Assembly (NCBI RefSeq): GCF_016767175.1
Contig: NZ_CP068564.1
Span: forward strand, 1,984,001-2,048,000
Direction: 5' to 3'
Length of the DNA: 64,000 bases
Source: Keratinibaculum paraultunense
GTDB lineage: Bacteria > Bacillota > Clostridia > Tissierellales > Tepidimicrobiaceae
Below the pieces are notes generated by a model that made no database searches, was not told where the DNA came from, and saw only the letters and a program-made list of their open reading frames with translations. Made by a program: the position numbers and the translations under genes. Shown here in pieces: positions 1-64,000 of the stretch; positions within the stretch are counted from its first letter, which is position 1, and each line of letters starts with the position of its first letter.

Positions 1-905
1 TCACTATACTGATTTTTTACATTTGCAAGTATTCTAGAATCTTTCCCAGTTTCTATAGGAAAGTTATAACCCCATTCAGATTTATTTCTTCTTGGAAATA
101 TATCATAAGTTAAATTATATTCATCTATATTTATCCCAAAATTTATGAAAAAGTCTCTAATTGCATCATAATAGTTAGACATATCTACAGTTGTATTTAA
201 CGAAGGAGATATTTGAGATTTTACATATTCTTCATCCCAAGGAAACATCTCCTCTTCATGAATATACTTATTAGCATATTGGCTTCTTCGTTCATTTAAT
301 AAATCAATATATTCTTCTAACTCTTCCTTCCAACCACTAAATATATCTGGACTAAGTTCATCTTTTTCCAACTGATATTCTACAAAATCCTCTGAACCAC
401 AAGCTTTAGCTAGTTGTTTCCGTAAATTTATAAGTTCAATAAAACCTCCATCTACTAGAGCTTCATTTATCTGATTCCTCACAAAATATGCTTTCTTTCT
501 AAACTTTCTATCCTCTTCTTTAGAAAGTATCTGATCAATTTCTACTGAAGTTATTTCTTTACCATCCATATTAAATCTAAAAGTATTTAAAATTCTAGAT
601 AAATCATTAGTCTTTTTTGAAATTTCTAAATTTAACTCATTTATTTCTTTACTTAAATGATATGGTTTAAATATATTATATGCTATTTCCATTCTTCTGT
701 TATTTATAGGATCTAAATCCTTTTCTTTATATTCACACACTATTTCATAGTTTTTTTCATCTTGTAAAAAATCCATAATCTCCTTATGAGCTTCTTCAAT
801 TCCAAAATCGTATCCTGTAGTATATTGAACCCAGCCTAATTTACTCGCTTTTACTTGTAATTTTTCCAATTCTTGAAATAACTGATTAACTTTCTCAATA
901 GTCAT
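1..905 (-). CDS. M3-family (oligoendopeptidase-like) metallopeptidase, N-terminal part
   Basis: The reading frame is open from an ATG at 905 to the window edge, giving about 301 residues; the C-terminus, including the HExxH zinc site expected for the family, lies outside the window. It begins MTIEKVNQLFQELEKL and is rich in Glu, Lys and helical heptads. A stretch near residues 130-150 (SKEEDRKFRKKAYFVRNQIN) and the following LRKQLAKACGSEDFVEY resemble the N-terminal helical half of M3 oligopeptidases, which cut short peptides in the cytoplasm. An AAGGAGGT ribosome binding site lies just upstream of the ATG. The family call rests on remembered family resemblance; the catalytic motif cannot be checked here. 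Confidence 0.7.
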   Translation of the reverse strand, partial: MTIEKVNQLFQELEKLQVKASKLGWVQYTTGYDFGIEEAHKEIMDFLQDEKNYEIVCEYKEKDLDPINNRRMEIAYNIFKPYHLSKEINELNLEISKKTNDLSRILNTFRFNMDGKEITSVEIDQILSKEEDRKFRKKAYFVRNQINEALVDGGFIELINLRKQLAKACGSEDFVEYQLEKDELSPDIFSGWKEELEEYIDLLNERRSQYANKYIHEEEMFPWDEEYVKSQISPSLNTTVDMSNYYDAIRDFFINFGINIDEYNLTYDIFPRRNKSEWGYNFPIETGKDSRILANVKNQYS

Positions 906-938
906 ACTAAAACCTCCTTCAATTTATTCGTTATATTC

Positions 939-967
939 ATTATATCATTAGAGACTCGAAATGATAA
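939..967 (-). promoter_or_regulatory. Putative sigma-A promoter of the M3 peptidase gene
   Basis: On the minus strand TTATCA (967-962) and a perfect TATAAT (944-939) are separated by 17 bases, 34 bases upstream of the peptidase start codon. The -35 match is 4 of 6. Confidence 0.5.
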
Positions 968-978
968 GTAAAAAAATA

Positions 979-992
979 GGGCTGTGGCAAAA
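979..992 (+). repeat. Left terminal inverted repeat of a mobile-element scar
   Basis: GGGCTGTGGCAAAA matches, at 13 of 14 bases and in inverted orientation, the sequence at 4431-4444. Ends of the form GGGGCTGTTGCAAAA are typical of several insertion-sequence families. The two copies bracket the whole transposon-rich segment. Confidence 0.55.
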
Positions 993-1088
993 CTAATTAA
1001 TTGTAAGCGTAAAATAAAAGATGTATTGTATGATTATCTAGGTATGCGTGCTCCTATGGAGGTTTATAAACAATATCTAACAGCGTAA
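979..1088 (+). pseudogene. C-terminal remnant of a transposase
   Basis: The frame reads directly out of the left inverted repeat and ends at TAA 1086-1088. It encodes about 35 residues ending LGMRAPMEVYKQYLTA. The pattern of a basic stretch, a short turn and a 'P-x-E-V' tail resembles the end of DDE transposases such as IS30-like enzymes. There is no start codon and the catalytic core is missing, so this is a broken fragment. The family assignment is unsure. Confidence 0.4.
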
Positions 1089-1117
1089 GCATATTATCTT
1101 TGTGAAAAAACTGTAAA

Positions 1118-1516
1118 TTATTTCACTGAAATTTTAAAAGATCCCTCTGTATCTCCATAGCAATCTACAATGGCTGTCCATTCGGTAGAATGTTCATCAG
1201 TTAACGTTATCTTTTTATCAACCACGCCCTCTATACTGTAATTGTAGAGTTTTTCTTCTTCTCCGTTTCTGTTAATAATCTGAATATCAATTTTCCCTGA
1301 ACTCGTTTGTCCTGTAATAGAAATTTCAGAACTATCTTCTGTTACTTCTAACTCCTTTTCATAATGACTATATTCTTCCTCAAATTCTTCTTGATAGAAA
1401 TTCATCGAATAAGAAAAAGTTGGATTTTCTGATGAATCATCAGAATTACCACATGCATTTAAAATACTACATGACAACGCTATTATACATAAGATACTAA
1501 AAAGTCTTTTTTTCAT
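1118..1516 (-). CDS. Small lipoprotein linked to an ABC transporter
   Basis: The 132-residue protein starts with Lys-Lys-Arg, has a hydrophobic segment of about 15 residues and a lipobox L-N-A-C with the lipidated Cys near residue 22, so it should be anchored to the outer face of the membrane. The rest is acidic and Ser/Thr-rich with no recognised domain. Its ATG overlaps the stop of the upstream ABC ATPase by four bases (ATGA), which indicates translational coupling in one operon. It may be the accessory or binding lipoprotein of that exporter; no substrate can be read from the sequence. Confidence 0.7.
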   Translation of the reverse strand: MKKRLFSILCIIALSCSILNACGNSDDSSENPTFSYSMNFYQEEFEEEYSHYEKELEVTEDSSEISITGQTSSGKIDIQIINRNGEEEKLYNYSIEGVVDKKITLTDEHSTEWTAIVDCYGDTEGSFKISVK

Positions 1517-2175
1517 TGAGAAATCCTCCCGTCTAATATAGTAATAATTCTTTTTGCATAGCTCGCAACAATAGGATCGTGTGTAACTAGAATAATAGTT
1601 TTCCCATCTTTATTTAAGTTTCTTAAGAGTTCCATAAGCTCAATACCTGTTTTTTGGTCTAATGCCCCAGTTGGCTCATCAGCAAGAATAATATCTGCAC
1701 CACTGACTAACGCCCTTGCAAGAGCTATTCTTTGTTGCTGTCCTCCTGACATTTGCTTTGGAAGTTTATCGAGCTGTGCTTCAATTCCTAACTGTTTTGC
1801 AATCTCTGAAACCCTTTTCCGCCTTTCTGCGAAGGAAACCTTTCTATTTACAAGCGGAAGTTCTATATTTTCATAGGCTGTGTATTTTTCCATTAAAGCA
1901 AAGTTTTGAAATACAAATGTAATCTTGCTGTTTCTTATTTTGCTTAATCCGTTTGAATTTAATTTAGAAATAACATCATTATCAAGAGTATATGTTCCAC
2001 TAGTGGCTGTGTCCATGCAACCGATAATATTTAATAATGTGGATTTACCAGAACCAGACGCTCCCATAATTGCTACAAACTCACCCTTTTCAATAGTCAA
2101 AGATACGTCTTTTAATGCTTCTATGACTACATCATCAAATTTATAAATTTTTGAGATGTTTTCTAGCTTTATCAT
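1513..2175 (-). CDS. ABC transporter ATP-binding protein, MacB/LolD type
   Basis: A 220-residue nucleotide-binding subunit that drives an FtsX/MacB-type permease. Walker A GASGSGKS is at residues 38-45, the signature SGGQQQR near 140, Walker B IILADEPTGALD about 20 residues later, then the H-loop VTHD. A longer frame extends upstream, but ATAAAGGAGGAA lies just ahead of ATG 2175 and the family begins at MIKLENISKIYKF, so this start is chosen. The start overlaps the permease stop (TGATG). Because the permease is truncated by the IS3 element, this ATPase has probably lost its partner or its promoter. Confidence 0.88.
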   Translation of the reverse strand: MIKLENISKIYKFDDVVIEALKDVSLTIEKGEFVAIMGASGSGKSTLLNIIGCMDTATSGTYTLDNDVISKLNSNGLSKIRNSKITFVFQNFALMEKYTAYENIELPLVNRKVSFAERRKRVSEIAKQLGIEAQLDKLPKQMSGGQQQRIALARALVSGADIILADEPTGALDQKTGIELMELLRNLNKDGKTIILVTHDPIVASYAKRIITILDGRISQ

Positions 2176-2730
2176 CAATCTTCCTCCTTTATAAGTTCTA
2201 CGGGATTGTATCGTGCTAAGATTGTTACAGGAATAAGTAAAACAACTGCAACAAGAAAAAGTATAAGCAAAATAAGCCCTATTAAAGATGTAGAACATAG
2301 GGTCTTAATATAAATTTCTTGAAAACTGCTTATCGCTGTGTTCTTATAATTGAAATAGCTATACACAAAAGCGATTACTCCGGCAATCACATTTAAAATC
2401 AATATTTCAAAACAAAGAGAAAAAATGATTTGTCGCTTCGTTGTACCAAAAGCAATCCTTATACCGTACTCTTTCTTCTTCAACAATACCGTTACACATA
2501 ACGTTGAAATCATAGAAATTATAGAGCAGATTAACACCATAACAGCAAAGAAAAAATTTAAACGTAGAATTTGATAATTGTCTTGTTTCCATTGGTCTAT
2601 AAAATCACTAATACTCGTTATTCTCAATTTAATGCCTAGTTGCAACGCCTTTTTGGAAACACTTTCCTTTATATCTTGCTCGCTCATAATGAATATTTTT
2701 CCGACTGTGGATGATGTTAGTATATAAGTA
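2175..2730 (-). pseudogene. FtsX/MacB-type ABC permease, C-terminal fragment cut by IS3
   Basis: The frame encodes an extracytoplasmic stretch followed by three hydrophobic segments separated by a short basic loop (LLKKKEYGIRIAFGTTKRQ), ending NPVELIKEED; this is the layout of the C-terminal FtsX domain. An internal ATG at 2687 gives 170 residues, but homologous-looking sequence (ILTSSTVGKIFI) continues upstream without a start to the IS3 end at 2730. Across the element it resumes for only a few codons (EWIYVN) before a stop at about 4163. The N-terminal half is therefore lost, and the IS3 insertion came after or together with that loss. Confidence 0.75.
2726..2730. repeat. Target-site duplication, left copy (AAGTA)
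   Basis: AAGTA immediately precedes the left end of the IS3 element and is repeated exactly at 4142-4146 after its right end. A short direct repeat of 3-5 bp is the expected footprint of IS3-family insertion. Confidence 0.8.
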
Positions 2731-2786
2731 TGGACACAAAATAAGGTTTTCTATATACTAAACTTTAAGGAAGGAAGTGTCCATAA

Positions 2787-3053
2787 ATGTCTAAGAGGAA
2801 AACTTATACAGATGAATTTAAAACAATGATTGCAGAATTAGTATTATCAGGAAAGCCAGTTAAAGAAGTAGCGGACGAATATAGCCTAAGCCAAAGCACA
2901 ATACGAGGCTGGGTAAATAAGAAAGCCCCAATTGAAGTAGAAGGAAACACTACAAATCTGGAAGAAATTCTAAAGATTAAAAAGGAAAATGCAAGGCTCA
3001 AGGAGGAAAATGAAATATTAAAAAAAGCTATGGCTATATTCGTCACCAAGTAA
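2787..3053 (+). CDS. IS3-family transposase OrfA (HTH and leucine zipper)
   Basis: The 88-residue protein has a helix-turn-helix at residues 5-50 (YTDEFKTMIAELVLSG ... STIRGWVNKK) that binds the element ends, followed by a leucine-zipper-like coiled coil (LEEILKIKKENARLKEEN). It ends NEILKKAMAIFVTK. The run TTAAAAAAAGC at 3018-3028 provides the A_AAA_AAA slippery site where a -1 frameshift yields the OrfAB transposase. GGAAGG lies a short distance upstream of the start. Confidence 0.92.
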   Translation: MSKRKTYTDEFKTMIAELVLSGKPVKEVADEYSLSQSTIRGWVNKKAPIEVEGNTTNLEEILKIKKENARLKEENEILKKAMAIFVTK

Positions 3054-3112
3054 ATCCTGATAATATATATGAAATAATAAAAGATAATTCTGACACACAC
3101 AGCATAGATACT

Positions 3113-3931
3113 ATGTGTAAGGTACTAGATTACCCAAGAAGTACCTATTATGACAAACAAAAAGAGAAACCTGAAAACAAGTGGAAAAAGGTAAATAAAA
3201 AACTACAAGAAGATATTTTAGAAATATATAATGAAAGCAATAAAGTCTATGGCGCCCCCAAAATCCGTGAAAAATTGAAGGAGAAAGGTTATAAAAATAT
3301 CAGCATCAAAAGGGTTCAGAGGCATATGAAAAAATTAGGTATTAGATCCATTGTAGTTAAAAAATATAGACCAAATTCTACTAAAAAGGTTTATGAGGAA
3401 GGTGAAAACCTCCTAAATAGGGACTTTAGCACCACAAAAATAAACGAAAAATGGGTAGCTGATATTACATATATCCATACTCAAAAAGATGGATGGACTT
3501 ATTTAGCATCTATCTTAGATTTGCATACTCAAAAAATAGTAGGATATAGTTTTTCAAAGACCATGGATACCTCCTTAGTACTAAGGGCATTAGATAATGC
3601 AATTACTACCCAAAGACCCAGTAAGGGTCTAATTATACATTCAGATAGAGGTTCACAATATACATCAAAAGAATATCGTAAAGCAGTAGAAACAAAGGAA
3701 TTTAGATTATCATATAGTGCTAAAGGTTGTCCCTATGACAATGCTTGTATAGAAAGTTTTCATGCAGTACTTAAAAAAGAATGTGTATACCTTAACACAT
3801 TTATAGATTATAATCATGCTAGATTTGTATTATTTCAATATATAGAAGGATTTTATAATAGAAAAAGGATTCACTCATCAATTAATTACATGACTCCAGA
3901 TGCATACGAGAATTTATGTAGGGCATCATAG
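3113..3931 (+). CDS. IS3-family transposase OrfB (DDE integrase core)
   Basis: From its first ATG OrfB has 272 residues, but the frame is open upstream to the slippery run at 3020-3026, adding about 29 residues (SYGYIRHQVNPDNIYEI...). The true product is therefore probably the OrfAB fusion made by -1 frameshifting. An HTH_21-type region (YGAPKIREKLKEKG) precedes the integrase core. The DDE residues lie in WVADITYI, IIHSDRGSQYTS and ACIESFHAVLKKE, followed by a typical IS3 tail (FYNRKRIHSSINYMTPD). Nothing suggests inactivation. Confidence 0.93.
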   Translation: MCKVLDYPRSTYYDKQKEKPENKWKKVNKKLQEDILEIYNESNKVYGAPKIREKLKEKGYKNISIKRVQRHMKKLGIRSIVVKKYRPNSTKKVYEEGENLLNRDFSTTKINEKWVADITYIHTQKDGWTYLASILDLHTQKIVGYSFSKTMDTSLVLRALDNAITTQRPSKGLIIHSDRGSQYTSKEYRKAVETKEFRLSYSAKGCPYDNACIESFHAVLKKECVYLNTFIDYNHARFVLFQYIEGFYNRKRIHSSINYMTPDAYENLCRAS

Positions 3932-3981
3932 CTTGCTTTAGATTTTAAGCCTGAGGGGAAACTAGCCACCCGTAGGGCTTG

Positions 3982-4104
3982 CCCTTGATAAACTAATGAA
4001 TAAATGCTACAATGCCCATCACGAAGGCAAAATATTATAGCTTGCTTTGAGTTTGTCGCCTTCGGGTGAAAATTTCAAAGCATTTATGAATGGTTTGTCA
4101 AGGG
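3982..4104 (+). repeat. Nested imperfect inverted repeat in the IS3 tail
   Basis: The arm at 3982-4008 (CCCTTGATAAACTAATGAAT...) is closely complementary to 4079-4104 (...ATGAATGGTTTGTCAAGGG), about 22 of 27 positions. Inside lies a second pair, CCCATCACGAAGGC (4015-4028) with GCCTTCGGGTGA (4058-4069). No gene occupies 3932-4141, so this folded segment is the whole non-coding tail of the element. Confidence 0.65.
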
Positions 4105-4141
4105 TGGCGGGGAATCACCAGAAAACTTAAATTTTTGTCCA

Positions 4142-4146
4142 AAGTA
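4142..4146. repeat. Target-site duplication, right copy (AAGTA)
   Basis: This is an exact direct copy of 2726-2730, next to the right end of the IS3 element. Confidence 0.8.
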
Positions 4147-4150
4147 TTGA

Positions 4151-4318
4151 CATAGATCCACTCCTAGTCATTTTGCCAATCTTACAAAACACCGCCCTTA
4201 TGTAAACGCTCCGTTATTCTTTAGCATTGAAAGAATCAACAGCGTATTCTACGGTGTTACTGGAATTGTCGATGGACTTGCTTCGGTATTAAAATTCATT
4301 TTTAGTTATAAATTTTGA
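4151..4318 (+). pseudogene. Unidentified C-terminal gene fragment
   Basis: The frame is open from 4151 to TGA at 4316-4318, about 55 codons with no start codon. It encodes hydrophobic, protein-like sequence including NAPLFFSIERINSVFYGV and ending KFIFSYKF. It begins about where the truncated permease frame on the other strand ends, which fits a junction between two unrelated deleted genes. The family was not recognised. The remaining 4319-4378 is AT-rich and shows nothing. Confidence 0.3.
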
Positions 4319-4378
4319 TTATTTAGTATAGTATTAAATACACATGTTAGGTTATTTTTCATAATATAATTATATCGC

Positions 4379-4417
4379 AAAAGCCTCACTAAATCTAATA
4401 GATTTAGTGAGGCTTTT
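4379..4417 (-). terminator. 19-bp stem hairpin, likely ileS terminator
   Basis: AAAAGCCTCACTAAATCTA is followed, after one base, by its exact reverse complement. Read on the minus strand it follows the ileS stop by about 30 bases and ends in TTTT. It also sits just inside the right inverted repeat of the element scar, so it may have arrived with the mobile element. Confidence 0.6.
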
Positions 4418-4430
4418 GTCTAGAGGCTAT

Positions 4431-4444
4431 TTTGCAACAGCCCC
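4431..4444 (-). repeat. Right terminal inverted repeat of the mobile-element scar
   Basis: TTTGCAACAGCCCC is the inverted partner of 979-992 (13 of 14 bases). The repeat ends four bases from the ileS stop codon, so the segment inserted right against the end of an essential gene. Confidence 0.55.
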
Positions 4445-4447
4445 ATT

Positions 4448-7400
4448 TTATATTCTTTCTAGTTTTATTCCTGTCATATGCCCGTTTAAATCATATTGTT
4501 CAAAGGAACTATCTTGTACTCTTTTAATGGATTTAGCCAATGTCTCTTCCTTTATATAATCTTCATATAAGCTTACTGCTTTTGCAATTTCATCATCGCC
4601 ATCATAATATATATTTATATTGTCTAACACTTCATATCCATTATTTTTCCTTATTTGCTGTACCTTTGATATAAACTCCCTTGCATATCCTTCATTTAAC
4701 AAATCCTCTGTAAGGGTAGTATCTAATATCACAAATAAATTGTTATCCCTAGCTACATCAAACCCTTCTTTTGGTGATATAGTAACCATTATATATTCTT
4801 TTGGAATTTCTACATCTTCTCCATCTAAATTTAATACTAAAGTTTCACCAGATTCTAATTTTTCAACGGTTTCATGAGGATCTAATTGATTTAATACTTT
4901 GCTAAAGGATTTTATTTTTGACTCTAATATAGGTCCTGCTACTTTGAAATTTGGTTTTAATGTATAATTCATGTATTGACTTAAATCTTCTTCAAATTTT
5001 ACTTCCTTTACATTTAATTCTTCTTTAATTAGTGGAACTAAATCGCTAATTTTTTGTTCATATTTTCTATCTATTAATACACTATTTAATGGCTGTCGTA
5101 CCTTTATCTGAACTGATTCCCTGGAAGCTCTACCAAGCCTTACTAAATCTCTTACCAAATCCATCTTTTCTTCTAGTTCTATATCTATTAGCTCTTCATT
5201 ACATTCTGGATAATAGTCTAAATGTACTGATTCTTTATCAGTTAAATTCCTATAAAGTTCCTCAGCTGTAAAAGGTACAAAAGGTGCTATCATCTTACTT
5301 AAACCCACTAGTATTTCATAGGTAGTATTATAAACTGCTCTTTTATTATCATCTAATTCTGTAGACCAAAATCTTCTTCTTGTACGTCTAATATACCAAT
5401 TAGATAAATCTTCAATTGCAAATTCTTGTATTGCCCTTACAACTTTAGTCAATTCAAATATTTCCATATCCTCTTTTACTTGTTTTATCAAATTATTATA
5501 CTTGGAAAGAATCCATCTGTCAATTTCTTCCCTTTCTTCATAAGGAATAAAAAATTCCCTTGGATCTATATCATCGGTATTGGCATATAATGAGAAAAAG
5601 TTGTATACATTCCTAACACTCCTAAAGAATTTACTTTCTACTTCTCTTAACCCTTCTTCATCAAATTTTGTAGGAGTCCATGGTGGTGATACATATACTA
5701 AATACCACCTTAATACATCTGCACCATATTTATCAAATAAATCAAAGGGATCTACTGTATTCCCTCTGGATTTTGACATTTTCTTCCCATCTTTATCTAG
5801 TATTAAATCATTTACCAATACATTTTTATAAGGTGATATTCCTGTTACAAATGTAGATATAGCAAGTAATGAGTAGAACCATCCTCTAGTTTGATCTATC
5901 CCTTCACAAATAAAATCTGCTGGGAAAAGTTTATCAAAGTTTTCCTTGTTTTCAAAAGGATAATGATATTGTGCAAAAGGCATTGCTCCACTATCAAACC
6001 AAACATCCACTACATCTTTTTCTCTATTCATGATTCCACCACATTTTTCACATCTAAAATGAACTTCATCTACATAAGGTCGATGTAATTCAATAGTTTC
6101 ATCTATTTCTTCTATAGCTTTATCCACTAATTCCTTTATGGACCCTACACTTTCAATATGTCCACAATCTTCACATCGCCATATAGGCAGCGGTGTCCCC
6201 CAATATCTGCTTCTAGATATAGCCCAATCATTTAAGTTCTCTAACCAATTTCCAAATCTCTTCTCTCCAACATAATCTGGATACCAGTTAACTTTTTTGT
6301 TGTTTTCTATAAGCTTATCCTTTAGTCTTGTTATCTCTATATACCAACTAGGTTTTGCATAGTATAGTAACGGAGTATGACATCTCCAACAGTGAGGGTA
6401 ATTATGCTCTATTCTTTGCTTTTTATATAACTTACCATTTTCTTTTAGCCATTGTATTATCTCTGGATCTGCATCCATTACAAATTTACCCTTCCAAATA
6501 GTGTCGGTAAATTTTCCTTCATCATCTACTGGTTGTAATACTGGTAGATTATATTTTACTCCTGTTTTATAGTCATCTTCACCAAAGGCTGGTGCTGAAT
6601 GAACTATTCCTGTACCATCTTCCATAGTTACATAATCTCCTAATGTAACAAAAAAAGCTTTTTTATTCTCATCAACTTTTATAAATGGAATTAACTGTTC
6701 GTATTCCATATATTCTAATTCTTTTCCCTTGTATTCTTCTAATACTTCATAATCCTCTCCTAATACTTCATCAGCTAAAGCTTTCCCAACATAATATATT
6801 TCATCATTTTGTTTTACTTTCAAGTATATTTCCTCTGGATTTACAGTAAGGCATACATTACTTGGCAATGTCCAAGGAGTAGTAGTCCAAGCAAGGAAGT
6901 ACTCATCTTTGTCCTTTACTTTAAATTTTACTACTACCGTATCTGTCTTTATTGTTTCATAACCTTGAGCTACCTCATGAGATGCTAATCCAGTACCACA
7001 GCGAGAACAGTAAGGTAGTATTTTATGCCCTTCATATATAAATCCTTCTTTAAAAAATTTATCCAATATCCACCATACAGTTTCAATATAGTAATTTTCT
7101 AAAGTAATATAAGGATTATCCAAATCTATTGCATATCCCATTCTAATGGTCATTTCTCGCCATAATTTTTCATATTGAAATACTGATTCTTTACATTTTT
7201 TATTGAATTTTTCAATTCCATAATCTTCTATTTCCTGCTTGTTTTTTAAATTTAATTTTTTTTCTACTTCAATTTCCACTGGAAGACCATGAGTATCCCA
7301 ACCTGCTTTTCTCTTAACCTGATAACCTTCCATAGTTTTATATCTACACACTAAATCCTTTAATGTTCTAGACATTACATGATGAATACCAGGTTTCCCA

Positions 7401-7555
7401 TTGGCTGTTGGAGGCCCTTCATAAAATATAAAAGGCTTGTTTTCACTTCTGGTATCTATAGATTTATGAAGAAGATCTATTTCTTCCCAATATTTTGAGA
7501 TTTCTCTTTCCCTTTCACTTACTGGTTTGGTAGATAGTTCTTTAAATCTAGTCAA
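4448..7555 (-). CDS. ileS: Isoleucyl-tRNA synthetase, IleRS2-like
   Basis: The 1035-residue class I synthetase charges tRNA-Ile in the cytoplasm. The HIGH-equivalent motif lies in GPPTANGKPGIHHV (about residues 47-60) and KMSKS at about 591-595 in GKKMSKSRGN. Two Cys pairs (CEDCG and CEKCG) lie in the middle of the protein. The motif forms and the length over 1000 residues point to the eukaryote-like IleRS2 branch, known for low sensitivity to mupirocin, rather than the shorter classical bacterial type. The start is TTG at 7555 with AAAGGA nine bases upstream. A T-box leader precedes it, so expression should follow uncharged tRNA-Ile. Confidence 0.95.
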   Translation of the reverse strand: MTRFKELSTKPVSEREREISKYWEEIDLLHKSIDTRSENKPFIFYEGPPTANGKPGIHHVMSRTLKDLVCRYKTMEGYQVKRKAGWDTHGLPVEIEVEKKLNLKNKQEIEDYGIEKFNKKCKESVFQYEKLWREMTIRMGYAIDLDNPYITLENYYIETVWWILDKFFKEGFIYEGHKILPYCSRCGTGLASHEVAQGYETIKTDTVVVKFKVKDKDEYFLAWTTTPWTLPSNVCLTVNPEEIYLKVKQNDEIYYVGKALADEVLGEDYEVLEEYKGKELEYMEYEQLIPFIKVDENKKAFFVTLGDYVTMEDGTGIVHSAPAFGEDDYKTGVKYNLPVLQPVDDEGKFTDTIWKGKFVMDADPEIIQWLKENGKLYKKQRIEHNYPHCWRCHTPLLYYAKPSWYIEITRLKDKLIENNKKVNWYPDYVGEKRFGNWLENLNDWAISRSRYWGTPLPIWRCEDCGHIESVGSIKELVDKAIEEIDETIELHRPYVDEVHFRCEKCGGIMNREKDVVDVWFDSGAMPFAQYHYPFENKENFDKLFPADFICEGIDQTRGWFYSLLAISTFVTGISPYKNVLVNDLILDKDGKKMSKSRGNTVDPFDLFDKYGADVLRWYLVYVSPPWTPTKFDEEGLREVESKFFRSVRNVYNFFSLYANTDDIDPREFFIPYEEREEIDRWILSKYNNLIKQVKEDMEIFELTKVVRAIQEFAIEDLSNWYIRRTRRRFWSTELDDNKRAVYNTTYEILVGLSKMIAPFVPFTAEELYRNLTDKESVHLDYYPECNEELIDIELEEKMDLVRDLVRLGRASRESVQIKVRQPLNSVLIDRKYEQKISDLVPLIKEELNVKEVKFEEDLSQYMNYTLKPNFKVAGPILESKIKSFSKVLNQLDPHETVEKLESGETLVLNLDGEDVEIPKEYIMVTISPKEGFDVARDNNLFVILDTTLTEDLLNEGYAREFISKVQQIRKNNGYEVLDNINIYYDGDDEIAKAVSLYEDYIKEETLAKSIKRVQDSSFEQYDLNGHMTGIKLERI

Positions 7556-7586
7556 ATTCTCTCATCCTTTCTATTTTGATTATATA

Positions 7587-7836
7587 AAAAATCCCTAAGC
7601 AAAGCTTAGGGACGGATTTCCGCGGTACCACCCAAATTATAAGACAAAAAATACTTGTCTTATCACTCATTTAGTATAACGCCTTAGGCGTAGTATCTTA
7701 CTGATATTTCAGATACCATGCTCCGAGGTGATGTTCATAAAGAGCTTACTGATGATTTTCCACCAAATAATCATCTCTCTGTAAGTAATGCTCTTTATTA
7801 CTGTCCTCATCCTAGCATTTATATTGTTATATTTTG
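7587..7836 (-). promoter_or_regulatory. T-box leader of ileS with Ile specifier
   Basis: On the minus strand the T-box core GGGTGGTACCGCGG (7633-7620) is followed by a terminator hairpin CCCTAAGC/GCTTAGGG (7611-7593) and a U-run. Upstream, a Stem I-like region contains GAACATCACC, whose ATC (7732-7730) is an isoleucine codon in the position expected for the specifier. This is the standard arrangement for sensing uncharged tRNA. It accounts for the gene-less 7556-7842 stretch. Confidence 0.9.
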
Positions 7837-7842
7837 AGTACT

Positions 7843-7872
7843 AATATACAACAAAACAGCTCCCTTTGTCAA
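7843..7872 (-). promoter_or_regulatory. Sigma-A promoter for the ileS T-box transcript
   Basis: The minus strand has a perfect TTGACA (7872-7867), an 18-base spacer and TATATT (7848-7843), directly upstream of the T-box and right after the lplA stop codon. Confidence 0.75.
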
Positions 7873-7875
7873 GTT

Positions 7876-8862
7876 TTATATTATACATTGCATTAATTCA
7901 TCTTTAGATATACCAGAAAAATAATATCCCACATCTATGGTATTTAATACTTTTTCAATTTCATCTTCTTTATATTTTATACCTTTAAATTTTTCCTCAA
8001 TATCAGAAATTTCCCCACCACCAAAGAAATCGCCATAAAATTTCAATTCATTTATCCTACCATTTTCAACATATATTTTGGTTTCCACCTTGCCTGCAGG
8101 AAATCTTTTTGATTTACTTATATTAAATTTAGGAGATTTTCCAAAATTCCACTCCCAAGTAGAATATCTTTCTTCCATTAATTTATTTATATTAGCATAA
8201 TCTTCCTCAGTCAATTTATATTCTTTTATTTTACTATCTTTTTTAAACATATGCTCTAATAACAATTGTTTAAAATCTTCTACCGTAATCTTTTCATCCA
8301 AATAATCTATTATATTTGTAACCCTACTTCTAACGGATTTTACCCCTTTGGATTCAATTTTATCCTTGGATACCTTTAGTGCTTTACTTAAAACAGTTAA
8401 ATCTGTATCAAATAGTATGGCACCATGATGAAGAACCTTTCCTTTTTTCATGTATTGAGCATTTCCACAAAACTTTTTCCCATCTATTGTTATATCATTT
8501 CTTCCAGTAAATTCTGCTTTTACTCCTAGCTTATCCAATACTTCTATTACTGGTTTAGAAAAAGCTTCAAAATTAAAGGAAGAGCTTCCTTTACTCTTTG
8601 ATATTATGGTATAATTTAAATTCCCTAAATCATGATATACTGCACCACCACCAGATAACCTTCTAACCACATGAATATTATTTTCTTTAACATAATCAAG
8701 ATTTATCTCTTCTATAGTATTTTGATTCTTTCCAACGATTATAGCAGGTTCATTTATCCATAGTAAAAATATTTCGTCAAATTGATTTAAATTGTCAAAT
8801 ACATATTGCTCTAATGCAAGGTTAAACTGAGGTCTATTGTCTTCATTCTTTATATATATCAT
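7876..8862 (-). CDS. lplA: Lipoate-protein ligase A
   Basis: The 328-residue enzyme activates lipoate with ATP and attaches it to lipoyl-domain lysines of 2-oxoacid dehydrogenases or the glycine cleavage H-protein. The family signature RRLSGGGAVYHDLGN lies near residues 67-81, followed by DGKKFCGNAQ with the catalytic-region lysine and HHGAILFDTDL. The length matches two-domain LplA, in which the C-terminal accessory domain is present. It starts at ATG 8862 with a GGAGG site upstream. It is followed by the ileS promoter, so it is probably the last gene of its transcript. Confidence 0.9.
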   Translation of the reverse strand: MIYIKNEDNRPQFNLALEQYVFDNLNQFDEIFLLWINEPAIIVGKNQNTIEEINLDYVKENNIHVVRRLSGGGAVYHDLGNLNYTIISKSKGSSSFNFEAFSKPVIEVLDKLGVKAEFTGRNDITIDGKKFCGNAQYMKKGKVLHHGAILFDTDLTVLSKALKVSKDKIESKGVKSVRSRVTNIIDYLDEKITVEDFKQLLLEHMFKKDSKIKEYKLTEEDYANINKLMEERYSTWEWNFGKSPKFNISKSKRFPAGKVETKIYVENGRINELKFYGDFFGGGEISDIEEKFKGIKYKEDEIEKVLNTIDVGYYFSGISKDELMQCII

Positions 8863-8893
8863 AATTTACTACCTCCATTATTTATTATTTAAT

Positions 8894-10186
8894 TTATCCT
8901 ATTTGTTCCTCCTGTAACTTTCTCAATTTATATATGCTTTTACTAGTATCTAGCTCTATCATATCGTAGGTGATAAATTCGCCTTTTTTAATATCCTTCA
9001 ATACCTTGGTGTTTTCATCTATAAGTCCTATGGGAACCAAATTTTCTTTTTTTGCTATTTCGTGTTCCTCTATACTTCCGTATACAGTATATCCTCCAAT
9101 TCTATCCAATCTTTCACCTGCCTTTAAATCTCTTTTAGCAACTGTTACCGTATCGGCTATAACTCCTTCTGTTGGTGCTATAGTAGCTCTATTATTTACA
9201 CAAGCTTCATATATAGTATTAGGAGTTTCTAAACTAGTAAGATGATAAGGTCTATATAGCACATAGTTGGGTCCAGGACCCATGTTTAAATATTCTAATT
9301 GTTTATGGATTTCCTCTAAATTTGTTGTGAATATTAAAAATACTCCTGGTGCAATTCCTCTTACATAATCCACTATTTTATATTTATTTAATATACCACC
9401 TTCTTCTTTTAATTTAAAAATATTAGTTAAATTATCTATATTACTTTCAACACCATGTCCTCCGCTAACATCAGGAACAAATCCTGTAGCATTAGCCATA
9501 CAGGTCATCTCTATCATGGTGTTTGTCCCATCTATAAAAGCTGCTAACATATGAGGTTTTAAATCCTTCCTTAGGGCTTCTTCATATACAGTATCTGGAT
9601 TTGCATCTAAATCTATTGGATTATTCTTACCCTTGCCAATTACCAATACTTCAAATCCTAACCCTACTGCAAAATCATACAATTCCATCACTGCCCCTGG
9701 CTCATCCCCAGCAGTTCCCGTATATATCACACCTGCCTCTTGAGCCTGTTTATACAGTATAGGGCCTACTACTGAATCCGCCTCTACATTTAACATTATT
9801 ATATGCTTTTTATTTTCAATAGCATCTAAGGATAATTTTGCTCCTACTTCTGGCACTCCTGTGGCATCTACTACTGCTTGAATTCCATAGGCTTTAGCTG
9901 CTAAATCCATGTATTCACTTACTGCATATTTACCTCTTTCTAATGCAAAATTTATATCTTTTAAAGAATTAGATACAATTATATCATCTTCTCTAATCCC
10001 TGCAGATAAAAGAGCATATAATGCTTTTTTTACATTTCGATTTATAACAAGAGCAGGCACCATGCCTTTTATCCTTGTCATTTGATTTACAAGTCCTTTG
10101 CCCATCTTTCCTGCCCCAACTATAGCTACTTTAATTGAATTTTTTTCATTGGCTAATTTAATTAGTCTTTTGTTCATACTCGACAT
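8894..10186 (-). CDS. NAD(P)-dependent oxidoreductase with C-terminal SAF domain
   Basis: The protein has 430 residues. An N-terminal Rossmann fold (VAIVGAGKMGKGLVNQ, about residues 20-35) is followed by a homoserine-dehydrogenase/DapB-like catalytic middle (YTGTAGDEPGAVMELYDFA) and a C-terminal SAF-like region (KRDLKAGERLDRIGGYTVYG; KDIKKGEFITYDM). SAF domains often bind carbohydrate acids or act as lids. This combination occurs in Clostridia, but I do not know a proven substrate. It lies 31 bases upstream of lplA and 22 bases downstream of a flavoprotein gene, suggesting one operon. The family is fairly sure; the reaction is unknown. Confidence 0.65.
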   Translation of the reverse strand: MSSMNKRLIKLANEKNSIKVAIVGAGKMGKGLVNQMTRIKGMVPALVINRNVKKALYALLSAGIREDDIIVSNSLKDINFALERGKYAVSEYMDLAAKAYGIQAVVDATGVPEVGAKLSLDAIENKKHIIMLNVEADSVVGPILYKQAQEAGVIYTGTAGDEPGAVMELYDFAVGLGFEVLVIGKGKNNPIDLDANPDTVYEEALRKDLKPHMLAAFIDGTNTMIEMTCMANATGFVPDVSGGHGVESNIDNLTNIFKLKEEGGILNKYKIVDYVRGIAPGVFLIFTTNLEEIHKQLEYLNMGPGPNYVLYRPYHLTSLETPNTIYEACVNNRATIAPTEGVIADTVTVAKRDLKAGERLDRIGGYTVYGSIEEHEIAKKENLVPIGLIDENTKVLKDIKKGEFITYDMIELDTSKSIYKLRKLQEEQIG

Positions 10187-10208
10187 AGTATTGCTCCTTT
10201 CTTTTCAC

Positions 10209-11441
10209 TTATCCTAAAGTAGAATTTGTACCAGCTACATATCCTGATGACCATGCCCATTGAAGATTAAATCCACCACAATCACCATCTATGTCTACTA
10301 TTTCTCCTGCAAAAAATAGTCCATCTACTAATTTAGATTCCATGGTAGAACTATCTATTTCATCAGTATTTACTCCACCTGCTGTCACCTGGGCATCTTT
10401 GAAGGATTTACTCCCTGATATTTTAAATCTCCAATTAGTGAGAATTTCTGCAAGTTTCATTACTTCATCATTAGTTAAATAAGCAATCTTTTTATCCTTA
10501 TCAATATTTATTGCTTTTAATATGGGAAGAATCAATCTTTTATTTATAAGCCCTATTAATCCCTTCTCTATGGTTTTTCTTGGCATAAATCCAAATCTAT
10601 ATAATAAATAATTAAACAATTCGTCTTTTGTCTTAGTATCTATTATGGATACCTTTAATCTTATATCTTTGTTTTTATTTAAATATTCTAATGCAGTCCT
10701 ACTTAATTGAAGAATAGGAGGTCCTGATATCCCGTAATTAGTGAATAGTATATCCCCTCTATCCTCTTTTATCAATTGATTTCCTTCATAAAGACCTGCA
10801 GTGCCTACAAATTTAACACCATCAACTTGCTTAAATATATCTCCTTCAAGTTTAAGTTGAACCAATCCAGGAAAAATCTCTACTATACTATGCCCCATGC
10901 TTTTAGCTAAATCATAGCCACTACCATCAGAACCAGTATGAGGTGCTGCCTTTCCTCCAGTAGCTAATATTACCTTATCTCCATATATCCTTTTTTCATC
11001 TTCCAATAATAATTCAAATTTATTTCCTTTTTTATTTATATCTTTAACAAAAGAGTTGGTTAAGACCTGTATATCTAAATCTTCCAATTCAAATCTTAAC
11101 ACATCTAACACACTAGAGCTTTGAAAAGATAATGGAAATACTCTTCCATCTTCTTCTACTGTAGGAGCAATTCCTAATCTTTCAAAAAAATCAATTGTTT
11201 CAGCTACCCCAAATTTAGATAGACAACTATAGGCAAATTTAGGATTCTTACCATGATAATTATCTATAGATAAATTTATATTGGTATAATTACATCTTCC
11301 ATTGCCTGTAGCTAATATTTTCTTACCTACTCTACTATTCCTTTCAAGTACTACAACCTCTGCTCCATTAACTTTTGCTGAAATAGCAGCCATCATACCA
11401 GCTGCTCCACCGCCTACAACTAAAACTTTAGGCATAATCAA
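10209..11441 (-). CDS. HI0933/BaiN-type flavoprotein (NAD(P)/FAD-dependent oxidoreductase)
   Basis: The 410-residue protein has an N-terminal FAD-binding motif GGGAAGMMAAI (residues 8-18), the ATGNGRCNYTN stretch near residue 50 typical of the HI0933 family, a second FAD contact (ILATGGKAAPHTGSDGSG), and a C-terminal FAD motif ending GEIVDIDGDCGGFNLQWAWSSG. Family members include a reductase of bile-acid intermediates, but most have no known substrate. No special regulatory signal is seen upstream. Confidence 0.85.
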   Translation of the reverse strand: MIMPKVLVVGGGAAGMMAAISAKVNGAEVVVLERNSRVGKKILATGNGRCNYTNINLSIDNYHGKNPKFAYSCLSKFGVAETIDFFERLGIAPTVEEDGRVFPLSFQSSSVLDVLRFELEDLDIQVLTNSFVKDINKKGNKFELLLEDEKRIYGDKVILATGGKAAPHTGSDGSGYDLAKSMGHSIVEIFPGLVQLKLEGDIFKQVDGVKFVGTAGLYEGNQLIKEDRGDILFTNYGISGPPILQLSRTALEYLNKNKDIRLKVSIIDTKTKDELFNYLLYRFGFMPRKTIEKGLIGLINKRLILPILKAINIDKDKKIAYLTNDEVMKLAEILTNWRFKISGSKSFKDAQVTAGGVNTDEIDSSTMESKLVDGLFFAGEIVDIDGDCGGFNLQWAWSSGYVAGTNSTLG

Positions 11442-11524
11442 AAATTCCTCCCTATTAAATTGATTTTATCATTCCATTATATTTTATATGTTATTTATAA
11501 ATTTGTCTATTTTTTAATATTAAT

Positions 11525-11562
11525 AAAATAAAGCCTGTCCTCCTAATTGAAAACAGGCTCCT
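11525..11562 (-). terminator. Terminator downstream of the uracil permease
   Basis: On the minus strand AGCCTGT (11559-11553) pairs with ACAGGCT (11538-11532) across a 14-base loop, followed by TTTATTTTATT, shortly after the permease stop at 11573. Confidence 0.75.
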
Positions 11563-11572
11563 ACTTTAATAT

Positions 11573-12838
11573 TTAATTTTTCCCTTTACTATTTAAAATA
11601 ATATTTAAAATTATTCCCACTATAGCTGCAAAACTTAAACCAGTAATTTTTACTGTTTCATTTATTGGTATCCCTACCGTTATTCCAAATTTACTTTCTA
11701 TTATTCCACTTCCAAGTCCCAAGACTAATATACTTCCCATAATTAATATATTTTTAATATTAAATTTTACATTGCTAGTCTTAATGGTTTTAACTCCTAT
11801 TAAAGATATCATACTAAACAGCATCAAACTTATTCCACCCATAACTGGAGTTGGTATAGTATTTAAAAACACTCCAATTTTTGATACAAATCCTAATATC
11901 ATTGCAAATACTGCAGCTAATCTCAATATAGATGGATCATAGTTCTTGGTTATAGCCAATACTCCTGTATTTTCACCATAAGTTGTATTAGCTGGTCCTC
12001 CAATTAGAGCTGCAGCCATTGTAGCCAATCCATCTCCTAGTAATGTTCTATTTAAACCTGGATCTTCTATAAAGTTCTTCCCTACGACTTGTCCATTTGT
12101 AGTTATATCTCCTAAATGCTCCATAAAAACTGCTAATACCACAGGAACAATTATGGTTATAGCACCTATATCAAATTTAGGCAAACTAAAAGCTGGTATT
12201 GCTAATGTTGGTGCTTCTTTCATCAAATTCATATCTATATATCCCATTTTTAAAGATATTATATATCCAACAGTTACACCTATGAGTATGGATAATTGCT
12301 TAAATATACCCTTCCCTCTGAAATTTACTAATAAAGCTGTGCCTAAAGTTATACCTGCTATTAAAAAATTTTCACTTGTATTTTGAAATGCTACAGGAAT
12401 TAAGTTCATTCCAATAACTATTATCATAGGCCCTATTACCTGAGGAGGAAGATATTTTTTAATCTTTTCTACTCCTATCCTCTTGATTAGGAAAGATAAT
12501 ACTACATATACTAAGCCTGCTACCATTATTCCACCTTGTGCATAGGCTAAATCTCCATTATAAGTTTCTTTTACTGTCAATATAACTGGTATAAATGCAA
12601 AAGATGAACCTAAAAATACTGGAACTTTTCCTTTAGTACATAGATGAAAAATCAAAGTTCCAAGCCCCGCCGAAAACAAAGCTACTGATGGATCAAATCC
12701 TGTTAATATTGGCACTAGTACAGTGGCACCAAACATAGCTATTAAATGTTGAAGAGCTAATATTGTCTTTTTGGAATTATCCAAAAACTTTTCTTTAACC
12801 CCATGAGTCTCATTAATTTTAATAACATTTTCTGTCAT
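11573..12838 (-). CDS. uraA: Uracil permease (NCS2/NAT family)
   Basis: The 421-residue membrane protein has about 12-14 hydrophobic segments and imports uracil with protons. The NCS2 features are visible: the early LQHLIAMFGATVLVPILTG (residues 30-48), a glutamate in the VFMEHLGDITTNGQVVG segment, and the NTTYGENTGVLAITKNY signature. Alternative names are pyrP and uraA. It is transcribed alone between its own terminator and a 200-base leader holding two PyrR boxes, so it should be repressed when UMP/UTP is high. The start is ATG 12838 with AAAAGGAGG six bases upstream. Confidence 0.93.
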   Translation of the reverse strand: MTENVIKINETHGVKEKFLDNSKKTILALQHLIAMFGATVLVPILTGFDPSVALFSAGLGTLIFHLCTKGKVPVFLGSSFAFIPVILTVKETYNGDLAYAQGGIMVAGLVYVVLSFLIKRIGVEKIKKYLPPQVIGPMIIVIGMNLIPVAFQNTSENFLIAGITLGTALLVNFRGKGIFKQLSILIGVTVGYIISLKMGYIDMNLMKEAPTLAIPAFSLPKFDIGAITIIVPVVLAVFMEHLGDITTNGQVVGKNFIEDPGLNRTLLGDGLATMAAALIGGPANTTYGENTGVLAITKNYDPSILRLAAVFAMILGFVSKIGVFLNTIPTPVMGGISLMLFSMISLIGVKTIKTSNVKFNIKNILIMGSILVLGLGSGIIESKFGITVGIPINETVKITGLSFAAIVGIILNIILNSKGKN

Positions 12839-12845
12839 GAAAAAA

Positions 12846-12906
12846 CCTCCTTTTAATATTTAAAGGAGAACACTCTCCTTTTCAGCCTCTCTGGACTGAT
12901 TTAAAG
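12846..12906 (-). promoter_or_regulatory. Second PyrR-binding hairpin with Shine-Dalgarno sequestering switch
   Basis: In the RNA, AGUCCAGAGAGGCUG (12897-12883) is a clean PyrR-binding box whose lower stem would be CCUUU/AAAGG. The same 3' strand is part of AAAAGGAG (12882-12875), which can pair instead with CUCCUUU (12868-12862). CUCCUUU can also pair with the permease's own AAAGGAGG (about 12853-12846). The three elements are mutually exclusive: PyrR bound would leave CUCCUUU free to hide the ribosome binding site. The PyrR box is clear; the translational switch is inferred from base pairing. Confidence 0.72.
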
Positions 12907-12930
12907 GCAGGATTGTAAATAATCTGCATA

Positions 12931-12963
12931 AAAAAACTTCTTGCAGGCAGCAAGAAGTTTTTT
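12931..12963 (-). terminator. PyrR-controlled attenuator terminator in the uracil permease leader
   Basis: AACUUCUUGC (12959-12950) pairs with GCAAGAAGUU (12944-12935) over a five-base loop, followed by UUUUUU, on the minus strand. The hairpin lies between the two PyrR boxes. Its 5' arm (UCUUGC) can instead pair with GCAAGA just after the first PyrR box, which gives an antiterminator. Confidence 0.85.
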
Positions 12964-13011
12964 ATACTAAAAAATATAAGTATAGTTTGCATAATCCCTA
13001 TTACAATTTAC

Positions 13012-13046
13012 AATCTTGCCAGCCTCTCTGAACTGATTTAAAGATT
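13012..13046 (-). promoter_or_regulatory. First PyrR-binding hairpin (anti-antiterminator)
   Basis: In the RNA AGUUCAGAGAGGCUGG (13034-13019) is enclosed by a perfect lower stem AAUCUU (13046-13041) and AAGAUU (13017-13012), the classic PyrR-binding fold. The surrounding UUUAAAUCAGU-CAGAGAGGCUG is nearly identical to the second box, which suggests duplication. Binding of PyrR with UMP would release the terminator at 12931-12963. Confidence 0.85.
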
Positions 13047-13102
13047 TACTTTTAATTTGCTCTAATTATTTTATCACTAATTTAATTAATATGCAATAAA
13101 TT

Positions 13103-13975
13103 TTATAATCTTCTATATAATTCCTTTTCTTCAAGAAGATCACTTATCTTTAATCCTTCTTCTATTTGTTTAAGTATTAATTGTTTATCCTTTTGTAAAG
13201 TTCCCCTTAAAGGCACATAATTAGAAGCATGGTTGCTTCTAAATATACAATTATCTACATCAAGATTTTCTACCAATAATTTTGTTTCTAAAAGCACTTC
13301 TTTTGGAGTTAGAAGCTCAAATTTTCCATTCTGTACATCTTCATATAATTCTGTTCCTTCCTCTAATAACAAAGTCAATAGAGCAATATAGTCAGGATTT
13401 ATCTCATTTAGTACCTTAGCCGATTTAATAGCATGTTCCTTTGAATATTTTTTCCCTCCTATACCTGAAATCAATGTGATGGAAAGAGGAATACCCACAT
13501 CAACTACTCTTTTCCCTGCTTCTATCATTTCATAAGAAGTAACTCCTTTTTTAATATTTCTTAATATTCTATCACTTCCAGACTCTAACCCTAAATATAT
13601 AATTCCTAATCCTAATTCTTTTAATAAACTTAACTCTTCTTTTGATTTTAATAAAATGGACTTAGGTGAACCATATATTCCTACCCTTTCACATTCAGGA
13701 AATATTCTTTTAATTTCTTTAAGAATATATGCTAATTTTTCTGTTTTAATTATCAATGCATCTCCGTCAGCTAAAAAAATCCTTTTTACATTTTTATAAT
13801 ATTTCCTACCTAATTTTAAATCAGCCACTATATCTTCTAAAGTCCTTATTTTAAATTGATCTTCCTTATACATAGAACAAAAAGTACATTTATTATGAGA
13901 ACATCCTACAGTAGCTTGAACTATCAAACTGTGCGCTTCACTAGGCGGTCTATAAAGTTTACCTTCATATCTCAT
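13103..13975 (-). CDS. Radical SAM protein (COG1032-like) with CX4CX2C cluster motif
   Basis: The 290-residue protein has its iron-sulfur motif in GCSHNKCTFCSMY (about residues 23-36), spaced C-x4-C-x2-C rather than the canonical C-x3-C-x2-C. SAM-binding glycine-rich segments follow (GVTSYEMIEAG; LISGIGG), together with a conserved-looking RSNHASNYVPLRGTL near the C-terminus. Related proteins are often annotated as coproporphyrinogen oxidase-like, but the HemN features are absent. The substrate is unknown. It sits between the PyrR-regulated permease leader and the uracil-DNA glycosylase pair with no evident operon partner. Confidence 0.78.
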   Translation of the reverse strand: MRYEGKLYRPPSEAHSLIVQATVGCSHNKCTFCSMYKEDQFKIRTLEDIVADLKLGRKYYKNVKRIFLADGDALIIKTEKLAYILKEIKRIFPECERVGIYGSPKSILLKSKEELSLLKELGLGIIYLGLESGSDRILRNIKKGVTSYEMIEAGKRVVDVGIPLSITLISGIGGKKYSKEHAIKSAKVLNEINPDYIALLTLLLEEGTELYEDVQNGKFELLTPKEVLLETKLLVENLDVDNCIFRSNHASNYVPLRGTLQKDKQLILKQIEEGLKISDLLEEKELYRRL

Positions 13976-14099
13976 TTTATCTCTCCTTTAACCATATTTA
14001 AAAAATCTATAATTTCTACATATCATCCAACCACCTTAATAATCTAATTTTTCGTTATAACTCTTTCTTATTTATCTACTGGACATGAAATTAATTATG

Positions 14100-14693
14100 C
14101 TATTTCATATCATTTTTAAAATTATCTATTATTTTTTTTAATTCCTTTAAATCCTCTAAATATACATCTTTTAATTGAGGTCTATATATAACTGCTGCTG
14201 GATGATATAAAGGGAATATCAATTTATTTTCTTCACTTATTTTTTTATATAGTAACTTCCCATGAACATTACCTATTTTTACATCCTTTTCAAATATACA
14301 TTTTAAAGGAGTATTACCCATAGTAACCACTATTTTAGGATTTACAATACTTATCTCCTCAATTAGATAATCTCTAAATTTATCTATCTCCTCTAAAGTG
14401 GGAGGTCTATTAGATAATCTCCCTGTTTTAGGATTTGTTTTAGTAGGTCTATATTTTACTGTATTTGTTATGTAAACATCTTCTCTATTGATGCCTAATA
14501 TACCTAAAAATTCTTGAAAATGCTCTCCTGCTTGACCTACAAAAGGTTCTCCTAATTCCACTTCTTTAGAACCAGGAGCTTCCCCAATTAATATAATAGG
14601 ACTATTGATATTCCCATATCCCAATACTATTTTTTTATCTAGATATTGCTTTATAATTTTATTATTTAATATTTCAATCCTATCTGACTTCAT
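14100..14693 (-). CDS. Uracil-DNA glycosylase family-4-like protein lacking the Fe-S cysteines
   Basis: The 197-residue protein has the UDG fold signatures GEAPGSKE (motif A), FVGQAG, VYITNTVKYRP and a C-terminal YHPAAVIYRP (motif B), so it belongs with family 4/5 enzymes that remove uracil from DNA. The four cluster cysteines are missing: there is no N-terminal CxxC, VKCRP is VKYRP, and the fourth position has no Cys. It has only one Cys, elsewhere. The start at 14693 is preferred (AAAGG upstream), four bases after the stop of the neighbouring UDG gene; a longer start at 14729 would overlap that gene. The two genes are clearly one operon. Confidence 0.82.
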   Translation of the reverse strand: MKSDRIEILNNKIIKQYLDKKIVLGYGNINSPIILIGEAPGSKEVELGEPFVGQAGEHFQEFLGILGINREDVYITNTVKYRPTKTNPKTGRLSNRPPTLEEIDKFRDYLIEEISIVNPKIVVTMGNTPLKCIFEKDVKIGNVHGKLLYKKISEENKLIFPLYHPAAVIYRPQLKDVYLEDLKELKKIIDNFKNDMK

Positions 14694-14697
14694 TTTA

Positions 14698-15267
14698 TCA
14701 ACCTTTCTTTTCTCCATATGTTTCAGCATACATATCCCTTATAGATTTAAAATCCTCCCAAGCATCTTTTTTTTTGCTACTATCCCTTAGAAGTGCTGCA
14801 GGATGATAAGTAGCTATAATATTAAATTTACCTCGTTTATACCAAATCCCTCTATTTTGAGTAATTTTAAAATCTTTATCTATTATATTTCTTGCTGCTA
14901 CTGCTCCTAAACACACTATTATATCTGGATCTACTATCTTAACCTGCCACCTTAAAAACTCTATACAAATTTTACTTTCTTCTTCAAGAGGATTTCTATT
15001 ATTTGGTGGTCTACATTTTACTATATTTGCTATATATACATCTTCTCTAGAAAAATCTATAGCTTTTAACATATTATCTAATAGCTTCCCAGCTCTACCA
15101 ACAAAAGGTCTTCCCATTTTATCCTCATAATATCCAGGACCTTCTCCTATAAACATAATACTAGCTTTATCATTACCTTCTCCAAAAACCACATTGGTTC
15201 TAGTTTTAGACAATGGGCATCTAAAACATCTGTTTACAATTGACTCAAGTTCTTTTAAAGTATACAT
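14698..15267 (-). CDS. Uracil-DNA glycosylase, family 4 ([4Fe-4S])
   Basis: The 189-residue base-excision enzyme starts repair of deaminated cytosine. Cluster cysteines are present as RCFRC near residue 15, VKCRPP near 88 and SKICIEF near 103. Motif A is GEGPGYYEDKMGRPFVGRAG and motif B is TYHPAALLRD. The length is normal for the family. The gene is immediately upstream of a shorter paralogue that lacks the cluster ligands. Confidence 0.9.
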   Translation of the reverse strand: MYTLKELESIVNRCFRCPLSKTRTNVVFGEGNDKASIMFIGEGPGYYEDKMGRPFVGRAGKLLDNMLKAIDFSREDVYIANIVKCRPPNNRNPLEEESKICIEFLRWQVKIVDPDIIVCLGAVAARNIIDKDFKITQNRGIWYKRGKFNIIATYHPAALLRDSSKKKDAWEDFKSIRDMYAETYGEKKG

Positions 15268-15299
15268 TATTTCTCACCCAAATAAATTATAGCATATTA

Positions 15300-16508
15300 C
15301 TAAAAATATTTTTCTATTTTATTGTATATATTATTCCAAGAAAATTTATCAATAATATTTCTAATAGTCTCATCTACAACAAATCCACTTTTTATCCTAT
15401 GTATTTGCTTTTTAATTCCCAGAGCTAATCTTTCTTCATAATCTGTTAATTCTTCTTCTAGGGGTAAATCTACATATTTCATTTTCGGTAGATCCACATA
15501 TTCAATTATTCCACTATTATTTATATCATATCCTAAAAAGCTCTTTAATCCTGGTAAATTATTTACCACCGCTATAAGCCCACATGCTAAAGCTTCCAAG
15601 GTCACTAAAGATAAACCTTCATAAAAAGAAGGAAGCACAAATATATGGCTTTGCCTAAATAACTCTGCTAGTTCCCTCTGGGTTAATTGCCCTAAAAATT
15701 TAATGGGTAATCGACTATTCTTTCCCGCTTCTTTTATGCCTTTTTCTTCTCTCCCCACACCTTTTCCGGCAATTAAAAGTTCTATATTTTCATCCTCCAA
15801 CAAATTATAAGCATTTATAAGAGATAATACACCTTTAGAATAACTTAATTTTCCTGCATAAACTAATTTTATCTTATCATAATTCCTCTTTTGTGGCGGG
15901 TAAAATATATCATCATTGTAGCCTCCTCCAATAGTAATTATTCTTTCCAAAGGTATTAAATATAAATTGTGGATATCTTCCTTCTGTTTTTCGTTTAATG
16001 CTAAAACTATATCTACTTGTCCACATCCTTCTAACACATATTGTTTATATTGAGGACATTTGATGAACTGTCTTATATCAGTACCATGGCATATAGCTAT
16101 AGTTCTAATATTAGGAAATGTTTTTTTAACTAATGATGTAAGAAGCCATAAATGATGAGATATAATAATATCAGGCTTAAACTCATCTACAGCTTTTTTT
16201 ACTGTTTCCTTAAAAGCATTCTTCCAAGCATTCAACATTTCATTAGTCATATCAGAATATCTAGTACTTTCGTAGGGCATCTCATCACTCATGCCCACTA
16301 TTGGAAATGGCAAATCAGGTGTATTAAATACTACAGGATAAAAATGTCTTCTACATACATTCAAATTTAGTTTTTCCCCTCGAGGCACTCCAGCTATTAA
16401 ACCTTGTATATATCCTCTTTTATTACCTTCTCTTATAATTTCATTTAAATAAATACCACTTCCTGTTATTCCTGGATATTGAGATGTAATGTGCAATATT
16501 CTTTTCAT
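15300..16508 (-). CDS. Glycosyltransferase, GT4 family
   Basis: The 402-residue GT-B fold enzyme has an N-terminal acceptor domain starting RILHITSQYPGITGSGIYLNE and a C-terminal nucleotide-sugar domain. The latter shows LVYAGKLSYSKGVLSLINAY near residue 215 and the GT4 E-x7-E motif in FYEGLSLVTLEALACG near 300. Such enzymes transfer a hexose or related sugar to lipid or polysaccharide acceptors at the inner membrane face. No partner glycan genes are nearby, so the substrate is unknown. It begins just after the lysS terminator and is followed 33 bases later by the UDG pair. Confidence 0.85.
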   Translation of the reverse strand: MKRILHITSQYPGITGSGIYLNEIIREGNKRGYIQGLIAGVPRGEKLNLNVCRRHFYPVVFNTPDLPFPIVGMSDEMPYESTRYSDMTNEMLNAWKNAFKETVKKAVDEFKPDIIISHHLWLLTSLVKKTFPNIRTIAICHGTDIRQFIKCPQYKQYVLEGCGQVDIVLALNEKQKEDIHNLYLIPLERIITIGGGYNDDIFYPPQKRNYDKIKLVYAGKLSYSKGVLSLINAYNLLEDENIELLIAGKGVGREEKGIKEAGKNSRLPIKFLGQLTQRELAELFRQSHIFVLPSFYEGLSLVTLEALACGLIAVVNNLPGLKSFLGYDINNSGIIEYVDLPKMKYVDLPLEEELTDYEERLALGIKKQIHRIKSGFVVDETIRNIIDKFSWNNIYNKIEKYF

Positions 16509-16545
16509 TCATTTCACCTTTCTCATTTACTATTAATTCAAGTTA

Positions 16546-16580
16546 AAAAGTGAGTCAAAGACTCAGCTGTTGACTCACTT

Positions 16581-16581
<1 letters not shown>
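16546..16581 (-). terminator. lysS terminator
   Basis: On the minus strand AAAAGTGAGTCAA pairs with TTGACTCACTTTT across an 11-base loop and ends in a short U-run. It overlaps the last bases of lysS. Confidence 0.8.
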
Positions 16582-18071
<1,490 letters not shown>

Positions 18072-18082
18072 TTAATACCTCC

Positions 18083-18559
18083 TCATCTAGTAATACTTAA
18101 AATTTGATATTTAATAAGTCCATCAGGTACACGAACTTCTACAATTTCTTCCTTCTTTTTCCCTAATAAAGCTTTTCCAACAGGCGATTCATTAGAAATT
18201 TTCCCTTCATATGGATTAGCTTCTGCAGAACCTACTATGGTATATTCCATTTCTTCATTATATTCCAAATCCTTTACAACTACTTTTGAACCAATACTTA
18301 CAACATCTGTAGAAATATCTTCATCATCTATTAATTTTGCATTCCTAAGTATCATTTCTAATTTTGCTATTCTTTCCTCTAATTGGGCTTGCTCATTTTT
18401 TGCTTGATCATATTCGGAATTTTCGCTTATATCTCCAAAGGCTAGAGCTTGTTTTATCTTTTCTGCAACTTCTTTTCTCTTTACTGTCTTTAATTTATCT
18501 AGTTCTTTTTCTAATTTTTTAAGCCCCTCCACAGTTAAAAATACATCTTTTTCAGCCAT
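18083..18559 (-). CDS. greA: Transcription elongation factor GreA
   Basis: The 158-residue factor makes stalled RNA polymerase cleave its backtracked transcript. The N-terminal coiled coil contains the acidic-tip region [17 protein letters not shown] (about residues 42-58), and the C-terminal FKBP-like domain ends with [19 protein letters not shown]. The length is typical. It is the first gene after a perfect sigma-A promoter and directly precedes lysS. Confidence 0.97.
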
Positions 18560-18644
18560 CCGCCTCGCTCCTTCTACTAAATATTTGGCCTTTTATTGCC
18601 TTTAAAACGGATAAGATCTAACTTACTTTTCATATATGCAGTCT

Positions 18645-18673
18645 ATTATAATCAAGGGAATTCTTATTGTCAA
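18645..18673 (-). promoter_or_regulatory. Consensus sigma-A promoter for greA-lysS
   Basis: On the minus strand TTGACA (18673-18668), a 17-base spacer and TATAAT (18650-18645) match the consensus at all 12 positions, 86 bases upstream of the greA start. Confidence 0.9.
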
Positions 18674-18677
18674 GTAC

Positions 18678-19640
18678 TTACAATGTTCCTTTTTGTCTTA
18701 TTCTCCTATTTATTAACTCTTCCATAGTACATATATTGCTATCTACCAAGAACCTTATTTGCTTATTATCTGTACTCCATTTAAAATAGTCATAAAATTT
18801 AGATGAAACCCATTCTTGTATCCATGGATTTTCCATCATATCTAATTCTTGAAAAAACATAAAATCCTCAATGACTACTAAGTTTTTCTTATCCTTTATG
18901 CTTCTACTCAATTTTTTACTTATACTAAAGTCAAATATAATGGATCCTCTTCTAAATTTATTTAAATATGTCAAAACATCATCTTTAAGATTAACTATAA
19001 TAGGATAATTTATTAATATTTTATCAATATTTTGAGTGTAAAATATTGATAATCCTGTTTTTTTAAATATAGATTGGGAAATATTTTCAATCGCCTCTTT
19101 ATCCTCGCCTGCTATACTTATAAAGCTTACACTTTTATGAAGTGCGTATACAAGTTCTTCTGTTAATGTATCTCCTTCTCCTATTATTAAAATTTCTTTT
19201 CTTCTAAAATCTTCTTTTAAATATTTTTGTATCTCTTCAAGTACTAAAGGCAAAAACATATATAATGTATTTATGCCATCAACTACCTTTAAATTGGTTC
19301 TAGCTTCTATTAACTTTATATCCTCTCTACTAAATAGAGAAATATCTTCTATAATTAAATCCTCTACATTTTGAGGTTTAATTTTATTTATGCCTTGAAT
19401 AAAATTTTCTACTAATTCCTCTTTTTCTATTTTTTCTATACTTGAATTATTTAACAGTATTCCTCCCACTTTACCTATTTCTTTACCCTCAGTATTATAA
19501 AGGATATCCAAAATTTTAGGTCTTATCGCTGGAATTAATTTTTTGGGAAAAATTTTGAAAATACCTTTATTATAATAATTGAAATATTTAGATTCCTCTA
19601 TTATATAAAAAAGTCCAATATAGCTCCCTCCTTTTAACAA
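18678..19640 (-). CDS. Unknown conserved-looking protein between dusB and greA
   Basis: The 320-residue protein was not recognised. It has no signal peptide or clear membrane segment. A central Rossmann-like stretch (RRKEILIIGEGDTLTEELVYAL, near residue 150) and alternating beta/alpha pattern suggest a nucleotide-binding or dehydrogenase-like fold, but the classical GxGxxG is only partly present (GEGDTL). The C-terminus has several Trp residues (WIQEWVSSKFYDYFKW) and a basic end. It follows dusB by 36 bases on the same strand. No function is proposed. Confidence 0.7.
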   Translation of the reverse strand: MLKGGSYIGLFYIIEESKYFNYYNKGIFKIFPKKLIPAIRPKILDILYNTEGKEIGKVGGILLNNSSIEKIEKEELVENFIQGINKIKPQNVEDLIIEDISLFSREDIKLIEARTNLKVVDGINTLYMFLPLVLEEIQKYLKEDFRRKEILIIGEGDTLTEELVYALHKSVSFISIAGEDKEAIENISQSIFKKTGLSIFYTQNIDKILINYPIIVNLKDDVLTYLNKFRRGSIIFDFSISKKLSRSIKDKKNLVVIEDFMFFQELDMMENPWIQEWVSSKFYDYFKWSTDNKQIRFLVDSNICTMEELINRRIRQKGTL

Positions 19641-19676
19641 TTTGTAATGTATTATATGAAATTTAAAAGGAAGGTA

Positions 19677-20663
19677 TTACTGATTTATTTCGCAATTGGA
19701 TATATATTGGGCATAGTCTAATAAAATTTTTTCTGTTTCTTGTTTTGTTTCTACTGTATTTATTGTATTCTTTATTTTATTAGAATTTCTCATTCCCTTT
19801 AAATACCATGCTATGTGTTTCCTCATCTCCCTAACTCCAATTTTTTCACCTTTTACATCACAAACCATATCTAAGTGTTTAATAGCCATATTGATTCTAT
19901 CTATATCACTAGGATTTACATCATCTTTTCCTTTAAGTAGAAGGTTTATTCTTTTAAATATCCAAGGATTTCCCATAGCTCCTCTTCCAATAGCTACCCC
20001 ATCACAACCAGTATATTCCATCATATTTATAGCATCTATTGGTTCAAATATATCGCCATTTCCTATCACAGGAATATTTACATAGTTTTTAATCTTTCCT
20101 ATATATTCCCAATTAGCTTTCCCTGAATAGAACATATCCCTAGTTCTACCATGTACAGTTATAGCCGAAACCCCTTCTGCTTCTGCCATCTTAGCTATTT
20201 CCATCCCATTTATATTGTTAATATCCCATCCTATTCTAATTTTTATGGTTACTGGCTTTGTAGATACTTTTACAACTTCTTTAAGGATTTTTTTTATCAA
20301 AGAAGGATTTTTTAATAAGGCTGCACCATCTCCATTTTTCACAATTTTAGGTGCGGGACATCCCATATTTATATCCAAAATATCTATATCATCCCTTGGA
20401 TTTATATACTTTTTTACAACTTCACTCATTATACTTGGATCAGAACCAAATATTTGAATAGCAACTGGACGCTCTTTTTCAGCTATACTTGTAAGCTCTT
20501 TTGTCTTTTCATCTTCATAATATAGCCCTTTACTACTTACCATCTCAGTAAATACCAATCCTGCCCCCATCTCTTTGCATATTATCCTATACGCTCTATC
20601 AGTAACTCCTGCCATAGGTGCTAAAAATATGTTGTTTTGTAATTTTACATTTCCTATTTCCAT
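19677..20663 (-). CDS. dusB: tRNA-dihydrouridine synthase B
   Basis: The 328-residue flavin enzyme reduces uridines in the tRNA D-loop. The N-terminal FMN barrel has APMAGVTDRAYR (residues 16-27), the catalytic-cysteine motif NMGCPAPKIVKNGDG near residue 100, ITVHGRTRDMFYSGKANW and the phosphate-binding IGNGDIF. A C-terminal helical tRNA-binding domain follows (REMRKHIAWYLKGM). The location next to lysS/greA matches Bacillus gene order. Confidence 0.95.
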   Translation of the reverse strand: MEIGNVKLQNNIFLAPMAGVTDRAYRIICKEMGAGLVFTEMVSSKGLYYEDEKTKELTSIAEKERPVAIQIFGSDPSIMSEVVKKYINPRDDIDILDINMGCPAPKIVKNGDGAALLKNPSLIKKILKEVVKVSTKPVTIKIRIGWDINNINGMEIAKMAEAEGVSAITVHGRTRDMFYSGKANWEYIGKIKNYVNIPVIGNGDIFEPIDAINMMEYTGCDGVAIGRGAMGNPWIFKRINLLLKGKDDVNPSDIDRINMAIKHLDMVCDVKGEKIGVREMRKHIAWYLKGMRNSNKIKNTINTVETKQETEKILLDYAQYISNCEINQ

Positions 20664-20685
20664 ATTTTCACCCCAGAATATTTAG

Positions 20686-20709
20686 AAAAAGTAGCCCTGC
20701 GGCTACTTA
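20686..20709 (-). terminator. Short terminator between coaX and dusB
   Basis: On the minus strand AAGTAGCC and GGCTACTT form an 8-bp stem with a GCAG loop followed by TTTC, overlapping the coaX stop. The U-run is short, so some readthrough to dusB is likely. Confidence 0.55.
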
Positions 20710-21485
20710 TTTCTATTGTATATTATCCTAAGTCCATCTAAAGTTAATAGTTTATCTATTTTATTTATATATTTACTTTCTGTAGCTATTAAAGATGCAA
20801 ACCCACCAGTTGCTACTATAGTTTTTACTTCTCCTTCTTCCTTCATCTCTTCCTTCATTTTTTCAATAATAAAATCCACAAGTCCAACATATCCATAAAC
20901 AAGTCCTGATTGAATACTATTCACAGTGTTTTTACCTATTACCATATCAGGTTTGGATAATTCTACCTTGGGCAATTTAGCTGCTCTTGAAAATAATGCT
21001 TCGCTGGATATCTTTATTCCTGGAGCTATAACCCCTCCTAGATAATCTCCTTCTTTGGAAATTGCACAGAAAGTAATTGCCGTTCCAAAATCCACTATTA
21101 TAAGGGGACCACCATATTTTTCATATCCTGCAACTGCATTGACTATTCTATCAGCTCCTACTTCCCTTGGATTGTCATATTTAATGTTCATGCCAGTTTT
21201 TATTCCTGGTCCTACTACAATAGGTTCTTTATCAAAATATTTTCTACTCATACTAGATAGTGTATGCATAAGTGGTGGTACTACCGATGAAATTATTACA
21301 TCTCCTACATTTTTAGGGCAAAGCCCGTGATATTTAAATATTTGTTCAAATAATAGACCATATTCATCAGAAGTTCTTTCCTTTGCTGTAGCTATTCTCC
21401 AATCATATAGAAGTTTACCTTCTTCAAATACTCCAAATACTATATGAGTATTTCCCACATCTATTACCAGTAACACTGTCTCCAC
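20703..21485 (-). CDS. coaX: Pantothenate kinase type III
   Basis: The 260-residue enzyme phosphorylates pantothenate in the first step of CoA synthesis. It has the ASKHA phosphate motifs [12 protein letters not shown] (residues 8-19) and [12 protein letters not shown] near 128, plus [16 protein letters not shown] before it and GGVIAPGI after it. The type III fold and length are typical. The ECF substrate-binding subunit immediately upstream (18 bases) makes a pantothenate salvage pair plausible. Confidence 0.95.
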
Positions 21486-21503
21486 CTTCCAATCTATTTT
21501 ACT

Positions 21504-22250
21504 CTATTTTTTTATAGCAGCTATTACATTGACAACCACTACGATTGCTATTATCATCTCTGGTATTCCATTGGTTACACCTATTCCAAATATGATCTTT
21601 CTTGCCATTTCTGGATCTTGACCTAATTTTGTTACAAACTTTTCTCCATATAAGAAATATATACTGGACAAAACTCCTACAGTATTAGTCAATGTCCCTG
21701 CTATTGTAGCAATGGCTACATGCATTGTTTTGCCTTTAAATTTCTTTTGAGTATAAAAACCTATTGCTATTGTAAGAGCTATTAGTACTATGTTTATAAT
21801 TAAAGGCAATACATTTTTAGATTCTTTAAATCCATTATAGGAGCCTATAACTAGATAAGTTAAAATACCACCTAATATAATATTTAATATCCAATTGGAT
21901 TTGTTTGTACCTAGTCTAGTTAAAAGCTCATATACATAGTAGCTAATAACTCCAATTAAAATTCTAGGTAGTACTGAAACTACAGGGTTTAAAAATACAA
22001 AAGATACAGGTGTTGGATTGGTTGCTGCTTGAAACATACTAAATAAACCAAATATCAATCCTACAAATGCTCCTACTAAAGGTCCTTCTACTATAGCTCC
22101 AATAATTACAGGTATATGCATAATGGTAGCTCTTGTTGGTCCTACAGGAATAAAACCCAAGGGGGTCATACCCAGTACTATGGAAATACCCCCTAATATA
22201 CCTATTGTAGCCATTTTCTTAATAGTCAATACATTTTTATCTTTTATCAT
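21504..22250 (-). CDS. ECF transporter S component, possibly for pantothenate (PanT-like)
   Basis: A 248-residue membrane protein with about six hydrophobic segments, resembling substrate-binding S components of energy-coupling factor transporters; Ala/Ile/Gly-rich helices such as ATIGILGGISIVLGMTPLG occupy the N-terminus. Three ATG codons occur in a row. GGAGGG directly abuts the first, so the third (22250) has the best spacing and is chosen. No ATPase or EcfT gene is nearby, so it would share a common ECF module. Linkage to coaX suggests pantothenate, by inference only. The preceding 22251-22410 holds an inverted CTAGC/GCTAG pair but no identified riboswitch. Confidence 0.75.
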   Translation of the reverse strand: MIKDKNVLTIKKMATIGILGGISIVLGMTPLGFIPVGPTRATIMHIPVIIGAIVEGPLVGAFVGLIFGLFSMFQAATNPTPVSFVFLNPVVSVLPRILIGVISYYVYELLTRLGTNKSNWILNIILGGILTYLVIGSYNGFKESKNVLPLIINIVLIALTIAIGFYTQKKFKGKTMHVAIATIAGTLTNTVGVLSSIYFLYGEKFVTKLGQDPEMARKIIFGIGVTNGIPEMIIAIVVVVNVIAAIKK

Positions 22251-22410
22251 CATCATCCCTCCGCTCTAGTTCCATTTTAATGGATACCAGTCGTTATTTT
22301 GTGTTTTAAAATAAATTTTATGTCTAGCTCCTTTAAAAAGATGCTAGCAAATCATAAAATCATATATATTTAGTTAATATATATAAATATTGTAACATAA
22401 TTATTATATA

Positions 22411-23592
22411 CTATCCACCAAAGAACATCAATAATAATCCTGCAGCTACTGCTGAACCTATTACTCCTGCCACATTTGGTCCCATGGCATGCATTAATAG
22501 GAAGTTCCTTGGATTGGCTTCTTGTCCTACCTTTTGGGATACCCTAGCTGCCATTGGTACTGCTGATACTCCTGCTGAACCTATTAGTGGGTTTACTTTC
22601 CCTCCTGTGGCTTTACACATAATTTTCCCAAATATTACTCCAGTTGCTGTTCCTATGGAGAAGGCTATTAGTCCTAATACTATTATTTTTATTGTATCAG
22701 GGGATAAAAAAGTTTCTGCATTGGCTGTAGCTCCTACTGTTAATCCTAAGAATATGGTCACTATGTTCATAAGTTCATTTTGAACAGTTTTACTTAATCT
22801 TTCTACTACTCCTGCTTCTCGCATTAGATTTCCTAGCATTAGCATACCTATTAACGGTCCTGCTGAAGGTAATAATAGGGTTACTATTACTGTAATCAGT
22901 ATAGGAAATATTATTTTTTCCTTTTTAGATACAGGGCGAAGTTGTTCCATTACTATTTTTCTTTCTTCTTCTGTTGTTAACGCTTTCATTATTGGTGGCT
23001 GTATTATTGGTACTAGTGCCATATAGGAGTAGGCTGCTACAGCTATGGGACCCAATAATTCTGGAGCTAACTTGCTAGTTAAATATAGTGCTGTAGGACC
23101 ATCAGCCCCGCCAATTATCCCAATGCTTGCTGCTTGGGGACCTGTAAATCCTAAAGCTACTGCTCCTATAAATGTAATAAATATTCCAAATTGAGCTGCT
23201 GCTCCTAGTAATATACTTCTAGGATTGGCTATTAACGGTCCAAAGTCCGTCATAGCCCCTACCCCTAAAAATATCAATGGTGGATATATGCCTAATTTTA
23301 CTCCTTGATATAAATAGTATAATAATCCTCCTAATTGTTTAGTTTCTTGTACTAGCTTCCCTGTTTTTGGATCTTTTACTATTTCTACTACTGGTTCTGC
23401 CATGAGTCCTGCTAATGGGAGATTTGCTAGTAGCATTCCAAAAGCTATAGGGACCAATAGTAATGGCTCAAATTCTTTTTTAATCGCTAAATAAAGAAGT
23501 ATAAAGGATACAATAAGCATTATGACTTGTCCAATGGTTATTGAGGCAAATCCTGTACTCTGCCAGAAACCCTTTAATATGTCTATGACCAT
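22411..23592 (-). CDS. mmdB: Na+-translocating decarboxylase beta subunit
   Basis: The 393-residue membrane protein catalyses decarboxylation of carboxybiotin coupled to Na+ export. Many hydrophobic segments are present. The essential Asp region known from OadB is visible in [22 protein letters not shown], and the conserved C-terminal stretch includes [20 protein letters not shown] followed by [18 protein letters not shown]. It is the last gene of the mutase/decarboxylase operon, 32 bases after the biotin carrier. OadB, GcdB and MmdB are too alike to tell apart by sequence; the operon indicates methylmalonyl-CoA. Confidence 0.92.
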
Positions 23593-23624
23593 TTATTTTA
23601 CCTTCCTTTCATTTGTCTATTGTA

Positions 23625-24014
23625 CTATTCTATTACTACTAATTTATCTCCAGTATTTACTGAAGCACCAGTTGTAGTACCAATACTTACAACTTTCCCA
23701 TCTATTGGGGCAAGAATTTCATTTTCCATCTTCATGGCTTCTAATATTAGTAGTATATCTCCTGCTTTTACTTCATCTCCTTCTTGTACATTTATGCTTA
23801 AAATGGTTCCTGGCATAGGTGCTGTAACAACCTCTGCCCCTTCTGTTACTTTTATTGATTTTTTCTCTTCTTTTGGTTGTACTTTTGGTTTTGGTTGAGC
23901 CTTTGGCTGATCTACTGATCTAGTTGATGGATTCTGTACAGTTTTTCCTTCTGTTATCTCTTCTACTTCCACTTCATACTCGTTCCCATTTACATTGATT
24001 AAAAATTTTCTCAT
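23625..24014 (-). CDS. mmdC: Biotin carboxyl carrier subunit of the decarboxylase
   Basis: The 129-residue protein carries the covalently bound biotin that shuttles CO2 from the alpha to the beta subunit. The C-terminal biotinyl domain has EAMKMEN with Lys95 as the attachment site. A flexible Pro/Ala/Lys/Gln-rich linker covers residues 33-52. The N-terminal 20 residues ([20 protein letters not shown]) are typical of the gamma/carrier subunits. The gene is 29 bases downstream of the delta subunit. Confidence 0.93.
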
Positions 24015-24043
24015 AATTTTACCTCCTATAAAATAGTGTATTA

Positions 24044-24415
24044 TTATAATTTATTTGAAATCTCTTCTATTCTTCCCATTTGCGCCCAAATAGGAGAAGG
24101 TGTAGATACTCTTTTTATGCTCTTTATATTTATATCAGGAATGGCTACTCCCATACTAGCTGCTATTGCTGCTGCTATTACAGCTACTAATTCTTCGTCT
24201 TCTATATTTCCTGATTTTTCAACTGGCTCTGATACTCTTACACTTTCAGTTAAATCTTTTGCTTCTTTAGCTTCTTTTTTATTGTTATTTGCTGTTACTC
24301 TTAATACATCTATTAGGTAAGATATACCTATTAATACCAAAAATACTACTGCCATGCTAAATATGGTTATTATTAAACTTTGACCTATAGTTATTTTTTC
24401 TCCCAAATTTATCAC
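24044..24415 (-). CDS. mmdD: Decarboxylase membrane-anchor subunit (OadG/MmdD family)
   Basis: The 123-residue protein has a single N-terminal membrane helix (about residues 12-35, [22 protein letters not shown]), a charged linker and a C-terminal region [17 protein letters not shown] followed by a tail ending in [14 protein letters not shown]. This is the pattern of OadG-like subunits that assemble the alpha and beta subunits at the membrane. It lies between mmdA (5-base gap) and the biotin carrier. Confidence 0.88.
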
Positions 24416-24420
24416 TCCTT

Positions 24421-25965
24421 TTATACTGGTAGATTACCGTGTTTTTTGGAAGGATTGGTCTCTCGTTTGCTTTCTAACATGTTAAAAGCGGATATAAGTC
24501 TTGGTCTTGTAGTACTTGGTACTATTACATCGTCTACATATCCTCTTTCTGCTGCTATATATGGATTGGCTACTGTGTTTCTATATTCTTCTATCTTTTC
24601 TTGCCTTGTTTGTATCGGATCTTCTGATTCTTTTATATCGTGTTTAAATATTATATTAGCTGCTCCATCGGGACCCATTACTGCTATTTCTGCACTAGGC
24701 CATGCAAATACCTGATCAGCTCCTAGTTCTTTATTACACATAGCTATATATGCTCCGCCATAAGCTTTTCTTATGATTACAGTTACTTTTGGTACTGTAG
24801 CTTCACTGTATGCATAAAGCATCTTGGCTCCATGACGTATTATTCCTCCATATTCCTGATCTGTTCCTGGTAAAAATCCTGGTACGTCTACTAAATTTAA
24901 CAATGGAATATTAAAAGCATCACATGTTCTTATGAATCTTGCTGCTTTGTCTGAAGCATTTATATCTAAGCATCCCGCTAACACACTTGGTTGGTTTGCT
25001 ACTACTCCTATAGTTTTGCCATTTAATCTTATGTAACCAGTTATTATATTTTGTGCATAGTAGGATTGTATTTCAAATAGCTCCCCTTCATCTGCTATTA
25101 ATTTTATTATTTCTTTCATATCATAAGGTTTGTTAGGATTTGTTGGTACTATTTCATTTAATCTTTCTTCTACTCTATTTATCTCATCTTCAGTTTCATA
25201 TATTGGAGGTACTTCTAGATTGTTTGATGGTAAATAACTTAATAATATCTTTATTCTTTCTATAGCTTCTTCTTCTGTTTTATCCATAAAATGGGCTACT
25301 CCAGATATGGTGTTGTGAGTTTTTGCTCCTCCTAATTCTTCTTGACTTACATCTTCTCCTGTTACAGTTTTTATTACTTGTGGTCCTGTGATAAACATTT
25401 GGCTTGTGTTCTCCACCATAAATATGAAATCCGTTAATGCTGGTGAATATACTGCTCCTCCTGCACAGGGTCCCATAATAGCTGTTATTTGGGGTATTAC
25501 TCCTGAGGAAATAGTATTTCTATAGAATATATTTCCATAGCCTGATAAAGCATCTACTCCCTCTTGGATTCGAGCTCCTCCAGAGTCATTTATGCCCACT
25601 ATTGGAACCCCCATCTTTAGTGCCATATCTTGTACTTTACTTATCTTAGCTGCATGCATCTCCCCTAGAGAGCCACCTAGTACTGTAAAGTCCTGGGCAT
25701 AGACAAATATAAGCCTCCCATTTACTGTTCCATATCCTGTTACTACTCCATCTCCTGGAGCTTCAGTCTTTTCCATTCCAAAATTAGTACATCTATGCTT
25801 TACAAATGCATCTATTTCTACAAAACTTCCCTCATCTAATAGTAAATTTATCCTTTCCCTAGCTGTTAATTTCCCTTTAGAATGTTGCTTTTCTATTCGT
25901 TTTTCTCCACCACCAAGTTTTATTTTCTCTTTGGTTTCTAGGAGTTTTTCTATTTTTTCCTTCAT
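24421..25965 (-). CDS. mmdA: Methylmalonyl-CoA decarboxylase alpha subunit (carboxyltransferase)
   Basis: The 514-residue carboxyltransferase moves the carboxyl group of methylmalonyl-CoA to enzyme-bound biotin. The acyl-CoA carboxyltransferase fold shows [19 protein letters not shown], a first oxyanion region [16 protein letters not shown], and the second half [20 protein letters not shown] with [27 protein letters not shown] and [12 protein letters not shown]. The length matches MmdA/PccB. It lies 24 bases after the epimerase gene, whose product it would use. Confidence 0.95.
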
Positions 25966-25989
25966 TTCCTTCCTCCTTATCTATGTTTA

Positions 25990-26388
25990 TTATTTTTCAC
26001 AAAGTTCTATCAAAACTCCATAAGTGTCTTTTGGATGTGCAAAAGCAATTTTAGCTCCTCCTGCACCATATCGAGGTTTTTCATCTATCATTCGTATACC
26101 TTTTTCCTTCATTTTTTCTATGGCTTCTTCTATGTTTTCAACTCTATAGGCTATATGTTGTACCCCTTCTCCTCTTTTTTCTATATGCTTTGCTATAGGT
26201 CCATCTTTTTCTGTTGATTCCAATAATTCAATTTCTGTATCGCCTATGGGTAAAAATGCTGTTTTAACTTTTTGTTCTTCTACTACTTCTGTATCAACAC
26301 ACTTAATCCCTAAAACTTCTTCATAAAACTTTATAGCTTTATTTAAATCCTTTACAGCTATACCTATATGATCCACTTTGGTTACCAT
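25990..26388 (-). CDS. mce: Methylmalonyl-CoA epimerase
   Basis: The 132-residue VOC-fold enzyme interconverts the R and S forms of methylmalonyl-CoA. The first beta-strand metal ligand is in VDHIGIAVKDLNKAI, a second in EGVQHIAYRVENIEEA, and the last acidic ligand in YGVLIELCEK at the C-terminus. The length is typical. It sits between meaB (13 bases upstream) and mmdA, matching the order mutase, epimerase, decarboxylase of the pathway. Confidence 0.95.
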   Translation of the reverse strand: MVTKVDHIGIAVKDLNKAIKFYEEVLGIKCVDTEVVEEQKVKTAFLPIGDTEIELLESTEKDGPIAKHIEKRGEGVQHIAYRVENIEEAIEKMKEKGIRMIDEKPRYGAGGAKIAFAHPKDTYGVLIELCEK

Positions 26389-26401
26389 AAAATCCCCCCA
26401 A

Positions 26402-27337
26402 TTATTGTTTAATCAATTCTAACATCTTATCCTTAGCAGAATAAGGATCTAAACTTTTATCCAATACTTCCATTGATAATTTATCTAAAATATTTTCTCT
26501 TAATGCTTTCTGCATTATTAAGTTCATCAATTCTTCTTCTACAAGTTTTAATATTTCAAATTTAATGTTGTTTTTCCTTCTTTCTGCTAACTTCCCTGTT
26601 TCTTCTAAATATCTTTTGTGGGTCAAAATATTATCTAATAGCTCATCTATATTCTCATTTTTACTTGCAGATACCTTTATTACTGGAGGTCTGTAGTCTG
26701 CCTTTTGATTTAAGTCTAAATTCATCTCTATTTCTAATTTAGTTTTATCTGCCCCATCTAAATCCGCTTTGTTTATAGCAAATACATCTGCTATTTCCAT
26801 TATACCTGCTTTTATGGCTTGTATATCATCACCTAAATTAGGTACCATTACCATCAGTACTGTATCTGCAATTTTTACTATATCTACTTCTGATTGCCCT
26901 ACTCCTACAGTTTCTATAAATATATAATCTGCTCCCCATAGATCCAGTACTTTGCAAGCTCCCCATGTGGCTTTGGACATTCCACCTAATGATCCTCTTG
27001 TTCCCATACTTCTAATGAATACATCCTTATCTACAGCTAAATCATTCATGCGAATTCTATCTCCTAATATTGCACCTCCAGTAAAAGGACTTGTAGGATC
27101 TATTGCTATAATTCCAATTTTTTTATCTATATTTCTAAATTTCTTAGCCAGTTTATCTGTTAAGGTGGATTTCCCACTGCCTGGTGGACCAGTAATTCCT
27201 ATTATATAAGCATTACCAGTATGCTTATATAGATTTTTTATTATATCTATAGCTTCTTTTTGGTCATTTTCTAGCATAGTGATGAGGCGAGCACAAGCTC
27301 TTTTATCTCCTTGTAGAAGTTCTTTTTCTATGTTCAA
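26402..27337 (-). CDS. meaB: MeaB/ArgK GTPase chaperone of methylmalonyl-CoA mutase
   Basis: The 311-residue G3E-type GTPase loads and protects adenosylcobalamin in the mutase. The P-loop is GPPGSGKST near residue 50, followed by IGIIAIDPTSPFTGGAILGDRIRM, the G3 region IFIETVGVGQSEVDI and base recognition in AINKADL. The C-terminal dimerisation region is present. It overlaps no gene but is 16 bases downstream of the mutase small subunit, which supports its assignment to this enzyme. Confidence 0.95.
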   Translation of the reverse strand: MNIEKELLQGDKRACARLITMLENDQKEAIDIIKNLYKHTGNAYIIGITGPPGSGKSTLTDKLAKKFRNIDKKIGIIAIDPTSPFTGGAILGDRIRMNDLAVDKDVFIRSMGTRGSLGGMSKATWGACKVLDLWGADYIFIETVGVGQSEVDIVKIADTVLMVMVPNLGDDIQAIKAGIMEIADVFAINKADLDGADKTKLEIEMNLDLNQKADYRPPVIKVSASKNENIDELLDNILTHKRYLEETGKLAERRKNNIKFEILKLVEEELMNLIMQKALRENILDKLSMEVLDKSLDPYSAKDKMLELIKQ

Positions 27338-27353
27338 TTAATCACCGCCTATA

Positions 27354-27749
27354 CTATCTTTTCAAATTATTTTTGATGTATTCTACCACTTCACTAGTAG
27401 GAGTTCCTGGAGTAAATATTGCTTCTACTCCTGCTTCTTTTAAAAAAGGTATATCTTCTTCAGGAATAACACCTCCACCAATTACCAGTATATCATCTAC
27501 TCCTTCCTTTTTTAGCAATTCCACTACTTTAGGAAATAGATGATTATGCGCTCCAGATAGTATACTCATTCCTAATACATCCACATCTTCTTGTATTGCA
27601 GTTTGTACTATTTGTTCTGGAGTTTGTCTTAAACCTGTATATATTACTTCCATACCTGCATCCCTTAATGCTCTTGCAATAACTTTTGCTCCTCTATCAT
27701 GCCCATCTAATCCAGGTTTTGCTACTAAAACTCTTATTGGTCTTTCCAT
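27354..27749 (-). CDS. mcmA2: Methylmalonyl-CoA mutase, B12-binding small subunit
   Basis: The 131-residue protein corresponds to the C-terminal cobalamin-binding domain of mutases, encoded here as a separate gene. The cobalt-ligand motif D-x-H-x-x-G is in [13 protein letters not shown] (about residues 13-25). The [13 protein letters not shown] and [22 protein letters not shown] segments line the nucleotide loop. The split form is common in archaea and clostridia. Confidence 0.95.
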
Positions 27750-27772
27750 ATTCTTATACCTCCTTTTTATGA

Positions 27773-27797
27773 GACAATAAGAACTGCCCCTATTGTC
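27773..27797 (-). other. Intercistronic hairpin between mutase subunit genes
   Basis: GACAATA and TATTGTC form a perfect 7-bp stem with an 11-base loop in the 51-base gap between the large- and small-subunit genes. There is no U-run, so it is not a normal terminator; it could affect mRNA processing or subunit ratio. Confidence 0.4.
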
Positions 27798-27800
27798 CTA

Positions 27801-29480
27801 CTAAAGTATTACAGATTGTTCATATTCACCAAATACTTCTCTTAATACTCCACATATTTCACCTAAAGTTGCATATGCTTTTACAGAATCTAATATATAA
27901 GGCATTAAATTTTCATCAGTTTTTGCAGCAGCCTCTAATGTTTTTAAAGTTTCTTTAACCTTTTCGTTATCCCTTTCCCTTTTCAATGCTTCTAATTTTT
28001 GTCTTTGTAATTTTTCCACTGCTGGATCTACTCTTAATATGTCTTCATGATGTTCTTCTTCTATTTGGAATTTATTAACCCCTACTACTATTCTTTCTTG
28101 AGATTCTATTTCCATTTGATAGCGATAAGCTGAATCTTGTATTTCCTTTTGAATATAACCTTTTTCTATGGCTTTAGGAGCACCACCTAATTTATCTATT
28201 TTTTCAATGTATTTCATTGCTTCTTTTTCAATTCTATCAGTTAAATTTTCTATATAGTATGAACCTGCTAGTGGATCTATAGTTTCAGCTACTCCAGATT
28301 CATAGGCTATTATTTGCTGTGTTCTTAGTGCAATCCTTACTGCCTCTTCAGTAGGTAATGCTAATGCTTCATCCTTTGAATTAGTGTGCAAAGATTGAGT
28401 TCCTCCAAGAACTGCTGCTAAAGCTTGTATAGTTACTCTTACTATATTATTATCTGGTTGTTGTGCTGTTAAAGTTGAGCCAGCTGTTTGTGTATGAAAT
28501 TTTAATCTCATAGATTTTTCACTTTTGGCTTTAAATCTTTCTTTCATTATCTTAGCCCATAATCTTCTAGCTGCCCTGTATTTTGCTATCTCCTCTAGTA
28601 AATCATTATGTGCGTTAAAGAAAAAGGATAGTCTAGGTGCAAAATCATCTACATCCAGTCCTGCATCTATGGCTGCCTCTACATATGCAATTCCATCTGC
28701 TAATGTAAATGCTACTTCCTGAACAGCTGTAGCTCCTGCTTCTCGTATATGATATCCACTAATACTTATAGTGTTCCACTTTGGTACTTCTTTAGAACAA
28801 TACTCAAATATATTGGTAATTAGCCTCATAGATGGTTCTGGTGGAAATATGTAAGTTCCCCTTGCTATATATTCTTTTAATATATCATTTTGTATAGTTC
28901 CCCTTAATTTTTCCTTAGGTACTCCTTGATTTTCTGCTACTGCAATATACATTGCTAATAAAACACTTGCTGGTGCATTGATAGTCATGGAGGTACTAAC
29001 TTTATCCAATGGAATACCATCAAACAATATTTCCATATCTTTTAATGAGTCTATAGCAACTCCTACTTTACCTACTTCTCCTTCAGATAAACTATGGTCT
29101 GAATCGTATCCTATTTGGGTGGGTAAATCAAATGCAACACTAAGACCAGTTTGCCCTTGTTCTAATAAATATTTGTATCTCTTATTGGATTCTTCTGCAG
29201 TGGCAAATCCTGCATATTGCCTCATAGTCCAAAGCCTACCTCTATACATAGTAGGTTGAACTCCTCTGGTAAATGGATATTCTCCTGGGAAACCTAGCTT
29301 CTCTTCATAATCAAAATCTTCTATCTCTGCTGGTGTATATAGTCTATCTACCTCTAAATTAGAGCCTGTTGTAAAATTTTCTTTTCTCTCAGGAAACCTA
29401 CTAATAGCTTTTTCTACCTTGTTTTCCGTCCACTCCTTTTTAGCCTTTTTAATTTCCTCTATTTTTTTCTCATCAAACAT
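27801..29480 (-). CDS. mcmA1: Methylmalonyl-CoA mutase, large (catalytic) subunit
   Basis: The 559-residue TIM-barrel subunit binds the CoA ester and, with the B12 subunit, rearranges succinyl-CoA and methylmalonyl-CoA. It shows [20 protein letters not shown] near residue 80, the substrate-binding [34 protein letters not shown], and [21 protein letters not shown] longer frame starts at 29516, but AAGGAGGATAG precedes ATG 29480, which is chosen. It is the first gene of the operon, followed by the separate B12 subunit and meaB. Confidence 0.95.
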
Positions 29481-29538
29481 ATTTCTATCCTCCTTATATT
29501 GGAAAATGTTTGTCAACTTATATCCCTATTCATTATAT

Positions 29539-29568
29539 ATTATAGTAATAATTCATTAGGTTTTGCAA
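29539..29568 (-). promoter_or_regulatory. Promoter of the mutase-decarboxylase operon
   Basis: On the minus strand TTGCAA (29568-29563), 18 bases, and a perfect TATAAT (29544-29539), about 60 bases upstream of the mutase start. An upstream palindrome at 29594-29609 contains the same TTGCA word. Confidence 0.6.
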
Positions 29569-29593
29569 CATTAATTTCAATATTTTTAAAAAA

Positions 29594-29609
29594 TGCAATA
29601 AATATTGCA
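29594..29609. promoter_or_regulatory. TGCAAT-N4-ATTGCA palindrome upstream of the mutase operon
   Basis: A 16-base perfect inverted repeat (TGCAATAAATATTGCA) is centred about 35 bases upstream of the -35 box, flanked by further A/T symmetry. The position suits an activator site; no regulator gene is adjacent. Confidence 0.4.
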
Positions 29610-29619
29610 AAAATAATAA

Positions 29620-29658
29620 TAAAAAAGGCAGCTATTAAACACCTAGCTACCTTTTTTA
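29620..29658 (-). terminator. ftsH terminator
   Basis: On the minus strand AAAAAAGGTAGCTA pairs with TAGCTGCCTTTTTT (one G-U pair) across a 9-base loop and runs into T-rich sequence, directly after the ftsH stop at 29659. Confidence 0.85.
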
Positions 29659-31476
29659 TTATGCACTTGCTTCTAAAAATATCTTTTCAAATTCTTTTCC
29701 ATCTAAAGTTTCTTTTTCTAAAAGGGCTTCTGCTACCCTATGAAGAACATTTATATTATCTTTTAATAACTTTTCTGCTTTACTATAAGCTTTATCTATT
29801 AATGATCTCATTTCTTCATCTATAGCTGCAGCTACTTTTTCACTGTAATTTCTAGTTCTTCCAAAATCTCTGCCTACAAATACTTCTTCTTCATCTGTAC
29901 CATAAGTCATAGGTCCTAGTCTTTCACTCATACCATAGTGAGTGACCATTCTTCTTGCTAATTTAGTAGCTCTCTCTATGTCATTTTGGGCTCCTGTACT
30001 TATATCTCCTAGTACTAAAGCCTCTGCAGCTCTTCCTCCTAATAATTGAACCAATTCATCTTCCATTTGGCTTTTAGTCATATAGTACCTGTCTTCTTCT
30101 GGTAGATAAGCTGTAAATCCACCAGCCATTCCTCTAGGAATTATAGTTACCATATGGACTGGATCTGCATTTGGCAAAAGCCTTGCAGTAACAGCATGCC
30201 CTGCTTCGTGATAAGCTGTAAGTTTCTTTTCTTCTTCACTGATAACTTTAGATTTTTTCTCTGGACCTGCAATTACCTTTATAGTTGCTTCATCTATAAT
30301 ATCCATTGTAATTCTATCTAAATTGTTCCTTGCTGCTAATAAAGCTGCTTCATTAGTTAAATTTTCTAAATCTGCTGGCGTAAATCCAGGAGTTCTCTTT
30401 GCTATTACACTTAAATCCACATCATCATCTAAAGGTTTGTTTCTAGTATGAACTTTCAATATTTCTTCTCTAGCTTTTACATCTGGTAATCCTACATAAA
30501 TTTGCCTATCAAATCTTCCTGGTCTTAAAAGAGCTGGATCTAATATATCAGGTCTGTTAGTAGCTGCCATAACTATTATACCTTCACTAGTACCAAATCC
30601 ATCCATTTCAACTAAAAGCTGATTTAATGTTTGTTCTCTCTCATCATGTCCTCCTCCAAGTCCTGCTCCTCTTCGTCTTCCCACTGCATCTATTTCATCT
30701 ATAAATACTATACAAGGTGCATTCTTCTTGGCTTGTTCAAATAAGTCTCTAACACGACTAGCTCCAACTCCTACAAACATCTCAACAAAATCAGAACCAG
30801 ATATACTAAAAAATGGGACTTCAGCTTCTCCTGCTACAGCTTTACTTAAATAAGTTTTTCCTGTTCCTGGAGGTCCTACTAGCAGTACACCTTTAGGAAT
30901 TCTAGCACCTATTTCTAGATATTTTTTTGGATTCTTTAAAAAATCTACTACTTCTTCTAATTCTTCCTTTTCTTCTTTTAAACCTGCTACATCATCAAAA
31001 GTAACTGTTTGCCCCTCATCTTTATGCATTATAGCCTTACTTTTGCCAAAGGACATTACTCTACCGCCTCCCCCTTGGGATTGCTGCATAAATACCATCC
31101 AAAACACAAGAAGCATAATCATTACAAAAATTGTTGGTAATGCAGTAATGAACCAAGGTTCAGAGGGTTCAGGTTCTGCACTATAACTCTTTATTTCTCC
31201 AGATTCCACTTTATCTTTCAGATAATTTTCATAAAAATTATTTTTCATGTGTTCAGGTATCATAAGGGTATATTGAGTACCATCCGATAATTTGCCTTTT
31301 AATTTATCGCCTACAGTTACAATACTTTCTATTTCTCCATTTTCCAAACGGTCTAAAAATTCTGTCACATCCATTTCTTTAACCTGATCTACATCTTTGC
31401 TAAACATTGATACTGCAAATATTATTATAATGAGTATGAGCAAGTAAAGACTTGTACCTCTAAAGAATCTTCTCAA
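29659..31476 (-). CDS. ftsH: ATP-dependent membrane zinc protease FtsH
   Basis: The 605-residue hexameric protease extracts and degrades membrane and short-lived proteins. Two membrane helices (about residues 8-23 and 108-130) flank a small extracytoplasmic domain. The AAA module has Walker A GPPGTGKT near 197, Walker [15 protein letters not shown] and the [24 protein letters not shown]. Zinc is bound by HEAGH near residue 422. The start is TTG at 31476, seven bases after GGGAGGA. It has its own strong promoter. Confidence 0.97.
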
Positions 31477-31518
31477 TCCAAGTCCTCCCTTCTGTCTAAA
31501 ATCAAATCATATTTAAGA

Positions 31519-31547
31519 ATTATAGCATATTTTACATTAAAGTACAA
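31519..31547 (-). promoter_or_regulatory. Sigma-A promoter of ftsH
   Basis: Minus-strand TTGTAC (31547-31542), 17-base spacer and perfect TATAAT (31524-31519), 43 bases upstream of the TTG start. Confidence 0.75.
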
Positions 31548-31568
31548 TATAATCTCTCCTTTTTATTA

Positions 31569-32120
31569 TTAACTATATACTTCTTCCTTTAACGCTGCAA
31601 TATAAGGTAAATTTCTATACTGTTCAGCATAATCAAGACCATATCCTACTACAAATTCATCTGGGATAATAAATCCCCTATAATCTACAGGCACTTCTGC
31701 CTTTCTTCTATCAGGCTTATCTAAAAGGGTGCAAATTTTTACAGACTTTGCTCCTCTTTTTTTTAAATTATCTGTCAAATAAGATAATGTAAGACCAGTA
31801 TCAATTATATCCTCTACAATCAAAATATCCTTATCTTCTATGCTACAATCTAAATCCTTTATTATTCGTACAATTCCAGTTGATGTGGAAGAGTTACCAT
31901 AGCTTGATACTGCCATAAAATCTATCAATACAGGTATTTTTATACTCTTAGCTAAATCTGCCATAAATATTACTGCCCCTTTTAATATACCTACTAGCAT
32001 CAAATTTTTACCCTTATAGTCTTCAGTTATTTGCTTCCCTAATTCTTTCACTTTTGCTTCTATTTCTTCTTCAGTCAACAATATATCCTTTATAATATCT
32101 TCTACAATAACTTCATTCAT
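31569..32120 (-). CDS. hpt: Hypoxanthine phosphoribosyltransferase
   Basis: The 183-residue purine-salvage enzyme makes IMP or GMP from the base and PRPP. The PRPP-binding motif is [14 protein letters not shown] (about residues 98-111), the flexible-loop region is [16 protein letters not shown], and the purine-contact end is [27 protein letters not shown]. It lies five bases after tilS, as in Bacillus, where TilS and HprT also affect ftsH expression. Confidence 0.96.
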
Positions 32121-32125
32121 TATAT

Positions 32126-33520
32126 TTAAGCCTCCTTATTTAAACTTACCACCAATACCTTTTTAGTATGTGGGGTTATCTTATATAATTCACTGCTTCT
32201 ATATCCAACTATCCATAGAATATTTTCATCATCAGTCAATATGGGGATGTTATCTCTTTTGTCCTTTGGAATTTTTTCATCTATAAAATAGTCTTTAATC
32301 TTTTTAGTTCCTTTCATCCCATAAGGCACAAAACGATCACCAGCTTTTCTATTTCTTACATACAAATCCCCTTTTATCTTATCATAATCAAAATATTTAA
32401 TAAATCTTTTATTCTTATCTATTTTACTTATATCAGTAACAGGAAGCACTTTTACATTAAAGCTGTACCCTATTTCATCTATATACGTAGTTCCTTCCAT
32501 ATTTAGTTTATATATAAAATCTTTTTTATGTTCTATTATATCTTTCTTTTCAATAATAAATTCATCATAGCTTGTCTTAGCTATAATATTATCAACTAAA
32601 TTAATACTTTTTCCTGTCCCCCTTTCTAAAAATAGCGTTAATATATCAAGTATATGCTTCTCTGTAATCCCTTGTAAATCACCTTTTATGTCTAAAATAC
32701 AATTTCTTATTATTCTACGCTGAATACTCTCATGTTCTGCAACAAATTTCTCTCCATCTAGAATTATACTATCTTTTAACTTTTTTTTCACCATACTATT
32801 ATAGATTTTTTGAGCATATTGTTCTAAAAAATCACTATCAATGGAACAAATCCTAGAAGTTCTCCATAGTGTATCTATTATATTAGGATTAAAATTTTCC
32901 TCTATATAAGGGATTAACTCTAATCTTATTTTATTTCTATTATAAATTGGTTCTAAATTAGTCTTATCTATTCTAGTTTTTATGTTTCTCTCTTTTAAAT
33001 ATCTTTCTATTTCTTTCCTTTCTATACCAAGAATAGGTCTTATTATATCACCACTTATATATTCCATACCTTTTAACCCATCTATACCTGTTCCTCTAAA
33101 AAACCTCATAAGCAACGTTTCTGCTTGATCATTTTTATTATGGGCTACTGCAATTTTGCCTCCTCCAATTTCATCTAAAATTTCACGAAAAAAATTATAT
33201 CTTAACTTTCTTCCTGCTTCTTCAGATGAAAGTCCAACCTTTTTTGCATATTCATCCATATTTACAGTTTTAGAATAACATATTAGTCCTAAATTTTTAG
33301 CAAGTTGTTCTACAAATAGCTGATCCTCTAAAGCTTCTTTGCCTCTTACTCCATGGTTTAAATGGGCTATATATATATTAAAATCTATAATTTTTTTTAT
33401 ATCCAGTAAAACATATAAAAGGGCCATGGAATCAGGCCCTCCCGATAAACCTAATACTATATTGTCTCCTTCTTCTATCAAATTGTATTTTTTAACCACT
33501 TCCAAAACTTTGTCTTTCAT
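32126..33520 (-). CDS. tilS: tRNA-Ile lysidine synthetase
   Basis: The 464-residue ATPase converts the wobble cytidine of tRNA-Ile(CAU) to lysidine so that it reads AUA. The N-terminal PP-loop is [13 protein letters not shown] (residues 24-36), followed by [11 protein letters not shown] and [27 protein letters not shown]. The C-terminal TilS domain ([26 protein letters not shown]) is present, so it is the long form. It overlaps neither neighbour and precedes hpt by five bases. Confidence 0.96.
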
Positions 33521-33557
33521 AACCTCACCTTTTCTATTTAAATATCCCTTAAATAGA

Positions 33558-34415
33558 TTATACCAAAAAACACCTTATCCCTACAATAATAACAAAAACA
33601 AAACTGACTATACTAGCTATTAATACATAGTCAATTTTACTAAGCTTATTATATGTTTTTTTATAATCAATTATATTATGTAATGCTCTTTCATACTGCT
33701 TAAAATTCCTATACTTGCCATCTAAAGCGTTGTATAAAAATACCTTCTGTGACTTTCCTAATGGAAATGACAAAACTTGAGTCTTTACTTGTTCCATATT
33801 ATATTTTAGTGGATTATATTCTACATTACCTATTAATGCTATCATAATCATAGTTATACTAAATAGTATTTCCATTTCTCTATTATATTTGAAATTTACA
33901 CCCCAAGAATTTATATTATAAGATGGAGTATACTCCTTTGTAGGTTTGTTTTTTTCTACTAAACCTCCAAAATCGATAAAATATATTTTACCACTAATAT
34001 CTAATATTATATTCTCCAATTTTACATCAGTATATTTATACCCAATTTCATCTATTTTTTTAAACATATTTGTAATGATTAACCCTATTTTAAATATAAT
34101 ATTTAATTTTAATTTTTTGTTATTTATTAATTCTTTTAAATTAATTCCAGGGATATACTCCATTACTATATAATGGAATACATCCCCGTTATATTCCCAG
34201 TCATCAAAATCATATACATTAGGTATAAAATTCAACTCTTTTAAAGCTATCATTGAATTATACTCATTGGTTATGGATAATGTATCTTTAGATATCTTCA
34301 TAGCCCTTACTTGCCCCATTATATCCTTTACCATATATACCTTCCCAAAATTCCCCTTACCAATCAGTTTAATAACTTTATACTCTTTACCTTTCCATTT
34401 ACCCTTTATGTACAT
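33558..34415 (-). CDS. yabT: YabT-like membrane Ser/Thr protein kinase
   Basis: A 285-residue Hanks-type kinase. The glycine loop is IGKGNFGKVYMVK (about residues 18-30), the ATP-binding lysine is in RAMKISK, the catalytic loop is KYTDVKLENIILD (D, K and N present, the HRD His-Arg replaced by Tyr-Thr), and the metal motif is IDFGG. A single C-terminal membrane helix (DYVLIASIVSFVFVIIVGI) ends the protein, with no external sensor, as in B. subtilis YabT. That kinase acts in sporulation and DNA-damage control. The place between yabS and tilS matches Bacillus. Confidence 0.85.
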   Translation of the reverse strand: MYIKGKWKGKEYKVIKLIGKGNFGKVYMVKDIMGQVRAMKISKDTLSITNEYNSMIALKELNFIPNVYDFDDWEYNGDVFHYIVMEYIPGINLKELINNKKLKLNIIFKIGLIITNMFKKIDEIGYKYTDVKLENIILDISGKIYFIDFGGLVEKNKPTKEYTPSYNINSWGVNFKYNREMEILFSITMIMIALIGNVEYNPLKYNMEQVKTQVLSFPLGKSQKVFLYNALDGKYRNFKQYERALHNIIDYKKTYNKLSKIDYVLIASIVSFVFVIIVGIRCFLV

Positions 34416-34423
34416 AAAATCAC

Positions 34424-35116
34424 CTAAACTATATGATTATAGGGTATATCATCATATCTTGCATTTACAAATATATCTATTGCTCCTTCAATAGCATATC
34501 CTGTAGGAGTAATGCCTCCTATATTTATATTGTCTAAACTATTTTTCAATTCATCTATGTCCTCAGTAAAATCACACAATAAGTCATAATATTCTTCCTT
34601 ACCTGGAAATATTAAAACTCCTACTTCATTTTTACCTTTTCTCTCTTCTAAAAACAAAAGTAATTCCAATACACTTTTTTTAGCAATATCAATTTTGTTT
34701 TTCATACTTCCACTTGCATCCAGCAATATTAAACATTTTAAATCTGCTTCATTCCCTATCATATCTATTAGTTTCACAAATTTTTCTCTTTCCACTGGGT
34801 GAATATCTTTTATATCCATATCTATTATCTCTTTAAGCTCATGGCTTACCATTTCTTCTATAGTGGTATATATAGAATTTATAGTAACTCTACTTAATGT
34901 TTCTGAAAGATGGTTTAAATGAGTTAATTCACACACACCTCCACCTCTTTCTGCTATATCTTCTAACTCCATAATGGCCATTTGATTTTTATTATTGTCA
35001 ATAATCCCTATAGTATTTACTCTAATGTCTTCTTTTAATGCTAGTTCAGATACTTCTCCTGGATTAGGTCCTTTATTTGATTGACCATCAGAAATTAAAA
35101 TTATCTGCCTTAACAT
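34424..35116 (-). CDS. yabS: YabS-like protein with von Willebrand A domain
   Basis: The 230-residue protein opens with a partial vWA fragment (LRQIILISDGQSNKGPNP) and then has a complete vWA domain with the MIDAS motif LLDASGSMKNK near residue 137 and GGITPTGYAIEGAI near 208. GTG and ATG codons occur upstream, but AGGAG is best spaced for ATG 35116. The same two-part layout occurs in B. subtilis YabS, also located between spoIIE and yabT. The function is unknown; metal-dependent protein binding is likely. Confidence 0.83.
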   Translation of the reverse strand: MLRQIILISDGQSNKGPNPGEVSELALKEDIRVNTIGIIDNNKNQMAIMELEDIAERGGGVCELTHLNHLSETLSRVTINSIYTTIEEMVSHELKEIIDMDIKDIHPVEREKFVKLIDMIGNEADLKCLILLDASGSMKNKIDIAKKSVLELLLFLEERKGKNEVGVLIFPGKEEYYDLLCDFTEDIDELKNSLDNINIGGITPTGYAIEGAIDIFVNARYDDIPYNHIV

Positions 35117-35191
35117 ATACATCACTCCTAATGTGGTTTTTTAGGATTATTGACAAATATATTAATTATATACATCATATTTCATATTTAA

Positions 35192-37543
35192 CTATCTATT
35201 TTTCCACACCTTTGTAACCAATATAGTCATATCATCTCTAATTTGATTTTTACTCACCTTTTTTGCTATTTCTAATATGGTATCTGCAATAACTTTAGGA
35301 TTTATGCTATTGATATTTTTTATAATATCCTTCATCCATTGTTCTACATTTTCTATATTCCTATTAGCTTCCAATACTCCATCAGACATCATTATTATAA
35401 TATCCCCATCTTCTAGATATTCTTCATATATATTAAAATCTATATCCTTTAATATTCCTACAGGCAAAGATTGGGAATTAATAATCTTAACCTCATTGTT
35501 TCTTTTTATAAAAGTAGCTGGTGCACCCATTTTAATTGCCTGCAGTTTACCCGAGTATAAATCTAATAAGGATATATCAAAAGTTGTAAATATTTCATCA
35601 TTAGATTTAAGCATAAGAATTGAATTAATGGTTTTAAGTGTCAGCTTTTTATCAAATTTTGCTTCTAAAAAGCTCTCCAATAACTCAATAGCTATATTGC
35701 TTTCATTATTTGCCCTTTTACCTATACCCATCCCATCACTTAAAGCCACAAAATAATTATTATCCCCTTCTCCAAATGTATAATTATCACCAGATATATT
35801 ATTATAATCATTAGCTATAGTAACTACTTCAGTAAGAGCACTATATCGATTTCTCCTTATAAGTTTAAACCTCTTCCCTTCATTTTTAGGTAGATCTAAT
35901 ATAAATTCTACTTTTAATGGAATATCTACTGTATCTGTAACTATTCTTTCTATATTCTCTTGACTATTTTTCCCCTTATATGATTTATCCACATCTACAT
36001 ATATTTCTAACTTGTTTTTATCTAATTCTATTACTATCACATTTTTTACATCTACCTTTTTATTTTTTAAACTTGCGTATATTTCTTCTTCCATATCTTC
36101 TTTAAATATAGGTTTTGTATATATATCATTAATAGTCTTTTCAATTATATTGCTTACTTCTTTTAATTGTTCAGATACTAATTCTCTGTTTTCTAAAAGT
36201 TTTTTCTCCCATAGAGCATTTGCTTCAAATATATTAAAATGAGTTTTCATAATTTCTATTACCTCATCCTTGTTTATACAATAATCCCTTATGGATGGTG
36301 GTAAATTATCTTCTGTTATACATTTATTTCCTTCCATTAAACTTATAGTGTTATATATTAAATTATAAGTAGTATGAAAATCTTCTTCCCAACAAAATTT
36401 TCTCATACCACAATTAGCACATAAAGAGTTGGCAATATCATCTATTAACTTATATATTTTTTCCGCATCAAATTTCTTCTCATATTTTGCTGCACCTTTA
36501 AAAGTAGCTGATAATTCTCCAAATACTTTAGATATTTCCTTTAATCTATTTATGGTTATTTCGTCTTTCCTTTGAGAATAGCTTCTTTCCTTCATTCGAC
36601 CTAAAGCTACTTCCATATACCCTGAAAAATAATTATTCAACACATTATATAACAACAAAAACAATATTACTGATATACCTAATTCCCAGGGTTTAATAAA
36701 ACTAGTACCATATCCATTTATATAAAAACTTATAATACAATTTCCCAATAAAAATCCTAATGAAGAACCTATCTTCCCTAAATCCTTAAATAAACCTGTA
36801 AGCATTCCTGCTAAACCGTAAATAGATAATATAAAAGGCATCTCTGGTTGAGAAATATGGGATATTAAGCCTAAGCTAATACCTGCAGCTCCTCCTATAA
36901 AAGCTCCTTCTGAAAAACCTAAATATAATATTATTAATACACTTAGTATTCTTTTTACTGATAATCCAGCTATTGACATATTTTGCATTCCTGTAAGCGT
37001 TAAAGACAAGGTAATTATCCCACATATAAGATTTTCACTAGAATATCTTATTTCTGATGATTCCATTGAAAGAGTATGACAAAATATATAGGTAAGTGCA
37101 AATACAACTACTCCTTCAAATAAAATGGTAAATATATCATAAATAAACATGGGCTTAAATACTATTACAAATGCAAACTTCACCATTGTAAATAATATAC
37201 TAGATACTATTGAAGAACCTATGATGGATAAATTTTTTAATCGATTAGAATTGTTAAATAAGAGAGAAATTACAATAATAACTATAAAATAATCCATGCC
37301 CTTTAATCCATGAAAAGTAAATATTCCCAATATTGTAGATATAAGCACAAATATATTTAATTTCCCAATGATTATATAAGCTGATATGAAAGATATTCCG
37401 AAAGGCGTTAGCTTATCTAATATATTAGCTCTTCCTATAAAAAATGCTAAAATCATACACAATACTTGTTGACTGTCAAAATCAAATAAATTGTTAATTT
37501 TCTTTTGTTTAGATAGAACAAATTCCGTTTTTAACATTTCCAT
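35192..37543 (-). CDS. spoIIE: Stage II sporulation protein E, membrane PP2C phosphatase
   Basis: The 783-residue protein dephosphorylates SpoIIAA to activate sigma-F in the forespore and links FtsZ to the polar septum. The N-terminal third has about ten membrane helices (residues 25-320). A central cytoplasmic domain contains CANCGMRKFCW. The C-terminal PP2C domain has FVALSDGMGIGKRA and IIMMSDGVLEANRN, with metal-binding aspartates present. The length is close to the Bacillus protein. The upstream promoter looks Spo0A-controlled. Confidence 0.95.
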   Translation of the reverse strand: MEMLKTEFVLSKQKKINNLFDFDSQQVLCMILAFFIGRANILDKLTPFGISFISAYIIIGKLNIFVLISTILGIFTFHGLKGMDYFIVIIVISLLFNNSNRLKNLSIIGSSIVSSILFTMVKFAFVIVFKPMFIYDIFTILFEGVVVFALTYIFCHTLSMESSEIRYSSENLICGIITLSLTLTGMQNMSIAGLSVKRILSVLIILYLGFSEGAFIGGAAGISLGLISHISQPEMPFILSIYGLAGMLTGLFKDLGKIGSSLGFLLGNCIISFYINGYGTSFIKPWELGISVILFLLLYNVLNNYFSGYMEVALGRMKERSYSQRKDEITINRLKEISKVFGELSATFKGAAKYEKKFDAEKIYKLIDDIANSLCANCGMRKFCWEEDFHTTYNLIYNTISLMEGNKCITEDNLPPSIRDYCINKDEVIEIMKTHFNIFEANALWEKKLLENRELVSEQLKEVSNIIEKTINDIYTKPIFKEDMEEEIYASLKNKKVDVKNVIVIELDKNKLEIYVDVDKSYKGKNSQENIERIVTDTVDIPLKVEFILDLPKNEGKRFKLIRRNRYSALTEVVTIANDYNNISGDNYTFGEGDNNYFVALSDGMGIGKRANNESNIAIELLESFLEAKFDKKLTLKTINSILMLKSNDEIFTTFDISLLDLYSGKLQAIKMGAPATFIKRNNEVKIINSQSLPVGILKDIDFNIYEEYLEDGDIIIMMSDGVLEANRNIENVEQWMKDIIKNINSINPKVIADTILEIAKKVSKNQIRDDMTILVTKVWKNR

Positions 37544-37566
37544 TCCCCCTATTCCCTTTTATAAAT

Positions 37567-37599
37567 ATATTAACAAATTGAATGAAAATATTTTGTCAA
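37567..37599 (-). promoter_or_regulatory. Putative Spo0A-activated promoter of spoIIE
   Basis: On the minus strand TTGACA (37599-37594) and TAATAT (37572-37567) are 21 bases apart, too long for unaided sigma-A but the known layout of Spo0A-dependent promoters such as spoIIE and spoIIG. TTTTGTCAAT over the -35 resembles a 0A box (TTTGTCGAA-like). Confidence 0.5.
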
Positions 37600-37832
37600 T
37601 ACTTCTTGTAGGAAATGGAAAAGTTTTTGACATAAATCTTTTATTTATGTGCTAATTTGTTAATCTAAAGTAATTTTTCAATAACCTTACTCCATTGATA
37701 ATATGCATACTATAAGGTTATAAAAATATATATGTATATGATGTATTATTTTGTTTCAAGTCTTCTAAGTGGGCAATATGTTATTAAATAAGTTTAATAT
37801 TAGGTATAAATTAAGTTAAAGTAAAGGCAAAA
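37600..37832. other. Gene-less AT-rich region upstream of spoIIE
   Basis: No reading frame or tRNA is supported here, although Bacillus has tRNA genes at this point. The region holds an inverted repeat ATAACCTTA (37681-37689) / TAAGGTTAT (37713-37721). It also holds one copy of the motif TCTTCTAAGTGGGCA (37761-37775), which recurs as TCTCCTAAGTAGGCA at 37891-37905. Confidence 0.4.
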
Positions 37833-37862
37833 TTAAAAACCGGATTTCTCCGGTTTTATGAG
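37833..37862 (-). terminator. yabR terminator
   Basis: On the minus strand AAAACCGGAGAAATCCGGTTTT forms a 9-bp stem followed by TTAATTTT, about 55 bases after the yabR stop. Confidence 0.75.
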
Positions 37863-37916
37863 TCCATTTAAAATTAAATTATTATTAAGATCTCCTAAGT
37901 AGGCATAAAAAGTTTC

Positions 37917-38324
37917 TTAAAAACCACCTGTCCTTCTAGCTCCTTGTCCTCGTCTGCCTTCTCGTATCTTTAATTGATCTTGTTTTTCATTGCTATCCTT
38001 TAAAAATTGAGAAAGCTTATCTTCAAAGGACATATGCTTTTGTTTTTCATCTACTTTATCCCAATCAATTTCAATAGGATTTGAAGTTTTAGGTTTAGCT
38101 TGTCTAATGGAAAGGCTGATTTTGCCATCCTTAGATACTGATAAAATTTTCACTTTAACTTTTTGATCTTTTTTCAAGTAGTCGGTTACTTTTTCTACAT
38201 AGTCATCAGATATTTCTGAGATATGGACTAATCCGCTATCTCCATTTGGCAATTGAACAAATGCACCAAAGTTTGTAATACCTGTGACAGTGCCCTCAAC
38301 TACTTTTCCAACAGTTACGGGCAT
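37917..38324 (-). CDS. yabR: S1 RNA-binding domain protein, YabR-like
   Basis: The 135-residue protein has one N-terminal S1 domain (residues 1-72: VGKVVEGTVTGITNFGAFV ... SGLVHISEISDDYV) and a basic, Arg/Gly-rich tail (GRRGQGARRTGG). It presumably binds RNA or ribosomes. A longer frame begins at 38381, but the S1 domain starts at MPVTVGKV and AAGGAGG precedes it by 11-12 bases, so ATG 38324 is chosen. The place between divIC and spoIIE matches Bacillus. Confidence 0.88.
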   Translation of the reverse strand: MPVTVGKVVEGTVTGITNFGAFVQLPNGDSGLVHISEISDDYVEKVTDYLKKDQKVKVKILSVSKDGKISLSIRQAKPKTSNPIEIDWDKVDEKQKHMSFEDKLSQFLKDSNEKQDQLKIREGRRGQGARRTGGF

Positions 38325-38397
38325 AAATAAACAATTCCTCCTTATAAATATATTCTTTATATAGTATATATGAGAATTCACATATTGTCAATAAATT

Positions 38398-38733
38398 CTA
38401 CTCCACCTTTGTTCTAAAGTTAACAAAATGATTTTTATTTTTATTTTTATCTATGTACATTATCTCTCTAGGTCTTAACATATTCAAATCTTCTCTAGCT
38501 ATTTTTTCTATAAATTCTAAACTATCCCTATCTTGAATTTCTTCATTTAGCTCTTTAATCTCTTTTTCTAGTTTAGCTATTTCCATCTCTTCTTTTTCTT
38601 TTCTCTCTATTAAATTCTTCATCATTATTCTTTGAGTTATGAAGGTTTTTCCTATAATAAATATTAAGAATAATATTATTACATGCTTTAACTTAAAACC
38701 TCTTTTTTTCTTTTTGTTTTTTTTATATTTCAT
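38398..38733 (-). CDS. divIC: Septum formation initiator, DivIC/FtsB family
   Basis: The 111-residue bitopic protein has a basic N-terminus (MKYKKNKKKKRGFK), one membrane helix (about residues 17-32) and an extracellular leucine-zipper coiled coil (MKNLIERKEKEEMEIAKLEK). A conserved-looking ending IAREDLNMLRPREIMYI follows. DivIC works with FtsL and DivIB in the divisome. The gene order next to yabQ and yabR agrees. Confidence 0.87.
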   Translation of the reverse strand: MKYKKNKKKKRGFKLKHVIILFLIFIIGKTFITQRIMMKNLIERKEKEEMEIAKLEKEIKELNEEIQDRDSLEFIEKIAREDLNMLRPREIMYIDKNKNKNHFVNFRTKVE

Positions 38734-38780
38734 AAAACCACCACCTACTATTTCTATTCTACATCAAATTTAAAATTCCT

Positions 38781-39257
38781 TCATTTTTTATTTGAAATAA
38801 TATTTTTTTGTTTTTTTATTTGATTCAAAGTTTCCTTTGGAATATTCTTTAATTTTTTCAATCTATTTAATTTTAGAGATAATTTCTTACTAACATGTTT
38901 AAAAGGGAATAATATCCATTGAGTAGTTTTTTTAAAAAATTGCCTTATCCCGTTAAACAATCCTTTTAGCAAAGGATAAAATACATTACTTAATAATTTT
39001 GAATACAAAGTTCCCCCTAAGAAAAATCCTAAAAACACATAGCCCCTTATTTCTCCCCAATTGCTTCTATTTAAAATATAAAAAAACAACAAAGAAATAC
39101 CTATCCAAAACAGCAGATCCTCTATTTGAGTAATTAAATGTTTAGGTTTAAAATAGTATCTACTTATTCTGTATAAATCATAAAAAAATCCAGCAACAAG
39201 CCCTCCATATATGGAAGTTAAAAAAATATATAATTGCATTTTTATAGTAATATCCAT
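38781..39257 (-). CDS. yabQ: Spore cortex biosynthesis protein YabQ
   Basis: The 158-residue membrane protein has four or so hydrophobic segments in its first 100 residues (FLTSIYGGLVAGFFYDLYRI; LLFWIGISLLFFYIL; GYVFLGFFLGGTLYSKLL) and a basic Lys-rich C-terminal tail. The FYDLYRISRYY segment is characteristic of YabQ, a mother-cell protein needed for spore cortex formation. It is 15 bases downstream of yabP, with which it is normally co-transcribed by sigma-E. Confidence 0.87.
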   Translation of the reverse strand: MDITIKMQLYIFLTSIYGGLVAGFFYDLYRISRYYFKPKHLITQIEDLLFWIGISLLFFYILNRSNWGEIRGYVFLGFFLGGTLYSKLLSNVFYPLLKGLFNGIRQFFKKTTQWILFPFKHVSKKLSLKLNRLKKLKNIPKETLNQIKKQKNIISNKK

Positions 39258-39272
39258 GCTAAACTCTCCAAA

Positions 39273-39554
39273 TTATTTAAATATTTTACCGATTAAATTG
39301 CCCTTTTGAGATGAATCCTTGCTATTATAAAATATACCATTTATTATCCCATCTATTTTTATGTTTCCATCCTCTAAATTTAACTTTCCCACATTAAGAC
39401 CTTCTCCTTTAATTGTCATTCCTCCCTTTACAGTCATGAGTATAATTGTACTTTCGTTGAAACTTTCAACCTGTTCTACCCCTGTAATGGTTACTTTATT
39501 TCTATTCTCTACTAATATATTTTGAGTTTTAAAATCCACTCTATTTTCTGCCAA
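39273..39554 (-). CDS. yabP: Sporulation protein YabP
   Basis: The 93-residue protein fits the YabP/YqfC family: a beta-rich fold with LVENRNKVTITGVEQVESFNE near residues 14-34 and a repeated pattern of short strands (MTIKGEGLNVGKLNLEDGNIKIDG). No signal peptide is present. It acts in the mother cell during sporulation; the exact role is unknown. It heads the yabP-yabQ-divIC-yabR run. Confidence 0.87.
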   Translation of the reverse strand: MAENRVDFKTQNILVENRNKVTITGVEQVESFNESTIILMTVKGGMTIKGEGLNVGKLNLEDGNIKIDGIINGIFYNSKDSSQKGNLIGKIFK

Positions 39555-39591
39555 TTTAAATCCCTCCTCCCTATTTATTAATATTTATGAA

Positions 39592-39619
39592 TAAAAAAAG
39601 GCTTTTATTACAAAAGCCC
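39592..39619 (-). terminator. rqcP terminator
   Basis: On the minus strand GGCTTTT/AAAAGCC with a five-base loop is followed by seven Ts, just after the rqcP stop. It separates rqcP from the sporulation genes yabP-yabQ. Confidence 0.85.
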
Positions 39620-39621
39620 CT

Positions 39622-39864
39622 TCATTCTATAATTTTATATAATTCTAAAGCTTCATCTTTTTTTACATTATCCTTAATCTCTAGTATTTCTACTTTCATA
39701 GTCTTAGTCCCAAAATCAACTTCTACAATATCGCCAACTTCAACTTCATCCCCAGGTTTTGCTTGTTTACCATTGATAAACACTCTACCTTGTTCACAAG
39801 CTTCCTTAGCTATTGGTCTCCTTTTTATAATTCTGGAATTTTTTAAAAATTTATCTATTCTCAA
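39622..39864 (-). CDS. rqcP: S4-domain RNA-binding protein RqcP (YabO/Hsp15 family)
   Basis: The 80-residue protein consists almost entirely of an S4 domain (MRIDKFLKNSRIIKRRPIAK ... VFINGKQAKPGDEVEVGD). In Bacillus this protein binds the 50S subunit with RqcH and helps add poly-alanine tails to stalled chains during ribosome quality control. It lies downstream of hup, from which it is separated by a terminator. Confidence 0.9.
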   Translation of the reverse strand: MRIDKFLKNSRIIKRRPIAKEACEQGRVFINGKQAKPGDEVEVGDIVEVDFGTKTMKVEILEIKDNVKKDEALELYKIIE

Positions 39865-39888
39865 ACCATTCCCTCCAAAATAATATTT

Positions 39889-39917
39889 AAAAAATCAGGT
39901 CAATGACCTGATTTTTT
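39889..39917 (-). terminator. hup terminator
   Basis: AAATCAGGTCA is followed after one base by its exact reverse complement and then, on the minus strand, a T-run; it overlaps the hup stop codon. Confidence 0.85.
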
Positions 39918-40194
39918 ATTTGTTTACAGCTTCTTTCAATGATTTACCTGCTCTAAATACAGGTGCTTTTGATGCTGGTATTTGTATAACTTCTTCTGGA
40001 TTTCTTGGATTTCTTCCTTCTCTAGCTTTTCTATGCCTTACTTCAAATGTTCCAAATCCTACTAATTGTACTTTTTCTTCCTTAGACAATGCTTCCTGTA
40101 CAGCCTCCATAAATGCATTTAACGCACTTTCTGCATCTTTCTTTGTCAAACCACTTTTTTCTGCTATATTAGTAACTAATTCAGCTTTATTCAT
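39916..40194 (-). CDS. hup: DNA-binding protein HU
   Basis: The 92-residue histone-like protein bends and compacts DNA. It has the HU N-terminal helices (MNKAELVTNIAEKSGLTKKDA), the VQLVGFGTFEVRHRKAREGR strand and arm, and NPRNPEEVIQIPASKAPVFRAG with the conserved intercalating proline. The length is standard. Its place between yabN and rqcP is typical of Clostridia. Confidence 0.96.
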   Translation of the reverse strand: MNKAELVTNIAEKSGLTKKDAESALNAFMEAVQEALSKEEKVQLVGFGTFEVRHRKAREGRNPRNPEEVIQIPASKAPVFRAGKSLKEAVNK

Positions 40195-40274
40195 TATAAA
40201 TTCCTCCTCTTTTCATAATATAGTAATTTCTCATTTTACCTAATTTCATATTTATCTATAAAATTCTTCTTATC

Positions 40275-41771
40275 CTATTTCAAATCCTGCTTTTTATAAG
40301 TTTTATGTAGCTTTGCTTCATTCCATAATTTATCCATTTCTTCTAAAGTCATGTCTTTCAGGTTTTTACCAATTTGTTTACTTTTAGTTTCCATTATCGA
40401 GAATCTGTCAATAAATTTGTTTATGCACTTATTTAGTGCCACTTCAGGATTAACCTCTAAAAATCTACATACATTAACTACTGCAAACAATAAATCTCCC
40501 AATTCCTCTTCTACTTTATCCACATCACCACCTTTAATATTTGTATTTTTGATGGATTCAATAACTTCATAGTATTCTTCCTTAACTTTGTCTAAAGCAC
40601 CCTCCACATCTTCCCAATCAAAACCAATATCTCTAGCCCTTTTTTGTACTTTATAACTTCTCATTAAGGAAGGAATCTTTGGAACATCCATTAGAGTGTC
40701 AGTATAAGTTTTAATATTTCTATCTTTAAACTTCAATTTATTCCAATTATATACTACTTCATCAAATTTTTCTACTGTTTTTTCCCCAAAAACATGAGGA
40801 TGTCGATAAATTAATTTCTTATTCAACTCTGTAGTTACATCAAATAAGTTAAATTCCCCTTCCTCCATAGCTATTTGGCAATGAAATACTACTTGAAGAA
40901 GTAAATCTCCTAATTCCTCTATTAAACCATCTATATCTTCTCTATCAATTGCATCTACCACTTCATATGCTTCTTCAATAACACATTCTCTAATGGATTT
41001 ATGAGTTTGTTCCCTGTCCCAAGGGCAACCCTTATCGCTTCTTAATAATTCCATCGTATCTACAATATCGGCTATGTCATATATTTTTTTAGTTATTTTA
41101 TCCACTTTGGGGATATATATACTTGTTAAAGGTCCAATATTGTTCATTCTATCTAGTTCATATATATATATATTATAAATTTCCTCCTCATCCTCTACTC
41201 CTGCACTATTTATTAGATATATCCTATACTCATCTCCATAAACTTGAGATAATACTAATTTAATATTAGAAGCAACTCTAGTATTATACACTTGAATTAC
41301 TATACAATCAACATTAATATCAATATCTTTAAATTTAAAATCTGTTCCATCTATGATTTTAAGACCTTCTATAGGATCTCGCTCTACAAGTTTTAAAATA
41401 GGTTCTATAAAACTCACACCAGTTATAATCTCTATTTCTAAGTTTTCATCTTCTCTTCTTAACAATAATTCAACTGTCTTTTCTGCTACCATAGGATTAC
41501 CAGGAACTAAATAGTTTATAGTTTTGTACTTGTTTGCCTTTTTAATCAAATCCTCCACAATATATTCATATACCTTTGAAAAATCCTCTTCCTGTGCATA
41601 TACATAGTCATAGGACTCATAAGGTATATTGTTTTCCTTTAAAAAATTAACTGTAGGATGTTCTTCTGTTCTTAAATAATTTCTATCTCCACTTTTAATC
41701 CTTTTTATTGCTCCAATAGTTAAATCTTCTATGCTCCCAGGTCCTAAACCTAGTATATATATTTTTCCCAT
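40275..41771 (-). CDS. yabN: Fusion of tetrapyrrole methylase-like and MazG domains (YabN)
   Basis: The 498-residue protein has an N-terminal SAM-methyltransferase-like domain starting GKIYILGLGPGSIEDLT and a C-terminal MazG region. The MazG half contains two related units: SDKGCPWDREQTHKSIREC with EEAYEVVDAI, and EEYYEVIESI with EEELGDLLFAVVNVC. MazG hydrolyses nucleoside triphosphates and helps purge aberrant nucleotides. Two ATGs occur near the start; GGAG is better placed for ATG 41771. Its place beside yabM and hup matches Bacillus order. Confidence 0.92.
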   Translation of the reverse strand: MGKIYILGLGPGSIEDLTIGAIKRIKSGDRNYLRTEEHPTVNFLKENNIPYESYDYVYAQEEDFSKVYEYIVEDLIKKANKYKTINYLVPGNPMVAEKTVELLLRREDENLEIEIITGVSFIEPILKLVERDPIEGLKIIDGTDFKFKDIDINVDCIVIQVYNTRVASNIKLVLSQVYGDEYRIYLINSAGVEDEEEIYNIYIYELDRMNNIGPLTSIYIPKVDKITKKIYDIADIVDTMELLRSDKGCPWDREQTHKSIRECVIEEAYEVVDAIDREDIDGLIEELGDLLLQVVFHCQIAMEEGEFNLFDVTTELNKKLIYRHPHVFGEKTVEKFDEVVYNWNKLKFKDRNIKTYTDTLMDVPKIPSLMRSYKVQKRARDIGFDWEDVEGALDKVKEEYYEVIESIKNTNIKGGDVDKVEEELGDLLFAVVNVCRFLEVNPEVALNKCINKFIDRFSIMETKSKQIGKNLKDMTLEEMDKLWNEAKLHKTYKKQDLK

Positions 41772-41795
41772 ATTCATTACTCCTTTGTATCTTTT

Positions 41796-43403
41796 CTATT
41801 TTTTTAATAATTTAAATTTAACCAATTTACTAGCTATTTTTTCTCCACTAGGAAGCAATTTAAAATCTTCGTAGGTTAAAGAACCTATTACTATTAGCAA
41901 TATAAAATAGATTCCAGCAGCAAGCACTATAGCAATTATAGTAGATAAACTATTGCCTATTATACTTCTAAAACTTGCATAAATTAACTTTGCTGATAAA
42001 GCCATTAAAGATGATGCAAAAAGTGGCTTTATAAATATATCCATTATATCTAATTTTAATCTAGTATACTTGTAAACAGCTATTAAGTCAAGTAATGACG
42101 CTATAAAATATGCTGTTACAGTAGATATAGCCGCTCCTTTTACGTTAATATTGGGAATCCCTGTCAATATATAGGTTAAAACAACCTTGAAAGCTGCACC
42201 TATACCTAAATTTACTACAGGAACTATTGGTCTTCCCAATCCTTGTAAAATAGCCGTTAAAGATTGAACAAATGTTAAAAATACAACTCCAAAAGACAAT
42301 ATAGAAAGTATCTTTCCAGTACTTATTATTTCCTCTGGACTAAGTTTAAAATATAACAGCCCTATAATTGGTTCTGCTAATACAAATAAGCCAAAAGCCG
42401 CAGGTAATCCAATGAGAAGAGTAATCCTCATACCTGAAGAAGTAATATTTCTTATCTCTTTATAATCTTTTTTTGTATTAGCCATAGAAATAGCAGGTAC
42501 TAATGATATAGATAAAGCTGTAGAAAATATCAAAGGTAAATTTATCAATGTCTGTGCATGTCCTGTAAGTTGTCCGTACAGAGAATTAGCAGTTTCCTTT
42601 GTAAATCCAATGGCTTTTAACCGTTTAAATACCAATAGAGTATCTATAGAATTCATAATAGGTACAATAGCTGCTCCAATAGTTATAGGGATTGCTATAG
42701 TAAGTAGCTCTCTTATTATCTTACTTACCCTTTCTTCATTTTCAGGACTACTTCTTAATTCTTCTCCTATTTCTCCTCGTTTAGAAAAATATATAATTAT
42801 CATGGTAATAGCTCCAGCAATAGCCCCTATTGAACCACCAAAAGATGCACCTCCTGCTGCTATAGGCAAACCCATGCCCAATAAATAGTAAGTTAATATT
42901 AGACCTCCTATAACTCTAAAAAGCTGTTCCATTATTTGAGATAGTGCTGTAGGAGTCATAGTCTGCCTCCCTTGAAAATAACCTCTAAAAGCAGACATTA
43001 TAGGTACAAAAAACAACGCAGGGACTAAGGCTACTAAAGCATAGTATGCATCTTCATTTCCCCAACTTTTAACTATTAATTTTGCATTTATAAATACAAA
43101 TAAAGATGTAAGTAGTCCTGCCATCAACATTCCTAAAAAAGCTATTTTGAATACTTTATGTGCTCCTTTGTGATCTCCCAAAGCACGTTTTTCTGAAACC
43201 AATTTAGCTATAGCTACTGGAAAACCTGCTGTTGAAATTGTTAACAACAATACATACAATGGATATGCTGTTTGATAATATCCTATTCCTTCACTTCCTA
43301 ATATATTGTTAAGGGGTATTCTATAAAAAGCCCCAAGTACTTTCACAATAGCACCGGCTATGCTTAAAATAGCTGCTCCCTTTAAAAAGTTATCTTTGCT
43401 CAT
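41796..43403 (-). CDS. yabM: MOP-superfamily polysaccharide/lipid flippase (YabM/SpoVB-like)
   Basis: The 535-residue membrane protein has about 14 hydrophobic helices. It opens FLKGAAILSIAGAIVKVLGAFYRIPLNNILG, typical of SpoVB/YabM flippases that move lipid-linked saccharides across the membrane. SpoVB itself moves lipid II for spore cortex. The PSGEKIASKLVKF tail is basic. It is 25 bases upstream of yabN. Substrate inferred from family and spore-gene context only. Confidence 0.88.
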   Translation of the reverse strand: MSKDNFLKGAAILSIAGAIVKVLGAFYRIPLNNILGSEGIGYYQTAYPLYVLLLTISTAGFPVAIAKLVSEKRALGDHKGAHKVFKIAFLGMLMAGLLTSLFVFINAKLIVKSWGNEDAYYALVALVPALFFVPIMSAFRGYFQGRQTMTPTALSQIMEQLFRVIGGLILTYYLLGMGLPIAAGGASFGGSIGAIAGAITMIIIYFSKRGEIGEELRSSPENEERVSKIIRELLTIAIPITIGAAIVPIMNSIDTLLVFKRLKAIGFTKETANSLYGQLTGHAQTLINLPLIFSTALSISLVPAISMANTKKDYKEIRNITSSGMRITLLIGLPAAFGLFVLAEPIIGLLYFKLSPEEIISTGKILSILSFGVVFLTFVQSLTAILQGLGRPIVPVVNLGIGAAFKVVLTYILTGIPNINVKGAAISTVTAYFIASLLDLIAVYKYTRLKLDIMDIFIKPLFASSLMALSAKLIYASFRSIIGNSLSTIIAIVLAAGIYFILLIVIGSLTYEDFKLLPSGEKIASKLVKFKLLKK

Positions 43404-43489
43404 GATATATTCCTCCTACCTGTAGATTGAAAACTAAACCTATTATATCAAAAATATATAGTTTACAACACTATATTATACCAATAAAA

Positions 43490-43520
43490 ATTAATATAGC
43501 CTACCAAATTTGGTAGGCTT
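43490..43520 (-). terminator. spoVT terminator
   Basis: AGCCTACCAAA and its exact complement form a 22-base palindrome just after the spoVT stop, followed on the minus strand by TATATTAATTTTT. Confidence 0.75.
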
Positions 43521-43523
43521 AAT

Positions 43524-44075
43524 TTAACTTTCCATTTGTTTTGCTAAAAAAGCTGCACCTGTTTCCGCTAACTTTATTTCAACATCTCCTATAGTTGCAC
43601 CTTCTTCTTTGGTTACCAATATTACAGTGCCTATAGGATCCCCTTGCATTACTATTGGTGCTATAACTTGTGCTGTATATTCATATTCATTTGTATCCTC
43701 ATAAAATATCTTCATAGGTTTCATATTTTCTTTTGTAAAATAAGTATTTCTAGATTCCATTATTTTTTCTATCTCAGGACTTATTCTTTTTTGAAGATAT
43801 TCTTTTTTAGGACCTCCAGCAATAGCAATTATAGTATCTCTATCGGTTATAATGGAAATATAATTTGTAACTTCATATAAAGACTCACAATACTCATTAG
43901 CAAATTCAGTTAATTCTCCTATGGGAGAATATTTTTTTAGTATTACTTCTCCTTCTCTATCTGTAAAGATTTCTAATGGATCTCCTTCTCTAATCCGTAA
44001 AGTTCTTCTTATTTCTTTAGGTATAACTACTCTACCTAGATCATCAATACGTCTAACTATTCCAGTTGCCTTCAT
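43524..44075 (-). CDS. spoVT: Stage V sporulation protein T
   Basis: The 183-residue forespore regulator has an AbrB-type DNA-binding swapped-hairpin domain (RRIDDLGRVVIPKEIRRTLR, residues 8-27) and a GAF-like C-terminal domain (about 60-183). In Bacillus it tunes sigma-G genes. It has its own transcript, ended by a terminator on each side. A sigma-F/G-type promoter could lie in 44080-44160, but I see no clear match. Confidence 0.95.
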   Translation of the reverse strand: MKATGIVRRIDDLGRVVIPKEIRRTLRIREGDPLEIFTDREGEVILKKYSPIGELTEFANEYCESLYEVTNYISIITDRDTIIAIAGGPKKEYLQKRISPEIEKIMESRNTYFTKENMKPMKIFYEDTNEYEYTAQVIAPIVMQGDPIGTVILVTKEEGATIGDVEIKLAETGAAFLAKQMES

Positions 44076-44176
44076 TTTTTCCCTCCTAACAAATTTTGTT
44101 GTGTAATTATTATTTTACTAATAAGAATTATTTATACATAAATGGTAGATTTAAGTTAAAGTATTTACATTAATTT

Positions 44177-44210
44177 AAAAAACCTTTGTAGCAAGCTACA
44201 AAGGTTTTTT
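44177..44210 (-). terminator. prsA terminator
   Basis: A perfect 16-bp stem (AAAAAACCTTTGTAGC and complement) with a two-base centre ends in six Ts on the minus strand, next to the prsA stop. Confidence 0.9.
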
Positions 44211-44211
44211 A

Positions 44212-45141
44212 TTAATCTATATATATTTTTACTTTTGCCTTATCTCTAAGTTTTGATATTTTTTCAATATATTTTTGATTTTTTAATAAAGGAATTATAT
44301 CTTCTTTTAAATCTTCATAAGTGTCTATTTTATCTTCTAGCAATATAATATGATAACCAAGCTCTGTCTTAACTAAATCGCTAATTTCTCCAACTTCCAA
44401 TGAAAAAGCTACTTCTTCAAATTCCTTCGCCATACTTCCTTTAGTAAAATAACCTAAGTCTCCACCTTTTACTGCTGAATTTGAATCTATGGATTCAGTA
44501 GCCGCTAAGCTATGAAAATCTTCACCTTTACTTAGCCTTTCTAATACCTTCTTCCCTTCTTCCTCAGTAGGAACTAATATATGGCTAACTCTAACTTTGA
44601 TTAGAGAATCTTTATTCTTTTCATAATAATCCTTTAATTCCTTTTCAGATAATTCTATTTGATTCATAAAATTTTCTCTATGCTTTTCATATAATAATTC
44701 CTTTCGTATATTGTCTTCTACAAATTTTTGACTAAACCCATTCTTCTTTAAGAATTCTTCATATTTTTCTTTTCCTCCTAAAGAATTAATAAAATCTTCT
44801 AAATGTTTTTCTACTTCTTCTTCCGTAACTGTTATATTCATATCTTTTATTTCTTTTAATATTAATTTTTCTATTATAAGTTTTTCTAATATATTTTCTT
44901 TTAATAATTCTTCCATAGTTTTGTTGCCTTCAGCTTCCTGTGCTAATGCATCTTCACCAAATTGCTTCTTGTACATAGTTTTATAGATCTCAAATTCTAT
45001 ATCAAATTCTTCTTGAGTAATTACATCACCATTAACTTTAGCTACAATACCTTTTTCTTTTTTAGTACATCCTGAAAGAGCTAAAGATATTATACTTACA
45101 ATTACAAAGATCATTAAAATATTTTTTCTAAACTTAAACAA
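44212..45141 (-). CDS. prsA: Lipoprotein peptidyl-prolyl isomerase, PrsA/SurA-like
   Basis: The 309-residue exported foldase has a signal segment and lipobox L-S-G-C with lipidated Cys25. A SurA-N-like helical domain covers residues 30-170. The parvulin rotamase begins VRVSHILVPTEEEGKKV near 185 and shows GGDLGYFTKGSMAKEFEEVAFSL and LGYHIILLEDK. It helps secreted proteins fold outside the membrane. It lies 36 bases downstream of mfd, an arrangement seen in other Clostridia but not in Bacillus. Confidence 0.9.
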   Translation of the reverse strand: MFKFRKNILMIFVIVSIISLALSGCTKKEKGIVAKVNGDVITQEEFDIEFEIYKTMYKKQFGEDALAQEAEGNKTMEELLKENILEKLIIEKLILKEIKDMNITVTEEEVEKHLEDFINSLGGKEKYEEFLKKNGFSQKFVEDNIRKELLYEKHRENFMNQIELSEKELKDYYEKNKDSLIKVRVSHILVPTEEEGKKVLERLSKGEDFHSLAATESIDSNSAVKGGDLGYFTKGSMAKEFEEVAFSLEVGEISDLVKTELGYHIILLEDKIDTYEDLKEDIIPLLKNQKYIEKISKLRDKAKVKIYID

Positions 45142-45176
45142 TTATAACATCCTTTCTAAATATATACCTATATACA

Positions 45177-48100
45177 TTATATATTATTTGTCATATTATG
45201 AAAACCACTAATTTTTTCAACTAATTCCTTTAATTCCGTTAACATATTCTTTCTGAATCTATATTTAAAAGAAGGGTTATTAGATAAATCAAAACTAATC
45301 CTCCTTCCATATTCTTTAGAAAGATAATGGATTAAATCAGGAGATATATATTCTATGGAACTAAATTCCAATATTAATGTGTCTTCTGATTGATATATAT
45401 TATTAATGTGGCAAGTACCTGCTATATTTTTTATATAGGAAATATCCAATAAATTTTTCACTTCTATTGGTAAATCTCCAAATCTATCTATCAATTCATC
45501 TATTAATTCCCTATAATCCTCCAAATTTTCAATAACAGCAATTTTCTTGTAAATATCTATCTTTTGTTCTTCATCTTCTATATAGCTTGTAGGAATATAT
45601 CCATCTATATTAAGATCAATGCTAGTATTAACTACCTCTTCTATCTTTTCTCCTTTTAACTTCTTTATGGTTTCATTTAAAAATTTTACATATAGATCAT
45701 AACCAATAGCTTCAATATGCCCATGTTGCTCTACTCCTAAAAGATTTCCTGCACCTCTTATTTCTAAATCTCTCATTGCTATTTTAAAGCCTGAACCAAA
45801 TTCCGTAAAATCCTTTATAGCTCTAAGCCTCTTTTCTGCTATTTCTGTCAATACTTTATCCTTTTCATATGTTAAATAAGCATATGCTACTCTATTTGTT
45901 CTACCTACCCTACCTCTTAATTGATATAGCTGAGATAGCCCCATTTTATCTGCATTATATATTATTATAGTATTTACATTAGGTATATCAAGTCCTGTTT
46001 CAATAATAGTGGTGCTTACTAATACATTATATTTCATAGATATAAAATCCATCATTATCTTTTCTAATTGTCTTTCACTCATCTGCCCATGTCCTACTGC
46101 AATATTAGCTTCTGGAACTAAATCCTTTAATTTAATAGCCATCTTATCTATAGTATCAACCCTATTATAAACAAAATATACCTGCCCTCCCCTTTCTATT
46201 TCCTTTAATATAGCTTCTCGTATCATCTGTTCATTAAACTCCACCACATAAGTTTGAACAGGATATCTTTCTTCTGGAGGTTCTTCTATAATACTCATAT
46301 CTCTAATACCTATAAGGGACATATGAAGAGTTCTGGGAATAGGTGTAGCTGTGAGAGTTAATACATCTACATTTTCTTTAAGTTTTTTTAATTTTTCCTT
46401 ATGCTTAACTCCAAATCTTTGTTCTTCATCTATTATAAGTAAACCTAAATCTTTAAACGCCACATCTTTAGATAATAATCTATGAGTTCCTACTACTATA
46501 TCTATGGTCCCTTTTCTAAGTCCATCTACGATATCTTTCTGATTTAAAGCTGTTCTAAATCTACTTAACATAGCTATTTTTATGGGGAATGGATCAAACC
46601 TTTCAATCATAGTATTGTAATGCTGTTGAGCTAATATGGTAGTAGGTACTAGAAATGCCACCTGTTTCCCATCCATTACTGCTTTAAAAGCTGCCCTTAG
46701 AGCTACTTCTGTTTTCCCATATCCCACATCTCCACATAGTAGCCTATCCATTGGTCTATTACTTTCCATGTCTCTTTTTATTTCTTCTATACTTCTAAGT
46801 TGCCCCTCTGTTTCCTCATAGGGAAACAAATCTTCAAATTCTCTTTGCCATGGAGTATCCTTTGAAAAAGCATATCCTTGCTGACTTTCCCTTTTAGCAT
46901 ATAGTTCAAGTAAATCCTTAGCCATATCTTCTACAGCTTTTTTCGCTCTTTGTTTAGTTTTAGCCCATTCAGGACTGCTAAGTCTATTGATTTTAGGCTT
47001 TACAGAATCAGCACCAATATATTTTTGAATTAAATTCATCTGCTCAACAGGCACATATAATTTATCATTTCCTTTATAGGCTATAGTCAAATAGTCTTTC
47101 TTTACTCCTTGAATATCTAATTGTTCAATTCCTTCGTATTTTCCAATACCATGATTTTCATGCACAACATAATCCCCAATATTTAAATCAGAAAAACTTA
47201 TAGTCTCTTCTTTGGATCTCTTTTTTGTCTTTTTGGTTCTTCCCTTATAAGTTCCATATATTTCACCTTCAGATATAATGGCAAATTTAATATCTGAATA
47301 TTCAAATCCCCTAGTTATTTTTCCAGTTGTTATGAATACTTGCCCACTTTTAATCTCCCTATCAGTATCCTCTATATAGCTGCATTCTAATCCCATATTC
47401 ATAAGATTGTCATATAGTATTTTTGCTTTTTTCTTTGTGCCAGCAAGTATTATTACCTTATATCCTCTATATTTATAATGTTCTAATTCATCTTTTAAAA
47501 TTTTCATATTACTGTGGAAATATTGCATGGATTTGGAAGTAAATTTTAATATAGATTTAGGCTTAAATAATGTATCTTGTTTAATTAATGCAGTATTAGT
47601 TATACACACCTTTTCATTGATGTCTTCAACTATATGCATATATTCATATAGCATATTTTCATGTTTCGATAATGCTTCACCTACTTCAAAAGCTTGCGAA
47701 TATTGAAGTAAAAATTGCTCCTTTATACTGTCATACCTTTCTCTTAATCTCTCAGGTTCATCCATAAATATTAAACCATCAAAATCCATATATTTTAATA
47801 TACTGGATAAATAATTTTCAGGTATATAAGGAGTTATCATATCCATATTAGATATATGAAGTTTTTCTTTTATCTCTTCTAAATAACTTTCAAATTTATC
47901 TTCTATGGTAGTTCTTACTTCTGAATCTGTTTTCAGCTTTTTAATTCCTCTGTTTATATCCTTTTTTATATTAGATATTATATTATTTCTATACTCATCT
48001 ATGATAAATACCTCTTTTACAGGAGATATCAATATTGAATCCACTACTTCTAATGATCTTTGACTTAATAAGTCAAAGGATCTAATAGAATCTACTTCAT

Positions 48101-48695
48101 CATCAAACAGCTCTATTCTAAAAGGAGTATCATAATTTGGTGAATAAAAATCTAATATTCCACCTCTAATGCTAAATTGCCCTACTCCTTCTACCATTGT
48201 CTCCCTTTCATATCCACAGGATATAAGTTTCTCTGTTAATCCCTCTAAATCTACTATATCTCCTTGTTTAATATTTATCATATATTTCTTAAATATATCT
48301 GGTGCTATTAATTTAGTGAGTAAACTTTCTATTGAGGCAATTACTATAACTGGTTCTTTGGATAACAATCTAGAAAGAACTCGCAATCTTTGATTATTTA
48401 CCTCTGTACTTATTGCATCTACTTTATAAAAAAGTATCTCTCTAGTAGGATAAAACTCTACTATATTTTCATCAAAATTTTTAATATCCTCATAAATCCT
48501 CCTAGCTTTATTATCATCATGAGTGATGACTAATACTTGTTTCTTCATATCTTGATTTAAAGCATAAACTATATGCCCTAAGTTTTCATCAATTATCCCA
48601 TGGGTAGATATAGGAGTTTTATTTAGTTTTATATCCTCCAAAAGCTTTTTATAAGAAGCTAAATTTTTTAGTGGATCTATAAATATATTTTGCAT
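45177..48695 (-). CDS. mfd: Transcription-repair coupling factor Mfd
   Basis: The 1172-residue translocase removes RNA polymerase stalled at DNA lesions and recruits UvrA. The N-terminal UvrB-like region has EFYPTREILFYKVDAIS and VGQFSIRGGILDFYSP. The polymerase-interaction domain has IGDYVVHENHGIGKYEGI. The helicase has Walker A GDVGYGKTEVALRAA near residue 655, DEEQRFGVKHKEKLK, and the QLRGRVGRTNRVAYAYL motif VI. The C-terminal TRCF domain is present. The length is normal. Confidence 0.97.
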   Translation of the reverse strand: MQNIFIDPLKNLASYKKLLEDIKLNKTPISTHGIIDENLGHIVYALNQDMKKQVLVITHDDNKARRIYEDIKNFDENIVEFYPTREILFYKVDAISTEVNNQRLRVLSRLLSKEPVIVIASIESLLTKLIAPDIFKKYMINIKQGDIVDLEGLTEKLISCGYERETMVEGVGQFSIRGGILDFYSPNYDTPFRIELFDDEVDSIRSFDLLSQRSLEVVDSILISPVKEVFIIDEYRNNIISNIKKDINRGIKKLKTDSEVRTTIEDKFESYLEEIKEKLHISNMDMITPYIPENYLSSILKYMDFDGLIFMDEPERLRERYDSIKEQFLLQYSQAFEVGEALSKHENMLYEYMHIVEDINEKVCITNTALIKQDTLFKPKSILKFTSKSMQYFHSNMKILKDELEHYKYRGYKVIILAGTKKKAKILYDNLMNMGLECSYIEDTDREIKSGQVFITTGKITRGFEYSDIKFAIISEGEIYGTYKGRTKKTKKRSKEETISFSDLNIGDYVVHENHGIGKYEGIEQLDIQGVKKDYLTIAYKGNDKLYVPVEQMNLIQKYIGADSVKPKINRLSSPEWAKTKQRAKKAVEDMAKDLLELYAKRESQQGYAFSKDTPWQREFEDLFPYEETEGQLRSIEEIKRDMESNRPMDRLLCGDVGYGKTEVALRAAFKAVMDGKQVAFLVPTTILAQQHYNTMIERFDPFPIKIAMLSRFRTALNQKDIVDGLRKGTIDIVVGTHRLLSKDVAFKDLGLLIIDEEQRFGVKHKEKLKKLKENVDVLTLTATPIPRTLHMSLIGIRDMSIIEEPPEERYPVQTYVVEFNEQMIREAILKEIERGGQVYFVYNRVDTIDKMAIKLKDLVPEANIAVGHGQMSERQLEKIMMDFISMKYNVLVSTTIIETGLDIPNVNTIIIYNADKMGLSQLYQLRGRVGRTNRVAYAYLTYEKDKVLTEIAEKRLRAIKDFTEFGSGFKIAMRDLEIRGAGNLLGVEQHGHIEAIGYDLYVKFLNETIKKLKGEKIEEVVNTSIDLNIDGYIPTSYIEDEEQKIDIYKKIAVIENLEDYRELIDELIDRFGDLPIEVKNLLDISYIKNIAGTCHINNIYQSEDTLILEFSSIEYISPDLIHYLSKEYGRRISFDLSNNPSFKYRFRKNMLTELKELVEKISGFHNMTNNI

Positions 48696-48732
48696 TTAAT
48701 CAGCTCCTTAAACATATACAGTAGCCCAGGAA

Positions 48733-49314
48733 CTATTCCTGGGCTTCCTTTTTTTTTATGTTAAATTTATTCATTGCATTATCTATGCCACAAGTTATAA
48801 TGGTTTCCACTGCTAATGCTGCATTTAGCACAGCTTCTTCTATATATGGTTTTTCTTCTTTTGAAAATTTACTTAATACAAAGTCTGCTAGATCTTGTTC
48901 CTCTCTTTTTTTCCCTATGCCAATCTTTATTCTCGGAAAATCTTGACTCCCTAATTGATATATTATAGATTTTAATCCATTATGTCCTCCATCACTACCC
49001 TTTTTTCTAATACGTATAGTACCAAATTCAATATCTACATCATCTACTATTACTATTATATTCTCTAATGGTATTTTGTAGAAATTATATAAATCTAATA
49101 CTGCTATACCACTGTTATTCATATAGGTTTGAGGTTTTAAGAGTATAACCTTTTCTCCTCCAATTATACCTTCTCCATATATGGATTTAAATTTTATTTT
49201 ATTTAAATTTATATTATTTCTATCAGCCAACAACTCTACAGTTTTAAAGCCTACATTATGTCTGGTACCAGAATAGTTTCTACCTGGATTTCCTAAACCT
49301 ACTACTGCAAACAA
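48733..49314 (-). CDS. pth: Peptidyl-tRNA hydrolase
   Basis: The 193-residue enzyme releases peptides from peptidyl-tRNA. It shows VGLGNPGRNYSGTRHNVGF with the catalytic His near residue 20, KPQTYMNNSGIAV, VDDVDIEFG and RKKGSDGGHNGLKSI. It lies 18 bases after prs. A 9-bp hairpin (48724-48744) overlaps its end but lacks a U-run in this direction, so transcription into mfd is likely. Confidence 0.96.
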   Translation of the reverse strand: MFAVVGLGNPGRNYSGTRHNVGFKTVELLADRNNINLNKIKFKSIYGEGIIGGEKVILLKPQTYMNNSGIAVLDLYNFYKIPLENIIVIVDDVDIEFGTIRIRKKGSDGGHNGLKSIIYQLGSQDFPRIKIGIGKKREEQDLADFVLSKFSKEEKPYIEEAVLNAALAVETIITCGIDNAMNKFNIKKKEAQE

Positions 49315-49331
49315 TTTATCACCTCATATAC

Positions 49332-50279
49332 TTAATCAAATAGTATGCTTACAGATTCATTATCATGAATTCTTTTTATAACTTCAGCAAACATAGGTGC
49401 AACACTTACCACTTCTATCTTGTCAATCTTCTTTTCTTCTTCTAGTGGAATAGTATCTGTAACAACAAATTTTTCTATTACTGATTCTTCTATTCTTTCT
49501 ATTGCTGGTCCTGATAAAACTGGGTGAGTTGCACAAGCATATACCTTCTTAGCTCCAAAGTTCTTTAAAACTTGAGCAGCTTTAGTAATCGTTCCTGCAG
49601 TATCTATTATATCATCCACTATTATTGCATTTTTACCTTCAATATCTCCAATTATATTCATAACTTCTGAAACATTTGCTTTAGGTCTTCTCTTCTCAAT
49701 TATAGCTATAGGTAAATCTAGAAGGTTAGCGAAATTTCTTGCTCTAGTTACTCCACCTAAATCTGGAGAAACTATAACTGTTTCCCTATCAACAATTTTT
49801 TTAAAATATTCGGCAAGAATAGGGACTCCTGACAAATGATCTACAGGTAAATTAAAATATCCTTGAATTTGTCCAGCATGTAAATCCATACTTACAACTC
49901 TATCGATACCTGCTACAGTTAACAAATCTGCAACCAACTTAGCTGTTATAGGTTCTCTAGCTTTAGTCTTTCTATCTTGCCTTGCATAGCCATAGTAAGG
50001 AATTACTGCATTTATTCTACCAGCAGATGCTCTTTTAAAAGCGTCTATCAATATTAATAACTCCATTAAGTTATTATTTACTGGGGTGCAAGTAGGTTGA
50101 ATTAAAAACAAATCTGAACCTCTAACAGTTTCATCAATATTTACAAATATTTCTCCGTCGCTAAATTTTCCAACTTCACAGCGACCACAAGGTACTCCAA
50201 GTTCTTTACATATATCTTCTGCCAACTTTTTATTGGCATTTCCTGAAAATACTTTAATATCTCCTCTGCATAAATTCAT
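49332..50279 (-). CDS. prs: Ribose-phosphate pyrophosphokinase
   Basis: The 315-residue enzyme makes PRPP for nucleotide, His and Trp synthesis. The catalytic flexible loop is [16 protein letters not shown] near residue 95, followed by [20 protein letters not shown] and the PRPP-binding motif [15 protein letters not shown] near 218. The length is typical. It sits 20 bases downstream of glmU, as in Bacillus. Confidence 0.97.
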
Positions 50280-50298
50280 TCTGCATTCCTCCTATAGT

Positions 50299-51687
50299 TT
50301 ATTTGTCTTTTTTTAAATATCCTTTTTTTTCTACCCAACCTTCTTTATTTATTTGCCTAGCTCTAGCAATTGACAAATTCCCTTCAGGCACATCTTCAGT
50401 AATAGTTGAACCTGCTGCTACATAACCCCATTCTTTTACAATCACAGGAGCTACTAAATTAGCATTACTTCCGATAAAAGCATTGTCTTTAACAATTGTT
50501 CTAAATTTAGTTTGTCCATTATAATTTACAAATACTACACCACAGCCAATATTTACATTTTTCCCTACGTCTGCATCTCCTATATAAGCTAAATGTCCCG
50601 CCTTAGAATTATCTCCCATAGTAGAGTTCTTTACTTCTACAAAATTACCTATTCTTATATTTTTACCTAAATGGCTATTGGGTCTAAGATGAGCATAAGG
50701 TCCTATGCTACATTCATCACCTACACTACTTTCTGTTATGGTAGATGAATATATTTTTACCTTATTTCCTATCTTACTGTTCTCAATCCTACAGTTTTCC
50801 CCTATGATACAATCCTCGCCTATGATAGTACTTCCCGTAAGTATAGTCCCTGGATATATTATGCTATCCTTTCCTATAATAACCCCATCTTCTATATATG
50901 TGTTTTCTGGATTTATAAGAGTAACCCCTTTCAACATATACTTTTCATTTATCCTCTGTCTCATAATCTTTTCACAATAAGCTAACTGCTTTCTAGAATT
51001 AATACCATATATTTCTGTTTCTTCATCTATGGTATATGCACCTACACTATAACCTTCTTCCTTTAGTATTTTAATTACATCAGTTATATAATATTCTCTT
51101 TGTGCATTATCATTATCTATCTTTCCTAAGGCATATTTAAGTAATTTTCCATTAAAACAATATATACCAGAGTTAATCTCATTAACTTTTAATTCTTCCT
51201 CATTTGCATCATTGTGTTCTACTATTTTTAATATATGCCCTTTTTTATCCCTAATAACTCTACCATATCCTGTAGGATCTTTTAAGTAAGCTGTTAAAAC
51301 TGTACCATCATATTTATACTTTTTATGATATTCAATAAGTTTTTTAATAGTATTAGCTGTTATTAGTGGAGTATCACCATATAATATTACTACATTATTA
51401 TCATCTTGTACACAATCAATTGCTTGCATTACTGCATAACCTGTACCATAAGGATATTCTTCTCCTGTGGGTTGAATTCTAAAAACTACATCTGAGTCTT
51501 TAAACTCCTCTATAACCTTATCTCCTCCATGACCTACTACTACATAATTTAAATCTATATGAGCTCCTTTACTTGCCTCTATCACATATTGTAGCATAGG
51601 CTTACCGCATATTTTATGTAATACTTTAGGTTTACTGGATTTCATCCTTGTACCTTCTCCTGCTGCTAATATTATAGCTATATTCAT
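50299..51687 (-). CDS. glmU: Bifunctional GlmU: UDP-GlcNAc pyrophosphorylase and GlcN-1-P acetyltransferase
   Basis: The 462-residue enzyme makes UDP-GlcNAc for cell wall synthesis. The N-terminal uridyltransferase has LAAGEGTRMKSSKPKVLHK (residues 7-25), YGTGYAVMQA and YGDTPLI. The C-terminal half is a left-handed beta-helix of hexapeptide repeats (IIGEDCIIGENCRIENS) ending with the acetyl-CoA site segment HLAYIGDADVGKNVNIG and FIGSNANLVAPV. Length and order are as in Bacillus gcaD. Confidence 0.97.
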   Translation of the reverse strand: MNIAIILAAGEGTRMKSSKPKVLHKICGKPMLQYVIEASKGAHIDLNYVVVGHGGDKVIEEFKDSDVVFRIQPTGEEYPYGTGYAVMQAIDCVQDDNNVVILYGDTPLITANTIKKLIEYHKKYKYDGTVLTAYLKDPTGYGRVIRDKKGHILKIVEHNDANEEELKVNEINSGIYCFNGKLLKYALGKIDNDNAQREYYITDVIKILKEEGYSVGAYTIDEETEIYGINSRKQLAYCEKIMRQRINEKYMLKGVTLINPENTYIEDGVIIGKDSIIYPGTILTGSTIIGEDCIIGENCRIENSKIGNKVKIYSSTITESSVGDECSIGPYAHLRPNSHLGKNIRIGNFVEVKNSTMGDNSKAGHLAYIGDADVGKNVNIGCGVVFVNYNGQTKFRTIVKDNAFIGSNANLVAPVIVKEWGYVAAGSTITEDVPEGNLSIARARQINKEGWVEKKGYLKKDK

Positions 51688-51794
51688 AATAACACCTCAT
51701 TTTAAATTTATCTATCCAATAATATTTTAACCTATTTCACACATATGTCCAATGTTAAAGCTAAAATAATTTTATTTTAAATTTTATATTCATG

Positions 51795-51818
51795 TAAAAA
51801 AGGACCTTTAGGTCCTTA
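51795..51818 (-). terminator. spoVG terminator
   Basis: AAGGACC/GGTCCTT with a four-base loop ends in six Ts on the minus strand, overlapping the end of the spoVG region. It separates spoVG from glmU. Confidence 0.85.
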
Positions 51819-51819
51819 A

Positions 51820-52083
51820 TTACTCAGATGCTAATATTTTTTCATATTCATCTAAAACTGCATCTTGAATCTTTTTTCTAGTTTCAGCATTAATTGGATG
51901 GGCTATATCCCTAAATTCTCCATCTGCTATTTTTCTACTAGGCATTGCTATAAATAAACCATTTTGTCCTTCGATTATTTTTATATCATGGACAACAAAC
52001 TCATTGTCAAAGGTTACAGATACAATTGCTTTCATTTTACCTTCTTCCGTAACCTTTCTTACCCTTACGTCAGTTACCTTCAC
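51820..52083 (-). CDS. spoVG: Septation/regulatory protein SpoVG
   Basis: The 87-residue protein, starting at GTG 52083 ([11 protein letters not shown]), aligns with B. subtilis SpoVG from its first residue. GTG codons at 52098 and 52095 would lie inside the AAGGTGGTGA ribosome binding site, so they are rejected. The conserved core is [20 protein letters not shown] and [20 protein letters not shown]. SpoVG is a small nucleic-acid-binding regulator of septation, sporulation and virulence genes. It has an exact sigma-H promoter upstream. Confidence 0.96.
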
Positions 52084-52142
52084 AGAATAATTCACCACCT
52101 TCCTCAGAAGTCAAACTTAAATAATATTGTTGAATATTCACT

Positions 52143-52171
52143 ATATTCTTTATATTTTTAAAAAATCCTTC
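52143..52171 (-). promoter_or_regulatory. Sigma-H promoter of spoVG
   Basis: On the minus strand GAAGGATTT (52171-52163), 11 bases, then AAAGAATAT (52151-52143) fit every position of the sigma-H consensus RnAGGAwww-N11/12-RnnGAATww. spoVG is the classic sigma-H target in Bacillus. Confidence 0.85.
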
Positions 52172-52321
52172 TTATTTTTAAAAAAGTATTTTATTTTTTT
52201 AAATAACTGCATATTTATTTATTTAATACTTATTTTTATAAATTTGATAAATTAAGTATTATAAAGTCCCTTTAAGTAATAAAACCCTTATAAATGTTGC
52301 CTTTTTATTATTATAGTAATA

Positions 52322-52330
52322 TGATATAAT
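52322..52330 (+). promoter_or_regulatory. Extended -10 promoter of murC
   Basis: TGATATAAT is a perfect extended -10 (TGnTATAAT), 105 bases upstream of the murC start; the -35 region is T-rich without a clear hexamer. The rest of 52172-52435 is AT-rich and shows no gene. Confidence 0.65.
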
Positions 52331-52435
52331 CAAACAGTGACAAAAAAATTAAAATAGAATAAAATAATATTAATATTCAACTTGGTAATAATAGAAAGAG
52401 AAACTTTTAATTTGAACTGTATAGGAGGTAAATTT

Positions 52436-53836
52436 ATGTTTTCATTTTCTATAAATGACCACGAATATAATCATGTTCATTTCATAGGTATTGGTGGAAT
52501 TAGCATGAGTGGTCTAGCAGAAATTTTATTAACAGAAGGTTATAAAGTTTCTGGCTCTGACACGAATAATAGTTATATAATAGAAAGATTAAAAAAGCTA
52601 GGTGCTGATATACATATAGGACATAGTAAAGATAATATAAAAGGTGCAGATTTAGTAGTATATACTGATGCAATATCTGATGATAATGAAGAATTGATGG
52701 AGGCATTTAATAATAATATACCCACTGTAGATAGAGCTACATTTTTAGGTGCTATTATGAAAAATTATACTAATTCTATTGCTGTATCTGGTACTCATGG
52801 TAAAACTACTACCACTAGCATGTTAGCTACAATATTTAATCGTTCCACTTTAAATCCAACAATATTGTTAGGAGGACAATTAAATGAAATAGGGGGTAAT
52901 GTAAAATTAGGATCAAAAGAATATATACTAACAGAAGCTTGTGAATATAAAGGTAATATATTAAAGTATTATCCTACTATGGCAATTATATTAAACATGG
53001 AAGAAGATCATCTAGATTATTTTAAAAATTTAGATCATATTGTGGATACTTTTGTTGAATATGGAAAAAATATTCCACCTGAAGGCTATTTGATTATAAA
53101 TATAGATGATATAAATGCTCAAAGAGTTATAGACAACACAAAAGCAAATGTAATTACCTTTGGCATAGAAAAAAATGCCCATTATACAGCTGAAAATATA
53201 TCTTTTAGTCCAGAAGGCTATCCAAATTTTATGCTAAATATAAAAGGTAAAGCTTTATACCCAATACAATTAAACGTAATGGGTAAACATAATATATACA
53301 ATGCCCTAGCTAGCATTGCTGCAAGCCATACTTTAGGTATCCCTATTGAAACCATAATAGAAGCTATAGAAAGCTATAAAGGTGTTCAAAGAAGATTGGA
53401 ACTAAAAGGAATTAAAAATGGCATAAAAATAATAGATGATTATGCCCACCATCCAACAGAAATTAAAGCTTCATTAGAAGCTTTACATAACTCTACTAAT
53501 GGTCATGTTTGGTGTGTATTTCAACCTCATACCTATACCAGAACAAAACTATTATTAGATAGCTTTACTGAATCCTTTTCAAATGCATACAAAGTTATAA
53601 TACCTGATATATATGCTGCAAGAGAAAAGGATACAGGACTAATTCACTCTACAGATTTAGTAGATGCACTTATTAAAAATGGTGTAGATGCTAAATATAT
53701 GTCTTCATTTGAGGAAATAGAAAACTATTTATTAGATAATGCTGAAAGTGGTGATGTTATAATCACAATGGGTGCTGGAAATGTATATACTATTGGAGAA
53801 TCCTTATTGAAAAACAACAAAAAAGAAGCAATTTAA
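52436..53836 (+). CDS. murC: UDP-N-acetylmuramate-L-alanine ligase
   Basis: The 466-residue Mur ligase adds L-Ala to UDP-MurNAc in peptidoglycan synthesis. The N-terminal Rossmann motif is HFIGIGGISMSGLAEI, the ATP site VSGTHGKTTTTSMLA near residue 116, followed by LTEACEYKGNILKYYP and IIDDYAHHPTEIKASL in the C-terminal domain. A longer frame starts at 52382, but AGGAGG lies just before ATG 52436, which is used. It is the first plus-strand housekeeping gene, divergent from spoVG. Confidence 0.96.
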   Translation: MFSFSINDHEYNHVHFIGIGGISMSGLAEILLTEGYKVSGSDTNNSYIIERLKKLGADIHIGHSKDNIKGADLVVYTDAISDDNEELMEAFNNNIPTVDRATFLGAIMKNYTNSIAVSGTHGKTTTTSMLATIFNRSTLNPTILLGGQLNEIGGNVKLGSKEYILTEACEYKGNILKYYPTMAIILNMEEDHLDYFKNLDHIVDTFVEYGKNIPPEGYLIINIDDINAQRVIDNTKANVITFGIEKNAHYTAENISFSPEGYPNFMLNIKGKALYPIQLNVMGKHNIYNALASIAASHTLGIPIETIIEAIESYKGVQRRLELKGIKNGIKIIDDYAHHPTEIKASLEALHNSTNGHVWCVFQPHTYTRTKLLLDSFTESFSNAYKVIIPDIYAAREKDTGLIHSTDLVDALIKNGVDAKYMSSFEEIENYLLDNAESGDVIITMGAGNVYTIGESLLKNNKKEAI

Positions 53837-53861
53837 CCCCTATTATTTACTAGGGGTTTTT
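53835..53861. terminator. Shared terminator of convergent murC and LCP genes
   Basis: AACCCCTA and TAGGGGTT pair across an eight-base loop, followed on the plus strand by TTTTTC. The LCP stop codon lies inside the right arm. Confidence 0.8.
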
Positions 53862-54830
53862 CACATTATATATTTCTTCTAACAATTTTCTAGTTTCAAA
53901 TGGATCATATATAAAATATGATAAAAGTTTTCCATCAAAAGGCTTAAACTCTGCTACGCCTGGCAATGTAACAAGCTTGAAATTTTCCACTTTCATACCT
54001 GCAAATTTTGTAGCATAGGATAAAGCTTCTGTTATTTTTATATCCGTTTTCGTATATTCCAGCCCTTTCTTTGCTATAATTGGTAAACGATAAGTTAATG
54101 CTTTTTTTACAAAAGATTGGATAAATTGTTGTTGTACTCTTATTCTCCCTAAATCTCCATCTATATATCCTTCTCTTTTATTATTACCTTTTCTATATCT
54201 TAAAAAATCCAAAGCTTTCTTTCCATCTAAAATTTGTCTTCCTTCTTCTATATATATGTCTAAAGGAGGATCTGCTGTAGGATCTTTGTATTTCATAGTA
54301 AAGGGTACCATTACTTCCACTCCTCCTATAGCATCTACCATCTTTTCTACCCCTTCATAATCCACCATTATATAATGATGAATTGGAACTCCTTCTAATA
54401 TGTAGGTTAAAGCCTTCTTTACTCCTTCTATACCATGATCACCATATACAGCATTTATCTTTCTTTGTTCAGCACTATCAAATCCTTTTCTATGAATATA
54501 AGTATCTCTGGGGATTGATATCCCATCCACCTTCTTATTATCCAAATCCACAGAAACAAATATTATAGTATCCGTTCTTATATCTTCCATTCCTAACACC
54601 ATAAAATTAACCCTATTGCTTTTTTCTATTGCCTCTTCAAGAGATGTAAATTCTTCTTTTACTATATCTAATTTTTTATTTTTTTTAATCTTTTCCTTTT
54701 GATGATATCCTCCAGATATATTGGGATATACTAAAGGAGTATTAAACTTTAAATAAGAATAAGAACCTAAATATATAGCAATAAAAAAAAGTATAGAGGA
54801 CACAATAAATGCACTCCAAAAACGTTTCAT
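53850..54830 (-). CDS. LytR-CpsA-Psr (LCP) family protein
   Basis: A 326-residue membrane-anchored enzyme that joins teichoic acids or other glycopolymers to peptidoglycan. One N-terminal membrane helix (FWSAFIVSSILFFIAIYLGSY) is followed by the LCP domain with SIPRDTYIHRKG, GGVEVMVPF, KKALDFLRYRKGN and RQQFIQSF-type residues (arginines and aspartates that bind pyrophosphate). ATG 54830 directly before the membrane helix is chosen over upstream ATGs because AAGGTGG lies eight bases before it. Confidence 0.9.
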   Translation of the reverse strand: MKRFWSAFIVSSILFFIAIYLGSYSYLKFNTPLVYPNISGGYHQKEKIKKNKKLDIVKEEFTSLEEAIEKSNRVNFMVLGMEDIRTDTIIFVSVDLDNKKVDGISIPRDTYIHRKGFDSAEQRKINAVYGDHGIEGVKKALTYILEGVPIHHYIMVDYEGVEKMVDAIGGVEVMVPFTMKYKDPTADPPLDIYIEEGRQILDGKKALDFLRYRKGNNKREGYIDGDLGRIRVQQQFIQSFVKKALTYRLPIIAKKGLEYTKTDIKITEALSYATKFAGMKVENFKLVTLPGVAEFKPFDGKLLSYFIYDPFETRKLLEEIYNVKNP

Positions 54831-54890
54831 GTAATAAGCCACCTTCCATAACATCATTTTTATATATTGTGTCCAATATATACTTTTATA

Positions 54891-54928
54891 TAGCAAAAAT
54901 TCCCTAGTAAACTAGGGAATTTTTGCTA
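54891..54928. terminator. Terminator after the crt-hbd operon
   Basis: TAGCAAAAATTCCCTAGT and its exact complement form an 18-bp stem with a two-base centre, between the hbd stop and the LCP gene. It is symmetrical, so it could work in both directions. Confidence 0.8.
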
Positions 54929-54940
54929 TATATTTACTAT

Positions 54941-55795
54941 TTATTTGTTATAGTCATAAAAACCTTTTTTTGTCTTTCTACCTAAATGTCCACCTCTAAC
55001 CATCTTCCTTAAAAGAGGATGAGCTCTATATTTTGGATCCTTAAATTCTTCATATAATACATCCATAATAGCTAAACAAACATCTAGTCCTATCAAGTCT
55101 GCTAAAGCTAATGGTCCCATTGGATGATTAGCTCCTAATTTCATAGCTTCATCTATATCTTCTGCAGCAGCAACTCCATCTCCTAATATCCCTACTGCTT
55201 CATTTATCATAGGAATCAATATTCTATTTACTACAAATCCAGGAGCCTCTTCTACTTCTACTGGAGTTTTACCTAAATCTTTTGATAGTTCCATAATAGT
55301 ATCCTTTGTTTCTTCTGATGTTCCTATACCCTTTATTACCTCAACTAGTTTCATTACAGGTACTGGATTGAAAAAGTGCATGCCTATTACCTTATCTGGT
55401 CTATTGGTAGCACTTGCTATTTCAGTAATTGATAAGGATGATGTGTTGGTAGCTAATATTGTTTCTTCTTTCACAATTTCATCTAATTTTTTAAATGTTT
55501 CTTTTTTCAAATCCATATCTTCTGCTATTGCTTCTATAATTAGATCGCAATCCTTTAAATCTTCATATTTAGTGGTTATTTCCACTTTATTTAACATAGC
55601 TTCCTTGTCTTCTTTAGTAATCTTTTCCTTTTTAACTAATCTGTCTAAATTCTTATCAACAATTTTTAGGCTACCTCTAGGATCTGAAGGGTCTATATCT
55701 CTAACCCACATTATCACATCATAACCCTTTTGAATAAGTACTTGAACTATGCCTGAAGCCATAGTTCCCCTACCTAATATACCAATTGTTTTCAT
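54941..55795 (-). CDS. hbd: 3-hydroxybutyryl-CoA dehydrogenase
   Basis: The 284-residue NAD-dependent enzyme reduces acetoacetyl-CoA in butyrate formation or does the reverse. The N-terminal dinucleotide site is [16 protein letters not shown]; the catalytic His lies in [33 protein letters not shown]-like and [15 protein letters not shown] segments follow. The length is standard. It is the partner of crt upstream (20-base gap). Thiolase, butyryl-CoA dehydrogenase and etf genes are not in the window. Confidence 0.94.
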
Positions 55796-55814
55796 AATTT
55801 AACACCTCCAAATA

Positions 55815-56594
55815 TTATTTTAATTTATAATTAGGTTTGCGTTTTTCTAAAAACGCTTTCATACCTTCTTTTTGATCTTCTGTACCAAAACATAATGCAA
55901 ATAAATCTTTTTCAATGTTCATTCCAGTTTCTAAATCTGTTTCTATTCCTCTATTTATAGCTGTTTTAGCAAATCTTACTGCAATTTGCCCATTTTTTAC
56001 AATTTTCTCCGCCATATCCATAGAAACTTCCATAAGTTTTTCAGCTGGAACAACTTTATTTACTAGTCCAATTTCATAAGCTTCTTTTGCATCTATCATT
56101 TCCGATGTAAATATCAATTCTTTAGCCTTTCCTATACCTACTAATCGCGCCAATCTTTGAGTGCCTGCAAATCCTGGAATTATTCCAAGTCCTACTTCTG
56201 GCTGCCCAAATTTTGCTTTTTCAGATGCTATCCTAATATCACAGCACATAGATAATTCACAACCGCCTCCTAAAGCAAATCCATTTACAGCAGCTATTAC
56301 TGGCTTTTCCATTAATTCTATCTTTCTAAAAACTTTAAGCCCATTTTCTGCAAATTTTCTAGCTTCAAGTATATTCATATCTTTCATTTCACCAATATCT
56401 GCTCCTGCAACAAAAGCTCGTCCTTCCCCTGTTATTATAAGTATATGTACTTCTTCATCTGCTGCTATTATATCTACAGCCTCATTTAATTCATCTAACA
56501 CATTAGAATTTAATGCGTTTAATGCATCTGGTCTATTAATGGATAATATACCTATATTGCCTTTTTTTTCAAATAGTAAATGTTCAAAATCCAT
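55815..56594 (-). CDS. crt: Enoyl-CoA hydratase (crotonase)
   Basis: The 259-residue crotonase hydrates crotonyl-CoA. The oxyanion-hole segments are AFVAGADIGEM and NGFALGGGCELSMCCDIRIA, with catalytic glutamates in GGGCEL and FGQPEVGLGIIPG. Upstream frame extends to 56654, but AAAGGAGGG stands six bases before ATG 56594, so that start is chosen. It forms an operon with hbd. Confidence 0.93.
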   Translation of the reverse strand: MDFEHLLFEKKGNIGILSINRPDALNALNSNVLDELNEAVDIIAADEEVHILIITGEGRAFVAGADIGEMKDMNILEARKFAENGLKVFRKIELMEKPVIAAVNGFALGGGCELSMCCDIRIASEKAKFGQPEVGLGIIPGFAGTQRLARLVGIGKAKELIFTSEMIDAKEAYEIGLVNKVVPAEKLMEVSMDMAEKIVKNGQIAVRFAKTAINRGIETDLETGMNIEKDLFALCFGTEDQKEGMKAFLEKRKPNYKLK

Positions 56595-56701
56595 ATTCAT
56601 CCCTCCTTTATGTTTATCTAATTCTAGATTATCAAAAAATATACAAAATTGCAATGATTTTTGTTATATTATTAACAATATTTTTTTTAATTTTCCATAA
56701 A

Positions 56702-56741
56702 AAATTCTACCAAAAAATTTAAATATTTTTTGGTAGAATTT
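56702..56741 (-). terminator. pgi terminator
   Basis: AAATTCTACCAAAAAAT pairs with ATTTTTTGGTAGAATTT across a six-base loop and runs into TTTTTT on the minus strand, after the pgi stop. Confidence 0.85.
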
Positions 56742-56758
56742 AATATTTAACATATAAA

Positions 56759-58066
56759 TTAATATCCAGGTTTACCTAAAAGCTTAAACATATTTTTTTT
56801 ATACTCCTCTACTCCCGGTTGATTAAATGGATTGGCCCCTAATATATAACCACTTATAGCACAAGATTTTTCAAAAAAATATATAAGTTTACCAAAAAAA
56901 TATTCATTCATTTTTGGTAATCCAATTACTAAATTAGGTACTCCTCCTTTAGTGTGAGCCATTAATGTACCTTCAAATGCTTTTTTATTCACAAAGTTTA
57001 TGCTCTTTCCTGATAAAAAATTTAATCCATCTAAATTATCCTTTTCCTCTTTTATTTGTATGTCTCTTCTAGGACTTTCTACATGTATAGTAGTTTCAAA
57101 TATATTTCTTTTCCCATCCTGTATCAACTGCCCTAAAGAGTGAAGATCTGTAGTAAAATTTGCTGATGCAGGATATATGCCTTTCCCATCCTTGCCCTCT
57201 GATTCTCCATACAATTGTTTCCACCATTCCATTAGATAGTACAAATTAGGCTCATAGTTTACTAATATCTCTATTTCTTTTCCTTTGCTATACAATATAT
57301 TTCTAACAGCTGCATATTGATAACATATATTATCTTTTAATGTACTTACTGAATACTCCTCCATCCCATCAAAGGCACCTTCTAAAAGTTTGTCTATATT
57401 TATTCCTGAAACAGCTATTGGAAGTAATCCCACTGCTGTAAATATGGAGTACCTCCCACCTACATCATCTGGTATTACAAATGTATTATATCCTTCCTTT
57501 TCAGCTAATTTTCTTAAAGCACCTTTAGAACTATCTGTAGTTACATATATTCTTTCTTTTGCCTTTTCTTTTCCATATTTATCTTCCATATAGGATTTAA
57601 ATAATCTAAAGGCTAAAGCAGGTTCTGTGGTAGTTCCAGATTTGGATATTACATTTAAACTTATGTCCTTATCTTCTATCACATCAAATAAATCAGCTAT
57701 ATAATTGCTACTTATGTTATTCCCAACATAATATATTTGAGGACCTGTTCTTTTATCCCTTGGTAGATGATTATAAAAATTATGATTTAAAGCTTCTATA
57801 CATGCTCTAGAACCAAGATAAGAACCTCCTATGCCTATGATAATAAAAATTGAAGAATCCTTTCTAATTTTTTCAGCTGACTCCTTTATTCTTTCAAACT
57901 CCTCTTTATCATAGTCCTTAGGCAAATCTATCCATCCAGTAAATTCTTTACCTTGCCCCTTATATTCATGAAGTAGGTTATGAGAAGTAACTATAAAAGG
58001 TTCAATATAATCTATTTCATGCTCTTTAACAAAACTATTGGAATAATCAAATGTTATATTGTTCAT
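56759..58066 (-). CDS. pgi: Glucose-6-phosphate isomerase
   Basis: The 435-residue glycolytic enzyme shows [55 protein letters not shown], and [20 protein letters not shown] with the C-terminal [14 protein letters not shown]. The shorter form (about 435-450 residues) is typical of Firmicutes. Three start codons overlap (ATGATGATG) and GGAGGT sits against the first, so the third (58066) is best spaced. Confidence 0.96.
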
Positions 58067-58089
58067 CATCATACCTCCATTTATATTTA

Positions 58090-59214
58090 TTATTCAATAA
58101 CCTCAACAAGAACTATTGCAAAATCATCCTCTTGCTCTCCCCATCTAAACTTTTCAACTTCTTCAACTATTATATCTAATACTTGTATTTTATGTTCATT
58201 TACAACATCTACTAATCTTTCTACTCCGAACTCCTCTCCATCTATATTTCTTACTTCTGTTATACCATCCGTATAGAACAAAACCTTATCTCCTTTATTT
58301 AATTGAATTTGGTTTTCTTCATAATGTATATCATTGAATATTAGTGAAATGGGGAATCCTTTTGTTTTAATTAATGTAGTTTCATAATCATTAAATATTA
58401 TAGGTATACAATTGTGACCTGCATTTGAATACTTAAATTGATTAGTCCTAATATTGTATACTCCATAAAAAATGGTGAAATATTTATCTACATCAAGGTT
58501 TAATGTAACAAATCTCTTATGAAGTTCTGTCAAAGCAGATCCTGGATTTAATATATCATCCTTTATAGCTCTCATGGTTTGCCTTACAAACATGGTCATC
58601 ATAGAAGCAGTAACTCCATGCCCAACTACATCACATATATATATCCCTATATTCTCTTCATCTATATGATAAATATCAAACATATCTCCACTTAACATTT
58701 CACATGGCTTATAAAGATGATCTATTTTTAATGTTCCATATATACCTTTTTTAGGTAATATCCTTTCTTGAAGCCTTTTAGCAAATAATAAATCCTTGCT
58801 CATCTTCTTGTTTTTTTCTATAAGCTCTAATTCTAGTTTTCTCTCCCTAGTTACATCTCTAAATACCTCCACAGCAGCTATAGCTTCTCCATTCAAATCC
58901 AATACTGGAGAACTTTTAACTGAAAAATACTTACCATTAATTATCTCCTCTTTTTGAATAGTATCTTTAGTTTCGATGCTTCTTTTAGAAATACAAAATC
59001 CACATGGTTCTTTATTTACATAAACTTCATAACATTTCTTTCCTACTATATTATCCCCCAAAGATTCTTTCATAGCTTTATTTGCATACAAAATATTTCC
59101 ATCATAATCTACCACTCTCACCCAATCAGCCATGCTCTCTAGAACATGAAAGTTTAATGCATTATATTCTTTTAACATCTTCCCTATAGAATCTATATGT
59201 TTTTTTCCTATCAT
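58090..59214 (-). CDS. PAS-domain PP2C (SpoIIE/RsbU-type) serine phosphatase
   Basis: The 374-residue cytoplasmic protein has an N-terminal PAS domain (residues 20-125) containing [18 protein letters not shown] and a Cys cluster [15 protein letters not shown]-like (Cys near residues 62, 72 and 75), which could bind metal or a redox cofactor. A coiled linker follows, then the PP2C domain (about 180-374) with [21 protein letters not shown] and [11 protein letters not shown]. Such proteins dephosphorylate anti-anti-sigma factors. No STAS or anti-sigma gene is nearby. It is divergent from a chemoreceptor gene. Confidence 0.87.
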
Positions 59215-59230
59215 AAAATCACCTAATAAG

Positions 59231-59255
59231 ATTATTAAATACTTGGTTTAATAAT
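59231..59255. promoter_or_regulatory. Inverted repeat between phosphatase and chemoreceptor genes
   Basis: ATTATTAAA and TTTAATAAT form a perfect 9-base inverted repeat with a 7-base spacer in the divergent intergenic region, close to the phosphatase start. It is an operator candidate with no known regulator. A TATAAT at 59371-59376 could serve the chemoreceptor gene. Confidence 0.35.
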
Positions 59256-59398
59256 ACCATACTAGTTTTTAAAACTCAAAGTTTTTTATTGCTTTCACCT
59301 ACATATAAAGTATTAAAAATAAAATATTGTTTCATCTTAACATTAACCAAGATATGTAGTATCATATATGTATAATACAATTTTATAGGAGGGATCTT

Positions 59399-60691
59399 AT
59401 GCTTAAAAAAGATGAAAATCAAAAGAAATTTGATAGTATAAAATACAAATTTCTTATTGTAACTTTTATAATAATTTTTTTAAGTATTACAATATCTAAT
59501 TTAATATTTAAAGCTATAGAAATAGATTTAAAATTAAGCCCAACACTGAGTATACTAGTTTCTGCTCTCATTAACATGGTTATAATAGGCATAGTTATAT
59601 ATGCTTTACTTAACAAATTAATTATAAAATCATTAGATAAACTACATATGGACATGAACAGAGTAGCTCAAGGAGATTTCTCTAAAATAGAAGAAATCAA
59701 AGAATCCAAAAAAATTCCTTACATTAGCGAATTATTAAACACAATAATAAATAATATGGCAAACATAATTAGAAAAATAAAAAAATATTCAAAGGTTTTA
59801 GCAGAAAATACTAGTAACTTATCTCATGTTATTGATGACACTACAAACTCTGTTGAAAATATTGCTATGAGCGTAGACGAAATTGCTAAAGGTTCTGAAA
59901 ATACTTCTAAAAATATAACAGAATTAAGTGAAGCTATCTCTAATTTAAACATGCTATCTCAAGATACAGAAAATTATGCAAAACAAGGTACAGAATTAGC
60001 TGCATTTATGGCAAAATCTGCCGATAAAGGTACTCAAGATGTAGATGAGATAATTCATATGGTAAACCAAATAGAAGATTATACTAAAGATACCTCTAAT
60101 ATAATAGAAGAATTGAATAATCAAATAAAAAATATAGATAATATAGTACTCATAATAAATGAAATTGCAGAACAAACTAATCTATTAGCTTTAAATGCTG
60201 CTATTGAAGCTGCAAGGGCTGGGGATGCAGGTAGAGGATTTGCAGTAGTTGCTGAAGAAATTAGAAAGCTTGCTGATGCAACTCACTCACATTCCCAAGA
60301 AATATCATCCATTACATCAAATGTTACTAACAGCAGTAATGAAGCCGTTACTAGCATAGATAAAGTAAGTGAAGTTGTACATGAAAGTGTAAATATGGCT
60401 AATTCAACAAAACAGTCTTTTGATGATCTCTTAATGTATATAGATCAAATTAATATATCTATAATAGAAATTACAGATGCTGCAAAAGAAGTAAGAAACA
60501 ACAGTGAATATATTTTAGAAAGAGCATCTGAAATATCTGCAATATCAGAAGAAACAACAGCAGCTTCTCAAACTAGTGCTGCTGCTGTAGAAAATAATCT
60601 AGCTTCAATGGAAGAAATAAATGCTGCCATAGAGGATTTATCTAATATAGCTATTGAACTTGAAAAAATGGTAGAAAATATTAAAATCTAA
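59399..60691 (+). CDS. Methyl-accepting chemotaxis protein without external sensor
   Basis: The 430-residue chemoreceptor has two membrane helices (about residues 20-40 and 48-70) joined by only a few residues, so there is no periplasmic-type ligand domain. A HAMP-like linker follows. The signalling coiled coil has the hairpin tip [20 protein letters not shown] and [16 protein letters not shown], which contacts CheA and CheW. Such receptors usually sense membrane state or an internal signal. The stop overlaps the convergent adenosyltransferase stop by three bases. Confidence 0.92.
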
Positions 60692-61218
60692 TCTTCATAT
60701 TTTACAGACACCTCTTCCTCTTCTAAAAATCTTGCCAAAGCATATATTAAATCTGAAAGTCTATTTATATATTTAATTACCAAGGGGTCTACTGTAGAGT
60801 GACCTCTTAGGGTAATTATCCTTCTCTCTGCCCTTCTGCATACAGTTCTACAAACATGAAGATATCCAGAACCTTTTCCTGAACCAGGTACTATAAATCC
60901 TGTTGGTTCCTTCAATTTCCCCATATATTCATCAATCTTATCTTCTAAATAATTAATATCCTCTTTTTTTATCCTATATTTTATTTTAGATTGATCTTCT
61001 GTAGCTAGATTACTAGCAACTATAAATAGCTTATTTTGAATTTCATGGATAATATTGTATATATCTTTATCTTCTACATAATTTTTAGCTAGTCCTAAAA
61101 ATGACACTAGTTCATCAACTGTCCCATAACTTTCCACTCTTATATCATCTTTAGAAACTCTCTTATTATCAAATAAACTTGTAGTGCCTTTATCCCCTGT
61201 CTTTGTATATATACTCAC
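60688..61218 (-). CDS. pduO: Cob(I)alamin adenosyltransferase, PduO type
   Basis: The 176-residue enzyme makes adenosylcobalamin, the cofactor of the mutase in this window. It starts at GTG 61218 ([16 protein letters not shown], the family's usual N-terminus with ATP-binding TGDKG), six bases after AGAGGTG; upstream ATG codons lack this support. [18 protein letters not shown] and [11 protein letters not shown] near the C-terminus are typical of the trimeric PduO fold. It is not in the mutase operon, so co-regulation is uncertain. Confidence 0.93.
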
Positions 61219-61306
61219 ATAAATCACCTCTCTTTCAATCAAGTAGTATTGTTTACTTGTACTCATATAATTATATCTAATAATATTATAAACTTAATAT
61301 AATATT

Positions 61307-62449
61307 TTATCTAATATGTTTAGGAGGTCTTGGACCGTAATATTGATAGTAATCTACTTTAATCCTCCCATTATATAGTTTTCTTCTTCTGTCAGCTACC
61401 TTACCATATAATTTTTCAAAATCCTCATTAGATGTTAATACATATATGGAGAAAGTGTCTAGTTTTCTAAATTTATTTCCCATATCTATATATAGCTGTT
61501 CTATTTCCTTTTTCTCTCCAATCCTCTCTCCATAAGGAGGATTAGTTATAATAACTCCATATTTCTCTTGTATGTTTAAATCTCTAAAATCTGTCCTTAT
61601 AAATTCTATATCTTCTTCTAAAGCTATACTTTCAGCATTTTTCTTAGCTATCTCAATTGCTTCTTTATCTATGTCTGAAGCTAATATATTTAATTTTTCA
61701 CCTAACAACATTATATCCCAAGCTTCTCTTCTTGCATCTTGCCAATATTCTTTTTTAACCCTCGGCCAACCTTCTGAAGCAAAATTTCTATTCAATCCTG
61801 GAGCAATATTTTTGCCTATCATAGCTGCTTCTATAGGGATGGTTCCAGAACCACAAAATGGATCTATTAAAAACCTATTTTTATTCCAATAGCTCAATTG
61901 AACCAACGCAGCAGCTAAAGTTTCCTTTAATGGTGCTTTAACACTTTTAAGCCTATAGCCCCTTTTATGCAATCCTTCTCCTGAGGTATCTATAGTTAAT
62001 GTTGCAATATCTTTCAATAGAGACACTTCAATGGTAAATTTTGCTCCAGTCTCTTCAAACCACTCCCTATGATACTTATTCTTTAATTTCTCCACTACAG
62101 CCTTTTTAACTATAGCTTGACAATCAGATATACTAAAAAGTTGAGAATTCACCGATTTACCTTCTACAGTAAACTCCCCATCTTCTGTAATCCACTCATC
62201 CCAAGGAAGCTCTTTAGTTTTCTCAAATAATTCATCAAAAGTTGTAGCCTTAAACTCTCCCATCTTTAGTAACACTCTATCGGCAGATCTTAGCCATAAA
62301 TTAGTCTTTGGAATATCCCTTTCTGTGGCTTTAAAAGTTACTTTACCATTATCTACCTTTAAATCCTTATAACCTAAGTTTAATAACTCTCTTTTTACTA
62401 CAGCTTCCAATCCAAAAGTAGAAGTTGCTATTAACTCTATATATTCCAT
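61307..62449 (-). CDS. THUMP-domain RNA methyltransferase (RlmL/YpsC-like)
   Basis: The 380-residue protein has an N-terminal THUMP/ferredoxin-like RNA-binding region (IATSTFGLEAVVKRELLNLG) and a C-terminal SAM-dependent methyltransferase. The latter shows FLIDPFCGSGTIPIEAAMI and the amino-methyltransferase motif VIITNPPYGERIG. This family methylates guanosine N2 in 23S rRNA. It lacks the second methyltransferase domain of E. coli RlmL, as usual in Firmicutes. Confidence 0.92.
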   Translation of the reverse strand: MEYIELIATSTFGLEAVVKRELLNLGYKDLKVDNGKVTFKATERDIPKTNLWLRSADRVLLKMGEFKATTFDELFEKTKELPWDEWITEDGEFTVEGKSVNSQLFSISDCQAIVKKAVVEKLKNKYHREWFEETGAKFTIEVSLLKDIATLTIDTSGEGLHKRGYRLKSVKAPLKETLAAALVQLSYWNKNRFLIDPFCGSGTIPIEAAMIGKNIAPGLNRNFASEGWPRVKKEYWQDARREAWDIMLLGEKLNILASDIDKEAIEIAKKNAESIALEEDIEFIRTDFRDLNIQEKYGVIITNPPYGERIGEKKEIEQLYIDMGNKFRKLDTFSIYVLTSNEDFEKLYGKVADRRRKLYNGRIKVDYYQYYGPRPPKHIR

Positions 62450-62664
62450 TTTAATCTTCCTTTCCTTTCCCTTATTAAGTTTTTTCCATTACTAAATTAT
62501 ATCATTCAATTTTATCTATCAAGCTATATTATATCTGATATTGTTATCTTTTTCTTAGATTCTTATTTAAGACATAAATAGAAAGTATGTTCATATACTT
62601 TGTTTTAACATGTGTGTTTTTTTAAAAAATGGGTATATAAATAAACAGGCATAGCTTATAAAAA

Positions 62665-62685
62665 TATAAATTAATTTAATTTATA
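62665..62685 (+). promoter_or_regulatory. 21-base palindrome at the superoxide reductase ribosome binding site
   Basis: TATAAATTAATTTAATTTATA is a perfect 10-1-10 palindrome that ends directly against GAAGGAGG of the reductase gene. Its size and A/T make-up are like Fur/PerR-family operators, but it does not match the PerR consensus. The rest of 62450-62664 is AT-rich with no gene. Confidence 0.45.
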
Positions 62686-62701
62686 GAAGGAGGATGTACA
62701 C

Positions 62702-63079
62702 ATGAAAAAATTAAGTTCCTTATATCAAAGTGGAGATTGGAAAGGTGAAAAACACGTTCCTGTTATTCATGCACCTGAAACAGCTAAAAAAGGTGAATTA
62801 ATCGAAGTAAATGTAAATATTGGTGAAGAAATACCTCATCCTAATACTTTAGAACATCATATAGTATGGATCAAAGTTTATTTCCAACCAGAAGGAGGAA
62901 AATTCCCCGTAGAAATTGGTAATTGTGATTTTGTATCCCATGGGGAATATGATGTTTTTACTGAACCTTATGTGACATTAAAGTTTAAAGCTGAAAAATC
63001 TGGTACTATATATGCTGCTAGTTATTGTAATATTCATGGATTATGGGAAAATAGTAAGGAAATAAAAATAGAAGATTAG
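62702..63079 (+). CDS. Superoxide reductase, class II (neelaredoxin type)
   Basis: The 125-residue non-haem iron enzyme reduces superoxide to peroxide without making oxygen, as anaerobes do. The catalytic loop is GEKHVP with Glu16 and Lys17. Iron ligands are His18, His46, His52, Cys109 and His112 (spacing as in the Pyrococcus enzyme). The N-terminal rubredoxin-like Fe(Cys)4 domain of desulfoferrodoxin is absent, which makes it class II. It is monocistronic with GAAGGAGG nine bases before ATG. Confidence 0.93.
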   Translation: MKKLSSLYQSGDWKGEKHVPVIHAPETAKKGELIEVNVNIGEEIPHPNTLEHHIVWIKVYFQPEGGKFPVEIGNCDFVSHGEYDVFTEPYVTLKFKAEKSGTIYAASYCNIHGLWENSKEIKIED

Positions 63080-63098
63080 ATAAACTCATTATTTCCCC

Positions 63099-63127
63099 TT
63101 GACAATCTCTCCTATATATATTAACAT
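63099..63127 (+). promoter_or_regulatory. Putative sigma-A promoter of the tyrS T-box transcript
   Basis: TTGACA (63099-63104), 17-base spacer and TAACAT (63122-63127). The -35 is perfect and the -10 matches 4 of 6. Confidence 0.55.
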
Positions 63128-63134
63128 ACATGTT

Positions 63135-63368
63135 AAAATGAACATAATGCTATGATGGATATAGTAGCTCTTTTATGGTTAAATACAGAGAATAGACCAT
63201 ACGGTGAGAGGTCTGTAACCTAATAATTGAGCGAATTACGAATCCAGAGCATCAATGGGAAACCATTGCGGCTATCACCCGTTATGTGATTAGAGGCTTT
63301 ATGCGAATTAAGGTGGTACCACGGGGTGTCTTCTCGTCCTTTACAAAGAAGATGCCCCTTTTTATTTT
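63135..63368 (+). promoter_or_regulatory. T-box leader of tyrS with Tyr specifier
   Basis: The T-box core AAGGTGGTACCACGG is at 63310-63324, followed by a terminator (GGGGTGTCTTCT with AGAAGATGCCCC, then TTTTTATTTT). In the upstream Stem I region GAATTACGA places TAC, a tyrosine codon, at 63237-63239 where the specifier should be. Uncharged tRNA-Tyr should allow read-through into tyrS. Confidence 0.9.
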
Positions 63369-63405
63369 AAATAAAATTTTTCTGTACAAATATAGGAGGG
63401 ATAAA

Positions 63406-64000
63406 ATGTCAAATGTATTTGATGTACTAAAAGAAAGAGGTTATATAGATCAAGTAACTTATGAAGACGAACTTAGAGAATTATTAGGAAATGAATCGGT
63501 TACCTTTTATGTTGGATTTGATGCTACAGCTGACAGCTTAACTTTAGGACATTTTATACAAATAATGGTTATGATGCATATGCAACAAGCTGGGCACAGA
63601 CCTATTGCTCTATTGGGTGGCGGAACTACTATGGTTGGAGACCCTTCAGGAAGAACTGATATGAGAAAAATGCTTGATAAAGAAACCATAGAACATAATG
63701 CTAATAAATTCAAAGAACAATTATCTAGATTTATTGATCTTGATAATGACAAAGCTATAATAGTCAACAATGCTGATTGGCTATTAAATTTAAATTTCTT
63801 GGAATTTATGAGAGAAGTGGGAGTTCATTTTTCTGTAAATAGAATGCTTACATTTGATTGCTATAAAAATAGATTAGAACAAGGTTTAACTTTCTTTGAA
63901 TTTAGTTATATGCTTATGCAAGCTTACGATTTTTTAAAGCTTTATAGAGATTATAATTGCAAGCTTCAAGTAGGAGGAAGTGACCAATGGTCTAATATCC
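63406..64000 (+). CDS. tyrS: Tyrosyl-tRNA synthetase, N-terminal part
   Basis: The frame starts at ATG 63406 after AGGAGGG and is open to the window edge, giving 198 residues. The start [17 protein letters not shown], the tyrosine pocket [15 protein letters not shown] (HIGH-equivalent LGHF), [20 protein letters not shown], and the C-terminal [10 protein letters not shown] are typical of bacterial TyrRS. The KMSKS loop and anticodon-binding S4 domain lie beyond the window. Confidence 0.96.

Follow-up and report, generated by a model that had tools for sequence, protein, structure and literature searches.

Two PyrR sites in the uracil permease leader of Keratinibaculum paraultunense: a predicted attenuator followed by a candidate switch at the Shine-Dalgarno sequence

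The leader of a uracil permease gene of Keratinibaculum paraultunense carries two PyrR sites in series. With moderate confidence, we read this leader as a PyrR-based repressor of uracil uptake that would work in two stages and depend on UMP; its second site would hide the Shine-Dalgarno sequence (SD) of the gene and could also terminate its transcript. The gene lies in a stretch of 64,000 nucleotides that was analyzed as a whole (the window). Attenuation followed by control of the SD is, by sequence comparison, well supported as an architecture that recurs in related Clostridia. If the proposal is true, one sensor protein would control the same mRNA at two checkpoints, RNA polymerase and then the ribosome, and repression of uracil uptake would be tighter and steeper than with one attenuator.

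The permease leader and its two PyrR sites

The permease matched the profiles TIGR00801 (327 bits, above cut-off) and PRK10720.1, uracil permease (324.3 bits, below the 477-bit cut-off). Read 5' to 3' on the minus strand, the leader consists of a probable promoter, PyrR box 1, a terminator, a short linker, PyrR box 2, AAAGGAGA, UCUCCUUU, the SD AAAGGAGG, six U residues, a C and the AUG. The gene and the upstream elements are the following:

11573..12838, minus strand: NCS2 uracil permease gene, 421 aa, AUG at 12838-12836
13068..13096, minus strand: probable promoter, TTGCAT (13096-13091), 17-nt spacer, TAAAAT (13073-13068), TG just upstream; read by eye
13012..13046, minus strand: PyrR site 1 hairpin, lower stem AAUCUU...AAGAUU; RF00515, 61.3 bits
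13014..13024, minus strand: putative antiterminator 5' strand GGCUGGCAAGA, pairing with 12955-12946; from sequence, and from prefix folding for its GCAAGA:UCUUGC part
12930..12963, minus strand: predicted intrinsic terminator of site 1, stem AAACUUCUUGC:GCAAGAAGUUU, then T7; -16.5 kcal/mol

The stretch at 13068..13096 is probably the promoter of the permease leader, and the transcript start was assumed at about 13061. Relatives carry TTGC...TGGTGATATAAT stretches that resemble it by eye; a promoter scan of the window did not list it. The genome encodes PyrR, from a pyrR gene outside the window (NF003549, 254.3 bits; PyrR chains of the PDB at about 1e-67). By eye, this gene (L003) adjoins rluD- and lspA-like ORFs and not pyr genes. 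The window also contains a T-box leader (153 bits, 7605-7822, minus strand).

Both boxes, already recognized in a first-pass annotation of the sequence, match RF00515 (gathering cut-off 54 bits) at the coordinates given there, on the minus strand. The match over site 1 spans 13048-12927 and scores above the cut-off, at 61.3 bits, and that over site 2 spans 12911-12837 and scores below it, at 49.6 bits (E 6e-6). The lower stem of box 1 (AAUCUU:AAGAUU) is perfect, as had been claimed. The terminator of site 1 reads AAAAAACUUCUUGC-UGCCU-GCAAGAAGUUUUUUU, and the UCUUGC in its 5' arm is complementary to the GCAAGA that follows box 1; this pairing, also foreseen in the annotation, appeared as an antiterminator in prefix folding of the leader, with a probability of 0.81-0.98 when unconstrained versus 0.00 with box 1 forced. 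Once the 3' arm of the terminator was complete, the terminator formed with or without box 1 forced, so that the decision at site 1 would be a matter of timing. In anatomy and folding, the box excludes the antiterminator and the antiterminator excludes the intrinsic terminator; by these two lines of evidence site 1 is an ordinary attenuator of the Bacillus subtilis type. In the first stage of the proposed mechanism, PyrR on site 1 would keep GCAAGA from the antiterminator, and the terminator (12963-12930) would end the transcript. A general terminator scan did not list this terminator, because its stem runs into the T-run.

Downstream, box 2, AAAAGGAG, CUCCUUU and AAAGGAGG were all found in the leader, and the elements of site 2 are the following:

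12877..12907, minus strand: PyrR site 2 hairpin, lower stem CCUUU...AAAGG; RF00515, 49.6 bits; both-sided changes in the lower stem
12862..12881, minus strand: predicted antisequestor hairpin AAAGGAGA-GUGU-UCUCCUUU, which excludes the lower stem of site 2; nascent-RNA folding, weak covariation
12846..12869, minus strand: predicted SD sequestor or terminator hairpin UCUCCUUU-AAAUAUUA-AAAGGAGG; constrained folding, both-sided changes, terminator-like scan score
12846..12853, minus strand: Shine-Dalgarno sequence AAAGGAGG of the permease, from sequence
12840..12845, minus strand: U6 tract directly 3' of the SD hairpin; enrichment test and own-genome rate

The second stage would act on polymerases that have passed site 1. 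PyrR on site 2 would keep AAAAGG in the box, which would free UCUCCUUU to pair with the SD; the resulting hairpin would hide the SD and, together with the U6 tract, could also end transcription immediately 5' of the AUG. In the absence of PyrR, the AAAGGAGA:UCUCCUUU hairpin would form first, and the SD would be exposed as it emerges.

Recurrence of the arrangement in relatives

The comparison was confined to the 80 most similar of 182 permease relatives from a single scan, a choice that does not sample them evenly. With our own, 81 leaders were thus examined, up to 560 nt upstream. Two boxes were present in 43 of these 81 leaders (own plus the best 80 of 182), and the set was sorted as follows, leaders with a three-strand switch, tandem or single, being called indirect below:

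Tandem with three-strand switch: 36 leaders, the distance from box 2 to the start being mostly 67-88 nt and larger in L043 and L047, which have insertions
Tandem with box 2 beside the SD: 7 leaders
Single box with three-strand switch: 15 leaders
Single box on the SD: 16 leaders
No box at up to four mismatches: 7 leaders, including L094 and L107, cut by contig ends, and L112, with a divergent box seen by eye

The single-site leaders number 31, counting L093 and L106, in which a degenerate first box is visible by eye, and all of them retain the SD-proximal kind of site. A script that requires only a hairpin with a T-run after it placed a terminator between the two boxes of 42 of the 43 tandem leaders. 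Its choice in L088 was a weak hairpin, a better one being visible downstream, and in L111 only 29 nt separate the two boxes. On the tree, the tandem leaders with box 2 beside the SD (Caloramator and kin) form one side of a branch with support 100/99. The single boxes on the SD (mostly Tissierella and kin) require two changes, and the tandem three-strand leaders with a U-tract require ten. RF00515 matches were found in 34 of 41 related genomes; by our own count, 17 of the 41 contain one or more pairs of matches spaced by up to 250 nt. Of 196 genomes drawn evenly from the class, 64 matched the A1 model at E<=0.001 and only 6, our own included, scored above 70 bits.

Some members of the set have features of their own. 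Insertions of about 100 nt with GACCTAAC-like ends lie between the anti-SD strand and the SD in L043 (about 407-495) and L047 (about 1332-1440); they gave no Rfam match at the gathering cut-off, and L051 and L053 have stretches 5' of the box that look similar by eye. The record of L071 is titled Lutibacter sp. B2 (Bacteroidota) and holds a clostridial-type permease with a PyrR leader; to judge from the tree, this record may be mislabeled.

A box that overlaps or adjoins the SD occurs in 23 relatives (7 tandem, 16 single); at about 20 nt from the start codon, it leaves no room for a terminator. When the upper stem of the box was held, the mean probability that the SD was unpaired was 0.33 in the 16 single-box leaders of this group and 0.55 in its 7 tandem ones. 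In the latter, L095 apart, the SD lies mostly 3' of the stem and not inside it, and therefore PyrR itself would have to cover the SD.

The second site: probable roles in ribosome access and termination, and a possible coupling

The first-pass annotation had stated that CUCCUUU can pair with either neighbor, and folding recovered both alternatives. In prefix folding of our own leader the antisequestor stood at 0.93-0.96 until the SD emerged and at 0.55-0.91 afterwards; with box 2 forced it fell to at most 0.02, and the sequestor reached 0.88-0.93. Over 49 indirect leaders (L043 and L047 omitted), the mean probability of an unpaired SD was 0.07 with box 2 forced versus 0.51 with its 5' arm kept unpaired. 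When the middle strand was shuffled (30 sets), this difference averaged 0.008 and never exceeded 0.052; as a set, the predicted three-strand switch of site 2 thus exceeds chance. Leader by leader, the same contrast closed the SD by more than 0.3 in 37 of 51 and opened it in only one. Folding with and without the box, a check suggested in that annotation, showed the switch for the set and hardly for our own leader, where the contrast is tiny (0.04 with box 2 forced versus 0.07 with the 5' arm open). Loss of complementarity between CUCCUUU and the SD in relatives, named beforehand as fatal to the scheme, was not what we saw: with box 2 held, the SD was paired (unpaired probability at most 0.24) in 49 of 51 indirect leaders, and its helix shows both-sided changes. 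The exceptions are L098 and L105, which, like L085, are poor fits to the three-strand scheme.

Dinucleotide shuffles of the middle strand within single leaders had little power, since a strand of about 10-20 nt retains CUCC in most shuffles, and they were replaced by the set-level test; p<=0.05 was reached for the sequestor in 4 of 51 leaders (own 0.106) and for the antisequestor in 9 of 51. The SD-helix score had a median of 16.0 versus 10.5 at control genes and was at least 15 in 37/49 leaders versus 6/31 controls; the 95th percentile of the controls was reached by only 4 of the 49.

An alignment of box and sequestor, covering 45 of the 51 indirect leaders, had 91.4% standard pairs. Both-sided changes, counts that kinship among the sequences inflates, occurred at 10 pairs versus 6.0 in shuffles and in 48 cells versus 20.0 +/- 4.4; the number of further pair types in box and sequestor did not rise above shuffles (104 of 500 as high). 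The sequestor helix was 87.7% paired, with both-sided change in four of its eight pairs: pair 61-84 is UA in 36 sequences, CG in 4 and UG in 4, pair 63-82 is UA in 10, AU in 8 and unpaired in 23, and pair 62-83 is unpaired in 13. The antisequestor was 78.6% paired, with both-sided change in two of eight pairs, which is little more than in shuffles; counted over the structure as a whole, pairs with such a change were as numerous in 151 of 500 shuffles. Of the covariation that had been suggested for both partners of CUCCUUU, the part concerning the SD sequestor thus held, and that of the antisequestor is weak, which we put down to the register of this helix varying between lineages.

With the RNA truncated just short of the SD, the antisequestor outcompeted the lower stem of the box in all 49 leaders. 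An equilibrium ON/OFF model proved insufficient: unconstrained full-length RNA left the SD paired, with a mean unpaired probability of 0.105 over the 49 leaders, partly through the 5' arm of box 2, and our own free RNA kept it paired both in the site 2 piece (0.03) and in the whole leader (0.12). As equilibrium folding leaves the SD paired, and frees it least in our own leader, the decision at site 2 would fall during transcription.

If site 2 were a functionless copy of site 1, decayed or redundant, its score of 49.6 bits, below the cut-off of 54, and the small SD contrast in our own leader would agree with this. This explanation is nevertheless highly improbable, as box 2 persists in many lineages and its lower stem shows both-sided changes, and it is the SD-proximal kind of site that the 31 single-site leaders retain.

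The U-tract bears on whether site 2 would act on transcription, on translation or on both. A run of T>=6 within one base of the SD was present in 26 of 36 tandem and 5 of 15 single leaders with a three-strand switch, in none of the 7 tandem and 16 single leaders with the box beside or on the SD, and in 1 of 32 control genes taken from the same loci. The tract therefore follows the SD hairpin in 31 of 51 indirect leaders, our own included, and 20 of 51 are without it. In our own genome, T>=5 follows 7 of 399 AGGAGG-N6-8-ATG sites. Five of these seven have T>=6, the permease gene among them, and the other two (T5) are without a hairpin. Three of the four other T>=6 starts, L126, L127 and L129 (G000:C1:686932, 1413301 and 1534097), have their SD inside a strong hairpin with a U-tract, and these hairpins are possibly terminators of the preceding genes; the fourth, L130, has no strong SD hairpin. 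At least one further AGGAGG start, with G and then T7, is among the sites listed. An Rfam scan of the six other U-tract starts matched no family.

A terminator scan scored the SD hairpin of the permease as terminator-like (1 found versus 0.2 expected), and its stem has only 8 pairs, 3 of them G-C. For riboswitches, a dual expression platform with the ribosome binding site in the 3' side of the gene-near terminator is described in the accessible part of Barrick and Breaker 2007 (PMC2258182); by the rule taken from that part, our hairpin qualifies, ending at 12846, less than 10 nt from the AUG at 12838, with the SD in its 3' arm. Because the U-tract occurs in 31/51 indirect leaders versus 0/23 with the box on or beside the SD and 1/32 control genes, site 2 is probably such a dual platform, in which the SD forms part of the 3' arm of a terminator and which would act on transcription and translation at once. 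The enrichment of the tract and the terminator-like score make the predicted termination at this site likely here.

Two simpler readings of site 2 each leave part of this pattern aside. The leader could hold two transcription attenuators in series, with site 2 acting by termination only and the SD overlap being incidental packing before the start codon. The U-tracts directly 3' of the hairpin in 31/51 indirect leaders, the scan call, the three other gene starts of this genome whose SD hairpin has a U-tract and, in the accessible part of PMC7430163, the three like attenuators of the B. subtilis pyr genes would fit this. We regard it as unlikely: 20/51 indirect leaders have no tract and nearly all of the indirect leaders pair the SD, the box lies on or beside the SD, where a terminator is impossible for reasons of space, in 23 relatives and in our own pyrB leader, and the stem has just 8 pairs, 3 of them G-C. 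Conversely, in the view of the first-pass annotation, site 1 attenuates and site 2 acts on translation; the U-tract, which that annotation does not mention, would then be a neutral spacer. Leaders without a U-tract, or with the box on the SD, do suggest ribosome access as the common denominator, and we consider this view unlikely; such tracts are rare behind SDs generally (1/32 control genes; 7/399 with T>=5), common with a sequestor hairpin (31/51) and absent without one (0/23). What that annotation proposed, attenuation and a translational mode in series, thus survives comparison as regards a second site acting on the SD, and probably not as regards a purely translational one, given the UUUUUU at the end of the SD hairpin.

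Under the favored two-stage reading, the sites might also be linked by a long-range helix, which the first-pass annotation does not mention:

13006..13015, minus strand: predicted long-range helix 5' strand GAUUGUAAAU, 3' side of site 1
12911..12920, minus strand: predicted long-range helix 3' strand AUUUACAAUC, just before site 2; own p=0.01

Compared with shuffles, this helix reached p<=0.05 in 19 of the 42 tandem leaders (own, L035-L049, L056, L065 and L063); in L063 it has another sequence, and the other 18 are of the Tissierellia type. In the folding model of our own leader it stood at 0.96 in free RNA versus 0.01-0.04 with box 1 forced, and the lower stem of box 2 rose from about 0.2 to about 0.9 on forcing box 1. 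Forcing box 1 raised the mean lower stem of box 2 from 0.32 to 0.83 in 16 leaders with the helix and from 0.46 to 0.62 in 17 others, including L063, a grouping made after the results of the helix test had been seen. The helix leaders L041, L042, L044 and L065 showed no or a small rise, and L059 and L096, without the helix, rose as much. That the sites are mechanically coupled, PyrR on site 1 preparing site 2 for a second PyrR in a sharpening relay and the PyrR-free transcript being locked on, we consider quite doubtful.

Known regulators and the pyrB leader

The modules of this leader are each known, and their tandem arrangement, attenuation plus SD control, was not found described in the open-licence literature, as far as the accessible texts go. 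Subscription journals and regulon databases lie outside that search, so that absence from it is weak evidence. The "two PyrR" of PMC10942264 are, in the accessible part of that paper, two pyrR RNAs of separate genes. In B. subtilis, three attenuators, before pyrR, pyrP and pyrB, are described as identical in the accessible part of PMC7430163. Site 1 shares their logic of box, antiterminator and terminator; unlike them, the permease has two sites with different predicted outputs within one leader. The accessible part of PMC2258182 describes, for riboswitches, ribosome binding sites inside the sensor and tandem compound switches, besides the dual platform. Like the dual platform, site 2 could block expression by termination and at translation, here with a protein-binding hairpin in place of a metabolite aptamer and preceded by an attenuator for the same protein. 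As in the tandem riboswitches described there, two like sensors share one leader, each with its own expression platform; here, however, the sensors are sites for a protein, and their platforms would differ in kind. TRAP of B. subtilis, a single RNA-binding protein, serves attenuation and access to the ribosome binding site according to the accessible part of PMC4347634. PyrR is likewise proposed to act at both levels, through two separate, similar hairpin sites and not the multiple NAG repeats given there for TRAP.

The permease was at one point taken as the only PyrR target of the genome, which is wrong, since pyrB (G000:C1:657307), outside the window, carries two weaker sites in its leader (G000:C1:657163-657297; L145, 1352-1491). 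Box 1 comes with a terminator and scores 52.3 bits, below the Rfam cut-off. The 3' arm of box 2 (32.7 bits, E 0.014, also below it) runs into the SD, for which the unpaired probability was 0.20. To us, this leader offers the clearest support for the prediction that PyrR acts on transcription and on ribosome access within one leader.

Fields and Switzer are said to have reported, in 2007, PyrR-dependent translational repression in Mycobacterium smegmatis, where the box reportedly blocks ribosome access. The mark of this type is a PyrR hairpin that itself lies over the SD; site 2 of our pyrB leader has it and, like the Tissierella-type leaders, resembles that system. The permease site differs, in that a third strand would be used and the box is not over the SD: the last position of box 2 is 12877, and the SD starts only at 12853. 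If the two-stage proposal is true, it would show how PyrR control shifts between transcriptional and translational modes. Natural intermediates exist among the relatives (tandem indirect, tandem with an SD-adjacent box, single with the box on the SD), which makes the order of changes testable.

A pyrB gene was found in 99 of 118 genomes of the class. Among the best 30 of these 99, of which 29 could be parsed, 8 leaders had a box at up to four mismatches, 6 had a box within 50 nt of the start and 3 had two boxes. With a looser pattern, 11 of 12 distinct pyrB leaders, selected for having boxes or paired matches, had two boxes with a T-run between them, L147 being the one without. In the 13 rows for these 12 leaders (one place occurs twice), the SD piece had an unpaired probability of at most 0.28 in 10, and of 0.44-0.98 in L133, L139 and L143. 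If the proposal is true, annotation by the Rfam cut-off can miss sites such as permease site 2 (49.6 bits) and the two of our own pyrB leader (52.3 and 32.7 bits).
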